From: a virus
Direction: 5' to 3' (one strand)
Length of the DNA: 55,178 bases
Virus record (IMG/VR): IMGVR_UViG_3300050821_002725
Span: 1-55,178 of that record
In this document: positions 1-55,178 of the stretch, one piece after another
Layout of the letters: each line of letters begins with the position of its first letter
Numbering within the stretch: the first letter of the stretch is position 1
Notes under the pieces: model-generated
What the model was told of the DNA's origin: nothing
Database searches by the model: none
The model's input: only the letters and a program-made list of their open reading frames with translations
Program-made: the position numbers and the translations under genes

Positions 1-98
1 TTCCAGTGGTTACGATGTCCCCACACGCGACTGTCAGGCCGATGCGACGGGGCATTGTTCGTACCCGAGTTGTCCCAAGCGTCCCGGCTGGCCGTGTC
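1..98. repeat. 98-bp terminal direct repeat (circular closure)
   Basis: These bases are identical to 55081-55178. A gene reads through the joined ends without interruption, so the repeat marks where a circular (or circularly permuted) genome was opened. The length fits a k-mer overlap left by assembly, so I do not read it as a biological terminal repeat. The unique circle is 55,080 bp. Confidence 0.95.
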
Positions 99-175
99 CG
101 TTGGTTCCGAATCCGAATCATCCAAACCCAAACGCCGGTCTGGCGCAGAAGGCGAAAGGAAGGTGGACGACATGA
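1..175 (+). CDS. Junction-spanning small Cys-rich protein (3' part)
   Basis: This is the C-terminal part of a 73-aa protein that starts at 55034 and runs through the circle closure. Codons here begin at base 2, and the TGA stop is at 173-175. The protein is hydrophilic and Pro-rich, with four cysteines in a CxxxxxxCxxxxCxxxxxxxC-like spacing that could bind zinc. The stop overlaps the next start (ATGA at 172), the coupling used across this genome, which supports both the gene and the circular form. I do not recognise a family. Confidence 0.75.
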   Translation, partial: SSGYDVPTRDCQADATGHCSYPSCPKRPGWPCPLVPNPNHPNPNAGLAQKAKGRWTT

Positions 176-312
176 AATTCTTCGTCATATACTGTTGCCT
201 GTCCTCGCTGTGCTGCGGATTAGCCGTGGCGACAGGCTCATGGTGGTTTCTGGTGAGCGGCGTGTGCTTCACGGTCGCGGCGGCGATGGACAGGCCGAAA
301 TTAAAAGATTGA
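172..312 (+). CDS. Small membrane protein (46 aa)
   Basis: The start MKFFVIYCC follows AAGGAAGG and overlaps the preceding stop by ATGA. There are two hydrophobic segments, about residues 3-20 and 23-38, with four cysteines early and a charged KLKD tail. It is therefore probably an inner-membrane protein. It is the last gene of the rightward early operon and is followed by two terminator-like hairpins. The function is unknown; a holin accessory or superinfection role would be a guess. Confidence 0.7.
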   Translation: MKFFVIYCCLSSLCCGLAVATGSWWFLVSGVCFTVAAAMDRPKLKD

Positions 313-337
313 CGAGTGAACGCCGATATGCCAATTT

Positions 338-375
338 GTCTGCGGTATGACAGTATTGTCCCGCAGACTTTCTTT
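338..375 (+). terminator. Intrinsic terminator of the early operon
   Basis: The stem GTCTGCGG (338-345) pairs perfectly with CCGCAGAC (361-368). An inner GACA/TGTC stem (349-352 with 357-360) closes a 4-base loop, and TTTCTTT follows. It lies 26 bases after the stop of the last gene of the rightward operon. Confidence 0.75.
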
Positions 376-437
376 GCGTGGGTGGAAATTCCATCCCACA
401 GGACGAACTTTCATACCACGCCCACGCAAAGTCTTTT
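372..437 (+). terminator. Second hairpin, probable back-up terminator
   Basis: CTTTGCGTGGG (372-382) pairs perfectly with CCCACGCAAAG (421-431), and TCTTTT follows. The 38-base loop contains its own GTGGGTGGAA/TTCCATCCCAC near-palindrome. The size and the nested loop are larger than a terminator needs, so another RNA role is possible. Confidence 0.5.
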
Positions 438-786
438 CCTCTCGTCATTCCCCAAAAAGGAGCGGTGGTTCGCTTTGCGCGTCGTATTGGCCCTGTATCA
501 GCGGGCAACGTGCAGCAGACGCCACGCCCCGGACAACCGCTCACGCGATGGAGTAGCAACCCAAGCCCCGATTAAGGCCGCAAGCTACCTGACGGCCATG
601 AAGGGTGATGCTGGAGGGAGAAAGGCTAACGCTTGGCTCCGAAGGAACAGACAGGCTCCGTACGAGGCTGTGACCAAACACGGCAGGGAAAGCGTCTGCT
701 TTCACCAAAGGAACAATTTATTTGTACAGTCTCAAGTCGGTTTAACCCCTTAACCCCAATCCAAGTCGTTAAAATGAAAGGAAAGT

Positions 787-1227
787 ATGAGATGTCCTGG
801 CTGTAATAAATTCGTCAGTTACGATGAGCCTCAATGTGAAGTTCAATCGGTCGAAGTCGATGGCAACATTCTGCGAGCCAGCGTCACCGTTCAGCTTAAC
901 TGCCAGGATTGCGGCGGCACGTTGAAAGATGCTGAAATTGAGGCTGAGGCCGAGATCGAACATGAGTGCGCCGAGGACGCCGAAAAAAACAAGGAGTGGA
1001 AAGATGGCGACAACGAATTCGAGGTTGAAAACGACGGGGACGCAGAGGGAACAAATCGCACAGAAACCAAAGACCGTCACGGCAAGCCAATAAAATCAAG
1101 CCGTTACATGAAGTCTTTTTACGGCTTTGCTCTGGACTCTGGGGTCAAGTGCTGCAAGTGCAACGAAACTGTATCGGTGCATCTTGAGGGCGAAGAACAG
1201 GTAAGCTCATTTAATGAGTGCTGCTAA
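787..1227 (+). CDS. Double zinc-ribbon hypothetical protein (146 aa)
   Basis: The N-terminus has CPGC and a second pair CQDCGG near residue 40. The C-terminus has CCKC and a terminal ECC, so two zinc-binding sites are likely. The middle (about residues 45-100) is very acidic and low complexity, rich in E, A and D. The start follows GAAAGGAAAG. The acidic linker and zinc ribbons would suit a regulator or DNA mimic, but I cannot name a family. It heads a short run of small zinc and helix-turn-helix proteins. Confidence 0.7.
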   Translation: MRCPGCNKFVSYDEPQCEVQSVEVDGNILRASVTVQLNCQDCGGTLKDAEIEAEAEIEHECAEDAEKNKEWKDGDNEFEVENDGDAEGTNRTETKDRHGKPIKSSRYMKSFYGFALDSGVKCCKCNETVSVHLEGEEQVSSFNECC

Positions 1228-1259
1228 TAACCACCCCCTGAAACCGCGCGAGGAGGAGA

Positions 1260-1436
1260 ATGATGACAAAGTATATTTGCGATAAATGCGGCCGCGAGCA
1301 GGACAAGGAATTACACGAACTTCAATTTACTGAAGCGCGAAGCGGCGGGGAGGTTCTCACAATCGCAGAATTGTGCGGTCGCTGCTTGTGCCAAGTGAAA
1401 CGCTTTTGCGAGACGCAAAGAAAGAAAAGCAAATGA
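1260..1436 (+). CDS. Small zinc-finger protein (58 aa)
   Basis: The protein starts MMTKYICDKCG and has a CxxC pair at the N-terminus, a second CxxxC pair (CGRCLC) and a basic tail (QRKKSK). It is a treble-clef or zinc-ribbon type small phage protein. AGGAGG lies just upstream, and the next gene has the same AGGAGGAGAATGA leader, so the pair may share regulation or ancestry. The role is unknown. Confidence 0.7.
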   Translation: MMTKYICDKCGREQDKELHELQFTEARSGGEVLTIAELCGRCLCQVKRFCETQRKKSK

Positions 1437-1475
1437 CCCCGCTCCAATCGCTCATTTGGTCTTGTGAGGAGGAGA

Positions 1476-1700
1476 ATGAGGCGGATTGAGCCAGTGTATC
1501 AGAAGTTTGGTTGCCGCGTGTTGGCTCACCGCGCCAGATGCGGAATGACGCAGCAATGCCTTGCTGATGCTGTCGGATTGTCGCGTGGGTCAATCGCCAA
1601 TATCGAGCTTGGAAGGCAACGTGTTCCGATTCACTGGGTCTATATTTTCGCGGCGGCTTTCAGGACTTCGCCACAGTCCATGCTTCGAGGATGCTTATGA
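1476..1700 (+). CDS. XRE-family helix-turn-helix regulator (74 aa)
   Basis: The sequence RCGMTQQCLADAVGLSRGSI followed by ANIELGRQ is a classic Cro/C1-type helix-turn-helix, covering about residues 25-50. I chose the ATG at 1476 because AGGAGG stands at the right distance; a GTG at 1464 is also in frame but sits inside that ribosome site. A small DNA-binding repressor or Cro-like protein is likely. It is coupled to the next gene by ATGA. Confidence 0.8.
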   Translation: MRRIEPVYQKFGCRVLAHRARCGMTQQCLADAVGLSRGSIANIELGRQRVPIHWVYIFAAAFRTSPQSMLRGCL

Positions 1701-2008
1701 CCGATTTACAAAGACGAATATGGTCTTGCGAAGTGCCTGAATTTAGGCCGGTTGAACCTACGAAACGCCCTTTGGAAACTGAGGGCTTGGGAGAAGGTAA
1801 CGCATCCCGCTCGACTGGCCGTTATTTACGTCCTTCCGAAGTGTCCAGAGGCCATCCCATGAGGCCGGGACGCCAAAGGCTCTACATGAATCAGCCGCGC
1901 TTCTGGATTGACCCTAACAATGCGGAGATTGCCAGATTGTTGATGATGGAGACAATCAGGTGTTCCACTTTTCGTCCGCGCACCAAAGATCAGTCAATTC
2001 CGGCGTGA
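1697..2008 (+). CDS. Hypothetical protein (103 aa)
   Basis: The start overlaps the regulator stop by ATGA. The protein is basic and proline/arginine rich in the middle (RYLRPSEVSRG) with a helical C-terminal part (NNAEIARLLMMETIR). Its last 53 bases overlap the 3' end of the leftward hydrolase gene on the other strand. That is unusual but possible for converging phage operons. No family recognised. Confidence 0.5.
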   Translation: MTDLQRRIWSCEVPEFRPVEPTKRPLETEGLGEGNASRSTGRYLRPSEVSRGHPMRPGRQRLYMNQPRFWIDPNNAEIARLLMMETIRCSTFRPRTKDQSIPA

Positions 2009-2450
2009 TGTCGAAGTCTCGTGGTGAAATCTTGCCTGCTGAATACCGCTCTGGAAAGCAGTCGCACCCGCAATGTTGAAGAAAAAGGTCCGCGAATTGG
2101 CTGCAAATAATCCCGGTGTAAGTCTTTGGAATCGGGAAGCCGTAGAAATCCAAGAGAACTTTGAAGCCGTAGGGATAGCCTTGGACGGACTTGAACCATG
2201 TCCAGGCGGCAGCGCGGTCAAAAGCCATTCGTTTCGGTCGCCGCACTTCAAACACGGTCGGGTCAAATGGGTAGCGGTTCACGCCTTTGTTATTGCGACT
2301 GGCCAGACTGAATCCCTCGCTTTCGTAAATCTCGACGTGCGTAATCCTCGACCACGTTTTTAGCCTTATCAGCGTGTCGAAAAAGCCTTTGTGAGAATAA
2401 AGGCACACGTCGCCAAACTGCAACGGCGGCAATGGGCTTGGGGCAGTCAC
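1956..2450 (-). CDS. Permuted NlpC/P60 (YiiX-like) hydrolase, candidate endolysin
   Basis: This 164-aa protein has the layout of permuted papain-like enzymes: GDVCLYSHKG at the N-terminus, the histidine motif ITHVEIY near residue 40, and the cysteine motif GIICSQFADLF about 80 residues later. Such enzymes cleave peptidoglycan peptides or other amide bonds. I start at the GTG whose GTGA overlaps the upstream stop; longer in-frame starts only read through the holin candidate. It is the last gene of the leftward tail/lysis operon, directly after a small membrane protein, which suits a lysis role. The target bond cannot be told from sequence. Confidence 0.7.
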   Translation of the reverse strand: MTAPSPLPPLQFGDVCLYSHKGFFDTLIRLKTWSRITHVEIYESEGFSLASRNNKGVNRYPFDPTVFEVRRPKRMAFDRAAAWTWFKSVQGYPYGFKVLLDFYGFPIPKTYTGIICSQFADLFLQHCGCDCFPERYSAGKISPRDFDITPELTDLWCADEKWNT

Positions 2451-2701
2451 TTGGCTTTTGACGCGGCAAAAAGGTACATGCTCGCAGCCGTGGCGGTAGC
2501 GGCGAATTCCTTGCCGTGTGACGGAACCCAAATAGACCCCACCGCGCAGCCAAACAAGACAATGCCGGAGCAATTTACGTGAACGTCGTCCAGAAAGGTG
2601 CGCCAAGCTGTCTGTTTTGGCTCCGGCGGGGCCGAATAGGATGAAACGAGGCTTGGAGGCGTCGGGTCGTTCGGTGCCACTGGAGGCAAGGCCGCGCTCA
2701 T
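2447..2701 (-). CDS. Small membrane protein, holin candidate (84 aa)
   Basis: A Pro/Ala/Ser-rich soluble N-terminus is followed by hydrophobic stretches at about residues 43-56 and 66-80. These are broken by a charged HGKE turn, which suggests one or two membrane spans. GGAG lies 9 bases before the start, and the start overlaps the previous stop. Its place immediately before the NlpC/P60-like hydrolase, sharing GTGA, is where a holin would be expected. The holin role is an inference from context. Confidence 0.6.
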   Translation of the reverse strand: MSAALPPVAPNDPTPPSLVSSYSAPPEPKQTAWRTFLDDVHVNCSGIVLFGCAVGSIWVPSHGKEFAATATAASMYLFAASKAK

Positions 2702-2841
2702 TGTTTCAACTCCGCTTCGAGGCGAGACAATAGCCACCGAAACCACATGCGCTCATTGGCCATCTTGCATCGTGTGCAGCGAGCTTCTGTGTCCGAATAA
2801 TGCCACAAGTGCCCACGAATCCAGCAAATCAGGCTTTTCAT
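2698..2841 (-). CDS. Small zinc-binding protein (47 aa)
   Basis: The protein begins MKSLICWIRGHLWHYSDTE and has CxxC (ARCTRC) preceded by Cys and His residues, so a single small zinc knuckle is likely. The tail is amphipathic and basic/acidic. It sits 4 bases after the upstream stop and overlaps the next start by ATGA, which supports a real gene despite its size. Function unknown. Confidence 0.65.
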   Translation of the reverse strand: MKSLICWIRGHLWHYSDTEARCTRCKMANERMWFRWLLSRLEAELKQ

Positions 2842-2845
2842 GGGG

Positions 2846-3451
2846 TCAAAACGTCCCCGTCAACGCGCCGAAGTAGCCGATGCCCGGAATCACTGAATCG
2901 TCATACACGCCAAATTTCAGCCCGACATTGACCTTGGAGTTGATCGTCCAGTTGTGAAACAAGCCAGTCGCCGCCCAGTTGCCGACCTGCTTTCCGGTGA
3001 AATCATAAAGAACACCATCACCAGCAAACGCGTACCACTTTCCGAGAACGGTAGGGAGATTGGTCAACGAAGTGCCGACCGTGAAAGTGACCGGCGTAAT
3101 GAAACTGTGATGCGCCATTTCTCCGCCGCCAAGACCAATCGAAAGCTGCTGTGCGGCGGGAACGGTGATGTCCCCAAACATACCGAATTTGCCTTTGCCG
3201 TGAGGATTGGCCGAGTTGTAGAGGCCCGACAAATCGACACTGACCCTGCCATTGGTGATATACGGCGCATCGTCGCGCAGTTGGTTGATAATGACGCTGG
3301 TGAGTCCAGCCAGGGCGGGAATGACCGGCGGCGGTGGATTCGTCATGGCGGACAACGGCGGAACCGGCGGAATGTTCGTTCCCTGCCCAAACAGGGCGGC
3401 AGTGGCAAAGAGAACAGTTGCAAACGTGACGGCTGAGAGAATCTTCTTCAT
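2846..3451 (-). CDS. Secreted, outer-membrane-barrel-like protein (201 aa)
   Basis: A clear Sec signal peptide opens the protein (MKKILSAVTFATVLFATAALFG, cleavage near residue 22). A Pro-rich stretch follows, then alternating polar/hydrophobic strands with many glycines. The chain ends GIGYFGALTGTF, resembling the terminal Phe beta-signal read by the BAM machine. Export to the periplasm or outer membrane is therefore likely. It is cotranscribed with the lysis genes. Possible roles are receptor masking or superinfection exclusion, but no family is recognised. Confidence 0.7.
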   Translation of the reverse strand: MKKILSAVTFATVLFATAALFGQGTNIPPVPPLSAMTNPPPPVIPALAGLTSVIINQLRDDAPYITNGRVSVDLSGLYNSANPHGKGKFGMFGDITVPAAQQLSIGLGGGEMAHHSFITPVTFTVGTSLTNLPTVLGKWYAFAGDGVLYDFTGKQVGNWAATGLFHNWTINSKVNVGLKFGVYDDSVIPGIGYFGALTGTF

Positions 3452-3516
3452 TTCTGGACATTAGCGATTTCTCTTGACTTTGGCAAGCGGTTTTTTCACG
3501 CTGGAATCTGCTCAAC

Positions 3517-3578
3517 AGCGGGCCTCATATCCCGCTCTTATTCGGGCCAGCCGGTTCGAGGTGTTCCGGCTGGCCTTT
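3517..3578 (+). terminator. Two hairpins in a divergent intergenic region
   Basis: AGCGGG (3517-3522) pairs with CCCGCT (3531-3536). GGCCAGCCGG (3545-3554) pairs perfectly with CCGGCTGGCC (3566-3575) and is followed by TTT. They look like rightward terminators, yet no rightward gene lies before them. They may be 5' leader structures of the small gene starting at 3583, or they may insulate it. Confidence 0.5.
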
Positions 3579-3582
3579 CATA

Positions 3583-3678
3583 ATGAATCGCCTTGATCGA
3601 ATTGAGGACAAATGCGACGCCCTCAAAGAGCAACTCGACAAACTCACGAAGGATACGAAATCAGTGTGCCAGATATGA
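3583..3678 (+). CDS. Very small coiled-coil-like ORF (31 aa)
   Basis: The protein MNRLDRIEDKCDALKEQLDK and onward has heptad-like spacing of L and I, so a short helical coiled coil is likely. Its TGA overlaps the next ATG (ATGA at 3675). Nothing resembling a strong ribosome site stands before it. It could be a leader peptide for the next gene. Confidence 0.4.
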   Translation: MNRLDRIEDKCDALKEQLDKLTKDTKSVCQI

Positions 3679-3932
3679 CGCGGGATGAAATGCAAGCGGC
3701 TGGATACTTTAACAGACCTTTGAAATATCCAAACTGCCAAGACTGCGTTTATTGCATGAAGCCTTTTGGCATAGCAAATTTGTGGGGAATGTTTGGGGAA
3801 AGCACCGCATGGTGTTGGGTTGGAGAGAAGCTGGCAGGAAATCTCGAACCATCGAACGGCTCTGATTGTCATAAAATGAGAACTTTTGGGGCGTGCGGGC
3901 CGGATGCCAAACTATTCGAGCCGAAAGATTGA
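3675..3932 (+). CDS. Cys-rich protein with CGPxAKLFEP tail (85 aa)
   Basis: The protein has CQDCVYC near the N-terminus, further Cys residues and the ending CGPDAKLFEPK. The same tail and CxxC layout occur in the leftward gene at 42618-42890, so the two are paralogs of one small zinc-binding phage family. It stands alone as a rightward pair inside a leftward tail operon, which suggests insertion as a small accessory unit. Function unknown. Confidence 0.7.
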   Translation: MTRDEMQAAGYFNRPLKYPNCQDCVYCMKPFGIANLWGMFGESTAWCWVGEKLAGNLEPSNGSDCHKMRTFGACGPDAKLFEPKD

Positions 3933-3945
3933 CCGCCGAATCCAT

Positions 3946-4299
3946 TTAAGGTCGGCGCAAATCCGCAAGAGCTTGGCTCAATTTTCCTGTGTCCACGTCC
4001 AGCTTTTGGACGGCCTTTTGAAGCTGCTTTATGTCGTCCTGGCCTTCCGTGACGGCTTTCGTCAACGAATCCACCTGCATGATGATAGCCGCGCTGGCGG
4101 CGGTGTCTTGGGTGGCTTTGGCCGGGGCAAAGGATTTACCAATCAACAGCACTAAAAGGGTGCTCTGAACGACCCGCCAGACGACGGTATCGCTCACGCC
4201 GAGCCACATTCTGTCTCCTTTATGGCGCACCTTGATAAGATCGGTGTTGCCGTTCTCCGGCGCATCCTGATTTTCTGCTGATGGTTTTTCCTGACTCAT
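3946..4299 (-). CDS. Membrane-anchored coiled-coil protein, spanin/Rz-like (117 aa)
   Basis: A hydrophilic N-terminal tail of about 40 residues is followed by one membrane span (VVWRVVQSTLLVLLIGK). A long helical part then shows heptads (VDSLTKAV, IKQLQKAVQKLDVD). This matches an inner-membrane spanin (Rz-type) or a phage coiled-coil anchor. The gene begins 1 base after the previous stop and lies in the tail-to-lysis operon. No outer spanin lipoprotein was found next to it, so the call is tentative. Confidence 0.5.
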   Translation of the reverse strand: MSQEKPSAENQDAPENGNTDLIKVRHKGDRMWLGVSDTVVWRVVQSTLLVLLIGKSFAPAKATQDTAASAAIIMQVDSLTKAVTEGQDDIKQLQKAVQKLDVDTGKLSQALADLRRP

Positions 4300-4300
4300 G

Positions 4301-4759
4301 TTAAGGATGGGTTATGCCAATCACCAATCCCGGCGGACTGGGCGGGTTCGAGGCGATGTTGGACGTGTTGGTTTGCTGCCAGAAAAGGCTTGTGGACTGG
4401 ACAACCCAAAAGAGGGCAGGCGCGGGGTTCGAGAGCGTGACGTGAAAGGCGAACGGCATGTCCGTGCCGACGATTTGATTGGTGAACGTCGCAATGGGCG
4501 CATTCGTAACGCTGGTCAACGGACCAAGCAGATTCGTTTCATTCAGCAGCACGAGCGACTGGTCGCCTACGGTGACGAGCGCGGCAGGGTAATGGCCGGA
4601 GATCGTGACGGTGTTGGATTGGGCAGAGGCGGTCAGGGCGGCTAGGCTCAGAAGCGCGACGAACTTGCAGGTCGTGTGACCGTGGCGCGATTCGCGTGGA
4701 GGACATTTGAAAAGCCACGTCATCACGCGGTCAAATATGTGGAAAAGAATCGTTTTCAT
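4301..4759 (-). CDS. Secreted hypothetical protein with beta-rich body (152 aa)
   Basis: I take the ATG at 4759 because it overlaps the upstream stop by ATGA. After an unusually long polar N-region (about 31 residues) comes a hydrophobic signal core, FVALLSLAALTASAQ, with a good cleavage site. The mature part is rich in T, N, V and P and looks all-beta, similar in flavour to bacterial secreted Ig/Fn3-like domains. It sits in a run of exported proteins. Function unknown. Confidence 0.6.
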   Translation of the reverse strand: MKTILFHIFDRVMTWLFKCPPRESRHGHTTCKFVALLSLAALTASAQSNTVTISGHYPAALVTVGDQSLVLLNETNLLGPLTSVTNAPIATFTNQIVGTDMPFAFHVTLSNPAPALFWVVQSTSLFWQQTNTSNIASNPPSPPGLVIGITHP

Positions 4760-5076
4760 ACCGATACAAGCTTTCCAGCGATGCAATGCCCATGCCAAAC
4801 ACCCGGCATGTGGATGCTCGGTGTCAATGTTGGCTTGTCCTCGTTTCCGTCCCAGCCCCAAACCCGTTCGCCGCCAGCCGCGCCCCGTCTTACTTTTATC
4901 GCGCTCCATCCACCACCTTCACCCGGAAGCGAGATATATATGTGAGCCGTTTCCTTGGTTTTGTCGCTAACCAGTTTTTCCGAATCAAAATCCCACGCAA
5001 AATCACCGGCTACAATTTGAGTTCCTGCCTCAACTGGTACTTTCACTCTTCGTAAATTGACACTTTCATTATTCAT
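4756..5076 (-). CDS. DUF6527-like protein (106 aa)
   Basis: The segment VWGWDGNEDKPTLTPSIHM followed by WHGHCIAGKL matches, from memory, the core of the DUF6527 phage family (W-x-W-N/D-G-x-x-x-K-P-T-x-x-P-S, then a Cys/His pair near the end). These are small proteins of unknown function carried near tail genes. Both ends overlap neighbours by ATGA. Confidence 0.65.
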   Translation of the reverse strand: MNNESVNLRRVKVPVEAGTQIVAGDFAWDFDSEKLVSDKTKETAHIYISLPGEGGGWSAIKVRRGAAGGERVWGWDGNEDKPTLTPSIHMPGVWHGHCIAGKLVSV

Positions 5077-6551
5077 TGTTGTGGTACTCCAGTTAAGACA
5101 ACGCCGCCAGATGCAACCCCGCTTAACACAACGCCAGAGGGTGTGCCAAGCAGCGTGACTCCGCCCGCGCCGGGTGATGAGGGAATCTCGTACGCTCCAA
5201 TGCTCGGCGGATTGGGCCGCGTCGCGCCGAGGATGTCGAACGGATTTGCAGACTCATAAAGCCCGGCGTGGATTGCTGGCGAGCCAGCTAACAAAGTCCC
5301 CGTTGCCGTATTTATCACGGCAGTCGAAGGATAATTCCGCGAGGTCGTTCCACCGGACACCGACTGATACGTCGAGAATTGAGAGGGTGTGTAGCCAGTT
5401 CCGTTGACCTGCCACGGCGTTCCGCCAACCGTGTTGGCGTAAAGGTTTGCGCCCACGTTGCCGCTGGTGACAGCACTCGTGATGTCAACGTATTGCTTCC
5501 CGCCGTTGAAAATGTTGTCGAGCATGACCAGCCCGCCCCCGCCGATATTCAGAAGCAATGGCAGCGAGCCAGTGTTGTCAGACAGTGTGCTTCCGACGAG
5601 TGAACCGCCGCCGAGGTTGAACAAGCCGTCCGCGAGCGTCCCCGCTTTGTTTATGGCAACCAGATTTATCCAAGTGACACCGTTAGTTGCAACGCCCGAC
5701 TGATTATAAATGGCCGCGTTGCCGTACGTCCCGTTATTGCCAATGAACATCACGTTGCTCCATGTCACACTGTTCATTGTGCCAGAGCCAAACCAGATAA
5801 AGCCGCTATCATGGTGATATTGACCGCCAGAAGCGTCCCAATTTGCCGTGTCTCCAAAGAAAGAGTTTTCAACAAAGAGATTGCCTCCGGTTAATCCGGT
5901 GGTGTTTAGCTCAATGCCGTGGTTCTGATTATAGATGTTGAAGTTGGAAACCGTAGCGGTCCCACTAGGAACTATCGCGATGGCCGTTCCAACATTTGTC
6001 ATCCGGATATTAAGAAAGAAGCTGTTACCTTGGTCTTGAACGTCGTAAATCCCGCCAGTGGTATCGGAGAAATTATTCGGGTCAGAGGGAGCGACGTTCA
6101 CATAGATGTTATTTATGATGAGATTCTTTACGGTTAATCCAGTCACCGTACCGCCACAGTTGATTGCCCATACGGGCGTTTGATTTGTCAGCAGGGTTCC
6201 ATTGGCCGTGCAAGCCAAGTATCCACCACCAGTGCCGTCAATGGTTGGACTCACCACATTAGGATAAATGAAAACGCATTGAGCATTAGGAGTGGCGATT
6301 CCATTTCCACCAAGATTTAGTGTGACGTAATTTGAGATGATGCCGACCGCGCTGTTAATCGTGCCATCAAGCCAAAGGTTTGTTCCCGGCCCGACGTGAT
6401 AGTAGGCGTTTACCCACGCCAAGCTCTGCGGATTGTTCGTCGTCCCGTCCATCGCGCCAGCACCGTTCTGGCTGAAATGGAAGTAAGTCGTCGCCCTCGC
6501 CGCGTCCTGCCACAGCATAAAAGCCGCGAGTGCTAGGAGGAAGGGTTTCAT
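5073..6551 (-). CDS. Secreted right-handed beta-helix protein (492 aa)
   Basis: The start at 6551 overlaps the previous stop by ATGA and gives a clean signal peptide (MKPFLLALAAFMLWQDAARA, cleavage after ARA). The body has repeated N/G/T/V-rich coils (for example LTVKNLIINNIYV and GNLFVENSFF), typical of parallel beta-helices. The last part has PSIGAYE, common at the end of secreted bacterial polymorphic beta-helix proteins. The extreme C-terminus repeats SGVVLSGVASGGVVLTGV-type turns. A carbohydrate-binding or depolymerase role at the tail or cell surface is likely. The signal peptide is odd for a virion protein. Confidence 0.75.
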   Translation of the reverse strand: MKPFLLALAAFMLWQDAARATTYFHFSQNGAGAMDGTTNNPQSLAWVNAYYHVGPGTNLWLDGTINSAVGIISNYVTLNLGGNGIATPNAQCVFIYPNVVSPTIDGTGGGYLACTANGTLLTNQTPVWAINCGGTVTGLTVKNLIINNIYVNVAPSDPNNFSDTTGGIYDVQDQGNSFFLNIRMTNVGTAIAIVPSGTATVSNFNIYNQNHGIELNTTGLTGGNLFVENSFFGDTANWDASGGQYHHDSGFIWFGSGTMNSVTWSNVMFIGNNGTYGNAAIYNQSGVATNGVTWINLVAINKAGTLADGLFNLGGGSLVGSTLSDNTGSLPLLLNIGGGGLVMLDNIFNGGKQYVDITSAVTSGNVGANLYANTVGGTPWQVNGTGYTPSQFSTYQSVSGGTTSRNYPSTAVINTATGTLLAGSPAIHAGLYESANPFDILGATRPNPPSIGAYEIPSSPGAGGVTLLGTPSGVVLSGVASGGVVLTGVPQQ

Positions 6552-6910
6552 GGCACTATAATTGTATGCGTCACCGTAGGCACAGGTGAGGGCGTAGGAA
6601 CAAGATAGCCATAAGTATCGGGCGGGGTGTTGCCAATAAAAACACCGTTGCTGTCGTAGCATTGGAATGTAAAATAATACTGGATTCCATGTGGAAAATT
6701 ACTCACCGTGATGCTGGTATTGGTGCCAATGTTGGTGCTTCCAGTATAAACGTAGGGAGATGTTCCGTAGAGGATATTGTAAGACGCGGCGTTGCTATAG
6801 GCCGTTCCCTGCACATTGATGGAGAACGTAATCACGGAGCCAGTGCCAGCGGTGCGGCCAATCAAGACTACCGACACGATGAACAGAATGGCGAATAGCA
6901 GGCGTTTCAT
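6548..6910 (-). CDS. Secreted or membrane-anchored Fn3-like protein (120 aa)
   Basis: The signal sequence or N-terminal anchor MKRLLFAILFIVSVVLIG is followed by a single small beta domain. ASYNILYGTSPYVYTG, then ITVSNFPHGIQYYFTFQCYD, is the strand pattern of a fibronectin type III fold. It ends in a Pro-rich tail. The start is 1 base after the spike stop. It may be a host-attachment accessory of the adjacent spike. Confidence 0.65.
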   Translation of the reverse strand: MKRLLFAILFIVSVVLIGRTAGTGSVITFSINVQGTAYSNAASYNILYGTSPYVYTGSTNIGTNTSITVSNFPHGIQYYFTFQCYDSNGVFIGNTPPDTYGYLVPTPSPVPTVTHTIIVP

Positions 6911-6911
6911 G

Positions 6912-9900
6912 TTAAAATGGTGAATAAGTTGCAGTAGGAGTTCCAACTGTATAAGTCTCCGAGAAATACTCACCCGGTTGAAGGTGAATAGTGATGTCCC
7001 CTGTAACAGATGAAAATATCTGAGTTCCGTTTTTCTTGAAAGATGTTCCAGTGACAGTAGGATTGTCAATATAAACCTCAATGTTGACGTTAAGCGGGTT
7101 TGTCCAATTCACCCCCGTCGCAGGAAATGTGATAGAAGTAGGGGCAACAAGATTACTTCGCAACGATATGTATCCTTGAGCGGCAGTGATCGTATTTGTC
7201 ACGGCTAAAGAGTTTGTTACGCCTGCCGTCCCGTCGCCATACCCAACAATCACTCCAAGCGGTGATACCATCAATCCGGGGTGAAGTGGATTCAAACTTC
7301 CACCAGATGAGCCTGTCAATCCATATCCAAGTATAGTATATCCAGCTTGACCATTACCCCTGCTTTGCATTGGATACATGGCGGTCGGAATTCCCTGAGT
7401 GTTGTTTTGCCCATTCTGGTCATAAGCTCCAATGACGTTAGTCGTCGTGATTAAACCACTCGTGGAACCAAGATAATCTCCAAAATACCATGCGCCAGAA
7501 GTGCCGCCACCGCCCAAAAATGCGGCCGCCGCATTACCCGCTCCAGCGCCAGCGCCAATAAAGGAATAGGAACCAACCGGAAAATTTCCGTAACTTCCAC
7601 TGACGCTTGTTGAACTTGAAAACACCGAATTACCACTGTTTTGAAGCGTGGCAAAATATGGAGAGTAGATTCCCGGCCTGGCGTAAATCCCATTGATGTT
7701 CGTCAGGCCGGTAGAACCAATCGTGAGCGTGTCTCCCGCTGAAGCATACGTCCCCACATTTCCCGGCTGCGTGAATGTCCACAAAGCGGTGTTAGTTCCG
7801 TAGTTGGTGCCATAGCAGTCTAAATGCAGGCGATATAAAGGAGGCTCAGAGCCAGCAGAGGTTAATTTGGGAACTGTAAATCCTGAAAATAATCCACTTG
7901 CCGTTGGATTATTGAAGAACGAAATTACAGGAGAAACTTGGCCAGCATTGCCTGTAATGTTTGTCGTGTATAGATAAATATCACAGTGATTCAACACATT
8001 TGGCAAAAGCCCTTGAATGTTGGAAATACAGATCGAATTCGTCACGTTAACCACGTAGTTGCTCCTCACATCAATCGGCCAATTCGTCCAGTTCTGGCTC
8101 CCACCGGTCTGCGTCCCGGCTCCGTCAGTCATTTGCAACGGAGTCAGCGAATTGCTCCACACGTTTGTCACGTAGAAATTGCCGTAGAGAACAGGCCCCT
8201 GCGTGCCGCCGTTGCCAGTGGTTGAGCCATACAACGCGACATTCGTCAGATTCGGCGTGTTCTTCACTTCAATCTGTCCGCTTCCATTGGTGTCAATCAT
8301 TCCGGGATTGTAGATGGGCAAAGCGGTGGAAGGTGGAGTGCTGAAATTATCACTCCCGTCAAGATACTGTGTGTTCGTTCCGGTGAACGCCTTCCCCGCA
8401 AAAGCCCCGCTAGAATTGGCTGTCACTACCGCCGGGCCGACTATACCTGCGTCGGTCATGTTGCTTGTTGCCACAACGTTACCTGCATTTAACAGCGCCA
8501 GATTCGTCACATTTGCAATGCCATTCCCATTGATGTTGGCTAAGGGAATAACATTCGTTGGTCTTGCCACAGTGTTTCCACCCGGCACTTGAACATCCAT
8601 CAATACTTGACCAGCATCGGCCTGCCATAACGTTGAATCATTCGTAATGTCTGCGCCAGAACCCACCAACGAAATTCCGTAGTCAAAATCACCGTTTCCA
8701 AACGGCGACGCCAAGGTTCCAAGGTTTAAAAAAGGATTCTGATAGGGTGATGCAATATTCGTTCCGTCGACTGTCAAAAAATGGTCATTTGGAACACCCC
8801 TCAATGAACCATATAATTGCACAGAACTGACCGTCAAATTTGGCTGATTAGGGGGAATAAGCAGTTGCACTGCCACATTCGTTGCCGAGGCCGTTTTCAC
8901 CGTTGCCGACGTGACGGCGAGTAGTGGCGTGTTGCTAACTGCCGCCTGCCAATACGGAGACAGACTGTAATAAATTCCATTGCGATCAAAGATGTCATTC
9001 GCAACCAAAGAATTGTCCACCGCAAGCCGGTCAATATGAGTGTAATTAAATCCACTGTTGACCGAGTCGTCGAAGTTTGTCACTACCAGAACGCCGTTGA
9101 TTGCCACAACCGCGCTCAGATGATTGTTGCCGCTGTTGATTCCAGCGGGCTGAACCCACGGTTGAAATGTCTCGCTCACAAAGCCTCTGTTCTCATACTC
9201 ATCGGTTTGAATATAGCCGCTTGATGTCCAATTCAGCACGTCTGAAAGGTTGCACAAAGACAGTCCAATGGTTTCCACGTCATGCACACGGCTGTCGGAA
9301 ATGGACGAAAATTCCCCAATTCCATTTGTCAGATGCACCGGCCAGCGCACCTGATAACCGTATGTGGTGGTTCCAAAATTAGTGACGGTGCCCGGATTGT
9401 TTGGCATCAAAACAGAATACGAAGTGCCGCCTGCCGGAGATGTAGCGAACTGAGTTGCGATGTTATAATTAGTCGAAGTTGCCCCAGCAATCACAACCGG
9501 CTGAAACATATCCGCATTAACACCAGACGCGGTGCTAACCGTCAAAATGCCGTTGGCCCATGATAGGCCGGTATTATTCACAGTCACGCCATTGCCAGTC
9601 CAGCCCAACGTTGTGTCAAATAAGTTTCCTCGAATCTGTATCCCTTCCCAATAACCGTAAAAATTCGTGATGTTGGAGTTAAACGATTTTGTCCCGCCGA
9701 GAATTGTGTCGCCCATTGCCCCTTGAAATTGATTGTCCTGAATTTGTAAACCGATTGTTCCGTAAAAAGATGACACATGAGGCCCAGTCCAATCGAATTC
9801 AATGCAGTTTGTGAAACTGGGATAAGACAGGGCCGACCACAAACTATTGGCGACAATGGAGTTTCCGCCATAAAATCGTATCGCCGCCTCCTCTGGAACA

Positions 9901-10682
9901 CCGGCTTGAATAAACGCCGTTCCGCCATCCACAATGAACCCACCCAAATCCTGCTCAATTTCGTTGCTATTCAGAATGCCGTAACGGGTTTGGTTGCCAA
10001 ATAAACAGGCCCAAATCGGGATGTTTGCGCCGTCCATGATGTACAGGCCATTTGTCCCGCCAATGAATGCAACGTGGTCAAACGACGGAGAACCCCACGC
10101 GGTGTGATTGGTGAGAACCACCAATGATCCCGTTGCATTCGTGGATGGTTGATAGAACGTGATATTCTTGAACGCAATGGAAACGTGGCTCGTGTCGTAA
10201 ATTAAAGTGTTGCTTTGGCTTGTTTCTTCCAAGGTGCTGTTGCCAGTCGAAACAAATGATATGAACGCTCCGTCTCCGTCGCCTTGGACGGAACCGTCAT
10301 GCGAGAGCGTGATGCTGTTGGATGTCAAATATGCACCTGGGCCGCCCGGAAAATAAAGAGTGCCGCCGTTCGAGTTATACACTGCCGCAGCCGCCGCTAT
10401 TTCGGCAGTGCTGTCCGTCATGCCGTCCGGCACTGCGCCAAAATTGGTTACATTGATAAAATCGCCACCGGAGTCGCTGGCTGATGCGCTGAGTGTGACG
10501 CTAGAATTGGTGCGGTGCGCCGTCACGCCAGAGCCAGCGATGATATTGGTGATAAGCCCATTGGCTGTGTCCGTTGCTTCTGGCGGTGCGATGATTTGAC
10601 CGTTATTGTTGACCATCACGGTTCGCTGGCCAAGCACGGGCCATGTCATTACAAGAAGCAGAATGAAAATTAAACGGTTCAC
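6912..10682 (-). CDS. Giant tail spike/fibre with pectate-lyase-type beta-helix (1256 aa)
   Basis: The start is the GTG at 10682 whose GTGA overlaps the preceding stop. It gives the signal peptide MNRLIFILLLVMTWPVLG. Around residues 75-125 the motif VTNFGAVPDGMTDSTAEI, then GGTLYFPGG, is the Pectate_lyase_3/glycoside hydrolase 28-type opening of phage tail spikes. Long N/G/T-rich beta-helical coils fill the following 500 residues. The second half has other beta repeats ending near a GTPTATYSPF tail. It most likely binds or degrades host surface polysaccharide. A Sec signal on a spike is unexpected. Confidence 0.85.
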   Translation of the reverse strand: MNRLIFILLLVMTWPVLGQRTVMVNNNGQIIAPPEATDTANGLITNIIAGSGVTAHRTNSSVTLSASASDSGGDFINVTNFGAVPDGMTDSTAEIAAAAAVYNSNGGTLYFPGGPGAYLTSNSITLSHDGSVQGDGDGAFISFVSTGNSTLEETSQSNTLIYDTSHVSIAFKNITFYQPSTNATGSLVVLTNHTAWGSPSFDHVAFIGGTNGLYIMDGANIPIWACLFGNQTRYGILNSNEIEQDLGGFIVDGGTAFIQAGVPEEAAIRFYGGNSIVANSLWSALSYPSFTNCIEFDWTGPHVSSFYGTIGLQIQDNQFQGAMGDTILGGTKSFNSNITNFYGYWEGIQIRGNLFDTTLGWTGNGVTVNNTGLSWANGILTVSTASGVNADMFQPVVIAGATSTNYNIATQFATSPAGGTSYSVLMPNNPGTVTNFGTTTYGYQVRWPVHLTNGIGEFSSISDSRVHDVETIGLSLCNLSDVLNWTSSGYIQTDEYENRGFVSETFQPWVQPAGINSGNNHLSAVVAINGVLVVTNFDDSVNSGFNYTHIDRLAVDNSLVANDIFDRNGIYYSLSPYWQAAVSNTPLLAVTSATVKTASATNVAVQLLIPPNQPNLTVSSVQLYGSLRGVPNDHFLTVDGTNIASPYQNPFLNLGTLASPFGNGDFDYGISLVGSGADITNDSTLWQADAGQVLMDVQVPGGNTVARPTNVIPLANINGNGIANVTNLALLNAGNVVATSNMTDAGIVGPAVVTANSSGAFAGKAFTGTNTQYLDGSDNFSTPPSTALPIYNPGMIDTNGSGQIEVKNTPNLTNVALYGSTTGNGGTQGPVLYGNFYVTNVWSNSLTPLQMTDGAGTQTGGSQNWTNWPIDVRSNYVVNVTNSICISNIQGLLPNVLNHCDIYLYTTNITGNAGQVSPVISFFNNPTASGLFSGFTVPKLTSAGSEPPLYRLHLDCYGTNYGTNTALWTFTQPGNVGTYASAGDTLTIGSTGLTNINGIYARPGIYSPYFATLQNSGNSVFSSSTSVSGSYGNFPVGSYSFIGAGAGAGNAAAAFLGGGGTSGAWYFGDYLGSTSGLITTTNVIGAYDQNGQNNTQGIPTAMYPMQSRGNGQAGYTILGYGLTGSSGGSLNPLHPGLMVSPLGVIVGYGDGTAGVTNSLAVTNTITAAQGYISLRSNLVAPTSITFPATGVNWTNPLNVNIEVYIDNPTVTGTSFKKNGTQIFSSVTGDITIHLQPGEYFSETYTVGTPTATYSPF

Positions 10683-11227
10683 GAGAGTTGGCAGTAAAGA
10701 TTTGCTTCGATCAGGGAAAGTTGGCCGGTGTCGCACGTCTCAAATCCGGCGTTTACTGCGGTTGTCGTCAGTGCTGAGGCGGAAATGGCAATGCCATAGA
10801 TTTTGCAGACCAGCACCAATTCGACGATTATCAATTCGAGCGGCGTTAATTGCTGAAAGAGTTTGGCTGTGACCAACACCGTATCAATCGTTCCAGGACT
10901 GCCTTCGGTAATCCATTCCGACACCGTTTCGCACAAGTCCAACCCGCCGCTTGAAGTTTCCTGATAAGGCTCTGATTGAACCAGCAGTTGAGCGACAGTT
11001 TTGCCGGTGCCTGATGCCGTCCACAACGCGCCAACAAGAAGCATCTGCAACCGCCCAGCGTCAACCGCTTGCAGAACCGCGCCAGCGGCAAGGAGTGTGT
11101 TTGGCGTGCCAGCGGAACCGTTTTGAAGCCACAGAAGCCCCACGCGAGCCAGCCTCAGATCGCCTATATCCGCTGCCTGAAACGTGGCCCCGGACGCTTG
11201 TACCGCCTCTGGGGTGCATGTAGGCAT
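10679..11227 (-). CDS. Virion-associated hypothetical protein with internal repeat (182 aa)
   Basis: Residues about 5-35 and 45-75 repeat the same pattern (ASGATFQAADIGDLRLARVG and AAGAVLQAVDAGRLQMLLVG), suggesting a duplicated helical-beta unit. It lies between capsid-side genes and the tail spike, so an adaptor or neck role is plausible. No family recognised. The stop overlaps the spike start. Confidence 0.6.
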   Translation of the reverse strand: MPTCTPEAVQASGATFQAADIGDLRLARVGLLWLQNGSAGTPNTLLAAGAVLQAVDAGRLQMLLVGALWTASGTGKTVAQLLVQSEPYQETSSGGLDLCETVSEWITEGSPGTIDTVLVTAKLFQQLTPLELIIVELVLVCKIYGIAISASALTTTAVNAGFETCDTGQLSLIEANLYCQLS

Positions 11228-11230
11228 CTA

Positions 11231-11665
11231 TTACCCCCAAATTGCCAATAGTTCCAAATCGACGAAGATGTTCTGCTTTTGGAGAACCAGCGGCGTTCGC
11301 GCCATTTGCAATCCGATCACTGTCATTATGGTGTTGACGTTCAGAGACATATTGGTCGAATCTCGAAAATTAGCCTGTTGGACGTACTGCCCGACCGTTT
11401 CAGCACCAGGGTCGAAATCGAACGTGGTATTGCCAAGACCCGCGCCCCACGCTTCCGGTGTGAGCCCAATATAAGCGAGTTCCGCGTCTTTTGTGAGTTG
11501 GGTATGGTTGGCAATATAATTCGTGCCACCCTTGTAATTGAGCAGAACGAGTTTAGCCTGAACAAGAATGGCCAATCGCTGTTTGGCATTGATGTTGGGC
11601 GATTGAAAGGCCGCGCCTGCCGAGGCTAAAGAGGCTGATAAAGGAACTGTTTTAATGGCTGGCAT
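11231..11665 (-). CDS. Virion-associated hypothetical protein (144 aa)
   Basis: The N-terminal helix region contains INAKQRLAILVQAKLVLL, followed by a mixed region with KDAELAYIGLTPEAW and a C-terminal strand-rich part. It lies two genes after the major capsid candidate in the same orientation, where podophages often encode adaptor or completion proteins. The exact role is unknown. Confidence 0.6.
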   Translation of the reverse strand: MPAIKTVPLSASLASAGAAFQSPNINAKQRLAILVQAKLVLLNYKGGTNYIANHTQLTKDAELAYIGLTPEAWGAGLGNTTFDFDPGAETVGQYVQQANFRDSTNMSLNVNTIMTVIGLQMARTPLVLQKQNIFVDLELLAIWG

Positions 11666-11666
11666 A

Positions 11667-11939
11667 TTACGTTACTTCTTCGGCCCCGCCGCCGTCAGTC
11701 GCTTGTTGCGGCTCCGGTTCGGGTGCCATGCTTTTGTCAAAATCCTTCTCCCATCCCATGTCCTCTTTGGAATGCTCGCACTTCACCTTGAGCATCCCAT
11801 CGCTGGTGTGGCCGATGACGGTAAACACGTCACCGGCCTTGTAATCGCCCCCGCCAAGTGTCGCGGGGTCAATCGTAAACTCATTCTCCTCCGAGGCATC
11901 CATTGGGGGTGCGCTCGGCGATGTCATGCCATAGGCCAT
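11667..11939 (-). CDS. Small acidic head-associated protein (90 aa)
   Basis: An acidic N-terminus leads into DYKAGDVFTVIGHTSDGMLKV, which reads like a small beta-barrel, and a disordered EPEPQQATDGGG tail. It starts 4 bases after the capsid stop. Size and position suit a decoration or minor head protein, but this is inferred only from place. Confidence 0.55.
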   Translation of the reverse strand: MAYGMTSPSAPPMDASEENEFTIDPATLGGGDYKAGDVFTVIGHTSDGMLKVKCEHSKEDMGWEKDFDKSMAPEPEPQQATDGGGAEEVT

Positions 11940-11943
11940 TCGC

Positions 11944-13323
11944 CTAGTCCTCTGGTGTCACCCCGCCAAAGTCGGTAATGCCGGCATTGGCATAATACGT
12001 TTCCTCGCCCGGATTCGGGTTGCAATACGCATTGTAGGGCAACAAGGACTGCGCCGTGAGTGTCGGCGTCGTAGCCGCTCCCGCCGCCCGCGGCAGATCG
12101 GCAACCGGCGTGGTTTCCCGCTGATGCAAAATCATCAGTTCCAACTCAGGCCGGACGTTCTGGACGCCTGCCTCGAAATCCGCCCAAAAATAGCCCATGT
12201 TCCGTGCTACGTTGTCCAATGTGCAGAGCGTCCCGGAGTTCGGGTCATACACGTTGACCAAGGCCGGGTCGTTGCACCAATTCCACTTGCCCCACAAGTC
12301 ACGGCGGCCAAACTTGGTTTCGCCGCCGAGTTCCGGGATTTCACCCCGGTAAACTTCGCGCGTCCGGCGGTGCGGGGAGTGCGACAACTGATAAGGCGCA
12401 TTCAGGTATTGCGAGTCGAGGACTGGTTGATTTCCAACAGTCGCCGTCTCGTTTTGGAACGGCATGACTCGCGTGAGGGTTCCCGGTGAAGACCGGTAAA
12501 ACCGCGCCGGATAAGTGGCCGTGTTGAACATCCAATTTCCGCACTTGGCCATTGCGCCGTACTTGAAGAACTCGCCACCCTTCTCAAATGACGCGCCTTG
12601 ATACATGCCGTTGAGGGCCGGATTGGCATTGCACAACTCAATGACACTCTGCATGTCGGTGATGAGTTGGAACATGCCGGTCGGCGTGAATTCGCCGTCG
12701 AAATACCCGTTGTACTGCAACTGAGGCGAGTACTGTTGCAGGTAATTCATCGTCAGCTTGGAAGTCGGCAGGTTGCTGTCCGACCCCATGTTCAGCGTGG
12801 TTAACCCCGCCGTGAACATGCTGGACGTGACCGCGACGGTCGTAAGCCCTTGCCCGCACGAATAAATGTAGTTGCTCCCGGCGGTGCATTGATACTTCAT
12901 GAACTCGGCCTTGACGTACTCGGGAACCTTGGCCAAACCGCTGTAGATGTCCCGCAACTGTTGTTTGGCTTCCTCGACGTGGCGCAGTTGGTCCATGCAC
13001 AACACGCGCGTTTTCCATCGGCGACGGAACTTGCCAAACACGCTCCGGCTCGCGCCCCAATCAATCTGGCGCGGCTCAGGATTGCAGACGTTGATGAGGC
13101 AATCCTCCGTCCGCATCTGCTCCCAGTCGCCCAAATCATTGGGCATATTGACGTGAATCCTGTCCCACGTCAGTTCCGTCCCATGAAACGACGGCCACGG
13201 CTGGAACGGGTACAGGGTGGAGTAAAGCAGGTCGCGTGGAAAAAGGTCTTGCACGAACTCCTTGAGGAAGTTTGGCGTTCTGCGGCTCAGGTATGAGGAG
13301 AACAAATTGCAGTTAATTGACAT
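11944..13323 (-). CDS. Major capsid protein candidate (459 aa)
   Basis: The size, the mixed alpha/beta composition and the position at the head of the structural operon fit an HK97-fold major capsid protein. The N-arm includes FLKEFVQDLFPRDLLYST, and later segments include FWADFEAGVQNVRPELELMI. No scaffold or protease precedes it on this strand; a scaffold-like gene lies on the other strand at 21314. No strong ribosome site precedes its ATG. The identification rests on context and character, not a signature motif. Confidence 0.65.
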   Translation of the reverse strand: MSINCNLFSSYLSRRTPNFLKEFVQDLFPRDLLYSTLYPFQPWPSFHGTELTWDRIHVNMPNDLGDWEQMRTEDCLINVCNPEPRQIDWGASRSVFGKFRRRWKTRVLCMDQLRHVEEAKQQLRDIYSGLAKVPEYVKAEFMKYQCTAGSNYIYSCGQGLTTVAVTSSMFTAGLTTLNMGSDSNLPTSKLTMNYLQQYSPQLQYNGYFDGEFTPTGMFQLITDMQSVIELCNANPALNGMYQGASFEKGGEFFKYGAMAKCGNWMFNTATYPARFYRSSPGTLTRVMPFQNETATVGNQPVLDSQYLNAPYQLSHSPHRRTREVYRGEIPELGGETKFGRRDLWGKWNWCNDPALVNVYDPNSGTLCTLDNVARNMGYFWADFEAGVQNVRPELELMILHQRETTPVADLPRAAGAATTPTLTAQSLLPYNAYCNPNPGEETYYANAGITDFGGVTPED

Positions 13324-13352
13324 ACATCGTTGTGATTGTTTCGCTTACGCGA

Positions 13353-13538
13353 TTATTGAACGGGTTTTTCAGACATGACACACGCCATGCCTGCGTCGAG
13401 AATCGGTTTCGTGCGGAGATTGACTCCAAACGCGGCTGACGCCACATTCAAGTTTTCCGAATAATACAACCGTAGTCTTATTCGGACACCGGCAATGACC
13501 CGGCGTTGCTTCGATGCGCTATTCATCGTTGACGCCAT
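13353..13538 (-). CDS. Possible small basic protein upstream of the capsid gene (61 aa)
   Basis: The frame gives MASTMNSASKQRRVIAG, then VRIRLRLYYSENL, alternating like beta strands. It ends 29 bases before the capsid start. There is no clear ribosome site, but the capsid gene lacks one too. It could be a small head protein or a chance frame. Confidence 0.45.
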   Translation of the reverse strand: MASTMNSASKQRRVIAGVRIRLRLYYSENLNVASAAFGVNLRTKPILDAGMACVMSEKPVQ

Positions 13539-13563
13539 CACTAAAAGCGAATTGTTTTTTTCA

Positions 13564-13592
13564 TTGACCGCATAGGTGCAATCGCATAAGTT
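13564..13592 (+). promoter_or_regulatory. Sigma70-type promoter, leaderless arrangement
   Basis: TTGACC (13564-13569), 17 bases, then TAAGTT (13587-13592). Only 8 bases separate the -10 box from the ATG at 13601, so transcription should begin at or just before the start codon. The same spacing occurs at 47865, 48794 and 51146. Confidence 0.6.
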
Positions 13593-13600
13593 CAGGTCAG

Positions 13601-13798
13601 ATGGCCAAAGAAAAGTCATTTTCCGACGAGTTGAGAACGTGGCTAAAACGGCGCGGCTGGGTGCAAAAACAAGGGGCGGCTGCGTTGGGTGTGTCGTTGG
13701 ATACTTTTCGTTCATGGATTCACGGACACCGAACACCACCCGAAGCTCCGTCAATCCGAGAAGTGCGACAGAAAATGGAGGCGTCCAATGCCGCGTAA
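13601..13798 (+). CDS. XRE/Cro-type helix-turn-helix regulator (65 aa)
   Basis: The segment FSDELRTWLKRRGWVQKQGA, then AALGVSLDTFRSWIHGHRTP, is a helix-turn-helix DNA-binding fold that nearly fills the protein. It heads the long rightward late operon, directly after a promoter that would make a leaderless mRNA. It may control its own promoter and the divergent capsid operon. It overlaps the next gene by 11 bases. Confidence 0.75.
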   Translation: MAKEKSFSDELRTWLKRRGWVQKQGAAALGVSLDTFRSWIHGHRTPPEAPSIREVRQKMEASNAA

Positions 13799-14273
13799 AT
13801 CTTGGCTTATTCCGGGCGATACGGTTGCTCGAAGTAAAGAGTCTTTATATTCAATCTGGCACGCCATGAGACGACGTTGTTATAGTCCAAAATGCAAGGT
13901 TTATAAACATTACGGCTCCCGCGGAATAACAGTTTGCGACGCTTGGAGAAATAGTTACCCAGCATACCGCGCATGGGCCTTAGCCAATGGCTACAAACCA
14001 GGCCTCAGCATTGACCGCATCGACAACGACGGAAATTACTGCCCTGAAAATTGTCGTGTTGTCACCAAGTCAGCCAACAATGGCCGCACTCGCAGAACGC
14101 ATTTTTACAAAGGCCGTCGTGTACGGGACATTGAGAAAGAGCTTGGCCTTGGCCGCAGTGTCATTTGGAGCCGTATCAACGATTACGGCTGGCCGATTGA
14201 TAAGGCGATGACCACTCCCGCTATTCCAAATGAAGAAAAACGATTTTGCACAATAGGAGCGCACACGAAATGA
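13788..14273 (+). CDS. HNH-like phage protein with IDRIDNDGNY motif (161 aa)
   Basis: KHYGSRGITVCDAW, then SIDRIDNDGNYCPENCR and KSANNGRTR, are hallmarks of a widespread phage HNH/His-Me-type endonuclease family. The C-terminal part (VRDIEKELGLGRSVIWSRIN, then DYGWPIDKAM) is a helix-turn-helix of the sort found in homing endonucleases. A selfish nuclease or a DNA-nicking packaging helper are the usual possibilities. The start at 13788 lies within the end of the regulator gene. Confidence 0.75.
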   Translation: MPRKSWLIPGDTVARSKESLYSIWHAMRRRCYSPKCKVYKHYGSRGITVCDAWRNSYPAYRAWALANGYKPGLSIDRIDNDGNYCPENCRVVTKSANNGRTRRTHFYKGRRVRDIEKELGLGRSVIWSRINDYGWPIDKAMTTPAIPNEEKRFCTIGAHTK

Positions 14274-14422
14274 ACTCCCGCCTTTCCAGAATCACGCGAA
14301 GATTTGCCGCATTAAGACGCGGCCCGGTCAAATTTTACCGGCGCAATTACCGCCGGTTGTCGCCGGTTCAAAAGCACGTTGCCCGCAAGTTCATGCTGGC
14401 GAAGTTGGAGGAAGTTCGTTGA
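14270..14422 (+). CDS. Small very basic protein (50 aa)
   Basis: Overlaps of ATGA at the start and TTGA at the end bracket a 50-aa arginine-rich protein (MNSRLSRITRRFAALRRG, then FYRRNYRRL). It is likely a nucleic-acid-binding peptide. No family recognised. Confidence 0.6.
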   Translation: MNSRLSRITRRFAALRRGPVKFYRRNYRRLSPVQKHVARKFMLAKLEEVR

Positions 14423-15771
14423 CCAGCACAGTTTACATTTGCCTTGGCCGGGCTGGGGACATTTTGAATTTGCTCCCGTTGCTCAAGCGCGACTCTGAAT
14501 CCGGCGTCAAACCGATTGTGGTTACAACCAGTCCATTCCACGAGATTTTTGAAGGCGCGTCGTATGTCGAAGTGAAGATTTTTCCATCCGGCAATCCGCA
14601 GGACATCACAGGTGCCGTTGAATTCGCCAAGCAATTCGGTGTTCCAAGAGTCGTCCAAGTGGCCGGGCCGGAAGCGGAGATAAAAAAGCATTCCTTCGAG
14701 CGGGCGACAACCGACTCATGGGCGAAAGAGGCATGGCGTCTGGCCGGTCAATACGAGCAATGGAAACACTACGCGCCAACAGTGTTTGACCAACGAAGCG
14801 TCCAGCGCGAGGAAGCCTTGATGCCCGACAAGGTGATTACGCGCCAGCCGACGATTGTGCTGGCGACAGGCGGCGTGTCCAGTCCATTCAAATACCGGAA
14901 ACTGCTGACCAAACTGGTCGAACTCCGCTTCCGCAAGCCGTGGTTCATCATGGATTTGTCCAAGGTAAAGGCGCATCGGCTTTATGATTTGCTTGGCATC
15001 CTTGAACGCGCCAAGTTTCTGATCGCCACGGATTCAGCCGTTTTGCACCTCGCGCGGGCTGTGCCAACATTGCCAGTTGTCGCGCTGCAAGCGGATTCAC
15101 CGGGCTTGTGGAATGGCTCACCGTGGCGACCGGAATACATCTGGACGTGCCGCCACCGGGATTTCCCGACACGCGCTCCGTCCATGCTTGAGGCGATAAA
15201 CGATGCGTACCATAATGGATTGGCGTATTTGCCGACAGCGAAGCGCGAAGGCCGGTCGATCATCCATTTATTCTCAGCTTATGAAGGCATCAACTCAGAA
15301 GCGAAAAAGAACTGGCAGAAAGTCTATGACGCCGACGCCAGTTGGATTCACACACCAGCATATTTTGGTGTGTTCGGGCGGGACTCAAAGCTCGGCGGTG
15401 TCGGTGATGATTCGCGATTTGCGTTCGTCAAGGATGTCATTCGTATGGGAATGGGACGCGCGAAAAGTCCCACCGATACATTACTTCTGACCAAATCCGA
15501 CACCTGTTTTTGGAATCCAAAAGAGCCGTTGCCAGAGCTGCCTTTCTTCTCCCATCGCACAACGCAAAGCACGGACGGCAAGCCGATTCATCATCCAGCG
15601 GTGGACGTATTTTGCTTCACCCGCGAATGGTGGCAAAAGCACGTTAGCGAGTTTCCAGACATGATTTTAGCTCGTGACTACCATTGGCAACGGTGCCTTG
15701 CGGAACTGATTCGGAAGCACGGTGGCCGAGAAGTGCCGTTTCTAAGTTATCAGGCGAAGGAGGACAAATGA
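14419..15771 (+). CDS. Two-domain glycosyltransferase: GT9-like N-terminus plus extra C-terminal domain (450 aa)
   Basis: The start is the TTG overlapping the previous stop (TTGA). The first 270 residues have the GT-B pattern of heptosyltransferase-like enzymes: CLGRAGDILNLLPLLKR at the N-terminus and FLIATDSAVLHLARAV, then PVVAL, near residues 195-220. The rest (from about 275) resembles a second sugar-transfer domain, with HPAVDVFCFTREWWQKH then PDMILARDYHW. It opens the glycan island. The donor and acceptor are unknown. Confidence 0.75.
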   Translation: MTSTVYICLGRAGDILNLLPLLKRDSESGVKPIVVTTSPFHEIFEGASYVEVKIFPSGNPQDITGAVEFAKQFGVPRVVQVAGPEAEIKKHSFERATTDSWAKEAWRLAGQYEQWKHYAPTVFDQRSVQREEALMPDKVITRQPTIVLATGGVSSPFKYRKLLTKLVELRFRKPWFIMDLSKVKAHRLYDLLGILERAKFLIATDSAVLHLARAVPTLPVVALQADSPGLWNGSPWRPEYIWTCRHRDFPTRAPSMLEAINDAYHNGLAYLPTAKREGRSIIHLFSAYEGINSEAKKNWQKVYDADASWIHTPAYFGVFGRDSKLGGVGDDSRFAFVKDVIRMGMGRAKSPTDTLLLTKSDTCFWNPKEPLPELPFFSHRTTQSTDGKPIHHPAVDVFCFTREWWQKHVSEFPDMILARDYHWQRCLAELIRKHGGREVPFLSYQAKEDK

Positions 15772-16730
15772 CCTCCACTCCCGAAACCCCGCCCCGATTG
15801 GCTCACAACGCAGCGTTGGCAAAACGCTTCGGCCTTGGCGCGGCATATCCGCCAGTGACGAAGCAGTTGGAAGCGCTGCCGTTTTACAGGCGGTCGATAA
15901 ATAAGCATGGTTACAACCCCAGCCTCATTCGATTCGGCGACCGTTTACTCATGGCGTATCGCTACCACTATGACGCCGGTTGGCAGACCCGCCTCGCAAT
16001 GGCGGAACTGGATTCAAAGTGGGCCGTGATTGGCAACAAGGAAATCATTGTTGAAAGCCAGCAGTCGAGCGAGGACGCGCATTTGTTCGTTCACCAAGGC
16101 CAACTTTGGATGTCATGGACTGAATCTGAATCGTGGGGGAAGTCGGTTGTCAAATACGGTCAACTTGTCGAAAGCAAGCAATGGATGGTGCCGACCCGAT
16201 TTCAGCCCAATTACGGCAGGAACAACGGCAAAGCGATGGAAAAGGGGTGGGTGCCATACAGTCAAAACAATGAGATTTTGTTTATTTATTCGGCCATGCC
16301 AGACCATATCGTTATCAAGGCGGCTGGCAACGACAAGCCGACTGCGATTTTGCAACCGCCGCTTAAACATTGGCCGTGGGGAATCATCAAAGGCGGCACA
16401 GCATGGTTGCCGCATGGCGATGATTTTATCCGGTTTTTTCACTCGACGCTCGACAACGAATCCAATGTAAATTCCGTCAATAACCCGAATCGCCGGTATT
16501 ACATTGGCGTGATGAGCCGGAGCAAACTCGCCTCAAAACCGTTGCTCTACGGCAGCGAGGATTCTGAAATGACCGAGACGGAGCGGAGCGCGTGCCGTTC
16601 GTATAAGGGTAATGTCGTTTTCGTGAGCGGGGCCATTACGCTGCCGGACGGGAGTTTTGCAATCTGTGTTGGCATAAACGACAGCGAAACAGCAATCCTG
16701 AGAGCCAAGCCGGATGATCTCCACCTTTAA
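15768..16730 (+). CDS. GH130/GH43-like five-bladed beta-propeller protein (320 aa)
   Basis: YNPSLIRFGDRLLMAYRYHY, SSEDAHLFVHQGQLWMSWT, EKGWVPYSQNNEILFIYS and IKGGTAWLPHGDDFIRFFHS are spaced like blades of GH130-type propellers (mannoside phosphorylases or mannosidases). The expected acidic residues are only partly obvious, so catalysis is uncertain; it may bind or trim a glycan made by its neighbours. The start overlaps the preceding stop (ATGA). Confidence 0.6.
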   Translation: MTSTPETPPRLAHNAALAKRFGLGAAYPPVTKQLEALPFYRRSINKHGYNPSLIRFGDRLLMAYRYHYDAGWQTRLAMAELDSKWAVIGNKEIIVESQQSSEDAHLFVHQGQLWMSWTESESWGKSVVKYGQLVESKQWMVPTRFQPNYGRNNGKAMEKGWVPYSQNNEILFIYSAMPDHIVIKAAGNDKPTAILQPPLKHWPWGIIKGGTAWLPHGDDFIRFFHSTLDNESNVNSVNNPNRRYYIGVMSRSKLASKPLLYGSEDSEMTETERSACRSYKGNVVFVSGAITLPDGSFAICVGINDSETAILRAKPDDLHL

Positions 16731-17349
16731 TCATATCGCACGGCGTCTTGAAGCGACAAACCCCCGCTTGGAGGGCTGGTGCGAATTGGACAAGGCTTTT
16801 GCGTTGGCCGCAACCACGTTTGCATTGCGCCCGCTGGTTTCCGTTGAAATCGGGTGTTGGGCGGGCCGTTCCGTCCTGCCTGTCGCCCTGTCTCTGCAAG
16901 AAATTGGCCGTGGAATCATTCACTGTATTGAGCCGTGGAGTCCACAAGCGAGCGCGGAGCAATATACTGGAGTAAACCACGACTGGTGGCTTAATGTGGC
17001 AAATCACGACTACGCCAAGAATCAGTTTTTCGGATGGGTGAAGGATACTCAATGTCAGCTATTTGTCCGCGTCCACCAGACGCGCAGCGATGACGTGACA
17101 CCGCCAGACGACATTGGCTTATTGCACATTGATGGCGTCCACACCACTCAGGCGCGAAAGGATGTTTCGAGATTCGGTCCGAAAGTGAGCGTTGGCGGCA
17201 TCGTGTTTATGGATGACATCGGCTGGCAGAATGACGGCATTCGCCATGTCCGCTTGGCGGCGGATGATTTGATGGCGATGGGATTTAAGTTTCTTTACGG
17301 GATTTATTCCAAAGGGAACGAATGTGAAGTATTCCAAAGGGTGAAATGA
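16714..17349 (+). CDS. Class I SAM-dependent methyltransferase (211 aa)
   Basis: SVEIGCWAGRSVLPVALSL is the SAM-binding glycine loop. IHCIEPWSP carries the acidic residue after strand 2. LLHIDGVHTTQARKDVSRFG, then GGIVFMDDIGW, are the later motifs of the methyltransferase-24 type (cephalosporin-hydroxylase-like). Such enzymes often O-methylate sugars in polysaccharide clusters, which fits the setting. It overlaps the previous gene by 17 bases. Confidence 0.8.
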   Translation: MISTFNHIARRLEATNPRLEGWCELDKAFALAATTFALRPLVSVEIGCWAGRSVLPVALSLQEIGRGIIHCIEPWSPQASAEQYTGVNHDWWLNVANHDYAKNQFFGWVKDTQCQLFVRVHQTRSDDVTPPDDIGLLHIDGVHTTQARKDVSRFGPKVSVGGIVFMDDIGWQNDGIRHVRLAADDLMAMGFKFLYGIYSKGNECEVFQRVK

Positions 17350-17558
17350 GCGTGAGGATAAACGAAACAGAAGTTGACGACGTGCCAAAGTGTTCGACGT
17401 GCGACAGGCTTCCGCATTTGTCGCTTGGCAGCGGCGTCAAAGACTTCTTTGTGTTTTGCGCTAACGGCGCGTGTCCGCGGGGCGGTTTTCGCGAGCAGAC
17501 ACTTGAGCAAGCGAAGTTGAAATGGACTGAATTTCACGCCAAGGAGGGCGAGGAATGA
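17346..17558 (+). CDS. Lar-like zinc-ribbon protein (70 aa)
   Basis: CSTCDRLP at the N-terminus, FCANGACP in the middle and a terminal LEQAKLKWTEFH have the outline of Lar-type restriction-alleviation proteins (two Cys pairs, then an alanine/tryptophan helix). The gene is buried inside the glycan island and coupled on both sides. The restriction role is only suggested by this resemblance. Confidence 0.5.
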   Translation: MSVRINETEVDDVPKCSTCDRLPHLSLGSGVKDFFVFCANGACPRGGFREQTLEQAKLKWTEFHAKEGEE

Positions 17559-18238
17559 AAGCGCTTGTTCCAGCGATGATCGGGCGTTTGGGAAATCAGC
17601 TTTTCAGTTACGCATACACCCGCGCCTTGGCCGCAAAGGAAGGCCGCGAGTTTCGGTGCAACCCGTGGCCGGGAGAGTTGATATTCGACTTGCCAATTCC
17701 GGCGCGTCCGCAAATCGGCGACGAGATTGTCGGGGGCTACCACCAAGACCAGGCATCGCTCATTTACACGCGGAAACAGGTCAAGGAATGGTTTAAATGG
17801 AGGCCGGAAGTTGAAAAGGCAATGAAAGCGTTTCCGGCCATTGAGCGTTATCAGAGTGTGGCTCATCGGCGCGTTGGCGATTATCCAGACTTGGGATTCG
17901 TTGTTGTCTCGCAAGAATCGTACGAGGATTTAGCCGACAAACTTAATATCGACAATTTGGAGTTTTTCACGGAAGAAAAACCACACGCGACACTCACGCC
18001 GTCATTGCCGCCTTGGGTTGTGGATATTTACCTGATTACCAAGGCATCAATCATTCTCAGGGGCAATTCGAGCTTTTCATGGTGGGCAGCAACATTGAGC
18101 GATGCCAACATTTTCTCGCCAAACATTGAAGGGCTTCCCGGTGGCCGGAAAGAGCAGTATTGCCAGTTCGAGGCCGGGAATCATTGTAAACTTTCAGACC
18201 ATGATTTCTGTTCCACGCTGTACCTGCCAGAAGTATGA
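17555..18238 (+). CDS. GT11 alpha-1,2-fucosyltransferase-like protein (227 aa)
   Basis: The opening MIGRLGNQLFSYAYTRALA is the GT11 signature. AHRRVGDY corresponds to the donor-binding HxRxGD motif. SFSWWAATLS near the end is the third conserved motif. It is somewhat shorter than typical bacterial FutC enzymes. Transfer of fucose (or a similar deoxyhexose) from a GDP-sugar is expected. Both ends overlap neighbours by ATGA. Confidence 0.85.
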   Translation: MKALVPAMIGRLGNQLFSYAYTRALAAKEGREFRCNPWPGELIFDLPIPARPQIGDEIVGGYHQDQASLIYTRKQVKEWFKWRPEVEKAMKAFPAIERYQSVAHRRVGDYPDLGFVVVSQESYEDLADKLNIDNLEFFTEEKPHATLTPSLPPWVVDIYLITKASIILRGNSSFSWWAATLSDANIFSPNIEGLPGGRKEQYCQFEAGNHCKLSDHDFCSTLYLPEV

Positions 18239-18837
18239 CCGCCACTGAATATCGCAGCCCAATCCTTTGCTCGGTGCTGATACCGACGCATGACCGCGTT
18301 GATGACCTGCATCGGTGCATTGAATCGGTGTTCAGCGAAGCCAAAGACCCATCTCGTGTCGAGGCGATTGTGCGGCTGGATTTCGAGGACAGAAATACGC
18401 TTGAACATTTGACTTCGCTGAGTAGGCCGTATCCGAATGTGCGGGCCATTGTGAGTCATCGCATGGACGGGTTTGATTCGCTTCCCATATTTGATGATGA
18501 ATGCGCAAGACTGGCACGGGGTGATTGGATTTGGCTTTTTAACGATGACGCATGGATTGACGGCGCGGGATGGGACGCGGTTTTGGAGAAGGCTGTCGAG
18601 CAGTTTCAAAACAAACTGTTTCCCCGTTTTTACCCTCAATATCAGTGGGACGGCACTTCCTGTTACGAGAACGCGGCAGGCGGCACGTTCCCGATAATCG
18701 GTCGGCACTTGTGGAAACACTGGGAACTCGGAAAAGTCAACGGCGGCGGAATTGACCATGTTGTGGGAAAACATGAACACGGCGTTGACGTTTTCCTTCC
18801 CGGCATCGGCGTCAGGCACACTTCAAGGCATAAATGA
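18235..18837 (+). CDS. GT2-family glycosyltransferase (200 aa)
   Basis: CSVLIPTHDRVDDLHRCIES is the N-terminal nucleotide-binding strand of GT-A enzymes. DWIWLFNDDAWIDGAGWD carries the DxD-type metal motif (here NDD). At 200 residues it is a compact catalytic domain without a membrane segment, so it acts in the cytoplasm. Confidence 0.8.
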   Translation: MTATEYRSPILCSVLIPTHDRVDDLHRCIESVFSEAKDPSRVEAIVRLDFEDRNTLEHLTSLSRPYPNVRAIVSHRMDGFDSLPIFDDECARLARGDWIWLFNDDAWIDGAGWDAVLEKAVEQFQNKLFPRFYPQYQWDGTSCYENAAGGTFPIIGRHLWKHWELGKVNGGGIDHVVGKHEHGVDVFLPGIGVRHTSRHK

Positions 18838-19415
18838 AAAGCTATTCACAAGCGGGGCAGGATATTTGGTGCCACCGCCTCATTCCGTCAGACAGCGGCA
18901 CGTTCCTCGACATTGGGTGTGGCGACCTGCAATGGTCCAACACGCTCGCGTTGGAGGAAATTGGGTGGATAGGAACGCTATTGGATATTGGAGAAGGCGC
19001 CTTCCAGTCGATGACTCAACGACCTAAATGTTTGGCCATAAAAGCCGATGCCACAAAGTTTAATTGGTTGCAAATAATTGACAAGATGCACGTTCCGGTA
19101 TTTGAGGTTGATTACCTCTCTCTCGACGTTGACCACGCCAGCCTCGACGCGCTGCGAAACCTGCCGCTGGACAGGATGAAATTCAAAGTCATCACAGCGG
19201 AACATGATTATTGGAGGTTTGGGGATGAGTTGCGCGTGCCGATGCGAGAGATTTTTAAGAAGGCTGGCTATTTTCCGGTTCATTTGGATGTTTGCGGAAC
19301 GCCCGGCCAGCCATTCGAGGATTGGTGGGTTAGCGAGGCGTTGGTTCCCGCCATAAAACAATCGGAAGTTGACGCTCCGAACGGCATGTATTGGGAGGAC
19401 ATCCTGAAATTATGA
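18834..19415 (+). CDS. FkbM-like SAM methyltransferase (193 aa)
   Basis: SYSQAGQDIWCHRLIPSDS, then TFLDIGCGDLQWSNTLAL and WIGTLLDIG, match the start of FkbM-family methyltransferases, which modify sugars on surface polysaccharides. VDYLSLDVDHASLDALRNLP is the later conserved strand. The neighbours are all glycosyltransferases. Confidence 0.8.
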   Translation: MKSYSQAGQDIWCHRLIPSDSGTFLDIGCGDLQWSNTLALEEIGWIGTLLDIGEGAFQSMTQRPKCLAIKADATKFNWLQIIDKMHVPVFEVDYLSLDVDHASLDALRNLPLDRMKFKVITAEHDYWRFGDELRVPMREIFKKAGYFPVHLDVCGTPGQPFEDWWVSEALVPAIKQSEVDAPNGMYWEDILKL

Positions 19416-20092
19416 GCCGATTTTCAGAGTATTTTGACCGCATTGTGGTCATTCATCGGCATTGCCGTGATGACAGGTCGGCGCATGTTTACGCCCAAAT
19501 CTACAAGTACGGGTTTAATTGCTCGTGGTTTTGGGCGCATGACCTCGTTGAAGGCGATGCTTCAAAGACAGGAAATTGGGCTGCTGTCCAATCGCATCGC
19601 GGAGTGTTGGAGATTGTCGGACAAAACATTTACGGCGACCGCGTTCTCGTCCTGGAAGATGACTTTGAAATCGTGGAGCCTGACCCGTCGAAGCCTTGGC
19701 AGCATGACGCGCACGCTGACAGGACGCTGCCGTTCAATGAACAATTCGCCGCCATCATCGACGAAGTTCCCGACGATTGGGACATGCTGTATTTGGGCGG
19801 GTCTTACGCAGAACCGCCTCGCGAACGAATCTCAAAGCACGTAATCCGCACAGCCCGCATGATGACCACCAGTAGTTACGCAATTACGCCAGCGCAGGCC
19901 CGGCGCATGGCCCCTCATATTGGCGGCAACGTCCCGATTGACTCGCAATTCGGCGAGTTCAACGTCAAGTGCAACTGTTACTGCCTGCAACCGCGTCTTT
20001 TCGTCCAGTACACCAATCACAGCGATTTACAGGGCCGTGTGATGGATAACGCCACGTCCATGCTCGACCCGAATCACGAAAAGATGGTCTGA
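19412..20092 (+). CDS. GT25-family glycosyltransferase (226 aa)
   Basis: RVLVLEDDFEIVEPDP, DWDMLYLGGSYAEP, SYAITPAQARRM and VPIDSQFGEF occur in the order typical of the LPS biosynthesis GT25 family. The LEDD motif is the metal/nucleotide site. The start overlaps the previous stop (ATGA at 19412). Confidence 0.85.
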   Translation: MSRFSEYFDRIVVIHRHCRDDRSAHVYAQIYKYGFNCSWFWAHDLVEGDASKTGNWAAVQSHRGVLEIVGQNIYGDRVLVLEDDFEIVEPDPSKPWQHDAHADRTLPFNEQFAAIIDEVPDDWDMLYLGGSYAEPPRERISKHVIRTARMMTTSSYAITPAQARRMAPHIGGNVPIDSQFGEFNVKCNCYCLQPRLFVQYTNHSDLQGRVMDNATSMLDPNHEKMV

Positions 20093-21030
20093 TGAAATCG
20101 TTCACAGTTTGTTTTTTAACGGGCAGAGATCGTTCCGAATGGGGATGGTTGCGAGACTCGTTTAATCGCGAAGTTGACCGTTTTGGCCTTGTTTCCGAGC
20201 CTCATCTTATCATCGTGAATGCCCGTCTCGGTTTCGACGGGATTATGATTGAGGGCAAAGGCCAAATCAAAGCGAAGCCTAAACCGACCATTTGGCAGGG
20301 AACCTATCGCGTCACAACAACCGACTGGTGGGCCAACAGCAATGCCAGAAACACCGCGATTGCCCTTTGCGAAACCGAGTGGATTATTTTCTACGATGAC
20401 CGCTGCGTTCTCATGCCCGGTTATCTGGACGCCTTGGAGGATGCGATGAATGGGAGTTACGTATTGGCGGGGGCTTACGAGAAGCGCATCGGCATGACGG
20501 TAGAGGACGGCGTTATTCGGCACGGCGGTATCGTGACGGCGCGAGACGGACGAGAGGAACATTGCGAAATGAATAAAATCTCCTCCCCGTTTTCGTGCGG
20601 CGGAGATTGGCTTTTCGGTTGCAATCTGGCGTTGCCTCTCGAATGGGCTTTGGAGTGTAACGGCTACCCTGAGATTGCAGACGGCCTTGGCTTCGAGGAC
20701 GTGTTATTCGGATTGTTGATCGCTAATAACGGACATCAAATCAAGTATGACCCGCGAGCGCGAGTCATTCAGGACAGAACACCAGAACTATCAGGGCCAA
20801 TTTACCGCAAAGAGGACAAGGGGAGAGGCAAAGGCCCGCAAAAGGACGAAAAGGCTTGGAAATTGCTGGAAATGTTCCGTCACGCGAAACAAGCAAAGCA
20901 CACGAACGGTTGGGACATGAACTTAAAGCAAGTTCGCGCTGATGTTCTTGCTGGCAAACCGTGGCCGGTTCCGCCTAATATCGAATTCGTGGATTTTTAC
21001 GACAATGAACCTGTGAAAAATTTCAAATGA
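20092..21030 (+). CDS. GT2-like glycosyltransferase with C-terminal extension (312 aa)
   Basis: NARNTAIALCETEWIIFYDD carries the GT-A acceptor loop and the DD metal site. CGGDWLFGCNLALPLEWAL, then GLGFEDVLFGLLI, resembles the C-terminal galactosyltransferase-type motif (GW/FxxED). The last 60 residues are charged and probably flexible. It is the last sugar gene of the island and overlaps its neighbours by TGATG and ATGA. Confidence 0.8.
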   Translation: MKSFTVCFLTGRDRSEWGWLRDSFNREVDRFGLVSEPHLIIVNARLGFDGIMIEGKGQIKAKPKPTIWQGTYRVTTTDWWANSNARNTAIALCETEWIIFYDDRCVLMPGYLDALEDAMNGSYVLAGAYEKRIGMTVEDGVIRHGGIVTARDGREEHCEMNKISSPFSCGGDWLFGCNLALPLEWALECNGYPEIADGLGFEDVLFGLLIANNGHQIKYDPRARVIQDRTPELSGPIYRKEDKGRGKGPQKDEKAWKLLEMFRHAKQAKHTNGWDMNLKQVRADVLAGKPWPVPPNIEFVDFYDNEPVKNFK

Positions 21031-21311
21031 CCGCCAAAGAATCATTCATCCAAGACGAAGCCGCAACGAAGCTGCTCATTTCCGTCACGCGCAGCCCGCT
21101 ATTCGAGAAAGCTGTTGTTTACGCGAAGCAGCAATGGATGGACGGAAACAAGGATTTCACCGCCGAACAGTTGAAAGGCGTCAACGCCTTTCTTGAAGTG
21201 CTGCGAGACTTGCCGATTGAAGAACCAAAAGCTTCTGCAATGCCGCACCCGAAAGTCCACCACGATATTGACAACGTGGAACGAAAACCCAAACCTCAGA
21301 GAAAGAAATAG
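21027..21311 (+). CDS. Small helical protein before the scaffold-like gene (94 aa)
   Basis: A helical N-terminal two thirds (for example LFEKAVVYAKQQWMDG) ends in a Lys/Pro-rich basic tail (ERKPKPQRKK). It sits between the sugar genes and the scaffold-like gene and starts by an ATGA overlap. It could be a head assembly factor. No family recognised. Confidence 0.55.
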   Translation: MTAKESFIQDEAATKLLISVTRSPLFEKAVVYAKQQWMDGNKDFTAEQLKGVNAFLEVLRDLPIEEPKASAMPHPKVHHDIDNVERKPKPQRKK

Positions 21312-21313
21312 CT

Positions 21314-22549
21314 ATGGCCGACACTACGATTGCCACACCTGCGCCCGCTCCGGCACCAGCCGCACCGAAACCAGTTTTGACCGCGCCTACGCCCGGCATG
21401 GCGTTTCCGCCGCCCTCCGGCAGTTCACCTGAGCCAAAGGCAGACGACGGTAAAGACCCGTGGGCCGACGTGGATAATGAGGTCAAACCGCCCGCCAAGC
21501 CGCCAGAGCCGGAACCGAAGGCACCGGAGAAACCGGCAGAGCCGCCTAAACCCGCCGCCGCCCCTGCAAAGCCCGCTACACCGCCCGTGCCGGTAGTTGA
21601 TGATCCAGACACCAAGTTGCCGCCGGCACAACTCAGGGCGGCAAAAAAGGCGGCAGAACTACGCGCAAAAACCGCCGAAACGAAATTGACGGAAGCCGAG
21701 GCTCGCCTTGCCGCCGCCGAGTCAAAAGGACAGAACACCGATGTTTTGGCACAACGCCTTGCCGCCGCCGAGAAAGAGCGTGATGCTGCACAGCAGGAAT
21801 TACGCATCGCGCGGTATGAGCCAAACGACGCCGTCAAAGCTGCTCGGAAAACGCTGAATCAAGTCGGCGCAACCGCCAAGCGCATCATCACCAGTCTTGA
21901 AGTCAACACACCAGACGGCGGCACCGCACCGGCTGATTGGAATAAGTTTCTTACCAATGCAACCAATCTTGAGCCGGGACCAGCCCTGAAATGGATTCGG
22001 GAGACATTCGGGGACAATGCACAACTGGCCATGAACCAGTATTTCGAGCTTACGAAGCACACGGACATTTTGGATACAGCAGAGCGCGAGGACAGGGACG
22101 GATTCAACGACCGCGTTACCCGCGAGACAGCAACGCGGACACAAGCGCGTGAAGGCTTTGGCCGTATGGTGACTCAAGTGCGGACGGATATTGCGTCGAA
22201 GAACCCCGATTTCGCGCCTTCACCGGACGACCCGGAAGCTGACGCCTTGTTTAAGAAAGGCAGAGACATCGCGCAACTTGCGACCAGTGAGCAATACAAC
22301 AGCCTCAGCCCCAATCAACAGGCCGTGCTTGTGGCGAACATGGAATTGCGAGCGGCGGCGTACCCGAGGATGCGTTACCTTTTGAACAAGAAGGATGCGC
22401 GGATTGCCGCGCTTGAGGCTGAGAACGCCGAGTTGCGCGGTGGCGCATTGCCGCCAGAGCAACGGCCCGGCGGCGTGGAACATCCGTCAGGCGAAAAGAC
22501 CTTTGAACAAGACCTTGAGGAAGCGTCGAAAGAATGGGTGCAAGGGTAA
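21314..22549 (+). CDS. Scaffold-like protein (411 aa)
   Basis: The first 100 residues are Pro/Ala/Lys rich and disordered (runs such as APAPAPAAPKP and PAKPPEPEPKAPEKP). A long coiled coil follows (KKAAELRAKTAETKLTEAEA and onward), then a helical C-terminal half with another short coiled coil near residue 375. This make-up is typical of phage capsid scaffolds. The capsid candidate is 8 kb away on the opposite strand, which is unusual and lowers confidence. Confidence 0.6.
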   Translation: MADTTIATPAPAPAPAAPKPVLTAPTPGMAFPPPSGSSPEPKADDGKDPWADVDNEVKPPAKPPEPEPKAPEKPAEPPKPAAAPAKPATPPVPVVDDPDTKLPPAQLRAAKKAAELRAKTAETKLTEAEARLAAAESKGQNTDVLAQRLAAAEKERDAAQQELRIARYEPNDAVKAARKTLNQVGATAKRIITSLEVNTPDGGTAPADWNKFLTNATNLEPGPALKWIRETFGDNAQLAMNQYFELTKHTDILDTAEREDRDGFNDRVTRETATRTQAREGFGRMVTQVRTDIASKNPDFAPSPDDPEADALFKKGRDIAQLATSEQYNSLSPNQQAVLVANMELRAAAYPRMRYLLNKKDARIAALEAENAELRGGALPPEQRPGGVEHPSGEKTFEQDLEEASKEWVQG

Positions 22550-22552
22550 TTT

Positions 22553-22870
22553 ATGCAAGAACCACTCACAGCAAACAGTCCGGTCACGTCAATCGAGTGC
22601 GCCCCGAATTGTTTGGTCGTTCGCGTCCTTGACCAAGCGGGACTCTCCAAAGGCGGCATAATCCTGCCGGAAGTCCAGAGAGATGCGCCGTGCCAAGCCG
22701 TTGTCGTTTACGCCGGGGAATTCATCTGGCAACCTCACATGCAGGTGAAATTCAATCCGAAGCCTGGCGACCGAATTTCAATGCGAAGGTTTGGGTTTAG
22801 CTCAATTACGGTAAATGGCGAAGAATTAAGACAAATTGGCATCAACGATGTGCTCGCAATTCTCCATTGA
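22553..22870 (+). CDS. GroES-like co-chaperonin (105 aa)
   Basis: CLVVRVLDQAGLSKGGIILP matches the first strand and mobile loop of GroES/Cpn10. CQAVVVYAGE, KPGDRISMRRFG, then GEELRQIGINDVLAILH complete the barrel in order and length (about 100 residues). Phage co-chaperonins such as T4 gp31 replace GroES on host GroEL so that the capsid protein folds. Its place right after the scaffold-like gene fits capsid folding. Confidence 0.9.
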   Translation: MQEPLTANSPVTSIECAPNCLVVRVLDQAGLSKGGIILPEVQRDAPCQAVVVYAGEFIWQPHMQVKFNPKPGDRISMRRFGFSSITVNGEELRQIGINDVLAILH

Positions 22871-22872
22871 CT

Positions 22873-23346
22873 ATGCGACTAATTCCTCTAAGTCAAGGCA
22901 AGTTTGCCCAAGTTGACGACGCCGATTATGACCGTCTGACCGTGTGCAAATGGTGCGCTAATAAAATTAAAGGACGTTTTTATGCCGTTCGCAATTCTCG
23001 CAAATCGGAAGGAAAGCGGAGAACTATTTTGATGCACTGCGTCATCATGGGGAAGAAACACATCGACCACAAAGACGGCGACGGTCTTAACAATAAACGG
23101 CAAAATCTACGACCCTCAACGCACAGCGAAAACGCAGCTAACCGTGGGAAAAACCGCAACAACACGTCTGGTTTTAAAGGGGTGTATTTCTGTAAGCCGC
23201 TCCAAAAATGGAGAGCGCGTATAAAATACGGGAATCAAAAAGAAACCCACCTTGGTTACTTCCTAACTGTAACAGATGCCGCCGTGGCTTACGATGCGGC
23301 TGCAAAGCAATATCACGGCCAATTTGCCAACGTCAATTTCCCATGA
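22873..23346 (+). CDS. HNH endonuclease with AP2-type DNA-binding domain (157 aa)
   Basis: HIDHKDGDGLNNKRQNLR, then THSENAANRG, is the HNH core. TSGFKGVYF, KWRARIKY, then LGYFLTVTDAAVAYDAAAKQ and YHG, is an AP2 domain. This is a free-standing homing-type endonuclease. The ATG at 22873 lies 2 bases after the co-chaperonin stop; a TTG at 22867 overlapping that stop (TTGA) is an alternative start. It is probably a selfish insertion in the late operon. Confidence 0.85.
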   Translation: MRLIPLSQGKFAQVDDADYDRLTVCKWCANKIKGRFYAVRNSRKSEGKRRTILMHCVIMGKKHIDHKDGDGLNNKRQNLRPSTHSENAANRGKNRNNTSGFKGVYFCKPLQKWRARIKYGNQKETHLGYFLTVTDAAVAYDAAAKQYHGQFANVNFP

Positions 23347-23537
23347 CAGCCCAAGAACTCGAAGGCTCACTCCGCTACTTGGTTCAGGAGGCGATGAAAT
23401 CCAAGATTCACCCCATTGCAATCATCGGCACGATGGAAACGGTGAAGATTGACACCGCCCTGATGATTCTTGAGGCGACGGCGAATCCGCCCGCCATTAT
23501 TCCGGCCAAGGACATTCCACGCCAGCCGGGCGGGTAG
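23343..23537 (+). CDS. Small hypothetical protein (64 aa)
   Basis: The start overlaps the preceding stop (ATGA). Two helices (MTAQELEGSLRYLVQEAMKS and TALMILEATA) are joined by a short hydrophobic strand, with a Pro-rich tail. No family recognised. Confidence 0.6.
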   Translation: MTAQELEGSLRYLVQEAMKSKIHPIAIIGTMETVKIDTALMILEATANPPAIIPAKDIPRQPGG

Positions 23538-23583
23538 GGTTTTGCCTTATTGTGAGCTTGTCAACCGCGAGGAAGATTGAGCT

Positions 23584-23751
23584 ATGTCGATTGCATTACT
23601 ATTTTGGGTCTTGATGATTTTGTGGCTCATTTTCGGCCCTTGGCCGTTTTGGGGCGCGAACACCGCAAGGCCGGTTGCGTTCTCATTGCTGACGTTTATC
23701 CTGTTCGCGCTTTTAGGCTGGGCGGTGTTTGGCCCTGCGCTACATCGTTAG
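23584..23751 (+). CDS. Small two-span membrane protein (55 aa)
   Basis: MSIALLFWVLMILWLIFG forms a first membrane span. FSLLTFILFALLGWAVFG forms a second, with a short WPFWGANTARP loop between them. AGGAAG precedes the start. It is the last gene of the rightward late operon and overlaps the end of the facing operon by 4 bases. Small double-span phage proteins of this sort are common in late regions; a pinholin-like or assembly role is possible. Confidence 0.65.
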   Translation: MSIALLFWVLMILWLIFGPWPFWGANTARPVAFSLLTFILFALLGWAVFGPALHR

Positions 23752-26700
23752 CGGAGAGGCGGCGGCTTGGCCCATGCGGGAAGTTTTGGCTTTGGTGGAG
23801 CGACCTTAAACACCACGGCGGCGGTGTCCTTCCTGTCTTTCTCTGCATCCAACACTTTTTTCTGGTCACTGGCAGACAAAGACGCCATGAATTTCTTGTC
23901 GCTCTCTTTGCTTCCAGTCCACGGCGCGGTTGAACTGCGTTGAAAATGTTCCGCAATAGCCGCCCTGTTTATCGGCTTGCCCGATGGTGTTGTGAGCTTT
24001 TTGGCCGTGAGAGCGTCAATTTCATTGGCGACTGATTTCACGTCGCCTTCACGCGCTGCCGCTCTAATGTCGCGGTAAACATCCTTGTCAGGGTCGTACA
24101 CTTCCTCGTCCGGCACAGTTGCGACGTGGTTCTTGTCTTTCCAATTTTGAGCCAGCTTGTAAACGTCCTCCGTGGTAGTGTCACGATGCTCGGTGATTCC
24201 GGTGGAATTCAAGAACGATTCCCAAAGATGTTGGCTCTTGGTGATTGCCCCGCGCAACGGAATTGGAACAATGGTAGTTGCCTCATCTTTGACTTGCTCC
24301 CAAGGACTGCGCTTGCGCCCGAAATAATCGCGTCCTGTCAAACCTTCCAAGAGTGGCCGCGTGATGACTGGATTGAGGCGGTTGCGGACGTACCCGAGCG
24401 GGTCAGTGACGAAATGGTAAATATCTGACGCCGGAGTGCGAAGGCCGTATTCCTTGCCTTTGTAAGTGACTGTGAATGGACGGTCGAAGCGCATCTGCCC
24501 TGTCAATTCCTTTTCAACACTCTTGGCAACTACGGCCAATCCCACCGCGCCAAAGAGCAACGCCGTCCGCTGTTCCTTCCCGTATTTCCCGGTCGCTTGA
24601 AGGACTTGACGCAAGCGTTCTTCACCGAAATCGGGAGCCAAAAAGAGAACACGGAGAGTGTCCTGAAAAGTTTTGCTTCTGAAAATGGCGCGTTGATTTT
24701 GACCACCAAACACGGCGGCGGATTGACGCGCTGCCATGCGGGTGATTTGTTCTGGGGTGACTTTGCCAGCCTTGATGTCCGCCGCGTAATTCTCCATGCC
24801 GCGCTTTTCTATTGCCAGCGCGAGTGTCATTTTCCAACGCGGGATGTAATCTCGAAACAGCCAGTCTTTTGACGCTTGTAGATATTCCCCGGCGACAGGG
24901 ATTTTATCCAGCAACCCGCCGCCGCTGACGCCCTCTGTGGCGTACGATGCGCCTTGATCGCCCTCGTACAAGCCAGCTTCGGCCATGCGCCGTTGCGCGG
25001 GGTCGTTTGGCACTAAGTCCATCAACTTAAACGGATTGATGCGATGCTCGACGCCGCCCAGTGTGATTTGAACCAAATGGAACGGCCCTTGCAACATCGT
25101 TTGCTTAACGAATCCAGACGTGCCGACGACAGTGCGGCGAATCGGGCCTTTCCCCCACCATGACTTTTCAAACAATGCCTGATATTTCTTGGCGAAATCC
25201 GGGTGAACTAAAATATCGCCCTGAACTAGAATCGGTTTGCCTGCTGAATCGGTGGTTGCGAATTTGTATCGCTGAAAAGCGGGGTGATCGAACCGCACGT
25301 AATCCCCTCGGTAATCCTCTGGCTTGCCGGAGTCTGCGCGAAACTTCGGCTTCACAAGGGTCATGGTCTTGCCCTCATCTGCCCCAAGGGTTGTCCCGCC
25401 CCCGGCAACGTCCAGTTCCGGCCTGCCGTCTTTTGCGACCGCCTTCTCAGCATCGAATGAGCGTTTGACAAACTCGCGGGCGGTCAATGCCTGACGGAAT
25501 CCGTAATCGTATGCGAGAATGCGTTTTGCGGCGTCCTTCTCCGGTGTGAGGCCCGCTTGCTCCGCATCGAAATCGGTGTCGTAAAAGCGTTTCTTGAAAC
25601 CAGCGAAGTCTTTGCTGAATCTCAGATAACGCAAGGCTTCCAGTTTCTTTTGCAACACAGGGTCGCTCTCCCGATAATAACGATGCAGGTACTTGTCCAA
25701 TCCATCCTCAAGCACCCCTTCGCGCTGTCCCCATGCCAGCATGTCCTCGTGATAGTTTTTGACTTCGCTTGCGAGTCGCGCTTCGTCATCGCCGAAGTTG
25801 GCCGCATCCAAGTAAGACTGTTTCAAGACAGGGTTTTTCGTTGCTTCGGCACGCTGTTGGAGTAACGCCTTGTCTCCCTCCGCATCAATCCAGTTGGATA
25901 GAGCGCGGAGTTTGCTGCGGTCTTTGAAAACCTTCTGGACGTTTCCGGCGAATTGCCGAGCCGCTTGCCCGCCGACAAATTCATCTCCATTCCACACTCC
26001 AACGCGCCGGTCAAGATCAGTGATTTCCGGCAGCGTGGTTGCCTTCTCCTTAATCCAGGCAGGCACGGCTTTTGCCGCGATATATGACCGCGTGAAAAAA
26101 TCCTTCACTGGCACGCCAACAGAATCCATCCATTGACCGAGCTTTTCTTTGAATGAACCTTTCTGCTCTGGAAACTTGGCGACGGCATCGGCTAGTTGCT
26201 CAAGCGGAGCGATGTTTGACTCTCTACCGCCAATGTCCGTTTCGATGGTTGCGCCCGGCCGTGTTGCCGCGCCGGGGCCGGGTGTAAGTGGAATAGTCCT
26301 CACTTCCGGCGTTGCGGCTTCCTCACTTGATTGTATGCCTTTGGCCTTTTTAAAAGCCGCCGCCGCCTTGACCTTCTGCGCATCGGTCAGGGTTTTGTCT
26401 AAGTCAATGTCATCGATGGTTTCGTAAACCTTTCCTTTGAACGTGAACTTCCCTTTCCCCGCTGGCTCTGGCGTGGGTTTGGCCTCTGGACTGGCAGGCG
26501 CAGCGGGGGCTACATCGACTTCTGGTGCCGGTGGCTGTGCGTCCCCCCGCCGTGGCTCACTGACCGCTTGTGGTGATGTTCCGGCAGTTTCCCCCGGTTG
26601 TCGAAGTGGTGTTTCTTGACCCACTTGTGGCCGAATTTCTGGTTGAGAAACGCTCGCTGGGCTTGCGATGTCGCTGGCATTTTGTTCTCCTTCCGGTTCT

Positions 26701-27443
26701 AAGACTGCTTCTTGTGTTGACCGCCCCCGTGACTGAACTTCGCTTGGGACGACTGGCGTTTCTTCGGCTGCGGTGCCTTCCGGTTTCCCGGCTTGAACTG
26801 GTACGCTTTCAGGTGTTCGCACGTTTTCATTTTCTGTTCCTTTCGGTGTTTCGGTTTCAGGTTCCAAATGCGCCACATTTGACGGTGACGCCAATTCTGA
26901 ATGGATGATGGATAGCGGCAGGCCAGTCGCCGTCGCCAGATCGACGCCAGCCTTGGCGATTGCAGCCTCGTCCCCGTATTTCATCGCTTGGACGGCCTTC
27001 TTGTAGGCCTCCGGGGCTTGGGACAGCATTTGGCTGGCAAACGCCGCCTTGGCCGCTTGCGCGAGCATCCCGCCGCCTTTTATCGCGGCCCCACCAACAA
27101 TGGCGTCGGGGTTCACAAATCCTAACGCCGTGTCTGCAAGCCCCTCTCCCGCGCCTTCCGCGACCTTCCTGACGCCCGGCGTGGCTCCCGGCAACATACC
27201 TGCAATATCACCCGCGCTGGACTTGGCGGCGTAAATCAACGGTTTGCTGATGGATTCAGGGACAAATGGAGTTTCGGGTGGTTGACCGAGAATCGCATTG
27301 AGAATGTGGCTCGGTAGGAACTTCTTGGCGGCATCAATCCACTCGCCAGCATTCAACATGCTCGCGCCGAGCGATTCTGTCGCCGGTTCCGGCTCAAGAA
27401 CCGCCAAATCGCTTGTGTCCGGCTCTAAAACGGCGTCTGGCAT
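23748..27443 (-). CDS. Very large internal virion/ejection-like protein (1231 aa)
   Basis: The N-terminal 150 residues contain Gly/Ala-rich hydrophobic helices (IVGGAAIKGGGMLAQAA). A disordered Pro/Glu-rich stretch follows (about 200-350), then long helical segments and a late hydrophobic helix, TALLFGAVGLAVVAKSVEKE. The last gene of a podophage tail operon, with this size and make-up, is commonly an ejected internal core protein that helps DNA cross the envelope. The charged middle also resembles phage polyvalent proteins. No catalytic motif is evident. Confidence 0.6.
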   Translation of the reverse strand: MPDAVLEPDTSDLAVLEPEPATESLGASMLNAGEWIDAAKKFLPSHILNAILGQPPETPFVPESISKPLIYAAKSSAGDIAGMLPGATPGVRKVAEGAGEGLADTALGFVNPDAIVGGAAIKGGGMLAQAAKAAFASQMLSQAPEAYKKAVQAMKYGDEAAIAKAGVDLATATGLPLSIIHSELASPSNVAHLEPETETPKGTENENVRTPESVPVQAGKPEGTAAEETPVVPSEVQSRGRSTQEAVLEPEGEQNASDIASPASVSQPEIRPQVGQETPLRQPGETAGTSPQAVSEPRRGDAQPPAPEVDVAPAAPASPEAKPTPEPAGKGKFTFKGKVYETIDDIDLDKTLTDAQKVKAAAAFKKAKGIQSSEEAATPEVRTIPLTPGPGAATRPGATIETDIGGRESNIAPLEQLADAVAKFPEQKGSFKEKLGQWMDSVGVPVKDFFTRSYIAAKAVPAWIKEKATTLPEITDLDRRVGVWNGDEFVGGQAARQFAGNVQKVFKDRSKLRALSNWIDAEGDKALLQQRAEATKNPVLKQSYLDAANFGDDEARLASEVKNYHEDMLAWGQREGVLEDGLDKYLHRYYRESDPVLQKKLEALRYLRFSKDFAGFKKRFYDTDFDAEQAGLTPEKDAAKRILAYDYGFRQALTAREFVKRSFDAEKAVAKDGRPELDVAGGGTTLGADEGKTMTLVKPKFRADSGKPEDYRGDYVRFDHPAFQRYKFATTDSAGKPILVQGDILVHPDFAKKYQALFEKSWWGKGPIRRTVVGTSGFVKQTMLQGPFHLVQITLGGVEHRINPFKLMDLVPNDPAQRRMAEAGLYEGDQGASYATEGVSGGGLLDKIPVAGEYLQASKDWLFRDYIPRWKMTLALAIEKRGMENYAADIKAGKVTPEQITRMAARQSAAVFGGQNQRAIFRSKTFQDTLRVLFLAPDFGEERLRQVLQATGKYGKEQRTALLFGAVGLAVVAKSVEKELTGQMRFDRPFTVTYKGKEYGLRTPASDIYHFVTDPLGYVRNRLNPVITRPLLEGLTGRDYFGRKRSPWEQVKDEATTIVPIPLRGAITKSQHLWESFLNSTGITEHRDTTTEDVYKLAQNWKDKNHVATVPDEEVYDPDKDVYRDIRAAAREGDVKSVANEIDALTAKKLTTPSGKPINRAAIAEHFQRSSTAPWTGSKESDKKFMASLSASDQKKVLDAEKDRKDTAAVVFKVAPPKPKLPAWAKPPPLR

Positions 27444-27446
27444 GGC

Positions 27447-28289
27447 TCATTGTGGTAAAACGGTGTATCCCGGAGGCAAGTTGCCGTCCTGTTTGACTTT
27501 GAACGTTTTACCCGTGGCATCCTTCACCCGTTGACCTGCTTTGACTGTGGGCGTGGCTGGAGTCGCCGTTGGCGCGGGTGCTGATGTTCCACGTGGAACA
27601 TTCGGCGTGGCCTGTGGTGTGGCCGCCGGCATCAACGCCGCCCGTTGACGCTTCTGCTTGACCGTTTCCCAAATGTCCATCGCCTGTTCCGCGAGGTCAT
27701 CCGGTGATTTCTGCGCCTTTATTTCCTTCCCGGCATTGTCCCGTTGCAACCCAGTATAAATGGCATTGAACCCCGCCGTATCGTTGTGCATCTGCGCGGT
27801 GTCCGCTGCAATGGCATTGCGCGTGGTTCCAAGTTGAAGCGATGCGTCTAGGGCCTTTTGACGCAAATCCAGCCCGCGATTAGCGGTCTTATCCCGCATA
27901 CCGGCAATGTCGGTTTCGGTATCCAGCCTGTCCTCGTTCACGCCTGCCGTCTGGTCGGCTTCACGCGCATGTTCGTTCAACTGGTCTTGCCAATGCTTTA
28001 CTTTGCCTTCCCATTCGGTTTTTTCCTTCTCCGTCTTGGCCGTCAGAGCCTTGGCCTGAGTGTCGGCCAACTGTTGCCGAATGTCGGCAATCTTGGCCGC
28101 GTTTTCTTCCATCTCTTGATGATGTTGCTGCGTCTCTTTCAGCCGCTCAATCTGATTGTCGATTTGCTCCGCGTGAAAGTCGGCCAACGCTTTCAACTGC
28201 TCTTTGCGCTGTTTGGACTGTTGAATCGCAAGATACAGGTCTGCGCCTGCGTCAAAATTGCCCACGATATTTGCTGGTGCGACTGGCAT
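27447..28289 (-). CDS. Coiled-coil internal virion-like protein (280 aa)
   Basis: Residues about 25-125 form a long coiled coil (QRKEQLKALADFHAEQID and onward). A helical part follows, then a Thr/Ala/Pro-rich linker and a small C-terminal SH3-like piece (VKAGQRVKDATGKTFKV). It precedes the ejection-like gene by 3 bases, so it may belong to the same internal core. Confidence 0.55.
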   Translation of the reverse strand: MPVAPANIVGNFDAGADLYLAIQQSKQRKEQLKALADFHAEQIDNQIERLKETQQHHQEMEENAAKIADIRQQLADTQAKALTAKTEKEKTEWEGKVKHWQDQLNEHAREADQTAGVNEDRLDTETDIAGMRDKTANRGLDLRQKALDASLQLGTTRNAIAADTAQMHNDTAGFNAIYTGLQRDNAGKEIKAQKSPDDLAEQAMDIWETVKQKRQRAALMPAATPQATPNVPRGTSAPAPTATPATPTVKAGQRVKDATGKTFKVKQDGNLPPGYTVLPQ

Positions 28290-28294
28290 ATAGT

Positions 28295-28918
28295 TTAGCC
28301 GGGAACAGTCACGCCTTCGGCGGCTCCCCCGGCGTTCGGGTCAAAGTTCATGTCGGTGGACGGGTTAGTTGGGAAATCACTGTAAGACACGCTGCTCCCG
28401 CCAGAACCGCCCGTCAAGTCGTTGAGCGCGTACCCAAATCCAAGTCCGGCGATGTGAGAGCCAATATTTACAAGCCCGGCCTGAGTCGGATTCGGCGAGG
28501 CGGCGTTAATGGCATTGATTTGCGCCAACTCAGCTTCAGTGGACGGCGCAACGGTCAAATACCGCGATGTCGGGCCAACGGTTGCCTGATAGTTTTTCTG
28601 GCCTTGTTGCTGTTGCGCCATTGAGGCTTGCGCGGCGGCGTTCAAATCGTAATTCTGCTGTAAGCCGCTGCCGGGGATTCCCTCATCAACACCCCACGCC
28701 GCGCCGTTGTTTTGAATCGTGGCGAGTGTGTCGGGCGAAAGTTGGCCTGACAATTCATTCACGATGTCGGAGGATGCGCCACCAGCAATCGCGGGAGTGT
28801 TTGGCAGGGCTTTGCCGAATGCCTGAAAAGGCTGGGGCAGAGAAATCGGGCCGGGCACCGCGCCGAAAACGCCGCTCCCACTTTGCGGCCTTGGATTGAT
28901 TGGATAAACGGCGGCCAT
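28295..28918 (-). CDS. Virion-like protein, paralog of the gene before it (207 aa)
   Basis: The segment SGSGVFGAVPGPISLPQPFQ, then NELSGQLSPDTLATIQ, corresponds to SGSGPFGGVPGTVALPQPYA, then SELEGGLSPGTLDALG, in the upstream gene (28922-29572), in the same order. The remainder is Ala/Gly/Asn rich. A tandem duplication is likely. The C-terminal region has a Gly-rich hydrophobic helix (IGSHIAGLGFGYAL), as in ejection proteins. Confidence 0.6.
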   Translation of the reverse strand: MAAVYPINPRPQSGSGVFGAVPGPISLPQPFQAFGKALPNTPAIAGGASSDIVNELSGQLSPDTLATIQNNGAAWGVDEGIPGSGLQQNYDLNAAAQASMAQQQQGQKNYQATVGPTSRYLTVAPSTEAELAQINAINAASPNPTQAGLVNIGSHIAGLGFGYALNDLTGGSGGSSVSYSDFPTNPSTDMNFDPNAGGAAEGVTVPG

Positions 28919-28921
28919 AAT

Positions 28922-29572
28922 TTACAAAATCTTAGACAAAATCGCGCCAACTGCCGACGACGCGATTCCCGCCGCTGCCGATGACGTTGGATTCGCTGCC
29001 GCCGCCTGCTGCGCGTTGAACTCCGCAATCTGCGCTTCGACCTCTGGCGACACCGTTTGAGTGGTTGAAACAGATGGCAGCAAACCCGCCCAATTACCCA
29101 CTCCCTGACTTTCCAATGCCGTGCTGGTCGTGCCGAGACTCATTGGCGACGTGTTTATCGGCCCTTTGATGCCGAATGCGTCCTGTGCCTGACCGAGTGC
29201 GTCCAGTGTTCCGGGCGACAATCCGCCTTCAAGTTCACTTAGGATATTCGATGACAGGTCTTGATTCGCCTGCCCAAGATCGGGGAAGACTGAGGACAAA
29301 TCGGCATAAGGCTGCGGCAGAGCAACCGTTCCCGGCACACCGCCAAACGGCCCGCTTCCTGATTGATTACCGGGCGTGACGTTGTACTGGTAATTGGGAT
29401 CTGTCGCTGGCGCACTCGCAACAGCCGTTCCAGCACCGGGATTTGCAATCAGGGGATTTCCGCCAGCGGAGCCAGCCTGCGGACTGCCGACAAGAGGATT
29501 GTTGACGCTCGCGCCGGATGGGTTGCTTCCAAAAATCCCGAATTGGTCGTATGCTGGTAGTGTGCCTGCCAT
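28922..29572 (-). CDS. Virion-like protein, paralog of the gene after it (216 aa)
   Basis: A Gly/Asn/Pro-rich N-terminus leads into the shared FGGVPGTVALPQPY and LSPGTLDALGQAQDAFGIKG blocks. The C-terminus is an Ala-rich hydrophobic helix (AAAGIASSAVGAILSKIL), as in the paralog. The operon position between connector-like and ejection-like genes suggests a minor internal or tail protein. Confidence 0.6.
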   Translation of the reverse strand: MAGTLPAYDQFGIFGSNPSGASVNNPLVGSPQAGSAGGNPLIANPGAGTAVASAPATDPNYQYNVTPGNQSGSGPFGGVPGTVALPQPYADLSSVFPDLGQANQDLSSNILSELEGGLSPGTLDALGQAQDAFGIKGPINTSPMSLGTTSTALESQGVGNWAGLLPSVSTTQTVSPEVEAQIAEFNAQQAAAANPTSSAAAGIASSAVGAILSKIL

Positions 29573-29573
29573 A

Positions 29574-29789
29574 TTACGACAACTGCTTTCCGTTCACGGT
29601 TATCCTGTCCCAAGTTAATTCGGTTGCGTTGGCCCGTTTGTCCCATTCTTCTTTTGTCCACACCTCGTAGCGAGCATCGTTAGCAAGGCCGTCTCCCAAA
29701 TCTGAAACCCAGTATTTTCCACATCTGGACTGCCGCGCAATAATCCTTGTTGACCCCCATCCGATTGTTTCTTGTGCTAATTCACTCAT
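29574..29789 (-). CDS. Small hypothetical protein (71 aa)
   Basis: A compact alpha/beta protein (GWGSTRIIARQSRCGKYWVS, then EEWDKRANATELTWDRITVN). The ATG at 29789 follows the upstream stop by 2 bases; a TTG at 29795 overlapping that stop is an alternative start. No family recognised. Confidence 0.55.
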   Translation of the reverse strand: MSELAQETIGWGSTRIIARQSRCGKYWVSDLGDGLANDARYEVWTKEEWDKRANATELTWDRITVNGKQLS

Positions 29790-29791
29790 AA

Positions 29792-31141
29792 TCAAAACAT
29801 TTTCGTTTGCCCGATTCTCGTATGGCCTAACTCGCCAAACGACACTGGAACTTGGTCAAGCGGACACCAATCTTCCAGTTCGCGATTTAGCTGTTCAACC
29901 GCCGCGAGAATATACGCTTGTTCCTGTTGGATTTCCCCGGCTTCATTTGCGATCACCGCTTGAACGCCGAGCTTCAATGCCGGGATGCTCGGTATGATGA
30001 TGATGTCATTCGGATTGACAGGCTGAATCTGGCGCAACTTTACGAGAGCCACAACACCGTTTGAAAACGAGTTGCCATTGCAGCACGGCAAATGAAGTTC
30101 CTGCTTCAAGAATTTCGGGTTTGTATCCGATGGCTCGTATTCGGCCAACGGGAACATATTCGTCGTTGACGTGTTTGGGGCGGCGAAAGTGCCGACTTCA
30201 AGGTACTGCGAGCCTTGCGGCCCGCGAGCGATGATGTTCTCGAATTGCAGCGTTGTCGGATTATACACCTGACCGCCAAGATTCGTGTTTTGCGCCGGTT
30301 GACCGAAGTCGATATAATAAAATCCCGGCTGACCACGGGCCACGATTGGAACCCAAGCGTTCTGATCGTAGTTCCATACGCTGCCGATAGTGTTGCTGGA
30401 TGGGGTTGCCTCACCGCCGAGATTGATGCTCTGACTTCCCGGCAACCCGTCAATCGTGACGCTGACTGTTATGCCGGTATCAATATTGTAGAGGAACCCG
30501 AATTGATACGTGTTTACGGAGACGTTGCCGACAGCAAAAAGAGTCGCGTTGCATTGCGTTGACTCACGCACAACGCGGCCGATGCGGCGAACGACTCCAG
30601 TTGTCTGAGCGTATGGATATTGCGCGGTCAACACCCATCCGTCCGACCATGTAAGGCCGTCAATGTTTCTGGTGCGGAGAGGTTGATTGTTGTTATCCAC
30701 CCCGAACAAGGTCAGAGTCGAACCGTAATCTTCGGCGGCTTCGACATACATGCGGACGAAATACCCGTCGCCCGGGATGTCCTGAAACACTGGCGACCAG
30801 CCTTTGTTGACGCAGTTTCGCCGACCGCCGCCGCCAATCCAGAAATCATCCCGATGATATTTCCGGTCGCGCCAGTCGAGAAAATCGTAGAACATGCCGT
30901 GCAGAGGAATGTTGCCTCTGCATGTGGTAATGCGGCGAACATGGTCAACGTAGCGCGGCCAAACAACACATCCCCGGCTTACGCAAGTGTGAATCGGGAC
31001 AACCGTACCGGCCCAATCCCCGCGAGTCAGTAAGCGTTTTACCGCTTCCTGAATATATTGACCAAATTGAGGGTCGTCCGGTGAAGCCGACGTGATGTTG
31101 GCGATGCTGGACTGCTTGACTTCATTAAATGTCAAATACAT
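29792..31141 (-). CDS. Connector/tail-adaptor-like virion protein (449 aa)
   Basis: The start at 31141 (2 bases after the preceding stop) gives MYLTFNEVKQSSIANITSAS and EAVKRLLTRGDWAGTVVPI, followed by CVVWPRYVDHVRRIT. This resembles the N-terminal part of adaptor-like tail proteins of podophages. The rest is beta rich with several Gly/Asn loops. It directly follows the nozzle-like gene. Role assigned by position and general resemblance. Confidence 0.5.
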   Translation of the reverse strand: MYLTFNEVKQSSIANITSASPDDPQFGQYIQEAVKRLLTRGDWAGTVVPIHTCVSRGCVVWPRYVDHVRRITTCRGNIPLHGMFYDFLDWRDRKYHRDDFWIGGGGRRNCVNKGWSPVFQDIPGDGYFVRMYVEAAEDYGSTLTLFGVDNNNQPLRTRNIDGLTWSDGWVLTAQYPYAQTTGVVRRIGRVVRESTQCNATLFAVGNVSVNTYQFGFLYNIDTGITVSVTIDGLPGSQSINLGGEATPSSNTIGSVWNYDQNAWVPIVARGQPGFYYIDFGQPAQNTNLGGQVYNPTTLQFENIIARGPQGSQYLEVGTFAAPNTSTTNMFPLAEYEPSDTNPKFLKQELHLPCCNGNSFSNGVVALVKLRQIQPVNPNDIIIIPSIPALKLGVQAVIANEAGEIQQEQAYILAAVEQLNRELEDWCPLDQVPVSFGELGHTRIGQTKMF

Positions 31142-31143
31142 CG

Positions 31144-33633
31144 TTATGAGGGCGGTGTCGCCGGTAACATTGGCGGGAATTGCGGCTGGGACTGCACGCT
31201 GGCCATGAATCGCCCAGCCGTCAATCTCCACCCAAGGCCCGTAATAATCAATTTGAGTTGAAACGTAAAGCCGCTCGACCACTTTCGGCCAGTGCCGCCC
31301 TGAGTGGACACCGCATCAAATGAGCGTTGCGGCTTGTCAAAACCCATGCGAGGCTGGTACGTCGGTGATGCTGGCACGGTGAAGGATGACCACGGTTGGT
31401 AGGCGGTTGACGAATCTGGCCGATAAAACGCCTCCACGGTCAGCGGCCCTTCAATTTCATCCATCGCAATCTCCCCATCCTCAAGATTCATCCATTGGCG
31501 AGTGCGCGGGTCTTTGTTGTTGAAGTCCAATATTGGAAACTCAATCGTTGTGGTAATGGACAGCGCATTGGTTGCCGCTGTTGGCAGGATTTCCCAAAAC
31601 TCAATCGTTTGCGCCGTGAGATTGTAATGAAAAACGAAACACCGTTGGACACCATTGAATGACCCGGTAACAATTTTCAGCACGTTCAAGTCCTGCCACA
31701 GTCCGTCATAAATGGACGGCGACTTGCCGCGCAACGAAGAAATCGGGTCGTAATTAGTGACGACAATGCCTGTGTGATAGACGCCGAGCGTTCCTTGAAT
31801 CGGGTTTTGCGTCTGGAAATGGCGGTTGTCGAAGTCCGCTCCCCGGCTGTACGGCAAAAGAGCCTGATTGTCTGTGGAGAGATATTGCTTGATTTCCTCA
31901 GAGATTGGCACGTTGCCCCATGTGTTGAAATCCCGCCTTCCAAGGATGAGCGAATTGATTCCAAACGGGGAACGGAAAATCGCATCACTGTTGGAAATCA
32001 CCGTGGAATCTTGCGCGGTCGCGCCGTAGGCAATAAGCGACTCCGTAAGAATGGGATTTGTCACCGTCAACCATTGCGTTGTGTTTGTCGGCACGTTGCA
32101 GGAATAAACCGCGCTGGACGTGAACACCTGCAACGGCCCCTGGCCAAGGGACGTGTCCAGATTGGCGATGAACACCATTGCGGTTATCAGCCCTCCGGTA
32201 TTCGGGACAACAAAGCTGCCCCCGCCTACAATCAGCGCGTTTTGCGTCATCTTCAACACGGCATCGCGGAAGTTATAAAGCGCGGTTCCGCTGGAACTGC
32301 CCACAATGTCACTGGCCTCAAACGTGCGCCCATCCGGCATTGAAAACCAGTTCTGCCCAAGACCGTAAACTCCCATGCGTCCGGGCGGCAGTTCCGCCCC
32401 GCCTGATGAGGATTGGACGGATGCGCCTGACACTATCGGCGTCGTTGCCGATGGACTGACGCTGACCTGAGTAGCAACCACAATGTTGCTGATGTTATTG
32501 TTTACAGCCGTAATCTGGTAAAGGAAGCCGTTGATAAACACATTCTGCGGCAACGGCCCGAAATACTGTGCCTGAATATTCAGCGTGACAGGTGAACCGC
32601 GCGTTGGGACGGTGAATTGCCCGATTGTGCTGGCCTGAGTTTTGGCAATGTTGCTGTTGTTGGCCGCGCCCGAAAAATATGGCGTTCCCGCCGGCGGCGG
32701 TGTCGGCAGGCGGTCGTAGGGATTATTTAGGTTTATCGACCCTGAGTATGAAGCGTAACTCAGAGGTTGCCCTTGCACGGCTGGATATGTCGGGGCAAGG
32801 GTCAAGTTCACCGTCCATTCTTGGAGTTGACCGCTTTTGGTGTTGATCATGCCGCCTGTCGTGATTGAAGCGTCCACCACGTACCCGAGGAAACTGGAAT
32901 TAACCACGATGTTTTGACCACCGAGAATGATGCGGCCAACGCGAGTATCGTTCACATTGGTCAGCGTCATGGTTGCGCCGGTTGCTGGCGAAAGTGTGTA
33001 TAAATCGGTCTGCGGATTGGCCGTAAGGCTTGCGGCTGGACTCGCGCTGATGACAACGGGAAAGTTTGGCCCCTGAGTGTATGGAGCGTTCAACACGATT
33101 TCAACGGTGTGATTTTGCCCCGGCGCAAGGAATTCTGACGTTGTGGTATAAAGCACCGGCTGATATTGCAGAGTGCGTCTGGTGACATTAGGCACGTTGC
33201 CGTCAAACACAATCGGCACGCTGCTACCGTCATTCCAGATGAGCCAGCGTTCCGCCTGCCAGAGCCATGCAATCGGCGTCTGCGGTGGATTCGGGTCGCC
33301 GGGAATCGTTTGCTCAATCAACTGCGCCGTCGCCGCTGTTGACGAAGGAATGAGTTGAAACAGCCTGCCGCCCAAAGCCACACAAACCGATTCAGGGCCA
33401 ATGTCGGGTTTGTAATACGCCGCGCCCTGAAACAAGAGAGGAGGCAACGGCGACGAAAGCGAGATTTTCTGATAGGGTGAACGCGGGATAATAAACGTTC
33501 CCCGAAGTGAGCCGTTCAGCAATGTTGCCAACTGGTTTTTAGGAAGAAGTTGCGGGGCGATGCCGCCATTGACGCCCGCCTCGAATGACAGGAACCCGTC
33601 ATATCGCATGTTTGATTTTTCTTCACTCGCCAT
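31144..33633 (-). CDS. Tail nozzle-like protein (829 aa)
   Basis: The N-terminus FLSFEAGVNGGIAPQLLPKN, then QLATLLNGSLRG, matches the opening of T7 gp12-type tail tubular protein B in other podophages. The long beta-rich body (including LILGRRDFNTWGNVPISEEI, then a VYHTGIVVTNYD type propeller strand) fits the nozzle fold and size (about 800 residues). It starts 1 base after the appendage-gene stop. Confidence 0.7.
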   Translation of the reverse strand: MASEEKSNMRYDGFLSFEAGVNGGIAPQLLPKNQLATLLNGSLRGTFIIPRSPYQKISLSSPLPPLLFQGAAYYKPDIGPESVCVALGGRLFQLIPSSTAATAQLIEQTIPGDPNPPQTPIAWLWQAERWLIWNDGSSVPIVFDGNVPNVTRRTLQYQPVLYTTTSEFLAPGQNHTVEIVLNAPYTQGPNFPVVISASPAASLTANPQTDLYTLSPATGATMTLTNVNDTRVGRIILGGQNIVVNSSFLGYVVDASITTGGMINTKSGQLQEWTVNLTLAPTYPAVQGQPLSYASYSGSINLNNPYDRLPTPPPAGTPYFSGAANNSNIAKTQASTIGQFTVPTRGSPVTLNIQAQYFGPLPQNVFINGFLYQITAVNNNISNIVVATQVSVSPSATTPIVSGASVQSSSGGAELPPGRMGVYGLGQNWFSMPDGRTFEASDIVGSSSGTALYNFRDAVLKMTQNALIVGGGSFVVPNTGGLITAMVFIANLDTSLGQGPLQVFTSSAVYSCNVPTNTTQWLTVTNPILTESLIAYGATAQDSTVISNSDAIFRSPFGINSLILGRRDFNTWGNVPISEEIKQYLSTDNQALLPYSRGADFDNRHFQTQNPIQGTLGVYHTGIVVTNYDPISSLRGKSPSIYDGLWQDLNVLKIVTGSFNGVQRCFVFHYNLTAQTIEFWEILPTAATNALSITTTIEFPILDFNNKDPRTRQWMNLEDGEIAMDEIEGPLTVEAFYRPDSSTAYQPWSSFTVPASPTYQPRMGFDKPQRSFDAVSTQGGTGRKWSSGFTFQLKLIITGLGWRLTAGRFMASVQSQPQFPPMLPATPPS

Positions 33634-33634
33634 A

Positions 33635-35029
33635 TCATGCGATTTTGATGGCGAACAGTTCCGCTTGAATTATTTCCACCGTGCCCGCCGTTGGCTCCGT
33701 ATCAATCAAGGCCGTCATGGTGCATGTAGTTGCGCCTGTCACAACCCACGTCGCCGGGGAAATCATGGATGCTTCCCACGTTCCTGACTGAGTAGTTGCC
33801 GCCGTGGACGCCCCAACGCGAGGACGCACCGTTGCTGTGCCGCCACCGAAACTTGACGCGGGAGAGCCGGTAATTCCGATGATGATGTTGCTCACACCGC
33901 TGCCGGTAACCGGAAATGTCGAACCGACACCGTTGATGTTGAACCAGCCGAAAATGACGTAGGTGCCAGCGAGCGGAAGCGTGATTTGAATGAGCGTTGA
34001 GCCAATGGTGACATTCCCTCCCGGCGCAACCGCAATGGTGAACCCCGACCCAGCGTTTGCAGTTGCGTAAATTGCCATTTTTGTCCCGGTCGGGTCTGCC
34101 GTGATACCCGGCCCGAAACCCTGCGCTGGTGTTCCAATCGGGATGACGATTGAACCGACTGGAAACGCGCCTGACTGACTGTCGCCCGGCAACAGCAATG
34201 GCGTTAGCGTCAACTGCGAAGATGACGACGTGCTGACAGTTACAAGGAACGTCGCGTATTTCGCCGTCTGCATCGCCTGCGAGTAAATGACGACGTACTG
34301 AGGGCCTCCCGCGCCGATGGAGTTGAAATTGGACACGTAAGCCGTGCCGCTGGTGTTCGCGGATGGAATGGTGAACGCCTGAGCCAACACAGTTGCCGTG
34401 CCGAAACTGAAATCTCCGCCGACACCGGACACAACCAATGCGCCAGAGACAATCGTGCCGGAAAGCAAATCCCCCGGAAAGCCAAGTGGAATAATCGTCA
34501 GCGTTTTGTTCGACACGCTCAATGCGCCGATTTTGGCGTTGATTTGAGACGTGCCGGTGCCGATGAAAATGTTCTGCCCGACCTGAAACGGCGCGGCAGA
34601 GGACACGTTGATTGTTAGCGAGCCGGTGAACGGTGTGCCTAGCGTGAACGGCGCGGTTGTGGTCGCAAATCCCACTGTGGACAAGCTCAGAACATTGCCC
34701 GTTCCAGGCACAACCAAATAATTGACTGGGATAGTAGTTCCAACGGCCAAATCTCCTGCGAATCCCAAGAACTGTAACGTTACCGAATACGGCGTGTTGA
34801 CTGAATACACCGAGAAATTCGCTCCCGTGGCGCTGGACACGCCGACAAACACGTTCTGGCCTTCAACGAAGCTGGACGTTTGATTAACGCTAACGGTAAC
34901 GTTCGAGTTTACGGCGGGAATGATGAAAGGCGACGTGACAACAGCGTATGCGGATAGGCCCGGCGTCCCCGGAACGTTCACAGTTTGTGATGTTGAACCG
35001 CACGGGACACAAGGGGTAGTGGCTGGCAT
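33635..35029 (-). CDS. Tail appendage/fibre with repeated domain and TNF-like C-terminus (464 aa)
   Basis: A pattern FVEGQNVFVGVSS, then LQFLGFAGDL, then GTTIP, recurs as FQVGQNIFIGTGT, then IIPLGFPGDL, then SGTIV, and once more. This is the small beta repeat seen in many phage fibres. The C-terminal 110 residues (AGTYVIFGWFNI, then TCTMTALIDT and AELFAIKIA) look like a jelly-roll receptor-binding head of the C1q/TNF type. First gene of the leftward tail operon. Confidence 0.65.
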   Translation of the reverse strand: MPATTPCVPCGSTSQTVNVPGTPGLSAYAVVTSPFIIPAVNSNVTVSVNQTSSFVEGQNVFVGVSSATGANFSVYSVNTPYSVTLQFLGFAGDLAVGTTIPVNYLVVPGTGNVLSLSTVGFATTTAPFTLGTPFTGSLTINVSSAAPFQVGQNIFIGTGTSQINAKIGALSVSNKTLTIIPLGFPGDLLSGTIVSGALVVSGVGGDFSFGTATVLAQAFTIPSANTSGTAYVSNFNSIGAGGPQYVVIYSQAMQTAKYATFLVTVSTSSSSQLTLTPLLLPGDSQSGAFPVGSIVIPIGTPAQGFGPGITADPTGTKMAIYATANAGSGFTIAVAPGGNVTIGSTLIQITLPLAGTYVIFGWFNINGVGSTFPVTGSGVSNIIIGITGSPASSFGGGTATVRPRVGASTAATTQSGTWEASMISPATWVVTGATTCTMTALIDTEPTAGTVEIIQAELFAIKIA

Positions 35030-35092
35030 AGGATTAACAGGTTGACTTTTTACGCGCTCTCATTTACATCCCTTTAATGCCTGTCGCATAAT
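35030..35092. promoter_or_regulatory. Divergent promoter region of the two late operons
   Basis: Only 63 bases separate the leftward appendage gene from the rightward terminase. A rightward TTGACT (35042-35047), 17 bases, then TACATC (35065-35070) is a weak match. I see no good leftward pair. Late expression may need a phage factor. Confidence 0.35.
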
Positions 35093-36940
35093 ATGGCAAG
35101 CGCAAAATACTTTGACCGCTACGGCATCGGATGGAATGCCCACAAATACGCCGACCCTTTCGATGTTGAATTGGAGTGCATCCGGCGTGGCGGCAAGTTC
35201 ACTTCCTGTGGCGTGGAAGTTGGAAACGGTCTATTTTTCCACTACAAACAAGCGATGTCGATAATCTGGCCGGAAGATGACTGGCATCGCTGGGCGAACG
35301 ACATCCTGCGGGAAATCCTCAATTTCAAGTATCTCGGCATCGTCGGCCCCGGAAATTCCAGCAAAACGTACATGACATCAAAGTTCGGGTTGGTGGATTA
35401 TTGGGCCTTTCCTGATGAGACTCTAAGCATCGTTTCGTCCACCGACTTGCGCGGTCTTGAATTGCGCGTGTGGGGAACCATCAAAGACCTTTTCAATCGC
35501 GGCAACGACTATCGGGAAGCCAACGGCCACGACGCTTTGCCGGGTGTAGTTTTAGAAAGCCTTCACACCATTACAACAGATTCCATTGATGAACACGACA
35601 AAGGCAAAAAGGCCCGTGTTCTGAAAAAGGGAATCATTTGCATCCCCTGTTTGGCCAACGGAAAGTACGTCGGCCTTGGCAAGTATGTCGGAGCCAAGCA
35701 GGTCAGAACGAGGTTATTTAGCGATGAGGCGCAATTTATGGGGCCTTCATTTTTGGATGCTCTCTCCAACTTGGGCCAGTCTCCCGGTTTCAAATTCGTC
35801 GGCCTCGGAAACGCGGTTGACCAACTGGATTGCCTTGGACGCATCTGTGAGCCGCGCGAAGGTTGGGAACGCCACCCGGAACCGGAAAAGACAACCGTGT
35901 GGGAAACCAAGTGGCCGAATGGCGGTTGCTTGAACCTTGTCGGAACGGACTCGCCGAATTTCGATTATCCAGAAACCGAGCCGGTGAAATTTCATTACAT
36001 GGTCAATCGCATTGGCATTTCTGAAGTTGAAGCGTTTTGGGGCAAGGACTCACTCGAGTACTGGAGCCAATGCAAGGGAGTGTTCAAATCAGGGTTGCTC
36101 AAAAACCGATTCTGGCTTCCTGATTTTTGCAAGCAACATCACGCGCACGACCTCGCAACATGGGAAAGCCCCGACAGAATCAAGCTGGCGTCTTTGGACG
36201 CGGCGTACTCTGGAACCGGCGGCGACCGTTGCGTGTTCCGATGGGGTGAATATGGCATCGCCCACGACGGAAAAGAAATCCTAAGAGTTGAACGCCCGGA
36301 AATTGTGCCAGTGTCAATTCGGTCTGAAATGTCGGCAGAGGATCAAATCGCAATCTGGTGCCAAAAACGACTTGTGGAATTGGGCATTCCATCCGACCGC
36401 CTTTTCTATGACGCCACCGGACGCGGTTCTTTAGGCGCGTCGTTCGCAAAGTTGATGGGAACCACGCCGCCAAGCCCGATTGAATTTGGAGGCTCGCCAA
36501 CAACCCGGCCAGTTCGTTACGACCTTTTCATCGAGGACGATTCAACGGGCGAGCGCAGGCTTAAAACCTGCAAGGAACATTATTGGGACATGGTTTCCGA
36601 ATTGTGGTTTTCGTTGAAGCACGTCGTCCACGCAGAGCAAATGCGCGAGTTGGACATGGAAACTGTGCGAGAAGGCAGTTTGCGCGAAACCGGAATGTGG
36701 AGCAAAAAACGGGCTTTCGTGGAGTCTAAACACAACCCGAAAGACCGCAAGAAAATGGTGCGCAGCCCGGACTTGGTTGATAATCTGGTCGCGCTGGTCG
36801 AAGGGGCGAGGCGACTTGGTTTCAAAATCCAGAACTTGAGCGAATCAGCATCGCCTCTTGTGGAAAAGAATGACTGGGCTAACGAAGCCAGCGCGGAGTT
36901 TTCAAAAACGCTCAGAAAACACCTTCTTACCCACGCTTGA
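35093..36940 (+). CDS. terL: Terminase large subunit (615 aa)
   Basis: The ATPase has an atypical Walker A, GPGNSSKT (residues 85-92), and Walker B RLFSDEAQ (acid pair at 211-212). The nuclease half has LASLDAAYSGTGGDRC (about 365-380), FYDATGRGSLG and RSPDLVDNLVALVEG, with the three acidic residues expected of an RNase H-like fold. The length is normal for TerL. It powers genome packaging through the portal encoded downstream. No small subunit is recognisable beside it. Confidence 0.9.
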   Translation: MASAKYFDRYGIGWNAHKYADPFDVELECIRRGGKFTSCGVEVGNGLFFHYKQAMSIIWPEDDWHRWANDILREILNFKYLGIVGPGNSSKTYMTSKFGLVDYWAFPDETLSIVSSTDLRGLELRVWGTIKDLFNRGNDYREANGHDALPGVVLESLHTITTDSIDEHDKGKKARVLKKGIICIPCLANGKYVGLGKYVGAKQVRTRLFSDEAQFMGPSFLDALSNLGQSPGFKFVGLGNAVDQLDCLGRICEPREGWERHPEPEKTTVWETKWPNGGCLNLVGTDSPNFDYPETEPVKFHYMVNRIGISEVEAFWGKDSLEYWSQCKGVFKSGLLKNRFWLPDFCKQHHAHDLATWESPDRIKLASLDAAYSGTGGDRCVFRWGEYGIAHDGKEILRVERPEIVPVSIRSEMSAEDQIAIWCQKRLVELGIPSDRLFYDATGRGSLGASFAKLMGTTPPSPIEFGGSPTTRPVRYDLFIEDDSTGERRLKTCKEHYWDMVSELWFSLKHVVHAEQMRELDMETVREGSLRETGMWSKKRAFVESKHNPKDRKKMVRSPDLVDNLVALVEGARRLGFKIQNLSESASPLVEKNDWANEASAEFSKTLRKHLLTHA

Positions 36941-36942
36941 TT

Positions 36943-37275
36943 ATGTTCCATTTAATTGACTTCCATAAAATCCCGCCCGGCGGATACTATTTCCACGAAG
37001 ATTTTGAAAAAGACGGACGAAAAAAGCGCAAGGTGTTCCAGACCACGCCAGAGGCGGGAACTCTTGCGGCTCGCATCACTAACTTTCGCAAAGCCAATTC
37101 ACTTCCCCGTGCCGATGTCATGTCCGCGTTGGAGGATTTGGAGAGCTTTACAATTGCGCGTTTGCCAGTGGGAAACAGATGGACGCACGATACCGAAGTC
37201 CCATTTACTCAGCTTGTCGCGGCAGCTTACGGGCCAAATTGCAGGACGTGCGGATTTACGTCACCGCCGACATGA
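36943..37275 (+). CDS. Hypothetical protein between terminase and portal (110 aa)
   Basis: The ATG at 36943 lies 2 bases after the terminase stop (a TTG at 36937 is the alternative start). The protein has IDFHKIPPGGYYFHEDFEKD, a basic stretch and a terminal CRTCG. The same kind of gene (a short P-P-G-G-Y/F protein followed by a Cys-rich one) is often found before podophage portals, as I recall. No named family. Confidence 0.6.
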   Translation: MFHLIDFHKIPPGGYYFHEDFEKDGRKKRKVFQTTPEAGTLAARITNFRKANSLPRADVMSALEDLESFTIARLPVGNRWTHDTEVPFTQLVAAAYGPNCRTCGFTSPPT

Positions 37276-37625
37276 TTAACCGACTCAAACAACTCTGGCG
37301 CGGCCACAAAACCATCAAGGCGTGGATTGCTGGCGGCGGGATGTTGACTTCATGGGACACCGCTTTCACGAGGACGCAGACGTGCCTTGCATGTCCGATG
37401 AATCAGCGCGGCGGTTTTTGGGATTGGGTTGCGAGATTCTTCGCCAATGGAACACCGCTCCCAAAGAGGCCGGAAAATAGAAGGATAAGAACCTGCAAAG
37501 TCTGTCATTGCGCTCTGCGGGTTAAAATCCAGATGCCGCTGGTGGCGATTTTGCGTGACACGCCGCCTGAATCGCTGGATAACTACCCGTCAAATTGTTG
37601 GCTCCATAAGGAAACGAGCGAGTAA
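37272..37625 (+). CDS. Zinc-binding protein before the portal (117 aa)
   Basis: TCLACPMNQ, then CKVCHCALRVKIQMPL and a final NCWLHKE, give four or five cysteines arranged as a zinc ribbon. The start overlaps the previous stop (ATGA), and the stop overlaps the portal start (TAATG). Perhaps a small head-assembly cofactor. No family recognised. Confidence 0.65.
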   Translation: MINRLKQLWRGHKTIKAWIAGGGMLTSWDTAFTRTQTCLACPMNQRGGFWDWVARFFANGTPLPKRPENRRIRTCKVCHCALRVKIQMPLVAILRDTPPESLDNYPSNCWLHKETSE

Positions 37626-39934
37626 TGCAGTTCAAAACCGTCCAAGACATCCAAGACGCCATCTCGGCAGGCGATGACATTCGCCGGGTCCGGTCTGCCA
37701 ACAGGGCCGTCGTGAACAATGCCGCAAACGGCGTCCCGCCGATGAGCGATGACGAGGCGTTAAAGAACGGCCTCCACGTCAATGTCAACTGGCTTGAACA
37801 ATCGGAACTCCACTTGCAGGCCCGGAGCCAATTCCTGACCGGGTTTTACCACTCGCAACGGTTCTTCACAATCAACTTCGCCGATGACTCAAATGTTCCG
37901 CTGGACAAACAGGCGAAGTGGGAAGCGTGGATAACTCGGAAAATCAACAAAGTCCTTCGCAAATCCAAGGCGTATTTCTTCCTGCATGACAATCGGTTTG
38001 CGTCTGTAGTAGCTCACGGTATCGGCCCGTGCGCTTGGTTCGACCGGATGAAATGGTGTCCAAAGTATGTCGCCATTGAGGATTTATACGTCCCGACGGA
38101 CACCACGACGGACTTTGAGAATCTAGAATGGTTTGCCATCCGGTTCAATTATACCGAGGGCGAACTTGCGAGGCGGGCTTTCGGTCCCAACCGAATCAAA
38201 GGCTGGAAAAAGAAGCGCGTTGCCGCCGTCCTGAAGGAGTATCACGAGGAAAACACCGAGACGGTGCCAACCTATAACTGGAACACCGACCCGGAGAAAA
38301 TGTGGGAACTCATCAAGCAGAACGGGTTTTACACTTCGGATGCGGTGCCGACAATTCCCATGCTTCACTTTTGGTTCAAAGACAACGACGCCAACGGCAA
38401 GACTGTGTGGAAAATGCGAGTGATTCCTGATTCATCATGCAAGGGTGGCGACATTCAGGAATTTCTTTACGACCCGTCAACGGACGACAACGAGAAGAAA
38501 ATTAACGGCGATGAAAAGCCGTTCGCCCGATGCCTCGACCACATTTTGCATTGCCAATTCGGCAATTTGAGCAACAAGGCTCCGTTCACATACAACGCCG
38601 TGCGTTCGCTTGGCTTCCTGCTGTTGGAACCGTGTTACTGGTCAAACCTGATGTTGTGCCGGCTTGTGCAGCACACATGGGAACAATTCAATACGTGGTT
38701 GCGTATCACCGACCCCGCCGGAAAAGGTCGGGCGCAACTAGTGAACCTTTTCGACAAGGGCGTCATCCCGGACGGCGTTACCATCGTGCCAAAAGACCAG
38801 CGGCACCAGATTGAGCCGGAGCTTGCCGAGATGGTCATGGCTCGGATGAAACAACTCATGGGTGAGAAGGCCGCTCAATACACCCAGCAGGCCGATACCG
38901 GCACGAAAAAAGAACAAACGGCCTTTGAGACAAGCGTGAAGATGCAGCAGGTAAACGCGATGACGGCGGCGATTTTGACCCGCGCTTTCATTTTGGAGAA
39001 TTTTCTGTACGAAGAAATCTGTCGCCGGTTCTGTCTTGTGGATTCCAATGACCCTGACGTGATGGATTTCCAGAAAGAGGCGAAGAAATACGGCATTCCA
39101 CAGCAATTTTTGAATGTCGAATTGTGGGATGTTGCGCCGGAGATTCCCAGCGGTGCTGGAAATCCGACTCTGGAAATGGCAAAAAACCAGATGCTCATGC
39201 AGTATCGCAGTCTTTACCCGCCACCGGCTCAACAGGAGATTTTGCAACGGTTCACCATTCAGAACACCGACCCGCGCACGGCTGAACGCTGGGTGCCGCT
39301 TGGGAAGCCTGCCGTCACGGATGCTCAAACTGATGCCGAGAACAAATTCGGCACGCTCATGCAGGGAGTCCCTGTCAACGCCAAGCCTGAATTCTCGCCC
39401 ATTGAACAAGTTGAAGTGCTTCTCGTTTTGATGGGCAAGAAATGCGATGACATTGAAAAAACAGGCAATATCACGGACGAAAACACCTTGCTTGGTCTGA
39501 CCACGGTGTCTGCGTTCACAAAGCAACTGGTTGGCCGAGTTGCGCAAGACCCGCAAGAAAAACAGTTGGCGCGTAAATTCAGCGATGTTCTCGGTCAAAT
39601 TGACAATCTCATCAAAGGTTTCACACAACGGCTGGCGGAACAAAAGAAGCAGCAAAACAGTCATGCTGACCCGAAGGCGATTGCTCAGGCCCAGGCAACG
39701 ATGCTGCAAGCCAAGACCAAGCAAAAGGTGACGGCGGTTGGAGCCGCTCAAAAGATGATGCAAAAGAAGGCTGCTTTTGCAGCGGAGCAGAAGCGGAAGG
39801 ACGCCGCAACCGCGCTTGAAGAACGGCGCAAAACAATCAGAACTATTGGCGATGAAAAAAGGAAAAACTTATCGACCATCGCGGAAACGCAGCGCAGTCG
39901 CATCAAGGCGTTACGCGAAGGCGGCAGTGAGTAG
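37625..39934 (+). CDS. Portal protein (769 aa)
   Basis: The length and features are those of podophage portals: an N-terminal WLEQSELHLQARSQFLTGFY, a beta-rich wing (IPMLHFWFKDND), a helical stem region and a long coiled, Gln/Lys/Ala-rich C-terminal barrel (from about 650; for example QKKAAFAAEQKRKDAATALE). It forms the dodecameric vertex through which DNA enters and leaves. It follows terminase in the usual order. Confidence 0.8.
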   Translation: MQFKTVQDIQDAISAGDDIRRVRSANRAVVNNAANGVPPMSDDEALKNGLHVNVNWLEQSELHLQARSQFLTGFYHSQRFFTINFADDSNVPLDKQAKWEAWITRKINKVLRKSKAYFFLHDNRFASVVAHGIGPCAWFDRMKWCPKYVAIEDLYVPTDTTTDFENLEWFAIRFNYTEGELARRAFGPNRIKGWKKKRVAAVLKEYHEENTETVPTYNWNTDPEKMWELIKQNGFYTSDAVPTIPMLHFWFKDNDANGKTVWKMRVIPDSSCKGGDIQEFLYDPSTDDNEKKINGDEKPFARCLDHILHCQFGNLSNKAPFTYNAVRSLGFLLLEPCYWSNLMLCRLVQHTWEQFNTWLRITDPAGKGRAQLVNLFDKGVIPDGVTIVPKDQRHQIEPELAEMVMARMKQLMGEKAAQYTQQADTGTKKEQTAFETSVKMQQVNAMTAAILTRAFILENFLYEEICRRFCLVDSNDPDVMDFQKEAKKYGIPQQFLNVELWDVAPEIPSGAGNPTLEMAKNQMLMQYRSLYPPPAQQEILQRFTIQNTDPRTAERWVPLGKPAVTDAQTDAENKFGTLMQGVPVNAKPEFSPIEQVEVLLVLMGKKCDDIEKTGNITDENTLLGLTTVSAFTKQLVGRVAQDPQEKQLARKFSDVLGQIDNLIKGFTQRLAEQKKQQNSHADPKAIAQAQATMLQAKTKQKVTAVGAAQKMMQKKAAFAAEQKRKDAATALEERRKTIRTIGDEKRKNLSTIAETQRSRIKALREGGSE

Positions 39935-40004
39935 GTTCAAACCTGACCGGCAACCTCGCCACGGCGGCGCGGCGGCGGCGGTCAATATCTACGCGACGAT
40001 ATGA
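39927..40004 (+). CDS. Possible 25-aa basic peptide
   Basis: A GTG overlapping the end of the portal gene by 8 bases opens a short frame (MSRFKPDRQPRHGG, then AAAAVNIYATI). Its TGA overlaps the next ATG (ATGA at 40001). It bridges a gap of 66 bases in an otherwise gapless operon. It could be a real mini-protein or chance. Confidence 0.3.
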   Translation: MSRFKPDRQPRHGGAAAAVNIYATI

Positions 40005-41299
40005 GCGACGACCTTTCATCAAAATCTTGCCTTTTTTACGATTACGGCCTCTTTCTTTCGGTCGCGGAAAAACTCGCCGACTCGTTTGGCCGAGTCCAAT
40101 ACTATATGCCGTGGAAAGGCGCGTATCCCGGCAGCAATAAATTGATGATCGGCGACGGCCTTGACCGAGTGGAACGGGTGCGCGATTTTTTCGACCACGT
40201 TAAGGAAGCCGACTTGATTTACTTCCCGGATTTGGGAGATGGCGATTTGCAGGTTTATTTACAGGAACAGGGCAAGCGCGTTTGGGGCAGCGGCAAGGGT
40301 GAAAACCTTGAAAATTTCAGGTGGGAAACCAAACAGTTGATGAAGAAGCTTGGCCTGCCCACTGCGCCGTGCAAACGCGTCATCGGTATTGAGGCTCTCC
40401 GAAAGGAACTCCAAAACCGAGACAACCTGTGGATTAAGATTTCCACCATGCGGGCCGATGGCGAGACGTGGCATCACCTGACTTGGAAGCTTTCAGAGCC
40501 GCGTGTCGCGGAGTTGGAATGGCGGCTTGGCGCGAAGGCGCCACACATGGAATTCATCGTTGAGGACGACATACCGGACGCTCAAGAGGAAGGTTATGAC
40601 GGTTGGAATATCGACGGTAACTTTCCGTCACAAGCAATGCTCGGGTACGAAATAAAGGGGGCGGGACTGATTGGTCGGGTCATGCCTTACGGCAAGTTGC
40701 CCGAAACCGTGCGGCTAGTGAATGAAAAACTGTCACCTGAAATGAGGCGACTTGGCTATCGCGGGAACTTTTCGAGTGAATTACGCAATGGCATTCTTAT
40801 TGACCCTTGCTGCCGTACACCATCGCCTCCGGGCGAGCTTTACCCGGAGATGTATGAGAATTACGCCGACTGCGTTTGGGAAGGTGCGGACGGGAACTTA
40901 ATTGACCCGATTCCGAAATACAAATACGGAGTCGAAATTTGCGTTGAGTCCGACTGGTCGGAGAAAAACTGGATGGCGATTCACTTTCCAAAGGAGATTG
41001 AGCCTTTTGTAAAGCTCAGAAATTACACCAAGATGGACGGAGTGTATTACGTCCTTCCCATGAATGAAGGGCCGCGCGTGGGGGCTGTTATCGGCCTTGG
41101 CGACACGCTCAAAGAAGCCGTGGAACAAGCCATATATAACGCGAAACAGATTGAAGGGTTCCATATTGAGGCTGACATTGAATCGGTCAGCAAGGGAATT
41201 AAAACAATAACGGACGCACAGGAAAACGGAGTATATTTTTCCGATGAAGGCGACGACATTCCAAGCACAGAAGAAATCCAAAGTGCGGTCGAAGCATAA
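40001..41299 (+). CDS. ATP-grasp ligase-like protein (432 aa)
   Basis: LWIKISTMRADGETWHHL, then HMEFIVEDDIPDAQEEGYDG and YRGNFSSELRNG, then ILIDPCCRTPSPPGELYPEM, are spaced like the nucleotide- and metal-binding parts of ATP-grasp enzymes (GARS/carbamoyl-phosphate-synthetase type). Such enzymes ligate a carboxylate to an amine using ATP. It is joined to the portal operon, so it is probably made late. The substrate is unknown; peptide tagging or amino-acid ligation are possibilities. Confidence 0.7.
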   Translation: MSDDLSSKSCLFYDYGLFLSVAEKLADSFGRVQYYMPWKGAYPGSNKLMIGDGLDRVERVRDFFDHVKEADLIYFPDLGDGDLQVYLQEQGKRVWGSGKGENLENFRWETKQLMKKLGLPTAPCKRVIGIEALRKELQNRDNLWIKISTMRADGETWHHLTWKLSEPRVAELEWRLGAKAPHMEFIVEDDIPDAQEEGYDGWNIDGNFPSQAMLGYEIKGAGLIGRVMPYGKLPETVRLVNEKLSPEMRRLGYRGNFSSELRNGILIDPCCRTPSPPGELYPEMYENYADCVWEGADGNLIDPIPKYKYGVEICVESDWSEKNWMAIHFPKEIEPFVKLRNYTKMDGVYYVLPMNEGPRVGAVIGLGDTLKEAVEQAIYNAKQIEGFHIEADIESVSKGIKTITDAQENGVYFSDEGDDIPSTEEIQSAVEA

Positions 41300-41408
41300 G
41301 GCCATTCCTTGCGACACAGACGCCGACGATGAGCCGGACGAGTATGCGTCTGGCTTCTCTTATCAATGGTGGGACTGGGATTGTCTTCAAGGCCGGGTCC
41401 CCAACTAA
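41244..41408 (+). CDS. Small acidic/aromatic protein nested at the operon end (54 aa)
   Basis: The frame begins inside the last 56 bases of the ATP-grasp gene in another frame. It gives a basic start (KKSKVRSKHK), an acidic middle (DTDADDEPDE) and an aromatic end (SYQWWDWDCLQG). No ribosome site is visible, but the composition is protein-like and it fills the space up to the facing gene. Confidence 0.45.
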   Translation: MKATTFQAQKKSKVRSKHKAIPCDTDADDEPDEYASGFSYQWWDWDCLQGRVPN

Positions 41409-41411
41409 CCC

Positions 41412-41942
41412 TCACGCCGATTTCGTGGTGGGGTTTCGATAAGGCTCTGGTTGTGTATCTTTCCGTAAATACAACGGGTGCTTCGGAGTCCAATCTGAAT
41501 TCAACCCAAGGTGGTGCGTTTGAATTCCCTCATCACGCAGCATATCGCATACTAAAATTCCTCTCCCTATGAAATTTCCACCATTGCCCCACGCGCAAAT
41601 CACAAGCCCGGCTTCCTTTGCTGTATTTATCAATATTTGGTCGTTTTGCGACCCTATAGGGTCGTCTGCGGCCATCATGTCTTTTGGTTTGGTGGCGCGG
41701 AATGCAAACAGGTTGGCCATACACAGCGCACCGTAACCCCACACCTTTGCAAAAGCAATGCAACGGCGAATTGTCGGGTCGTCTTTTGTTTCGTCTGCGG
41801 TGGAAGGATTAAGACCGATGAACAAAACAAAGCCATCCTTCATTTTATTGCCGCCTTCCCAAAGAAACTCACCGGCGAACTCTCTCCACAACTGATAACG
41901 ATAAACCCTATCCTCGCTGAAAATGGTTTCGTGTAGATTCAC
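41412..41942 (-). CDS. DUF1643 family protein (176 aa)
   Basis: FVLFIGLNPSTADETKDDPT, then IRRCIAFAKVWGYGALCMAN and LFAFRATKPKDM, with a late VICAWGNGG, is the DUF1643 signature. The family is found in phages and bacteria near DNA-modification or defence genes and has no proven activity. Last gene of the leftward small-gene operon. Confidence 0.85.
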   Translation of the reverse strand: MNLHETIFSEDRVYRYQLWREFAGEFLWEGGNKMKDGFVLFIGLNPSTADETKDDPTIRRCIAFAKVWGYGALCMANLFAFRATKPKDMMAADDPIGSQNDQILINTAKEAGLVICAWGNGGNFIGRGILVCDMLRDEGIQTHHLGLNSDWTPKHPLYLRKDTQPEPYRNPTTKSA

Positions 41943-41967
41943 AATCTTTTATCCCCCGCCAGCAAAG

Positions 41968-42279
41968 TCAGGCGTTCGCGGCCTTTCGATACCAAGCCGC
42001 TGTGAAATCTGGCAGGCGTTCAAGTTTTCCTAATTTGACCAAGTTTGAACAATGGGCCGCCGCCACGTTCTCAGGAATACCGGCGAAATAGGTCAAAGAA
42101 TCCGGCCTGAATCTACCAAACACTTCCGCGTGGTTCAGGATGCGGTCAACGATAGACACCTCTCTTGCTGGACAGCGATTACCGAAATGTTTGAGCATGG
42201 ATTCCTCGTCGTGTTTTTCACGCTCCTTGATTCTGACGGCCGCTCGCGCAATCTGTTTTTTGTAATCGGTGCCCCTCAT
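41968..42279 (-). CDS. Possible winged-helix protein (103 aa)
   Basis: The basic N-terminal helix (YKKQIARAAVRIKEREKH) is followed by IVDRILNHAEVFGRFRPDSL, then GIPENVAAAHCSNLVKLGKL. This reads like a winged-helix domain with a recognition helix and wing. A 15-codon frame (42276-42323) links it to the previous gene by ATGA at both ends and may be a translational bridge. Confidence 0.55.
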   Translation of the reverse strand: MRGTDYKKQIARAAVRIKEREKHDEESMLKHFGNRCPAREVSIVDRILNHAEVFGRFRPDSLTYFAGIPENVAAAHCSNLVKLGKLERLPDFTAAWYRKAANA

Positions 42280-42319
42280 AGTCGACTTAGGGCCCTTGCC
42301 GGTCGTTTTGGAAGCGCGG

Positions 42320-42457
42320 TCATGTTGTTATAACCGACTGGAATCTGCGATCAAACGCGCGTAGCTTTTTCCTTATTCTGTGCCGTTCTTCGGTGGCTTT
42401 AAGAATATGCGCGAGAGATGCCTTCCGGCCATATTTCTTGCGTAATTCTGATTTCAT
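42320..42457 (-). CDS. Small basic protein (45 aa)
   Basis: The protein MKSELRKKYGRKASLAHIL, then KATEERHRIRKKLRAFDRRF, is helical and strongly basic. GGAG stands 10 bases upstream, and the start overlaps the previous stop by ATGA. Probably nucleic-acid binding. No family recognised. Confidence 0.65.
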   Translation of the reverse strand: MKSELRKKYGRKASLAHILKATEERHRIRKKLRAFDRRFQSVITT

Positions 42458-42621
42458 GGCTTTTTTCTCCACATTCCCGGACTCGCTAAATCTCCAGTTA
42501 GGCCAATGGGATGGCGTCGGCTCCTCACAAGAAAACTAAGCACTCTGTTTTCCAGCATGTGTCCGTGAACGCAGTCGCGCCACCTGCTGTTGATTTTGAC
42601 TTGGTAAACGACTGCCTTCAT
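42454..42621 (-). CDS. Small basic hypothetical protein (55 aa)
   Basis: MKAVVYQVKINSRWRDCVHG opens a basic mixed protein ending in MWRKKP. Both start and stop are ATGA overlaps with neighbours, the main support for it. Composition is less convincing than that of the other small genes. Confidence 0.5.
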   Translation of the reverse strand: MKAVVYQVKINSRWRDCVHGHMLENRVLSFLVRSRRHPIGLTGDLASPGMWRKKP

Positions 42622-42890
42622 TCCGTTTGCGGGTTCGATGGGTTAGGAGGTGGGAAGTTTCCAAGCCATCGAATCAGCCAATTTACTTTCGGTGGTTTTG
42701 GTTCAAACAGTTTTGCCTCTGGCCCGCAACGGTTTCCCGCATCGCGCTCTGAACGCATATTGGCGCAACAGTCGTAATCAGCCGCCCTTGTCGTCAGGTT
42801 TCCACGCGATGACTTCGGATGACGGCACTCTCCTGTTGTGGGGTAAATCTTCGCCCACTTGCAATCTTCGCAGTATTTCACATCGCTCAT
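42618..42890 (-). CDS. Cys-rich protein, paralog of 3675-3932 (90 aa)
   Basis: YCEDCKWAKIYPTTGECRHP, then the shared RCGPEAKLFEPKPPK block, mark the same small zinc-binding family as the rightward gene at 3675. A Pro/Asn-rich tail follows. Both ends overlap neighbours by ATGA. Function unknown. Confidence 0.75.
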   Translation of the reverse strand: MSDVKYCEDCKWAKIYPTTGECRHPKSSRGNLTTRAADYDCCANMRSERDAGNRCGPEAKLFEPKPPKVNWLIRWLGNFPPPNPSNPQTE

Positions 42891-43294
42891 ATTATCAATG
42901 CCTTTTCGGTTAATTTCCGTTCGTCCTCATCAGTGACGCTCCAATCCCACGGAGCTTTATGTTTTCCTTCGCCCGCAAGATTTAGGAAATTTTTTGTCAC
43001 TTGATTTTGTGCCCCGCACATCAGAAGCCAGCCGCAGCACATTTCGTGAGTCTCGTGGCATCTGAATTCACGTTGCTCAATGGCGCATTTAAGGGCGTCC
43101 ATGACAGTTGCAACGCAGCGATTCGGAACTGTGCCTTTGCTGAACGCGCAAGTGCCGCACGGCTCCCTGTGGTTTGGGTATTTGTGCCTCATCGCCTCAA
43201 GCTCAATGGAAACCATGACCGCTAATTGAACGCCAAGCATTGCGCCTTCTGGACTTGGTATATTTCTCACTAAACCTTCTGGTGTTTTACTCAT
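42887..43294 (-). CDS. Cys-rich leader gene of the 43-kb leftward operon (135 aa)
   Basis: CGTCAFSKGTVPNRC, CAIEQREFRC and HEMCCGWLLMCG provide up to nine cysteines, so one or two zinc sites are likely. The start codon comes 10 bases after a strong hairpin and T-rich tract and has no ribosome site. First gene of the operon running to 41412. Confidence 0.65.
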   Translation of the reverse strand: MSKTPEGLVRNIPSPEGAMLGVQLAVMVSIELEAMRHKYPNHREPCGTCAFSKGTVPNRCVATVMDALKCAIEQREFRCHETHEMCCGWLLMCGAQNQVTKNFLNLAGEGKHKAPWDWSVTDEDERKLTEKALII

Positions 43295-43386
43295 AAAAAG
43301 AAATCGCCGCGTGCTGGGAAATTGTTGAAGTTGCCCGCCCCGAAAAGGGCTGGCACGCGGCGAAAATACCGTCTGACAACTTCAAC
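43295..43386 (-). promoter_or_regulatory. Pseudoknot-like leader with terminator-like T tract
   Basis: Two perfect 10-bp inverted repeats interleave: CGCCGCGTGC (43305-43314) with GCACGCGGCG (43353-43362), and GTTGAAGTTG (43324-43333) with CAACTTCAAC (43377-43386). A smaller GCCC/GGGC hairpin lies in the middle. Read leftward, the last strand is followed by ATTTCTTTTT and then directly the ATG at 43294. This could form an H-type pseudoknot or an attenuator controlling the operon. Confidence 0.65.
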
Positions 43387-43886
43387 ATGCGGGCAGTGTG
43401 GCAAAGCGGCGTGAGGGTGACAAGAGAAAAATGCGAAAATCTTCACTTTTATCTGGACAGGATTGCTTCCATCTGCTTCACTCAGCACATGCGATTGGCG
43501 TCGTTGAATTTTGCTTGGGGGTCTGGTGAACGATTCCAGACAGGTTTCGAGAAAGAGCATGGACACAAAGCGGATTTGGATACCGCGATTGACCGGAGGG
43601 AATATCGAGACTGTAAAAGCGTGGTCCGCGCTGCCGGTGTGAACCCGGCCCTTAGCACCACTTTGCCGCATCCCGCCTCACACGAGGCACGCGCCGCCAA
43701 TCGCTTTGGGGTGCGGCAGTTCAATTTCCGGCCAGCGCCCAATGGCAGTATTCCCTGCCGTGTGAGTGTGGACACTTGCGCAGCCTCCACAGCCCGTGGC
43801 CACGGGTGGCAAAATGCACCAAAAGGCAAAGCGATCAGGAGGGCCGCACCGGAATTCACTTTCCACTCCGCAACTTCACTGAGGGG
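43387..43886. other. 500-bp noncoding region dense in hairpins
   Basis: I find no convincing gene between the divergent starts at 43294 and 43887. Stems include GTCTGG/CCAGAC (43521-43526, 43536-43541), GCCGG/CCGGC (43633-43637, 43645-43649) inside GTGGT/ACCAC (43621-43625, 43657-43661), and GCCTC/GAGGC (43675-43679, 43684-43688). There is also CTCACACG/CGTGTGAG (43677-43684, 43759-43766), GGCAG/CTGCC (43744-43748, 43755-43759) and the perfect 14-bp palindrome CCCGTGGCCACGGG (43793-43806). A structured RNA or a replication/regulatory site is possible. Confidence 0.5.
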
Positions 43887-44081
43887 ATGAACGCGAATAC
43901 CAAAGAGGCGTTGAAAGCTTTTATCGAGTCATCTGCAAGGGCGAACTCAATTCTGACGACTTTCGCGATTGCCACCTGTCCCGATGCCGAACAGCGGCTT
44001 GGAGATTACGATAAGAGCATCCAGTCCAAAGCCGACGCTCTCATTGCCGCCCTCGACTCCGACGAAACCATTGAAATGTGA
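43887..44081 (+). CDS. Small helical protein (64 aa)
   Basis: MNANTKEALKAFIESSARAN, then AEQRLGDYDKSIQSKADALI, forms two to three amphipathic helices with an acidic tail. GAGGGG directly touches the ATG. No family recognised. It forms a two-gene rightward unit with the following membrane protein. Confidence 0.6.
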   Translation: MNANTKEALKAFIESSARANSILTTFAIATCPDAEQRLGDYDKSIQSKADALIAALDSDETIEM

Positions 44082-44089
44082 GGGATGAA

Positions 44090-44185
44090 ATGGACGAGTT
44101 CACTGGAATTTTTATTGCTGTCGTCTTGGCGTGTGGCGGAATTGGATTGATTATCGGCGAGATTCTTGCCAGACGGCGAAAATAA
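44090..44185 (+). CDS. Single-span membrane peptide (31 aa)
   Basis: The chain MDEFTGIFIAVVLACGGIGL, then IIGEILARRRK, is one membrane helix with an acidic outside end and a basic inside end. GAGGG lies 7 bases before the ATG. Such tiny phage membrane peptides often affect the host envelope, but the role here is unknown. Confidence 0.6.
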   Translation: MDEFTGIFIAVVLACGGIGLIIGEILARRRK

Positions 44186-44250
44186 CCCCCTTGCTGGACG
44201 AATCGAATTTAGAGATTGATTCATTCCCTCGCGGTGTCGAATTGGGGGTT
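44184..44250. terminator. Weak bidirectional terminator candidate
   Basis: AACCCCC (44184-44190) pairs with GGGGGTT (44244-44250) between facing genes. The loop is long (53 bases) and no clear T run follows, so activity is uncertain. Confidence 0.3.
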
Positions 44251-44479
44251 AGGCGGCTACTTGCTGGTTGACAGCTTCCGGCGCGACAGGGAGCGCGCCC
44301 TTAATCGACTCGACGCAATTCGGACAAATCGCCAGTTCAATTTTCTCACGCTGGTCTTTGCCGGATTTCACTTTTAACACAAGCCAGTCGGACGGTGGAG
44401 GGAGTTTTGGAATCAGTTCAAGCTCTGCCGTCAGTTGGCAGCGGTCGCATCGGTAGGAGCATGTGATGATTTTAGGCAT
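44249..44479 (-). CDS. Zinc-ribbon protein (76 aa)
   Basis: CSYRCDRCQLTAELE and, 35 residues later, ICPNCVESIKG form two CxxC pairs of a zinc ribbon. The middle (WLVLKVKSGKDQREKI) is beta-like. Last gene of the leftward replication/modification operon. Confidence 0.7.
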   Translation of the reverse strand: MPKIITCSYRCDRCQLTAELELIPKLPPPSDWLVLKVKSGKDQREKIELAICPNCVESIKGALPVAPEAVNQQVAA

Positions 44480-44485
44480 GGTGTT

Positions 44486-44956
44486 TTAAGAATGGCGAAG
44501 CGGCGTAATTCCCTGTATTTTGGGCGGCGAACTTGGCAACATGCCTCGTTCGCCGGTACAACCTGCCGCCGCTTCTGCCAAGATTTGTTGACGATAACTT
44601 TCTGGAATTGGAGCAAACTTAAGCCGGGCGTTCATGGACAGCGACACGGCCTGAATGTTCCACGCATGGTATCCCTCGGTTTCAATCTTGCGATGGATTG
44701 AAAGGCTGGCGGCGGTCTTGCCGCGATTCACAAGCTGGTCGTATCCCGTCTCACAGGCGAACTTGCAATACTCCTCAAACGTCAACGTAAATTCCTTTCC
44801 GCGCTCTTTGGCCCGGTCCCGCAGCTTCTTGAAAAAATACCGTAGTGGATTCTTTTCTTTACACGCAAGACGGCGGTGCCGCGAGCACATTGGGCTTTTC
44901 TCGGTCGGCAGGACATACCGGCGGCAGTATTTGACTTTGCACTTCGGAAGGCTCAT
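44486..44956 (-). CDS. HNH-like protein with degenerate active-site motif (156 aa)
   Basis: An N-terminal Cys/His-rich part (CKVKYCRRYVLP, then CSRHRRLACKE) resembles the zinc-binding front of phage HNH proteins. RGKTAASLSIHRKI, then GYHAWNIQAVSLSMNARLKF, aligns with the usual SIDRID and GY-DNIQ-L-N pattern, but the central Asp residues are altered. Cleavage activity is therefore doubtful. The start overlaps the preceding stop by ATGA. Confidence 0.65.
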   Translation of the reverse strand: MSLPKCKVKYCRRYVLPTEKSPMCSRHRRLACKEKNPLRYFFKKLRDRAKERGKEFTLTFEEYCKFACETGYDQLVNRGKTAASLSIHRKIETEGYHAWNIQAVSLSMNARLKFAPIPESYRQQILAEAAAGCTGERGMLPSSPPKIQGITPLRHS

Positions 44957-45153
44957 GGGTCGTTTGTCACTGGGCGCACTTCGCGCGGTGGTCTCAATTC
45001 TTTCGGGAGCGAACTTTTGGGATGCCTTTTTCTGGCACACGTTTCACAAACCATTGACCTCGCAAGTCCGTCAACAATCTCTTTCGGGATGCCGTCGTCA
45101 AACGTCAGCCTCATCGGAGAGTCACAGACAGGACATGGTATGGTCGCGGTCAT
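44953..45153 (-). CDS. Zinc-ribbon protein (66 aa)
   Basis: IPCPVCDSPM and, 25 residues later, MVCETCARKRH form two CxxC knuckles around an acidic helix. A basic Pro/Arg tail follows. Both ends overlap neighbours by ATGA. Function unknown. Confidence 0.65.
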   Translation of the reverse strand: MTATIPCPVCDSPMRLTFDDGIPKEIVDGLARSMVCETCARKRHPKSSLPKELRPPREVRPVTNDP

Positions 45154-45362
45154 GTTTGATCTCCTGTCGCAGCAATCCAGATCGCGTGCATCAAAGCGTT
45201 GTATCTTGGCATTCTAGCCTCTGGTTCACACATAAACTCAAGTTCTCGAACAAGGCGCAACCACGCTTGTTTACATTCGCCCTGATCTGGGATTACTTTT
45301 CGGGCCTGACACAAGGTTTGCTCAATGCCTGTTTTTCGGTCAACGTGTTTCTTGGTTTTCAT
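45150..45362 (-). CDS. Small helical protein (70 aa)
   Basis: The basic start (MKTKKHVDRKTG) is followed by long helices (CKQAWLRLVRELEFMCEPEA, then RYNALMHAIWIAATGD). No family recognised. It overlaps the next gene by ATGA. Confidence 0.6.
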   Translation of the reverse strand: MKTKKHVDRKTGIEQTLCQARKVIPDQGECKQAWLRLVRELEFMCEPEARMPRYNALMHAIWIAATGDQT

Positions 45363-45392
45363 TGGTTGCTTGTCGTCACGGGATAGTGGCCG

Positions 45393-45791
45393 TCACAACG
45401 TCCTCCTAAATTCTAGGAGCATGGCAATCGCTCTCGCTCCCGCCGCGACCGCCTCAGCCGTTTGAGGAACATCGCTTCGGCCTGTGGCCCTGTGAACTTC
45501 TGCCCGGCCTGTGGGCATTCTGATAACGCGGGCCTTGGCGCGGGCTTCCGCGAGCGTTTCTTCAAAGCCTTCGGTGTCTCGGATGAGATTCGAGAATGGC
45601 AACGCGCCCGACCTTCGTGACTGCTCTTTGATGCCGCGTTTGATATGCCCAATCACGAGTTCAAGGTCGCGCTTGTCCCATCCCTTCGCAATCCAGATTT
45701 CCCATTGCCACACTCGCGTCATGTCCAAAACTATCGGCAGGCTGGTCAAACCCACGTAACAGGCGTGTAAGAGGGTGATTTGGTCGTTCAT
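45393..45791 (-). CDS. Replication-accessory-like helical protein (132 aa)
   Basis: The ATG at 45791 overlaps the methyltransferase stop. WQWEIWIAKGWDKRDLELVI, then GHIKRGIKEQSRRSGALPFS, resembles the C-terminal helical domain often fused to phage replication proteins (DnaD/helicase-loader type). Here it is a separate gene near a replication-like protein (47212). The link is an inference. Confidence 0.5.
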   Translation of the reverse strand: MNDQITLLHACYVGLTSLPIVLDMTRVWQWEIWIAKGWDKRDLELVIGHIKRGIKEQSRRSGALPFSNLIRDTEGFEETLAEARAKARVIRMPTGRAEVHRATGRSDVPQTAEAVAAGARAIAMLLEFRRTL

Positions 45792-46912
45792 ATTATTTGT
45801 CGGATTGCTCTGGCGACGGCTTGTGCGACTTGCGGGACAATTGCATCCCCGGTGCATCGCGCAGAGGCTTGAGCCAATGCAGGGGAAATCCCATGAACCA
45901 ACACTGGAATTCCGGTGTTAGTTTCCATCCACCAATCGGAGCTTGTAACCCTTCCACGCATGTCTGGACAGCGGCAGTCGTCGGTTTTCCGCCCTGACTG
46001 TATTTCGTTTTCCTGTTCGCAGCGGCGTTGCCAGTCAGCGTCGGCAAGAGTTGGCCCCGAATAACTGCGCTCAGTGGAATGGTTTTGCCGCCCTTTTCCT
46101 GACGGCGTTTCATCACTCCTGAATCCAACCGGCCCCGGTCCCTCGTGTCCGAGGCAATCATTGTTGGAAGAAGATGTCTTGCCGTTCTCGTCAACAGGTC
46201 GTCGCCGAATCCCCTCTCCTTGCAATTCAAATCGACCCCACCCCGATTCGCGTTCAACGTCGGCAGAAGTTTGGACGCAGCGTAACTGCCCACTGAATTG
46301 TTCCCTCCCCACTTCGTCGCATTGGCGTTTTTGTTCTGCCGCATTGGTTGCGTGTCGAGAGTCGGCACCGATGATGATGAGCCGGAAACGCAGATGCCCG
46401 GCACCAAACAGCGCAGCGGGAATAGGTGTCCACAGACAATCATACCCGATCTCGGCCAATCCAGACACAATTCCGTTGAAGGCAGTTCCGTTAATTCCTT
46501 CTTCCCCGTCCCCATTGCCTTTAGCGAAAGACACTGCTGGCGGGTTCTCAAACACGCAGAATCGCGGTCGTAACTCGCCAACGACTCGGATGGCGTCACC
46601 CCAAAGCCAGCGGGCATCGGCAGTTCCACGCCGGTTTCCGAGAGTTGACACAGACTGGCATGGAGGACCTCCGACAATGACCGAAGGACGGCCAACCGTT
46701 GCGAGAATCCTTGCAGAGAAGTCGGGCTTGGTAATGTCTCCGAAGTTCGGCACGTCGGGGTAGTGGTAACTTCCGACGATGTTTTTATCGGAGTTGATTT
46801 CGGACACTCCAATTGTCCTGAATCCTTCCGCCTCAAATCCGATGGAGAATCCCCTGATTCCAGCGAACAGTTCAATGACTGTCGGTTCATATTGTTTTTC
46901 AGAGTCTATCAT
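45788..46912 (-). CDS. Cytosine-C5 DNA methyltransferase (374 aa)
   Basis: Motif I TVIELFAGIRGFSIGFEAEG, motif IV with the catalytic Cys (VIVGGPPCQSVSTLGNRRGT), motif VI FENPPAVSF (usual ENV is ENP here), motif VIII HLRFRLIIIG and motif X GDAIVPQVAQAVARAI appear in order. A long hydrophilic target-recognition stretch lies between VIII and X. It should methylate cytosines in phage DNA against host restriction. The start is uncertain: 46912 fits the domain best, and 46969/46972 are in-frame alternatives. A second frame of the same DNA also looks protein-like. Confidence 0.85.
   Translation of the reverse strand: MIDSEKQYEPTVIELFAGIRGFSIGFEAEGFRTIGVSEINSDKNIVGSYHYPDVPNFGDITKPDFSARILATVGRPSVIVGGPPCQSVSTLGNRRGTADARWLWGDAIRVVGELRPRFCVFENPPAVSFAKGNGDGEEGINGTAFNGIVSGLAEIGYDCLWTPIPAALFGAGHLRFRLIIIGADSRHATNAAEQKRQCDEVGREQFSGQLRCVQTSADVERESGWGRFELQGEGIRRRPVDENGKTSSSNNDCLGHEGPGPVGFRSDETPSGKGRQNHSTERSYSGPTLADADWQRRCEQENEIQSGRKTDDCRCPDMRGRVTSSDWWMETNTGIPVLVHGISPALAQASARCTGDAIVPQVAQAVARAIRQII
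45793..46890 (-). other. Second, fully overlapping frame of the methyltransferase gene (365 codons)
   Basis: This frame is open for 365 codons and shows LCLDWPRSGMIVCGHLFPL, LLPTLNANRG, LLPTMIASDTRD, LLPTLTGNAA and LTPEFQCWFMGFPLHWL. The same ordered motifs (WPRSGM, repeated LPTPTA-like blocks, LxPxFVEWxMGFPxxW) define a protein family often annotated in phages. In many methyltransferase genes those motifs are frame-shifted images of the ADADG repeats and the VAHGxP motif. Both frames may be translated, or one may be a conserved shadow. Confidence 0.35.
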
Positions 46913-47033
46913 TCCGGTTGCGAGTTCGCAGAATGCCCCCGGCAAAAGGGGTATCTGCAAGAGTACCATCACTCTCGGCGCTGAGCCATGCAGTTTCTTC
47001 CTGAGCCTTTGGACAACCTTTCCGTGGCTTCAT
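46899..47033 (-). CDS. Small hypothetical protein (44 aa)
   Basis: The start overlaps the previous stop by ATGA. The protein MKPRKGCPKAQEETAWLSAE and onward is short and polar. Its end overlaps the proposed methyltransferase start by 14 bases. If the longer methyltransferase start is used the overlap grows to 74 bases. Confidence 0.45.
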   Translation of the reverse strand: MKPRKGCPKAQEETAWLSAESDGTLADTPFAGGILRTRNRNDRL

Positions 47034-47215
47034 TTTATCAGTTCCTCCTGAATTGGCTCCCCCCAGTCCAGATACGCAGTCACCACATAATCCGCAGTCC
47101 CTTTCACCGCGAGAATGGAGACTCTCCACCCGTTGCGATTGAGTTCTTCCAGCACGCCAAACAACTCGCTACCGGAGCATTTGGTTTGCTTTTTGGTTAA
47201 AGATGACTCATTCAC
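47030..47215 (-). CDS. Small alpha/beta protein (61 aa)
   Basis: I start at the GTG overlapping the replication-gene stop (GTGA); an earlier GTG at 47230 is possible. SELFGVLEELNRNGWRVSIL, then TADYVVTAYLDWGEPIQEEL, reads as helix-strand-strand-helix. No family recognised. Confidence 0.55.
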   Translation of the reverse strand: MNESSLTKKQTKCSGSELFGVLEELNRNGWRVSILAVKGTADYVVTAYLDWGEPIQEELIK

Positions 47216-47865
47216 ACAAATCGCTTCCACGTGTCGTTAAAAAATGCGCCGGGAGTTTTTTGCACCCGGCCCTCTTTAAGCGCGAGAATTGTTTCCGCAA
47301 GGACGCGCTCGAATTTATCTCCATTTTGTTTGTAAAGGAGGGAAAAGTTGTGCTTTCGCCAGTCTGGTATTATCGCCTCCACCTTGTCCCTCACGTCGCC
47401 AGGGAAGTCTCCACGGCCAGCGCCGGACGTTCTGTGACCTGCTGTGACAGAGCGCGACAGATCACGAACCTGCGCGACAGTTTGTGATTCGGTGTGGACA
47501 TTATCCTCTGCCCTCTTGTTGGCCATCCACGCCCGCTGATAATCCCGCCGTTCGTCCTTGTTCAACTTGTCGCGGTATTTTCCATGATTCAATACCTGCC
47601 ATCCCCCGTCACATTCAGCTATCCTTCTCCCTTCATGCTCCTTCGTTCTCGAGTACGGGTCTGGCGACATCAACACCATAAGAGCGGCCTTACACTCATC
47701 CATCGTCACTTTAGCCGCGTCCGCCAGTCCCGGCAACGAAGCTTCAACCAACCCGTTTTTATCGCACTTCGCCAGCATGGTAATCCACACAATTTTAACG
47801 TCCTTCGACTCCCTCCATACTGTTGAGTCAATAATACTGTTGAACAGCTTCGTATATCCGCTCAT
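47212..47865 (-). CDS. Phage replication initiation-like protein (217 aa)
   Basis: YTKLFNSIIDSTVWRESKDV, then KIVWITMLAKCDKNGLVEAS and LPGLADAAKVTMDECKAAL, form the N-terminal winged-helix domain of phage replisome organisers. A basic linker (RDYQRAWMANKRAE) follows, then a helical C-terminal domain with FERVLAETILALKEG. It is likely to bind the origin, perhaps the repeats in the adjacent noncoding region, and to recruit a host helicase. The ATG at 47865 is 7 bases after a -10 box, so the mRNA would be leaderless. Confidence 0.7.
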   Translation of the reverse strand: MSGYTKLFNSIIDSTVWRESKDVKIVWITMLAKCDKNGLVEASLPGLADAAKVTMDECKAALMVLMSPDPYSRTKEHEGRRIAECDGGWQVLNHGKYRDKLNKDERRDYQRAWMANKRAEDNVHTESQTVAQVRDLSRSVTAGHRTSGAGRGDFPGDVRDKVEAIIPDWRKHNFSLLYKQNGDKFERVLAETILALKEGRVQKTPGAFFNDTWKRFV

Positions 47866-47872
47866 TTCAAAA

Positions 47873-47900
47873 ATCCTATCAAAACCATAAAAAATGTCAA
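47873..47900 (-). promoter_or_regulatory. Strong sigma70-type promoter of the replication operon
   Basis: Read leftward: TTGACA (47900-47895), 16 bases, TAGGAT (47878-47873), 7 bases, then the ATG at 47865. Transcription should begin at or next to the start codon. GTTGA repeats lie immediately upstream. Confidence 0.7.
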
Positions 47901-47907
47901 CACCTTT

Positions 47908-47929
47908 CAACAAAGTCAACAAAGTCAAC
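47908..47929 (-). repeat. Iteron-like tandem repeat upstream of the promoter
   Basis: CAACAAAGT occurs twice in tandem (47908-47916, 47917-47925) plus a partial CAAC. On the leftward strand this reads GTTGACTTTGTTGACTTTG, with two further GTTGA copies reaching into the -35 box. They are likely protein-binding sites, either iterons of the adjacent replication protein or an operator. Confidence 0.5.
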
Positions 47930-48090
47930 TTTCGACACATACATATACATCTCCATCCCCATCCCCAGCACCAGCGCATACCCATTCATGTCATGTCATG
48001 GAATGCGCTTGCGCTGCGGATTTCGGAATGAATAAAACTTTCCCAAAAATACGGTGCTCGCTAAAACGGGAGAGGCGAGGAAGGGTGGCA

Positions 48091-48118
48091 CCCCAAAACC
48101 CTCCCCACCCGGCACCCC
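48091..48118 (-). other. Putative G-quadruplex motif
   Basis: On the leftward strand five runs of three or four G (GGGG, GGG, GGGG, GGG, GGGG) are separated by loops of 4, 1, 1 and 4 bases. This meets the usual four-tract G-quadruplex rule with one spare run. Confidence 0.6.
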
Positions 48119-48335
48119 GCCGGGACGGTCTGGCCAGGAAAAGAGAGCCTACCTTGAGCATCGACCAGGGTCACACTCGCTTGTGGTATGAGTGTCGCAC
48201 AATAACACTTACGTTCAATACGATAAGTCACAACCTACTGTGACGCTGTGCCTTGCGCTCTAGTTGCGTTCTCGACTTGACTACTATTCAGCCAACCACC
48301 ATTACGAGGGTACTCGAGGCCACAAGCGAACCGTC

Positions 48336-48399
48336 CATGTCACCAGTTCTGGTGACAAACTTTATACCGCAAAGTTTGTAACCAGTCATGTCACCAGTT
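48336..48399. promoter_or_regulatory. Palindromes and a 13-bp direct repeat, operator-like
   Basis: GTCACCAG TT CTGGTGAC (48339-48356) is a perfect palindrome. AAACTTT (48357-48363) pairs with AAAGTTT (48371-48377). CATGTCACCAGTT occurs at 48336-48348 and again at 48387-48399. On the leftward strand TATAAA lies between the two repeats and could be a -10 box. This looks like an operator pair around a promoter. Confidence 0.45.
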
Positions 48400-48464
48400 T
48401 TAACTCTTGACGACCGTACAAATGTTGACAGACTCTGAATAAATACTCCCCGTTGGAACAACCC

Positions 48465-48794
48465 TCACTTCTGGACACTCACAGGCTGGAAGTCGGAGAG
48501 GGGGTCTGAACGCCCGCGCTTGTCGTTCTTTTCGGAGGGCCGACGCGAGCCGGGCAGAGGGGTTCCAGCGATGATGCGAAGTTGGTCGCGAACAGCCGCA
48601 AGCGCACGCGCAAGCCCTGCCAAGTCTTTTGCAGACGTATCGGGGTCGAGTATTCGCAGCATCAGAGCCTGTTCAGTCGCAACGAGATAGAAGTAAGACT
48701 GAGGACGCTTTGAAGCCTGAGACCGAGCGCGGAGAAACGCCAATGCCGTCGCGGGGTTCTCATGTTCGACCACTTCGGCGGTTGACTCGCTCAT
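48465..48794 (-). CDS. Small helical protein with own promoter (109 aa)
   Basis: NPATALAFLRARSQASKRPQ, then SYFYLVATEQALMLRILDPD and TSAKDLAGLARALAAVRDQL, read as helices. The tail is charged and disordered. The length and helical N-terminal half would suit a small terminase subunit or a DNA-binding regulator, but there is no signature. A promoter ends 6 bases before its ATG. Confidence 0.55.
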   Translation of the reverse strand: MSESTAEVVEHENPATALAFLRARSQASKRPQSYFYLVATEQALMLRILDPDTSAKDLAGLARALAAVRDQLRIIAGTPLPGSRRPSEKNDKRGRSDPLSDFQPVSVQK

Positions 48795-48800
48795 TTCGGG

Positions 48801-48829
48801 ACTGTAACCGTGCAACTGGAAGGCGTCAA
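48801..48829 (-). promoter_or_regulatory. Sigma70-type promoter, leaderless arrangement
   Basis: Read leftward: TTGACG (48829-48824), 17 bases, TACAGT (48806-48801), then 6 bases to the ATG at 48794. Same layout as at 13601, 47865 and 51146. Confidence 0.5.
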
Positions 48830-49063
48830 GAGCGAACGTAAAGGGGGCTGTGGCGAGCTTTGGTGGCTGGCGAGGGTTATCGGCGTTCTGGTGCAGTTTG
48901 GGGAATCAAAATGCCTCATATCGAATCGTAATATTGACAGAACTATTTTCCGAGGGAGAACGACGAAATAAAGAAATAGTTGTTGCGTTTATATGCGGTT
49001 ATGGTAGAGTCTTAGTCAAGATTAGAGAGAGGCCCAGTAAGCCTCCTTGAAGCCAGTTAAAAT

Positions 49064-49258
49064 ATGAAAACGCAAATCATTCAGACTGCCCAAGGAATAA
49101 TAGTGAAGATCGACCACGACCTCATCAATTTTGACCGCGCTACGTGCGATTGCGGCAATCCCAATGCCGGATGGCACGGCGACAGGTGCGGGCATCGGTA
49201 TTACGCCTGTGCGGACTGCGCCCACTTGGTTGAGACAACGCATGGGGTGGAGAAGTGA
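49064..49258 (+). CDS. Small zinc-binding protein (64 aa)
   Basis: TCDCGNPNAGWHGDRCGHRY, then YACADCAHL, gives five Cys and two His residues, probably one or two zinc sites. The N-terminus is a short beta region. First gene of a four-gene rightward unit ending at a terminator. Confidence 0.65.
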   Translation: MKTQIIQTAQGIIVKIDHDLINFDRATCDCGNPNAGWHGDRCGHRYYACADCAHLVETTHGVEK

Positions 49259-49455
49259 ACTGCCCATACTGCCAAGAGGACATTTACGGGATGACTGGAT
49301 TTCAGGAGATTTTGGAGTTCAATAAGCATCTGCGGAAATGCCGGAAGAATCCCGGCAATATCGTGATAAGCGATGGACGGCAAACTGTTGTGACGCCGAT
49401 CAAAGATCAAACAATGTTAGACGCCCTGAACATCAGAGCGGAAAGCGGACAATGA
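49255..49455 (+). CDS. Small zinc-finger protein (66 aa)
   Basis: The GTG start overlaps the previous stop (GTGA). NCPYCQED, then FNKHLRKCRKNPG, forms a C2HC-type finger, followed by a beta strand and a short helix. It may bind DNA or RNA. Confidence 0.65.
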   Translation: MNCPYCQEDIYGMTGFQEILEFNKHLRKCRKNPGNIVISDGRQTVVTPIKDQTMLDALNIRAESGQ

Positions 49456-49652
49456 AACATCACACGGAACCACCGGGGCCGACTTGGACATCTGATCACG
49501 GCAAGGAATTTAAACTTGTGACGAGCGGGCCGTTCGTTGGTTGGTTATGCTATCGCCACCCTGACGGCCAATGGGCTACAAGCCACAAGCCCAGAGATGT
49601 TGACCGGATTAAGCTCTTGGACGACTTAAAAGCGCTGCGGCATTTGTGTTAG
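49452..49652 (+). CDS. Small beta-rich protein (66 aa)
   Basis: GKEFKLVTSGPFVGWLCYRH, then PDGQWATSHKPRD, looks like a small beta sheet followed by a helix (IKLLDDLKALRHLC). The ATG overlaps the previous stop. No family recognised. Confidence 0.6.
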   Translation: MKHHTEPPGPTWTSDHGKEFKLVTSGPFVGWLCYRHPDGQWATSHKPRDVDRIKLLDDLKALRHLC

Positions 49653-49745
49653 CCCGCCTCCTTTAAGCCTTGATGAGCAACACCAAGAGGATTTACGGGC
49701 AATGGACGCAGACAACGACCCATCCGCAACAACCTTTCATCCCAA

Positions 49746-49889
49746 ATGAACCGCGCCGCGCAAGCCCTTGGACGCCGGGCGAGAGGCGTCCCGAAGCGGT
49801 TCTCAAAAGAGGAACTGGCCAAGCGGACGGAGAGGATCGTCAAGGCCCGCGCTGAATTCCTCGCCAAACCGAAGCCAAAGCCCGAATGA
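49746..49889 (+). CDS. Small basic helical protein (47 aa)
   Basis: MNRAAQALGRRARGVPKRFS, then KEELAKRTERIVKARAEFLA, resembles the short Arg/Lys helical proteins (AA-LG-R type) common in phages and is likely to bind nucleic acid. It directly precedes a terminator. A different frame (start 49673, stop 49855) overlaps it and is less protein-like. Confidence 0.5.
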   Translation: MNRAAQALGRRARGVPKRFSKEELAKRTERIVKARAEFLAKPKPKPE

Positions 49890-49896
49890 ACACTGA

Positions 49897-49922
49897 CCGG
49901 CGGCAGATACCGCCGGGTTTTT
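49897..49922 (+). terminator. Intrinsic terminator
   Basis: CCGGCGG (49897-49903), a 6-base loop, CCGCCGG (49910-49916), then GTTTTT. Ends the rightward unit 49064-49889. Confidence 0.85.
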
Positions 49923-50044
49923 GCTGTACGGATGGGGCTGGGAGCGATCAAGAAACAGCACCACCATCTTACCGCGCTCGGGCCGTCAGGATGCGTCCTA
50001 GAGGCTTGCAGAGGGGTAGGAAACGGCATTTGGGAGGCCAGTAC

Positions 50045-50074
50045 AGCAAAACCGCCCGGATTTGAGTCCGGGCG
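50045..50074 (-). terminator. Intrinsic terminator of the leftward unit
   Basis: CGCCCGGA (50053-50060) pairs perfectly with TCCGGGCG (50067-50074) over a 6-base loop. Leftward it is followed by GTTTTG. It ends the unit starting at 50988. About 130 bases between the two terminators hold nothing else visible. Confidence 0.8.
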
Positions 50075-50094
50075 ATGGGTGGAAGCCTTGAAGA

Positions 50095-50352
50095 TTACGA
50101 GCCTGAGGCTGGGGCCGCTGTTTGGGCCGCAAAGAATTGGTTTGCTTGGCGTTCCGCTTCTTGCGCAGTATCTGCGACGAATTTCACTGAGAACGAGGGG
50201 AACACAACCCGAGCGCGAAATTTGTCGCCGTCTTTGAATGCCCCCAAAACCCGCAAAGGTTTATCGTGAATGGCGCTTCTTGGGATGCTCACAAATGGGA
50301 TGCCTATTTCCGCGCAAGCTTCCCGCATGGCTTCTTTTATCGGGTCGCGCAT
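50095..50352 (-). CDS. Small hypothetical protein (85 aa)
   Basis: The ATG at 50352 follows AAGGAGG. MRDPIKEAMREACAEIGIPF, then FKDGDKFRARVVFPSFSVKF, reads as helix then beta hairpin, with an Ala-rich helical tail. No family recognised. Confidence 0.65.
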   Translation of the reverse strand: MRDPIKEAMREACAEIGIPFVSIPRSAIHDKPLRVLGAFKDGDKFRARVVFPSFSVKFVADTAQEAERQANQFFAAQTAAPASGS

Positions 50353-50528
50353 GTTTCCTCCTTTTGGAGCCGCATCCAAGTATTCTGAGTCTGGTTATGC
50401 TCGAAATAATCGGGATACTCGGTCCCGTTCTCACGCCGATAGGATTGATACATATTGCCGCGCACGTTTAGCGGTGTGTCAATAGGTTCTAGTTTTCCTT
50501 CAGGCTTGCTGCAATTTATCAATTTCAT
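50337..50528 (-). CDS. Small hypothetical protein (63 aa)
   Basis: A good ribosome site (AAAGGA) precedes the start. The protein is polar with YQSYRRENGTEYPDYFEHN in the middle. It overlaps the next gene by 16 bases. No family recognised. Confidence 0.6.
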   Translation of the reverse strand: MKLINCSKPEGKLEPIDTPLNVRGNMYQSYRRENGTEYPDYFEHNQTQNTWMRLQKEETCATR

Positions 50529-50571
50529 AATTCAATCCTTTCATTTGCCGGGAAACCGTCCCGGCTCGGGG

Positions 50572-50988
50572 TTATTTTTCAGTGAGATCAGGAGCGATGA
50601 TACCATAACCGCCCATGTCAGTGCACAAAGCGGGCAACCGGGCAGCATACCGGCCCGCGTTAAAAGTCCGCGTCGGCTCCTCTTCCAGCTTGATCGCATG
50701 GCCACGAGGGTCGCGGTTGATGAAAATTCCGGTGAACTTGATTAACTTGGAATCGGCGCACAAGAGGTTACCAAGCCGAATCAAGGCGCAATTCGTTGCT
50801 GAATCAACCATGTCCAGCGTGACGCCACCGTCGCCGTTTGTGTAGTCAAGAATCGGCCTTGAAACCGCCGATTCAATCCGGCACAGCTTCTTGCACAGCG
50901 CGACCGGGTCTTTTTCCTCACAGCATGGGAACAACGCCAAAAGCGTCTCACCGTGCTTCCGAACTGCTTCTAATGTCTTTGCGTTCAT
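50572..50988 (-). CDS. Hypothetical protein of the leftward unit (138 aa)
   Basis: The ATG at 50988 follows AAAGAGAAT. MNAKTLEAVRKHGETLLALF, then CCEEKDPVALCKKLCRIESA, is helical with paired cysteines. GIFINRDPRGHAIKLEEE, then TDMGGYGIIAPDL, is beta-like and resembles the end of small phage proteins found beside recombination genes. It is driven by the leftward promoter at 51036-51064. Confidence 0.65.
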   Translation of the reverse strand: MNAKTLEAVRKHGETLLALFPCCEEKDPVALCKKLCRIESAVSRPILDYTNGDGGVTLDMVDSATNCALIRLGNLLCADSKLIKFTGIFINRDPRGHAIKLEEEPTRTFNAGRYAARLPALCTDMGGYGIIAPDLTEK

Positions 50989-51035
50989 TTCATTCTCTTT
51001 CATTTTTCGACAGGTTAATTCCTGCCGATGGGGTG

Positions 51036-51064
51036 AATCTAGCCGACACGTCAGGATAGTGCAA
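51036..51064 (-). promoter_or_regulatory. Leftward promoter with embedded operator copy
   Basis: Read leftward: TTGCAC (51064-51059), 17 bases, TAGATT (51041-51036). The spacer contains CTGACGTGTCGGC (51054-51042), directly touching the -10 box. The same 13-mer, inverted, lies in the 51289 promoter, and a close copy lies in the 51110 promoter. Confidence 0.7.
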
Positions 51065-51109
51065 CATAAATCTTCACAAATCGCGTTTTTACCTCGGAAA
51101 ATAAATGTG

Positions 51110-51138
51110 TGGACAAGCTGACGCGTGGGCTGTATTGT
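51110..51138 (+). promoter_or_regulatory. Rightward promoter with embedded operator-like site
   Basis: TGGACA (51110-51115), 17 bases, TATTGT (51133-51138), 7 bases, then the ATG at 51146. The spacer contains CTGACGCGTGGGC (51118-51130), matching the shared operator at 11 of 13 bases. Confidence 0.6.
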
Positions 51139-51145
51139 CGCGGAA

Positions 51146-51292
51146 ATGAACGCACTGGTTGCCCACTTACGCCGCATCCGGCAAATACCTTCCGAGAAAC
51201 GCGCAGAGGCCAGCCGCAATAATGGCCGGAAGCACCGTAAGTCCAAAACTATTTCTCCTCGTAAAAGCAAGAAAATTGAAGAAATCCGTTGA
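51146..51292 (+). CDS. Small basic helical protein (48 aa)
   Basis: IPSEKRAEASRNNGRKHRKS, then a Lys-rich tail, is the EKRAEASR-NGRKG-type motif of short phage proteins likely to bind nucleic acid. First gene of the rightward early operon, with a start codon 7 bases after the -10 box. Confidence 0.65.
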   Translation: MNALVAHLRRIRQIPSEKRAEASRNNGRKHRKSKTISPRKSKKIEEIR

Positions 51293-51317
51293 CAAATGCC
51301 GACACGTCAGCTAGATT
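51289..51317 (+). promoter_or_regulatory. Rightward early promoter with embedded operator
   Basis: TTGACA (51289-51294), 17 bases, TAGATT (51312-51317). The spacer contains GCCGACACGTCAG (51298-51310), one base from the -10 box. It drives the pentapeptide-repeat gene and recombination genes and begins at the stop codon of the previous small gene. Confidence 0.75.
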
Positions 51318-51359
51318 TGACGCATGAAAACGAAATTTGAGTGCCAGCCTTCGTAAAAT

Positions 51360-51965
51360 ATGAACATACAAGTCAAAACTATATTCGGCAAAATCATCAT
51401 CGACGGCGATTTCACTTCGTTAGCTGATGCGCTTTTTCACAATCGCGCGAACCTGCGAGGTGCCGACCTGTGCGATGCCAACCTGTGCGATGCCAACCTG
51501 CGAGGTGCCGACCTGCGCGGTGCCAACCTGCGCGGTGCCAACCTGCGCGATGCCAACCTGCGAGGTGCCGACCTGCGCGATGCCAACCTGCGAGGTGCCG
51601 ACCTGCGCGATGCCAACCTGCGAGGTGCCGACCTGCGCGGTGCCAACCTGTGCGATGCCCCATTCGCCGTCCAGCACTTAGACGCAAAAATTCTTGCAGC
51701 TATTGAAAACGGCGGTGTGTTGGACATGAAAGCATGGCACACATGCGAAACTACGCACTGCCGCGGCGGGTGGGCTGTTGTAATGGCTGGCGCGGCAGGC
51801 AAAACCCTTGAGTGGGTTTACGGCAGCAATACCGCCGCCGCCTTGATTTACGGGGCGTCCCGCCCAAAAATGAAGGTGCCTGATTTCACCGGCAGCTTGG
51901 ATAACGATGCGGTATTGGATGACATTCGCGATTGCGCCGCGGCTGACCCGTTGCCAAAATCTTAA
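51360..51965 (+). CDS. Pentapeptide-repeat protein (201 aa)
   Basis: After a 29-residue beta-like start, 14 tandem pentapeptides of form A(N/D)L(R/C)(G/D) (residues 30-99) should fold as a right-handed quadrilateral beta-helix. A C-terminal domain follows ([20 protein letters not shown], then [15 protein letters not shown]). Such helices can mimic DNA, as in Qnr/MfpA gyrase-protection proteins, but most family members have no known role. Immediate early by promoter position. Confidence 0.85.
51447..51656 (+). repeat. 15-bp tandem DNA repeat coding the pentapeptides
   Basis: Fourteen 15-bp units such as AACCTGCGAGGTGCC and GACCTGCGCGATGCC are nearly identical, so the array is recent or kept homogeneous by slippage or recombination. 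The repeat makes every other frame open too, and those readings are meaningless. Confidence 0.9.
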
Positions 51966-51987
51966 AAATCTGGAAAACACCAAACCT

Positions 51988-52692
51988 ATGAATGACACTG
52001 TGGCAGTGCAGCGCGTCGAGCCGGGCGGCGAAATAACGATTCGGCAGGCGTTCGAGGCGGCGGCTTCCAAGTCGCTGGACAAAGAATCACTGGCGGTCAT
52101 GCAGGAACTTTTGAAGATGGATGCGGAGCAACGGTTCACCGCCGCTTTCGTCGCGCTTCAACAGGAAATGCCGACGATTACTGCCAAAACGATTATCCCA
52201 AACCGTGGTAAATACGAGAAGTTCGAGGATTTGATGGAAGTTGTCGGGCCGCTGCTGACAAAGCACGGCTTCACAGTGACGTTCTCAAACGACTTTCGGG
52301 ATTCTCGCGTGATTGAGACGTGTCACCTCTCGTACGGACGGCACACGCGCAGCAACAGCTTCGCGGTGCGCGTTGGCCGGGGCGACGACGACACGCAAAA
52401 GGATTTGAAGGCCGCGACGACCGCCAAGCGGCTTGCGCTTTGCAACGCGCTAAACCTTGTCATTAGGCAGGACATGCAGACCGATGAGAACGACGCCTCA
52501 CTTGAAGGCGACCCGAACGCAAAGGTGACGGCAGATCAGGCCGATGAACTTGAACGGCGAGCGCAGTTGACCAATTCGGATATTCCGGCATTTCTCAAAT
52601 ACGCCAAGGTCACGAAGTTCGCCGACATTCCGGCGCGGCTTTACACGGAGCTTGACCAGTTGCTTGCGCGGAAAGAAAGGCAGGGGCGGTGA
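51988..52692 (+). CDS. ERF-family single-strand annealing protein (234 aa)
   Basis: AFVALQQEMPTITAKTIIPN, then RGKYEKFEDLMEVVGPLLTK and HGFTVTFSND, is the ERF core. LKAATTAKRLALCNALNLVI follows as the usual helix. The C-terminal 60 residues are a small helical domain. It anneals homologous single strands made by the exonuclease two genes on, forming a phage recombination pair. Confidence 0.9.
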   Translation: MNDTVAVQRVEPGGEITIRQAFEAAASKSLDKESLAVMQELLKMDAEQRFTAAFVALQQEMPTITAKTIIPNRGKYEKFEDLMEVVGPLLTKHGFTVTFSNDFRDSRVIETCHLSYGRHTRSNSFAVRVGRGDDDTQKDLKAATTAKRLALCNALNLVIRQDMQTDENDASLEGDPNAKVTADQADELERRAQLTNSDIPAFLKYAKVTKFADIPARLYTELDQLLARKERQGR

Positions 52693-52886
52693 AATCCAAA
52701 GAAACGTACGTTCCAGTAACACCATTGAAGCCATGCACCGCCGCCGACGCTGAACGCTATTCGGACGCGCTTTCAGACGCTATTTGTTGGCTCGATGGAT
52801 TTGTTGCCGCTGGCGGGCAGTATCACCCGCACAGCATTGATTCTCTGCGAGAGCTTAACACCAAACTAAAGGACGCGCTGCTGTGA
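52689..52886 (+). CDS. Small protein between ERF and exonuclease (65 aa)
   Basis: The GTG start and the stop are both GTGA overlaps. DAERYSDALSDAICWLDGFV, then SIDSLRELNTKLKDALL, reads as two long helices. Possibly an accessory of the recombination pair. No family recognised. Confidence 0.65.
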   Translation: MKSKETYVPVTPLKPCTAADAERYSDALSDAICWLDGFVAAGGQYHPHSIDSLRELNTKLKDALL

Positions 52887-53578
52887 AAATCCACAGAGAA
52901 TTTGAACAAGGGGGAGTGGAATGGGGAATGGCTCGCGCGGGCTTGGTGACTGCCTCTGAAATGTCGCGTCTTGTGACGCCTCTTGGGAAGGTTCGCACAG
53001 GCGACGGCCCAAAATCTTTTTTGTACGAAAAAGTGGCAGAGTCGTGGCTGGGTGCTCCACTTCCAACTGCGGAGTTTTTCGATTCAGACCAAGGCAGATG
53101 GCTTGAAGAATACGCGAGGCCCGCCTTCACCCTAGAAACCGGGTTGACCGTTGAAACTGTGGGCTTAATTACTTCCGATGATGGCAAAACCGCTTGCTCT
53201 CCTGACGGTTTAATCACCGGCCAGGAATGCGGCTTAGAGATTAAATCTCCACACTTGGAAACCGCCATTGGCTATTTACTGGAAGGCGTTTTGCCTCCTG
53301 ACTACATTCTCCAAGTCCAAGGCTCGCTTTACGTGAGCGGTTTTCCCGCGTGGAAATTCTTTTCCTTCCGGCGCGGTATGCCGCCGTTGATTCTCACCGT
53401 GGAACCAGACCGCAAAATTCAAGAGGCAATCGCCGAGGCGGTTAATAATTTCGCGGTGCTTTTGGACGCTGCGCTTCTGCGCTTGACCGAGCTTAACGGC
53501 GGCGTACGCCCGAAGCCGATACGCCTTGCGCCAGAGCCTAACCCCGAACCGGAATTCAAATCAGAAATGCCGAGCTAA
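52883..53578 (+). CDS. YqaJ/lambda-exonuclease-type recombinase nuclease (231 aa)
   Basis: EWGMARAGLVTASEMSRLV is the conserved opening. ACSPDGLITGQECGLEIKSP carries the catalytic D and ExK. PDYILQVQGSLYVSGFPAWK is the Q-x-Q-G motif. This is the PD-(D/E)XK exonuclease that resects double-strand ends and works with ERF. A disordered Pro/Glu tail ends the protein. The GTG start overlaps the previous stop. Confidence 0.9.
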   Translation: MKIHREFEQGGVEWGMARAGLVTASEMSRLVTPLGKVRTGDGPKSFLYEKVAESWLGAPLPTAEFFDSDQGRWLEEYARPAFTLETGLTVETVGLITSDDGKTACSPDGLITGQECGLEIKSPHLETAIGYLLEGVLPPDYILQVQGSLYVSGFPAWKFFSFRRGMPPLILTVEPDRKIQEAIAEAVNNFAVLLDAALLRLTELNGGVRPKPIRLAPEPNPEPEFKSEMPS

Positions 53579-53579
53579 T

Positions 53580-53831
53580 ATGACACCGGAAAAAATTAAC
53601 GAAATCGCCGAGCGGTGGACTTACAACACAATTCAAGGCACTGAATGGCGCAATGCTCGCCTCGCAATCGAAGGCGCAATTAAAAGCGCGATCTACGAGG
53701 CAATCAACGTCCAACTTGCCGAGAACACGCAAGCCGCTCTGGACAGCCTGAGATCAGCAGGCCAGCCCAAATCCATCCAGCAACCGCCGATGGTCGAGGC
53801 TTTGGGCTGCACCGTGCTGGAGGCGACATGA
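53580..53831 (+). CDS. Small helical protein (83 aa)
   Basis: MTPEKINEIAERWTYNTIQG, then EGAIKSAIYEAINVQLAENT, is helical throughout with a short Pro/Gln linker. It starts 1 base after the exonuclease stop and ends with ATGA. No family recognised. Confidence 0.65.
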   Translation: MTPEKINEIAERWTYNTIQGTEWRNARLAIEGAIKSAIYEAINVQLAENTQAALDSLRSAGQPKSIQQPPMVEALGCTVLEAT

Positions 53832-54049
53832 TTCCCGCCGAACAATGGGACAAGGAAGGCAAATGCTTTGCTGGTGTTGCGAGAGAGATTCAACTTGACG
53901 CCTTCAAAGCCGGGATGACGCGGGCGGCGGAAATGGTCGATTGCCAACGAATCCACAGCGACTTTAGTTTACACAGCGTGAACGGGCCGCGCTTGATGGT
54001 CATTAAAATTGAACTTTACCGCGACAATCTCAAGGAGTTGCCGGTATGA
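53828..54049 (+). CDS. Small protein (73 aa)
   Basis: FAGVAREIQLDAFKAGMTRA, then AEMVDCQRIHSDF, is helical, and the last third is strand-like (GPRLMVIKIELYRDNLKELP). Both ends overlap neighbours by ATGA. The AFKAGMTRAAE helix is common in small phage proteins of this region. Function unknown. Confidence 0.65.
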   Translation: MIPAEQWDKEGKCFAGVAREIQLDAFKAGMTRAAEMVDCQRIHSDFSLHSVNGPRLMVIKIELYRDNLKELPV

Positions 54050-54225
54050 CCGAAACGAAACAAGACACGGCTTGCAGCAAATGCGGTGCGCGAATGCCTC
54101 AATTTACACCCGTAAAAAATGCTTCACCGATAAACATGATGAAAATGACGATCACGGCATACCGTTGCGACACTTGTGGCCATTGGAACAATTTGAAGCG
54201 GCGCAAAAAGAAAGGACAGCCATGA
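54046..54225 (+). CDS. Zinc-ribbon protein (59 aa)
   Basis: TACSKCGARMPQFTPV and, 25 residues later, RCDTCGHWNNLKRRKKKG make two CxxC knuckles and a basic tail. ATGA overlaps at both ends. Probably binds nucleic acid. The specific role is unknown. Confidence 0.7.
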   Translation: MTETKQDTACSKCGARMPQFTPVKNASPINMMKMTITAYRCDTCGHWNNLKRRKKKGQP

Positions 54226-54425
54226 CCGCAGCAGCATTCAACAAACTTAAGGTCGGGGATTGGATTAGGTTTAAGGACGAACCGGACAGCCGTGAAATTC
54301 TGGCTGCCAACCGTTGTTACAAACTCAGCGGCTCTAGTCCGCCTGTTGAGGCGAGAACGCCTGAAAACTGGACTCTCGTTCCGGCCCCACGCAGCGCGAA
54401 GGCAAAGAGGAAACATGCCAAATGA
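54222..54425 (+). CDS. Small SH3-like protein (67 aa)
   Basis: FNKLKVGDWIRFKDEPDSRE, then a second strand pair (YKLSG) and a basic tail, looks like a small beta-barrel. It overlaps the previous stop by ATGA. No family recognised. Confidence 0.6.
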   Translation: MTAAAFNKLKVGDWIRFKDEPDSREILAANRCYKLSGSSPPVEARTPENWTLVPAPRSAKAKRKHAK

Positions 54426-54798
54426 CATCAAAAGCATTACCGGCAGCGAATCCTTCCGAAAGCGCAACCCTCACCTGTTTGGTGTGGGTCAATTACCAGT
54501 CCACCAGCCCGAACCAGACGCAAGGGGAGCATTGGTCGGTAAAGGCGCGGCGACGCAAAGATGCAAGGGAGGCGTGGCAGTTCGCGTTGCGGGGCCACTG
54601 CTCACCATTGAACTCGTTCGATGCGGTTCGCGCAGCCTTGACAGCGACAACCTTGCCAGCAGCTTCAAAGGGTTGCGAGACTCCATTGCCGAAAGCCTCG
54701 ACGTTGACGACGGCGATGCGAGGCTTGAATGGCGGTACAGCCAAGTCAAGACAACGGCCAAAGCTGGGGTGATTGTGAAATTCGATATAATGTTATGA
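54415..54798 (+). CDS. RusA-like Holliday-junction resolvase family protein (127 aa)
   Basis: SRSLDSDNLASSFKGLRDSI, then AESLDVDDGDARLEWRYSQV, is the metal-binding core of RusA-type resolvases. The N-terminal half (SESFRKRNPHLFG, then HQPEPDARGAL) matches a shorter phage variant I recall. RusA nicks four-way junctions and would finish ERF/exonuclease recombination. The other frame of the first half also resembles a RusA N-terminus, so the start and integrity need care. Confidence 0.7.
   Translation: MPNDIKSITGSESFRKRNPHLFGVGQLPVHQPEPDARGALVGKGAATQRCKGGVAVRVAGPLLTIELVRCGSRSLDSDNLASSFKGLRDSIAESLDVDDGDARLEWRYSQVKTTAKAGVIVKFDIML
54422..54772 (+). other. Second frame over the RusA-like gene
   Basis: This frame starts with an ATGA overlap, the usual coupling here. 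It contains STSPNQTQGEHWSVKARRRK, then DAREAWQFALRG, similar to the normal N-terminal HW-x-x-R helix of full-length RusA. After about 54600 it loses meaning while the other frame carries the catalytic core. A one-base frameshift (programmed, sequencing error or old mutation) near GCGGGGCC at 54594-54601 would join the two. Confidence 0.35.
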
Positions 54799-55031
54799 GC
54801 GACACGCCAAAATGGGAATGCGGTAAAATAACTCACGAGGCACGGTATCGCGGCAGGCATCCTAAGCCGTGGATTGGTTTAGCGCCTCCAACCCGTCAGA
54901 ACAACATTGAGACAGAGGCTAAAATCCTCCGCGCCTTCGTCGCCGAAGTTGAAAATCGGTCGAAAACAGTATCGCAACGCGATGCGTGGCCAATCATGAA
55001 ACAAATCCTCTCCGAATACCCAAAAGGTTGA
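54795..55031 (+). CDS. Small hypothetical protein (78 aa)
   Basis: The start overlaps the RusA-like stop by ATGA. KWECGKITHEARYRGRHPKP, then NNIETEAKILRAFVAEVENR, has a polar first half and a helical second half. No family recognised. Confidence 0.6.
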   Translation: MSDTPKWECGKITHEARYRGRHPKPWIGLAPPTRQNNIETEAKILRAFVAEVENRSKTVSQRDAWPIMKQILSEYPKG

Positions 55032-55033
55032 CT

Positions 55034-55178
55034 ATGGACGAAAAGGATAAAATGAGAGATCGGCAACTATTTCCAACCGATTCCAGTGGTTACGATGTCC
55101 CCACACGCGACTGTCAGGCCGATGCGACGGGGCATTGTTCGTACCCGAGTTGTCCCAAGCGTCCCGGCTGGCCGTGTC
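55034..55178 (+). CDS. Junction-spanning small Cys-rich protein (5' part)
   Basis: The reading frame MDEKDKMRDRQLFPTDSSGY continues through the duplicated 98 bases into position 2 of the window and ends at 175 (73 aa in all). It starts 2 bases after the previous stop. The N-terminus is charged, and four cysteines follow. Confidence 0.75.
   Translation, partial: MDEKDKMRDRQLFPTDSSGYDVPTRDCQADATGHCSYPSCPKRPGWPC
55081..55178. repeat. 98-bp terminal direct repeat (second copy)
   Basis: Identical to bases 1-98; see that entry. Remove one copy when closing the circle. Confidence 0.95.

Follow-up and report, generated by a model that had tools for sequence, protein, structure and literature searches.

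A conserved pseudoknot element, predicted to act as a self-terminating RNA gene, in an uncultured group of phages

The locus and its crossed repeats

The window analysed here is a virus record of 55,178 bp, and its positions 43295-43886 score as non-coding on both strands under a codon model with the large ORFs as training set, with the next plus-strand gene of coding character at 43887-44081. Leftward of this stretch lies a minus-strand ORF (42887-43294) for a Cys-rich protein of 135 aa, which weakly matches phrog_14805 (E 1e-4); searches of viral contigs, phages and 50 related records gave no close relative of it. More minus-strand ORFs follow, including one for a DUF1643 protein (41412-41942). 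The element described here, referred to as W, occupies about 43295-43387 on the minus strand, directly before the 135-aa ORF.

The initial annotation had reported two perfect 10-bp inverted repeats that cross each other, and both are present and in fact 11 bp long. The first, TCGCCGCGTGC/GCACGCGGCGA, lies at 43304-43314 / 43353-43363 and the second, TGTTGAAGTTG/CAACTTCAACA, at 43323-43333 / 43377-43387, so that the two interleave in the order of an H-type pseudoknot. This is the only interleaved pair in the 55-kb window with both stems of at least 9 bp, while first-order Markov shuffles (n=40) averaged 0.025 such pairs with a 9-bp minimum and contained none with a minimum of 10 or 11 bp, and the analytic expectation for an 11+11 bp pair is ~5e-4 per window, which bears out the view that the arrangement is very unlikely by chance. 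Even with pseudoknots left out, the folding energies are low, at -43.9 kcal/mol for the plus strand (z -4.2) and -35.1 kcal/mol for the minus strand (z -2.1). A larger structured RNA of ~590 nt over 43295-43890 was also considered and rejected, as its folding z is only about -1.3 on both strands.

Read on the minus strand, the locus opens with a -35-like box, TTGTCA (43418-43423), at the same place relative to the first stem, S1, as TTGACA, TTGACG or TTGCCA in relatives (p=0.045 for W alone), and 17 nt past it, 7 nt before S1, with a -10-like hexamer, CACACT (43395-43400), a weak match identified by consensus only. The 5' arm of S1, TGTTGAAGTTG (43377-43387), is the predicted 5' end of the RNA, and its S1 score was reached in 0/400 local shuffles. 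It is followed by the AU-rich loop L1, TCAGACGGTATTT (43364-43376), in which, from reading the sequences, AUUU stands beside the second stem in most members, and by the 5' arm of that GC-rich stem, S2, TCGCCGCGTGC (43353-43363). Next comes an internal hairpin from the minus-strand fold, GCCCU-UUUC-GGGGC (43337-43350), with a GC-rich hairpin at the same position in relatives, and then the 3' arm of S1, CAACTTCAACA (43323-43333), whose place within the S2 loop makes the pseudoknot. Loop L3, ATTTCCCA (43315-43322; 0-19 nt in relatives), leads to the 3' arm of S2, GCACGCGGCGA (43304-43314); both S2 arms are assigned from the inverted repeat and from covariation. The stem energies in W are about -13.3 kcal/mol for S1 and -22.8 kcal/mol for S2, and in other members they range from -7.4 to -19.7 and from -17.2 to -34.7 kcal/mol, respectively.

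As the initial annotation had noted, the last arm, read leftward, ends at 43304 and runs through TTTCTTTTT (43303-43295) into an ATG at 43294, the start of the 135-aa ORF, 9 nt past S2. W thereby has the form of an intrinsic terminator, with the GC-rich S2 (11 bp) followed at once by TTTCTTTTT, while termination itself is predicted; the S2 loop of 38 nt is longer than a simple terminator scanner allows. The ribosome site that had been described as missing is indeed missing before ATG 43294, but this is uninformative, because a Shine-Dalgarno sequence is also absent before most genes of this phage. Deeper within the 135-aa ORF there are in-frame alternative starts (GTG and ATG) with AGAAGG 4 nt upstream. 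A plus-strand reading of the locus, as a frameshift signal or as the leader of an ORF at 43387-43890, was rejected, since that ORF scores as non-coding and it is the minus strand that carries the U-tract and promoter box.

Several other features of the window were recorded. The ~450 nt at 43430-43886, upstream of the promoter box in the minus sense, have no coding character on either strand, and an imperfect inverted repeat of 13 nt (43397-43409/43658-43670) has its arms on either side of the box. Many start codons in the window are immediately preceded by AT-rich letters such as TAAT or TAT. An ORF for a C5 cytosine methyltransferase (PF00145) and a second long open frame share the minus strand at 45788-46972 and 45793-46890. 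No tRNA was found in the window.

Recurrence and covariation in related phages

The portal-like protein of the window (37625-39934) has no match in annotated phages and none in bacterial genomes, and annotated phages contain no DNA match of note to the window. Its relatives are IMG/VR contigs at 37-71% identity, to which further contigs were added through a 130-aa neighbour protein and through the terminase-like protein; the nearest portal relative, L013 (71%), stops short of the element's region. All loci were scanned with a descriptor made of two crossed stems, the second followed by a U-rich tract, with the promoter left out of the pattern. W, L015, L039/L043/L060 and L031/L050 scored 55.5-61.5 against a shuffled maximum of 46, and their stem sequences differ. 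Scans of whole genomes of relatives added L098, L092 (two sites), L087, L245 and L249. The close homologues of W, namely L214, L216, L217 and L220 in G026-G029, score only 44-47, as the outer S1 pairs in them are bulged and escape the descriptor. The same order of parts, with different stems, thus recurs in about a dozen other contigs or genomes of an uncultured group of ~55-kb phages.

The searches also returned negative and borderline results. Many of the group's genomes yielded no member when scanned over their full length, and ~1 Mb of flanks of terminase relatives, which served as a negative control, held no new high scorer besides the known L050 element. Two exact-pattern hits, L002 and L006, were dismissed as chance, as neither has repeats around it. 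Other hits scoring below 50 were left out of the member count, among them a possible member on the minus strand of L127 (position 2342 of the reverse complement; score 49), in which an S2 of 16 bp is followed by TTTTTAATATG. Separately, GTGGACA/TGTCCAC units cluster in both orientations at L031:18440-18600 and L050:14130-14290, where they possibly form an iteron-like DNA site.

Among members, the RNA length from S1 to S2 is 75-99 nt and the stems are 7-16 bp long. A U-rich tract occupies the same place behind a GC-rich stem in all of them, which in the hits holds by construction, the tract being part of the descriptor, and in W does not. A TTGACA-like box, typically TTGAC(A/G), lies ~33-37 nt before the first stem in W, L015, L039/L043/L060 and L031/L050, and L098 and the minus-strand site of L092 have no good -35 box. 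The recurrence of this box fixes the strand, with the RNA of W on the minus strand, in agreement with the leftward reading of the initial annotation, from which the promoter-like box was absent.

Covariation was assessed in an alignment, A8, of W, L214, L216, L043, L060 and L039 that spans the -35 box to the U-tract. All nine tested S2 pairs form in 6/6 sequences and four of the nine are changed on both sides, as is one of the six outer S1 pairs; the cells count sequences rather than independent events, and the sequences are few. Neither any of 500 shuffles nor any slid structure reaches the covariation score of A8. W is counted as largely unpaired at S1 in this alignment because MAFFT misplaced its S1 3' arm, its loop L3 being longer; its own S1 is perfect. 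The W group alone (three sequences) is a weak subset by itself, with two both-sided changes in S2 and a score matched by 52/500 shuffles. Three more both-sided changes separate L098 from L092, one in S1 (A-T to C-G) and two in S2 (T-A to A-T and A-T to G-C). Given S2, the S1 of W, L015, L092 minus, L087, L249, L043, L039 and L050 was equalled in 0-1/400 shuffles and that of L245 in 7/400, and values were marginal (11-49/400) in L214, L216, L098 and L092 plus.

Compensatory changes in homologues, the mark of a conserved structured RNA, are therefore present both within A8 and between L098 and L092. The initial annotation had proposed covariation in relatives as a check, with stems that do not covary speaking against its idea; the stems covary, which strongly supports an RNA element. 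The main weight of the covariation case lies in the replacement of whole stems between lineages while the architecture is kept.

A covariance model built from A8 with the S2 pairs only recovered W (E 3.6e-22), the L214 group (~1e-26) and the L043 group (<=1e-29), all of them training sequences or copies. Outside the training set, the L050/L031 element was found in the right place with 14 bits, first or tied first in two of the model searches, at an E of ~0.7-0.9 that is not significant, and the divergent members fell below significance. The best hit of one search, L278 (14.2 bits), has no pseudoknot.

A dedicated RNA gene and its alternatives

Promoter box, pseudoknot and U-tract are the common denominator of the members, and this leads us to prefer, as the probable explanation, a dedicated minus-strand gene for a self-terminating pseudoknot RNA of ~93 nt, whose 3' stem doubles as an intrinsic terminator. 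We infer that a promoter with the -35-like TTGTCA (43423-43418) would initiate the RNA at 43387, where S1 begins, or close to it, and that the ~93-nt RNA would fold into a pseudoknot of interlocked S1 (11 bp) and S2 (11 bp) with the small hairpin between them. S1 could form before S2 is complete, so that the pseudoknot would close as the polymerase reaches the U-tract, and since this tract directly follows S2, the same pseudoknot stem would serve as the intrinsic terminator and end the RNA at ~43295. With its 5' end paired and a terminator stem at its 3' end, the product is expected to be a stable small RNA, and it would most likely serve the phage as a regulator or decoy that works through its shape. 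Partial read-through would feed the gene that starts 9 nt behind, here the 135-aa ORF.

This last possibility connects to an alternative that we regard as tentative, in which the RNA forms the 5' leader on an early mRNA. Most transcription would then end at the pseudoknot terminator, and read-through into the ORF behind would depend on a signal in the form of a protein, a ligand, or a ribosome or RNA polymerase state; the start codon may in addition be masked by the stem. An attenuator was among the roles first suggested, and the terminator-form 3' stem with its U-tract agrees with it, as does the ATG of an ORF of at least 98 aa found 9-10 nt past S2 in W, L015, L050 and L249 and 16-22 nt past S2 in L092 minus, L245 and L087. 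SAM-II provides a precedent, being a known H-type pseudoknot leader for which a terminated sRNA is predicted at S. meliloti metZ (PMC9373788). Against a leader of this kind, no ORF of at least 40 aa starts with ATG within 60 nt of L214/L216, L043/L060 and L098, what follows L092 plus is a tRNA-like sequence, no fold was identified that could act as an alternative antiterminator, and the genes behind the members share no function. They encode the 135-aa protein in W, an MT-A70 methyltransferase in L015, a 98-aa protein, a PAPS-reductase domain in L249 and a 331-aa protein, and among the downstream proteins tested only those of L015 and L249 had a Pfam match. As an unrelated ORF lies 9-22 nt behind the RNA in about half of the lineages, the dedicated RNA may also throttle read-through, and we consider this either its second role or the main rival to it. 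The tRNA-like sequence (L092:5631-5705, plus strand) is degenerate, carries ACCA and lies directly behind one pseudoknot RNA; it reached 25.7 bits against the Rfam tRNA gathering threshold of 29 and was negative in ARAGORN.

At the locus of the L043 element, L044:6090-6310 (+) combines a TTGACA box with a structured stretch of another kind and with a plain hairpin terminator, GGCCGGCGAGG/CCTTGCCGGCC-TTTTCTTCT, suggesting that the RNA there may be exchanged. A plain terminator at the same place would also suit an improbable reading in which W does no more than insulate two modules as a strong intrinsic terminator, S1 being a stiffener and the RNA itself having no function, and S2 with its U-tract is terminator-shaped in all members. 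A terminator, however, needs no S1, no promoter box in front and no narrow RNA length (75-99 nt), and compensatory change keeps S1. Even less probable, to a degree that we would hardly expect it, is an element acting as DNA, its two spaced inverted repeats forming an operator pair or a site of replication or packaging. Inverted repeats are DNA palindromes too, but the arms are swapped wholesale between relatives with complementarity kept, the asymmetric order of promoter box, S1, S2 and U-tract recurs, and the element occurs on either strand relative to the portal gene. As to the other roles first suggested, a riboregulator fits in a loose sense only and a packaged RNA element found no support.

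For the dedicated RNA, the loops are not conserved between members and thus suggest no target, and the RNA of W has no long complementarity to its own phage, only 11-nt matches, so that no antisense target was found there. Conservation as shape, and not as sequence, points to a protein target. It is conceivable, if rather unlikely, that the members form a phage RNA class kept only as shape, self-terminating pseudoknots with freely rewritten stems, that would act as decoy or inhibitor of a host protein during infection (e.g., a defence ribonuclease, RNA polymerase or the ribosome).

Known pseudoknot RNAs and significance

An Rfam covariance search had been proposed as a further check, and it returned no match in 42800-44300 among the 4227 models of Rfam 15 at E up to 5, and at gathering thresholds no match in the whole window or in nine loci, eight of them holding members. 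The preQ1-II riboswitch is an H-type pseudoknot with an extra hairpin between its stems, as is W, from which it differs in that the stems of W are much longer and variable in sequence, and W has no Rfam match.

RydC of Escherichia and Salmonella is a pseudoknotted sRNA with a 3' poly-U tail, and its pseudoknot is needed for stability in vivo (PMC4337610). W resembles it as a small pseudoknot RNA with a 3' U tract, but RydC has an unpaired 5' seed and works with Hfq, whereas the predicted 5' end of W is paired in S1, the W-type stems, at 7-16 bp, are long, and W contains an internal hairpin and has no Rfam match. With SAM-II (e.g., S. meliloti metZ/metA; PMC9373788) W shares the position of a pseudoknot leader just before a gene; it differs in having no SAM-II match in Rfam at E up to 5 and in that the genes behind its members are of various kinds, with no methionine genes among them.

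It is proven that a phage can block host defence with a small pseudoknot RNA of its own: the repeats of phage PhiTE, once expanded, mimic the pseudoknot antitoxin ToxI (pseudo-ToxI; PMC3475682). ToxI, however, consists of 36-nt repeats, whereas W is a single ~93-nt unit without repeats or an Rfam match. No tandem pseudoknot units typical of a type III, ToxI-like antitoxin were found in 43000-43700, and the neighbour ORFs tested matched no toxin family in PHROGs or Pfam.

Our findings indicate that W is a real and conserved pseudoknot RNA that had not been listed before and belongs to a group of uncultured phages; its transcription, termination and function are predicted. They add a structured RNA that is absent from Rfam and shows compensatory changes across several lineages, in a group whose portal protein matches no annotated phage record. 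As the predicted terminator stem is part of the pseudoknot, the element permits a direct test of how a pseudoknot affects intrinsic termination, and it illustrates how visual inspection that turns up a lone pair of crossed repeats can open the way to a new RNA family.
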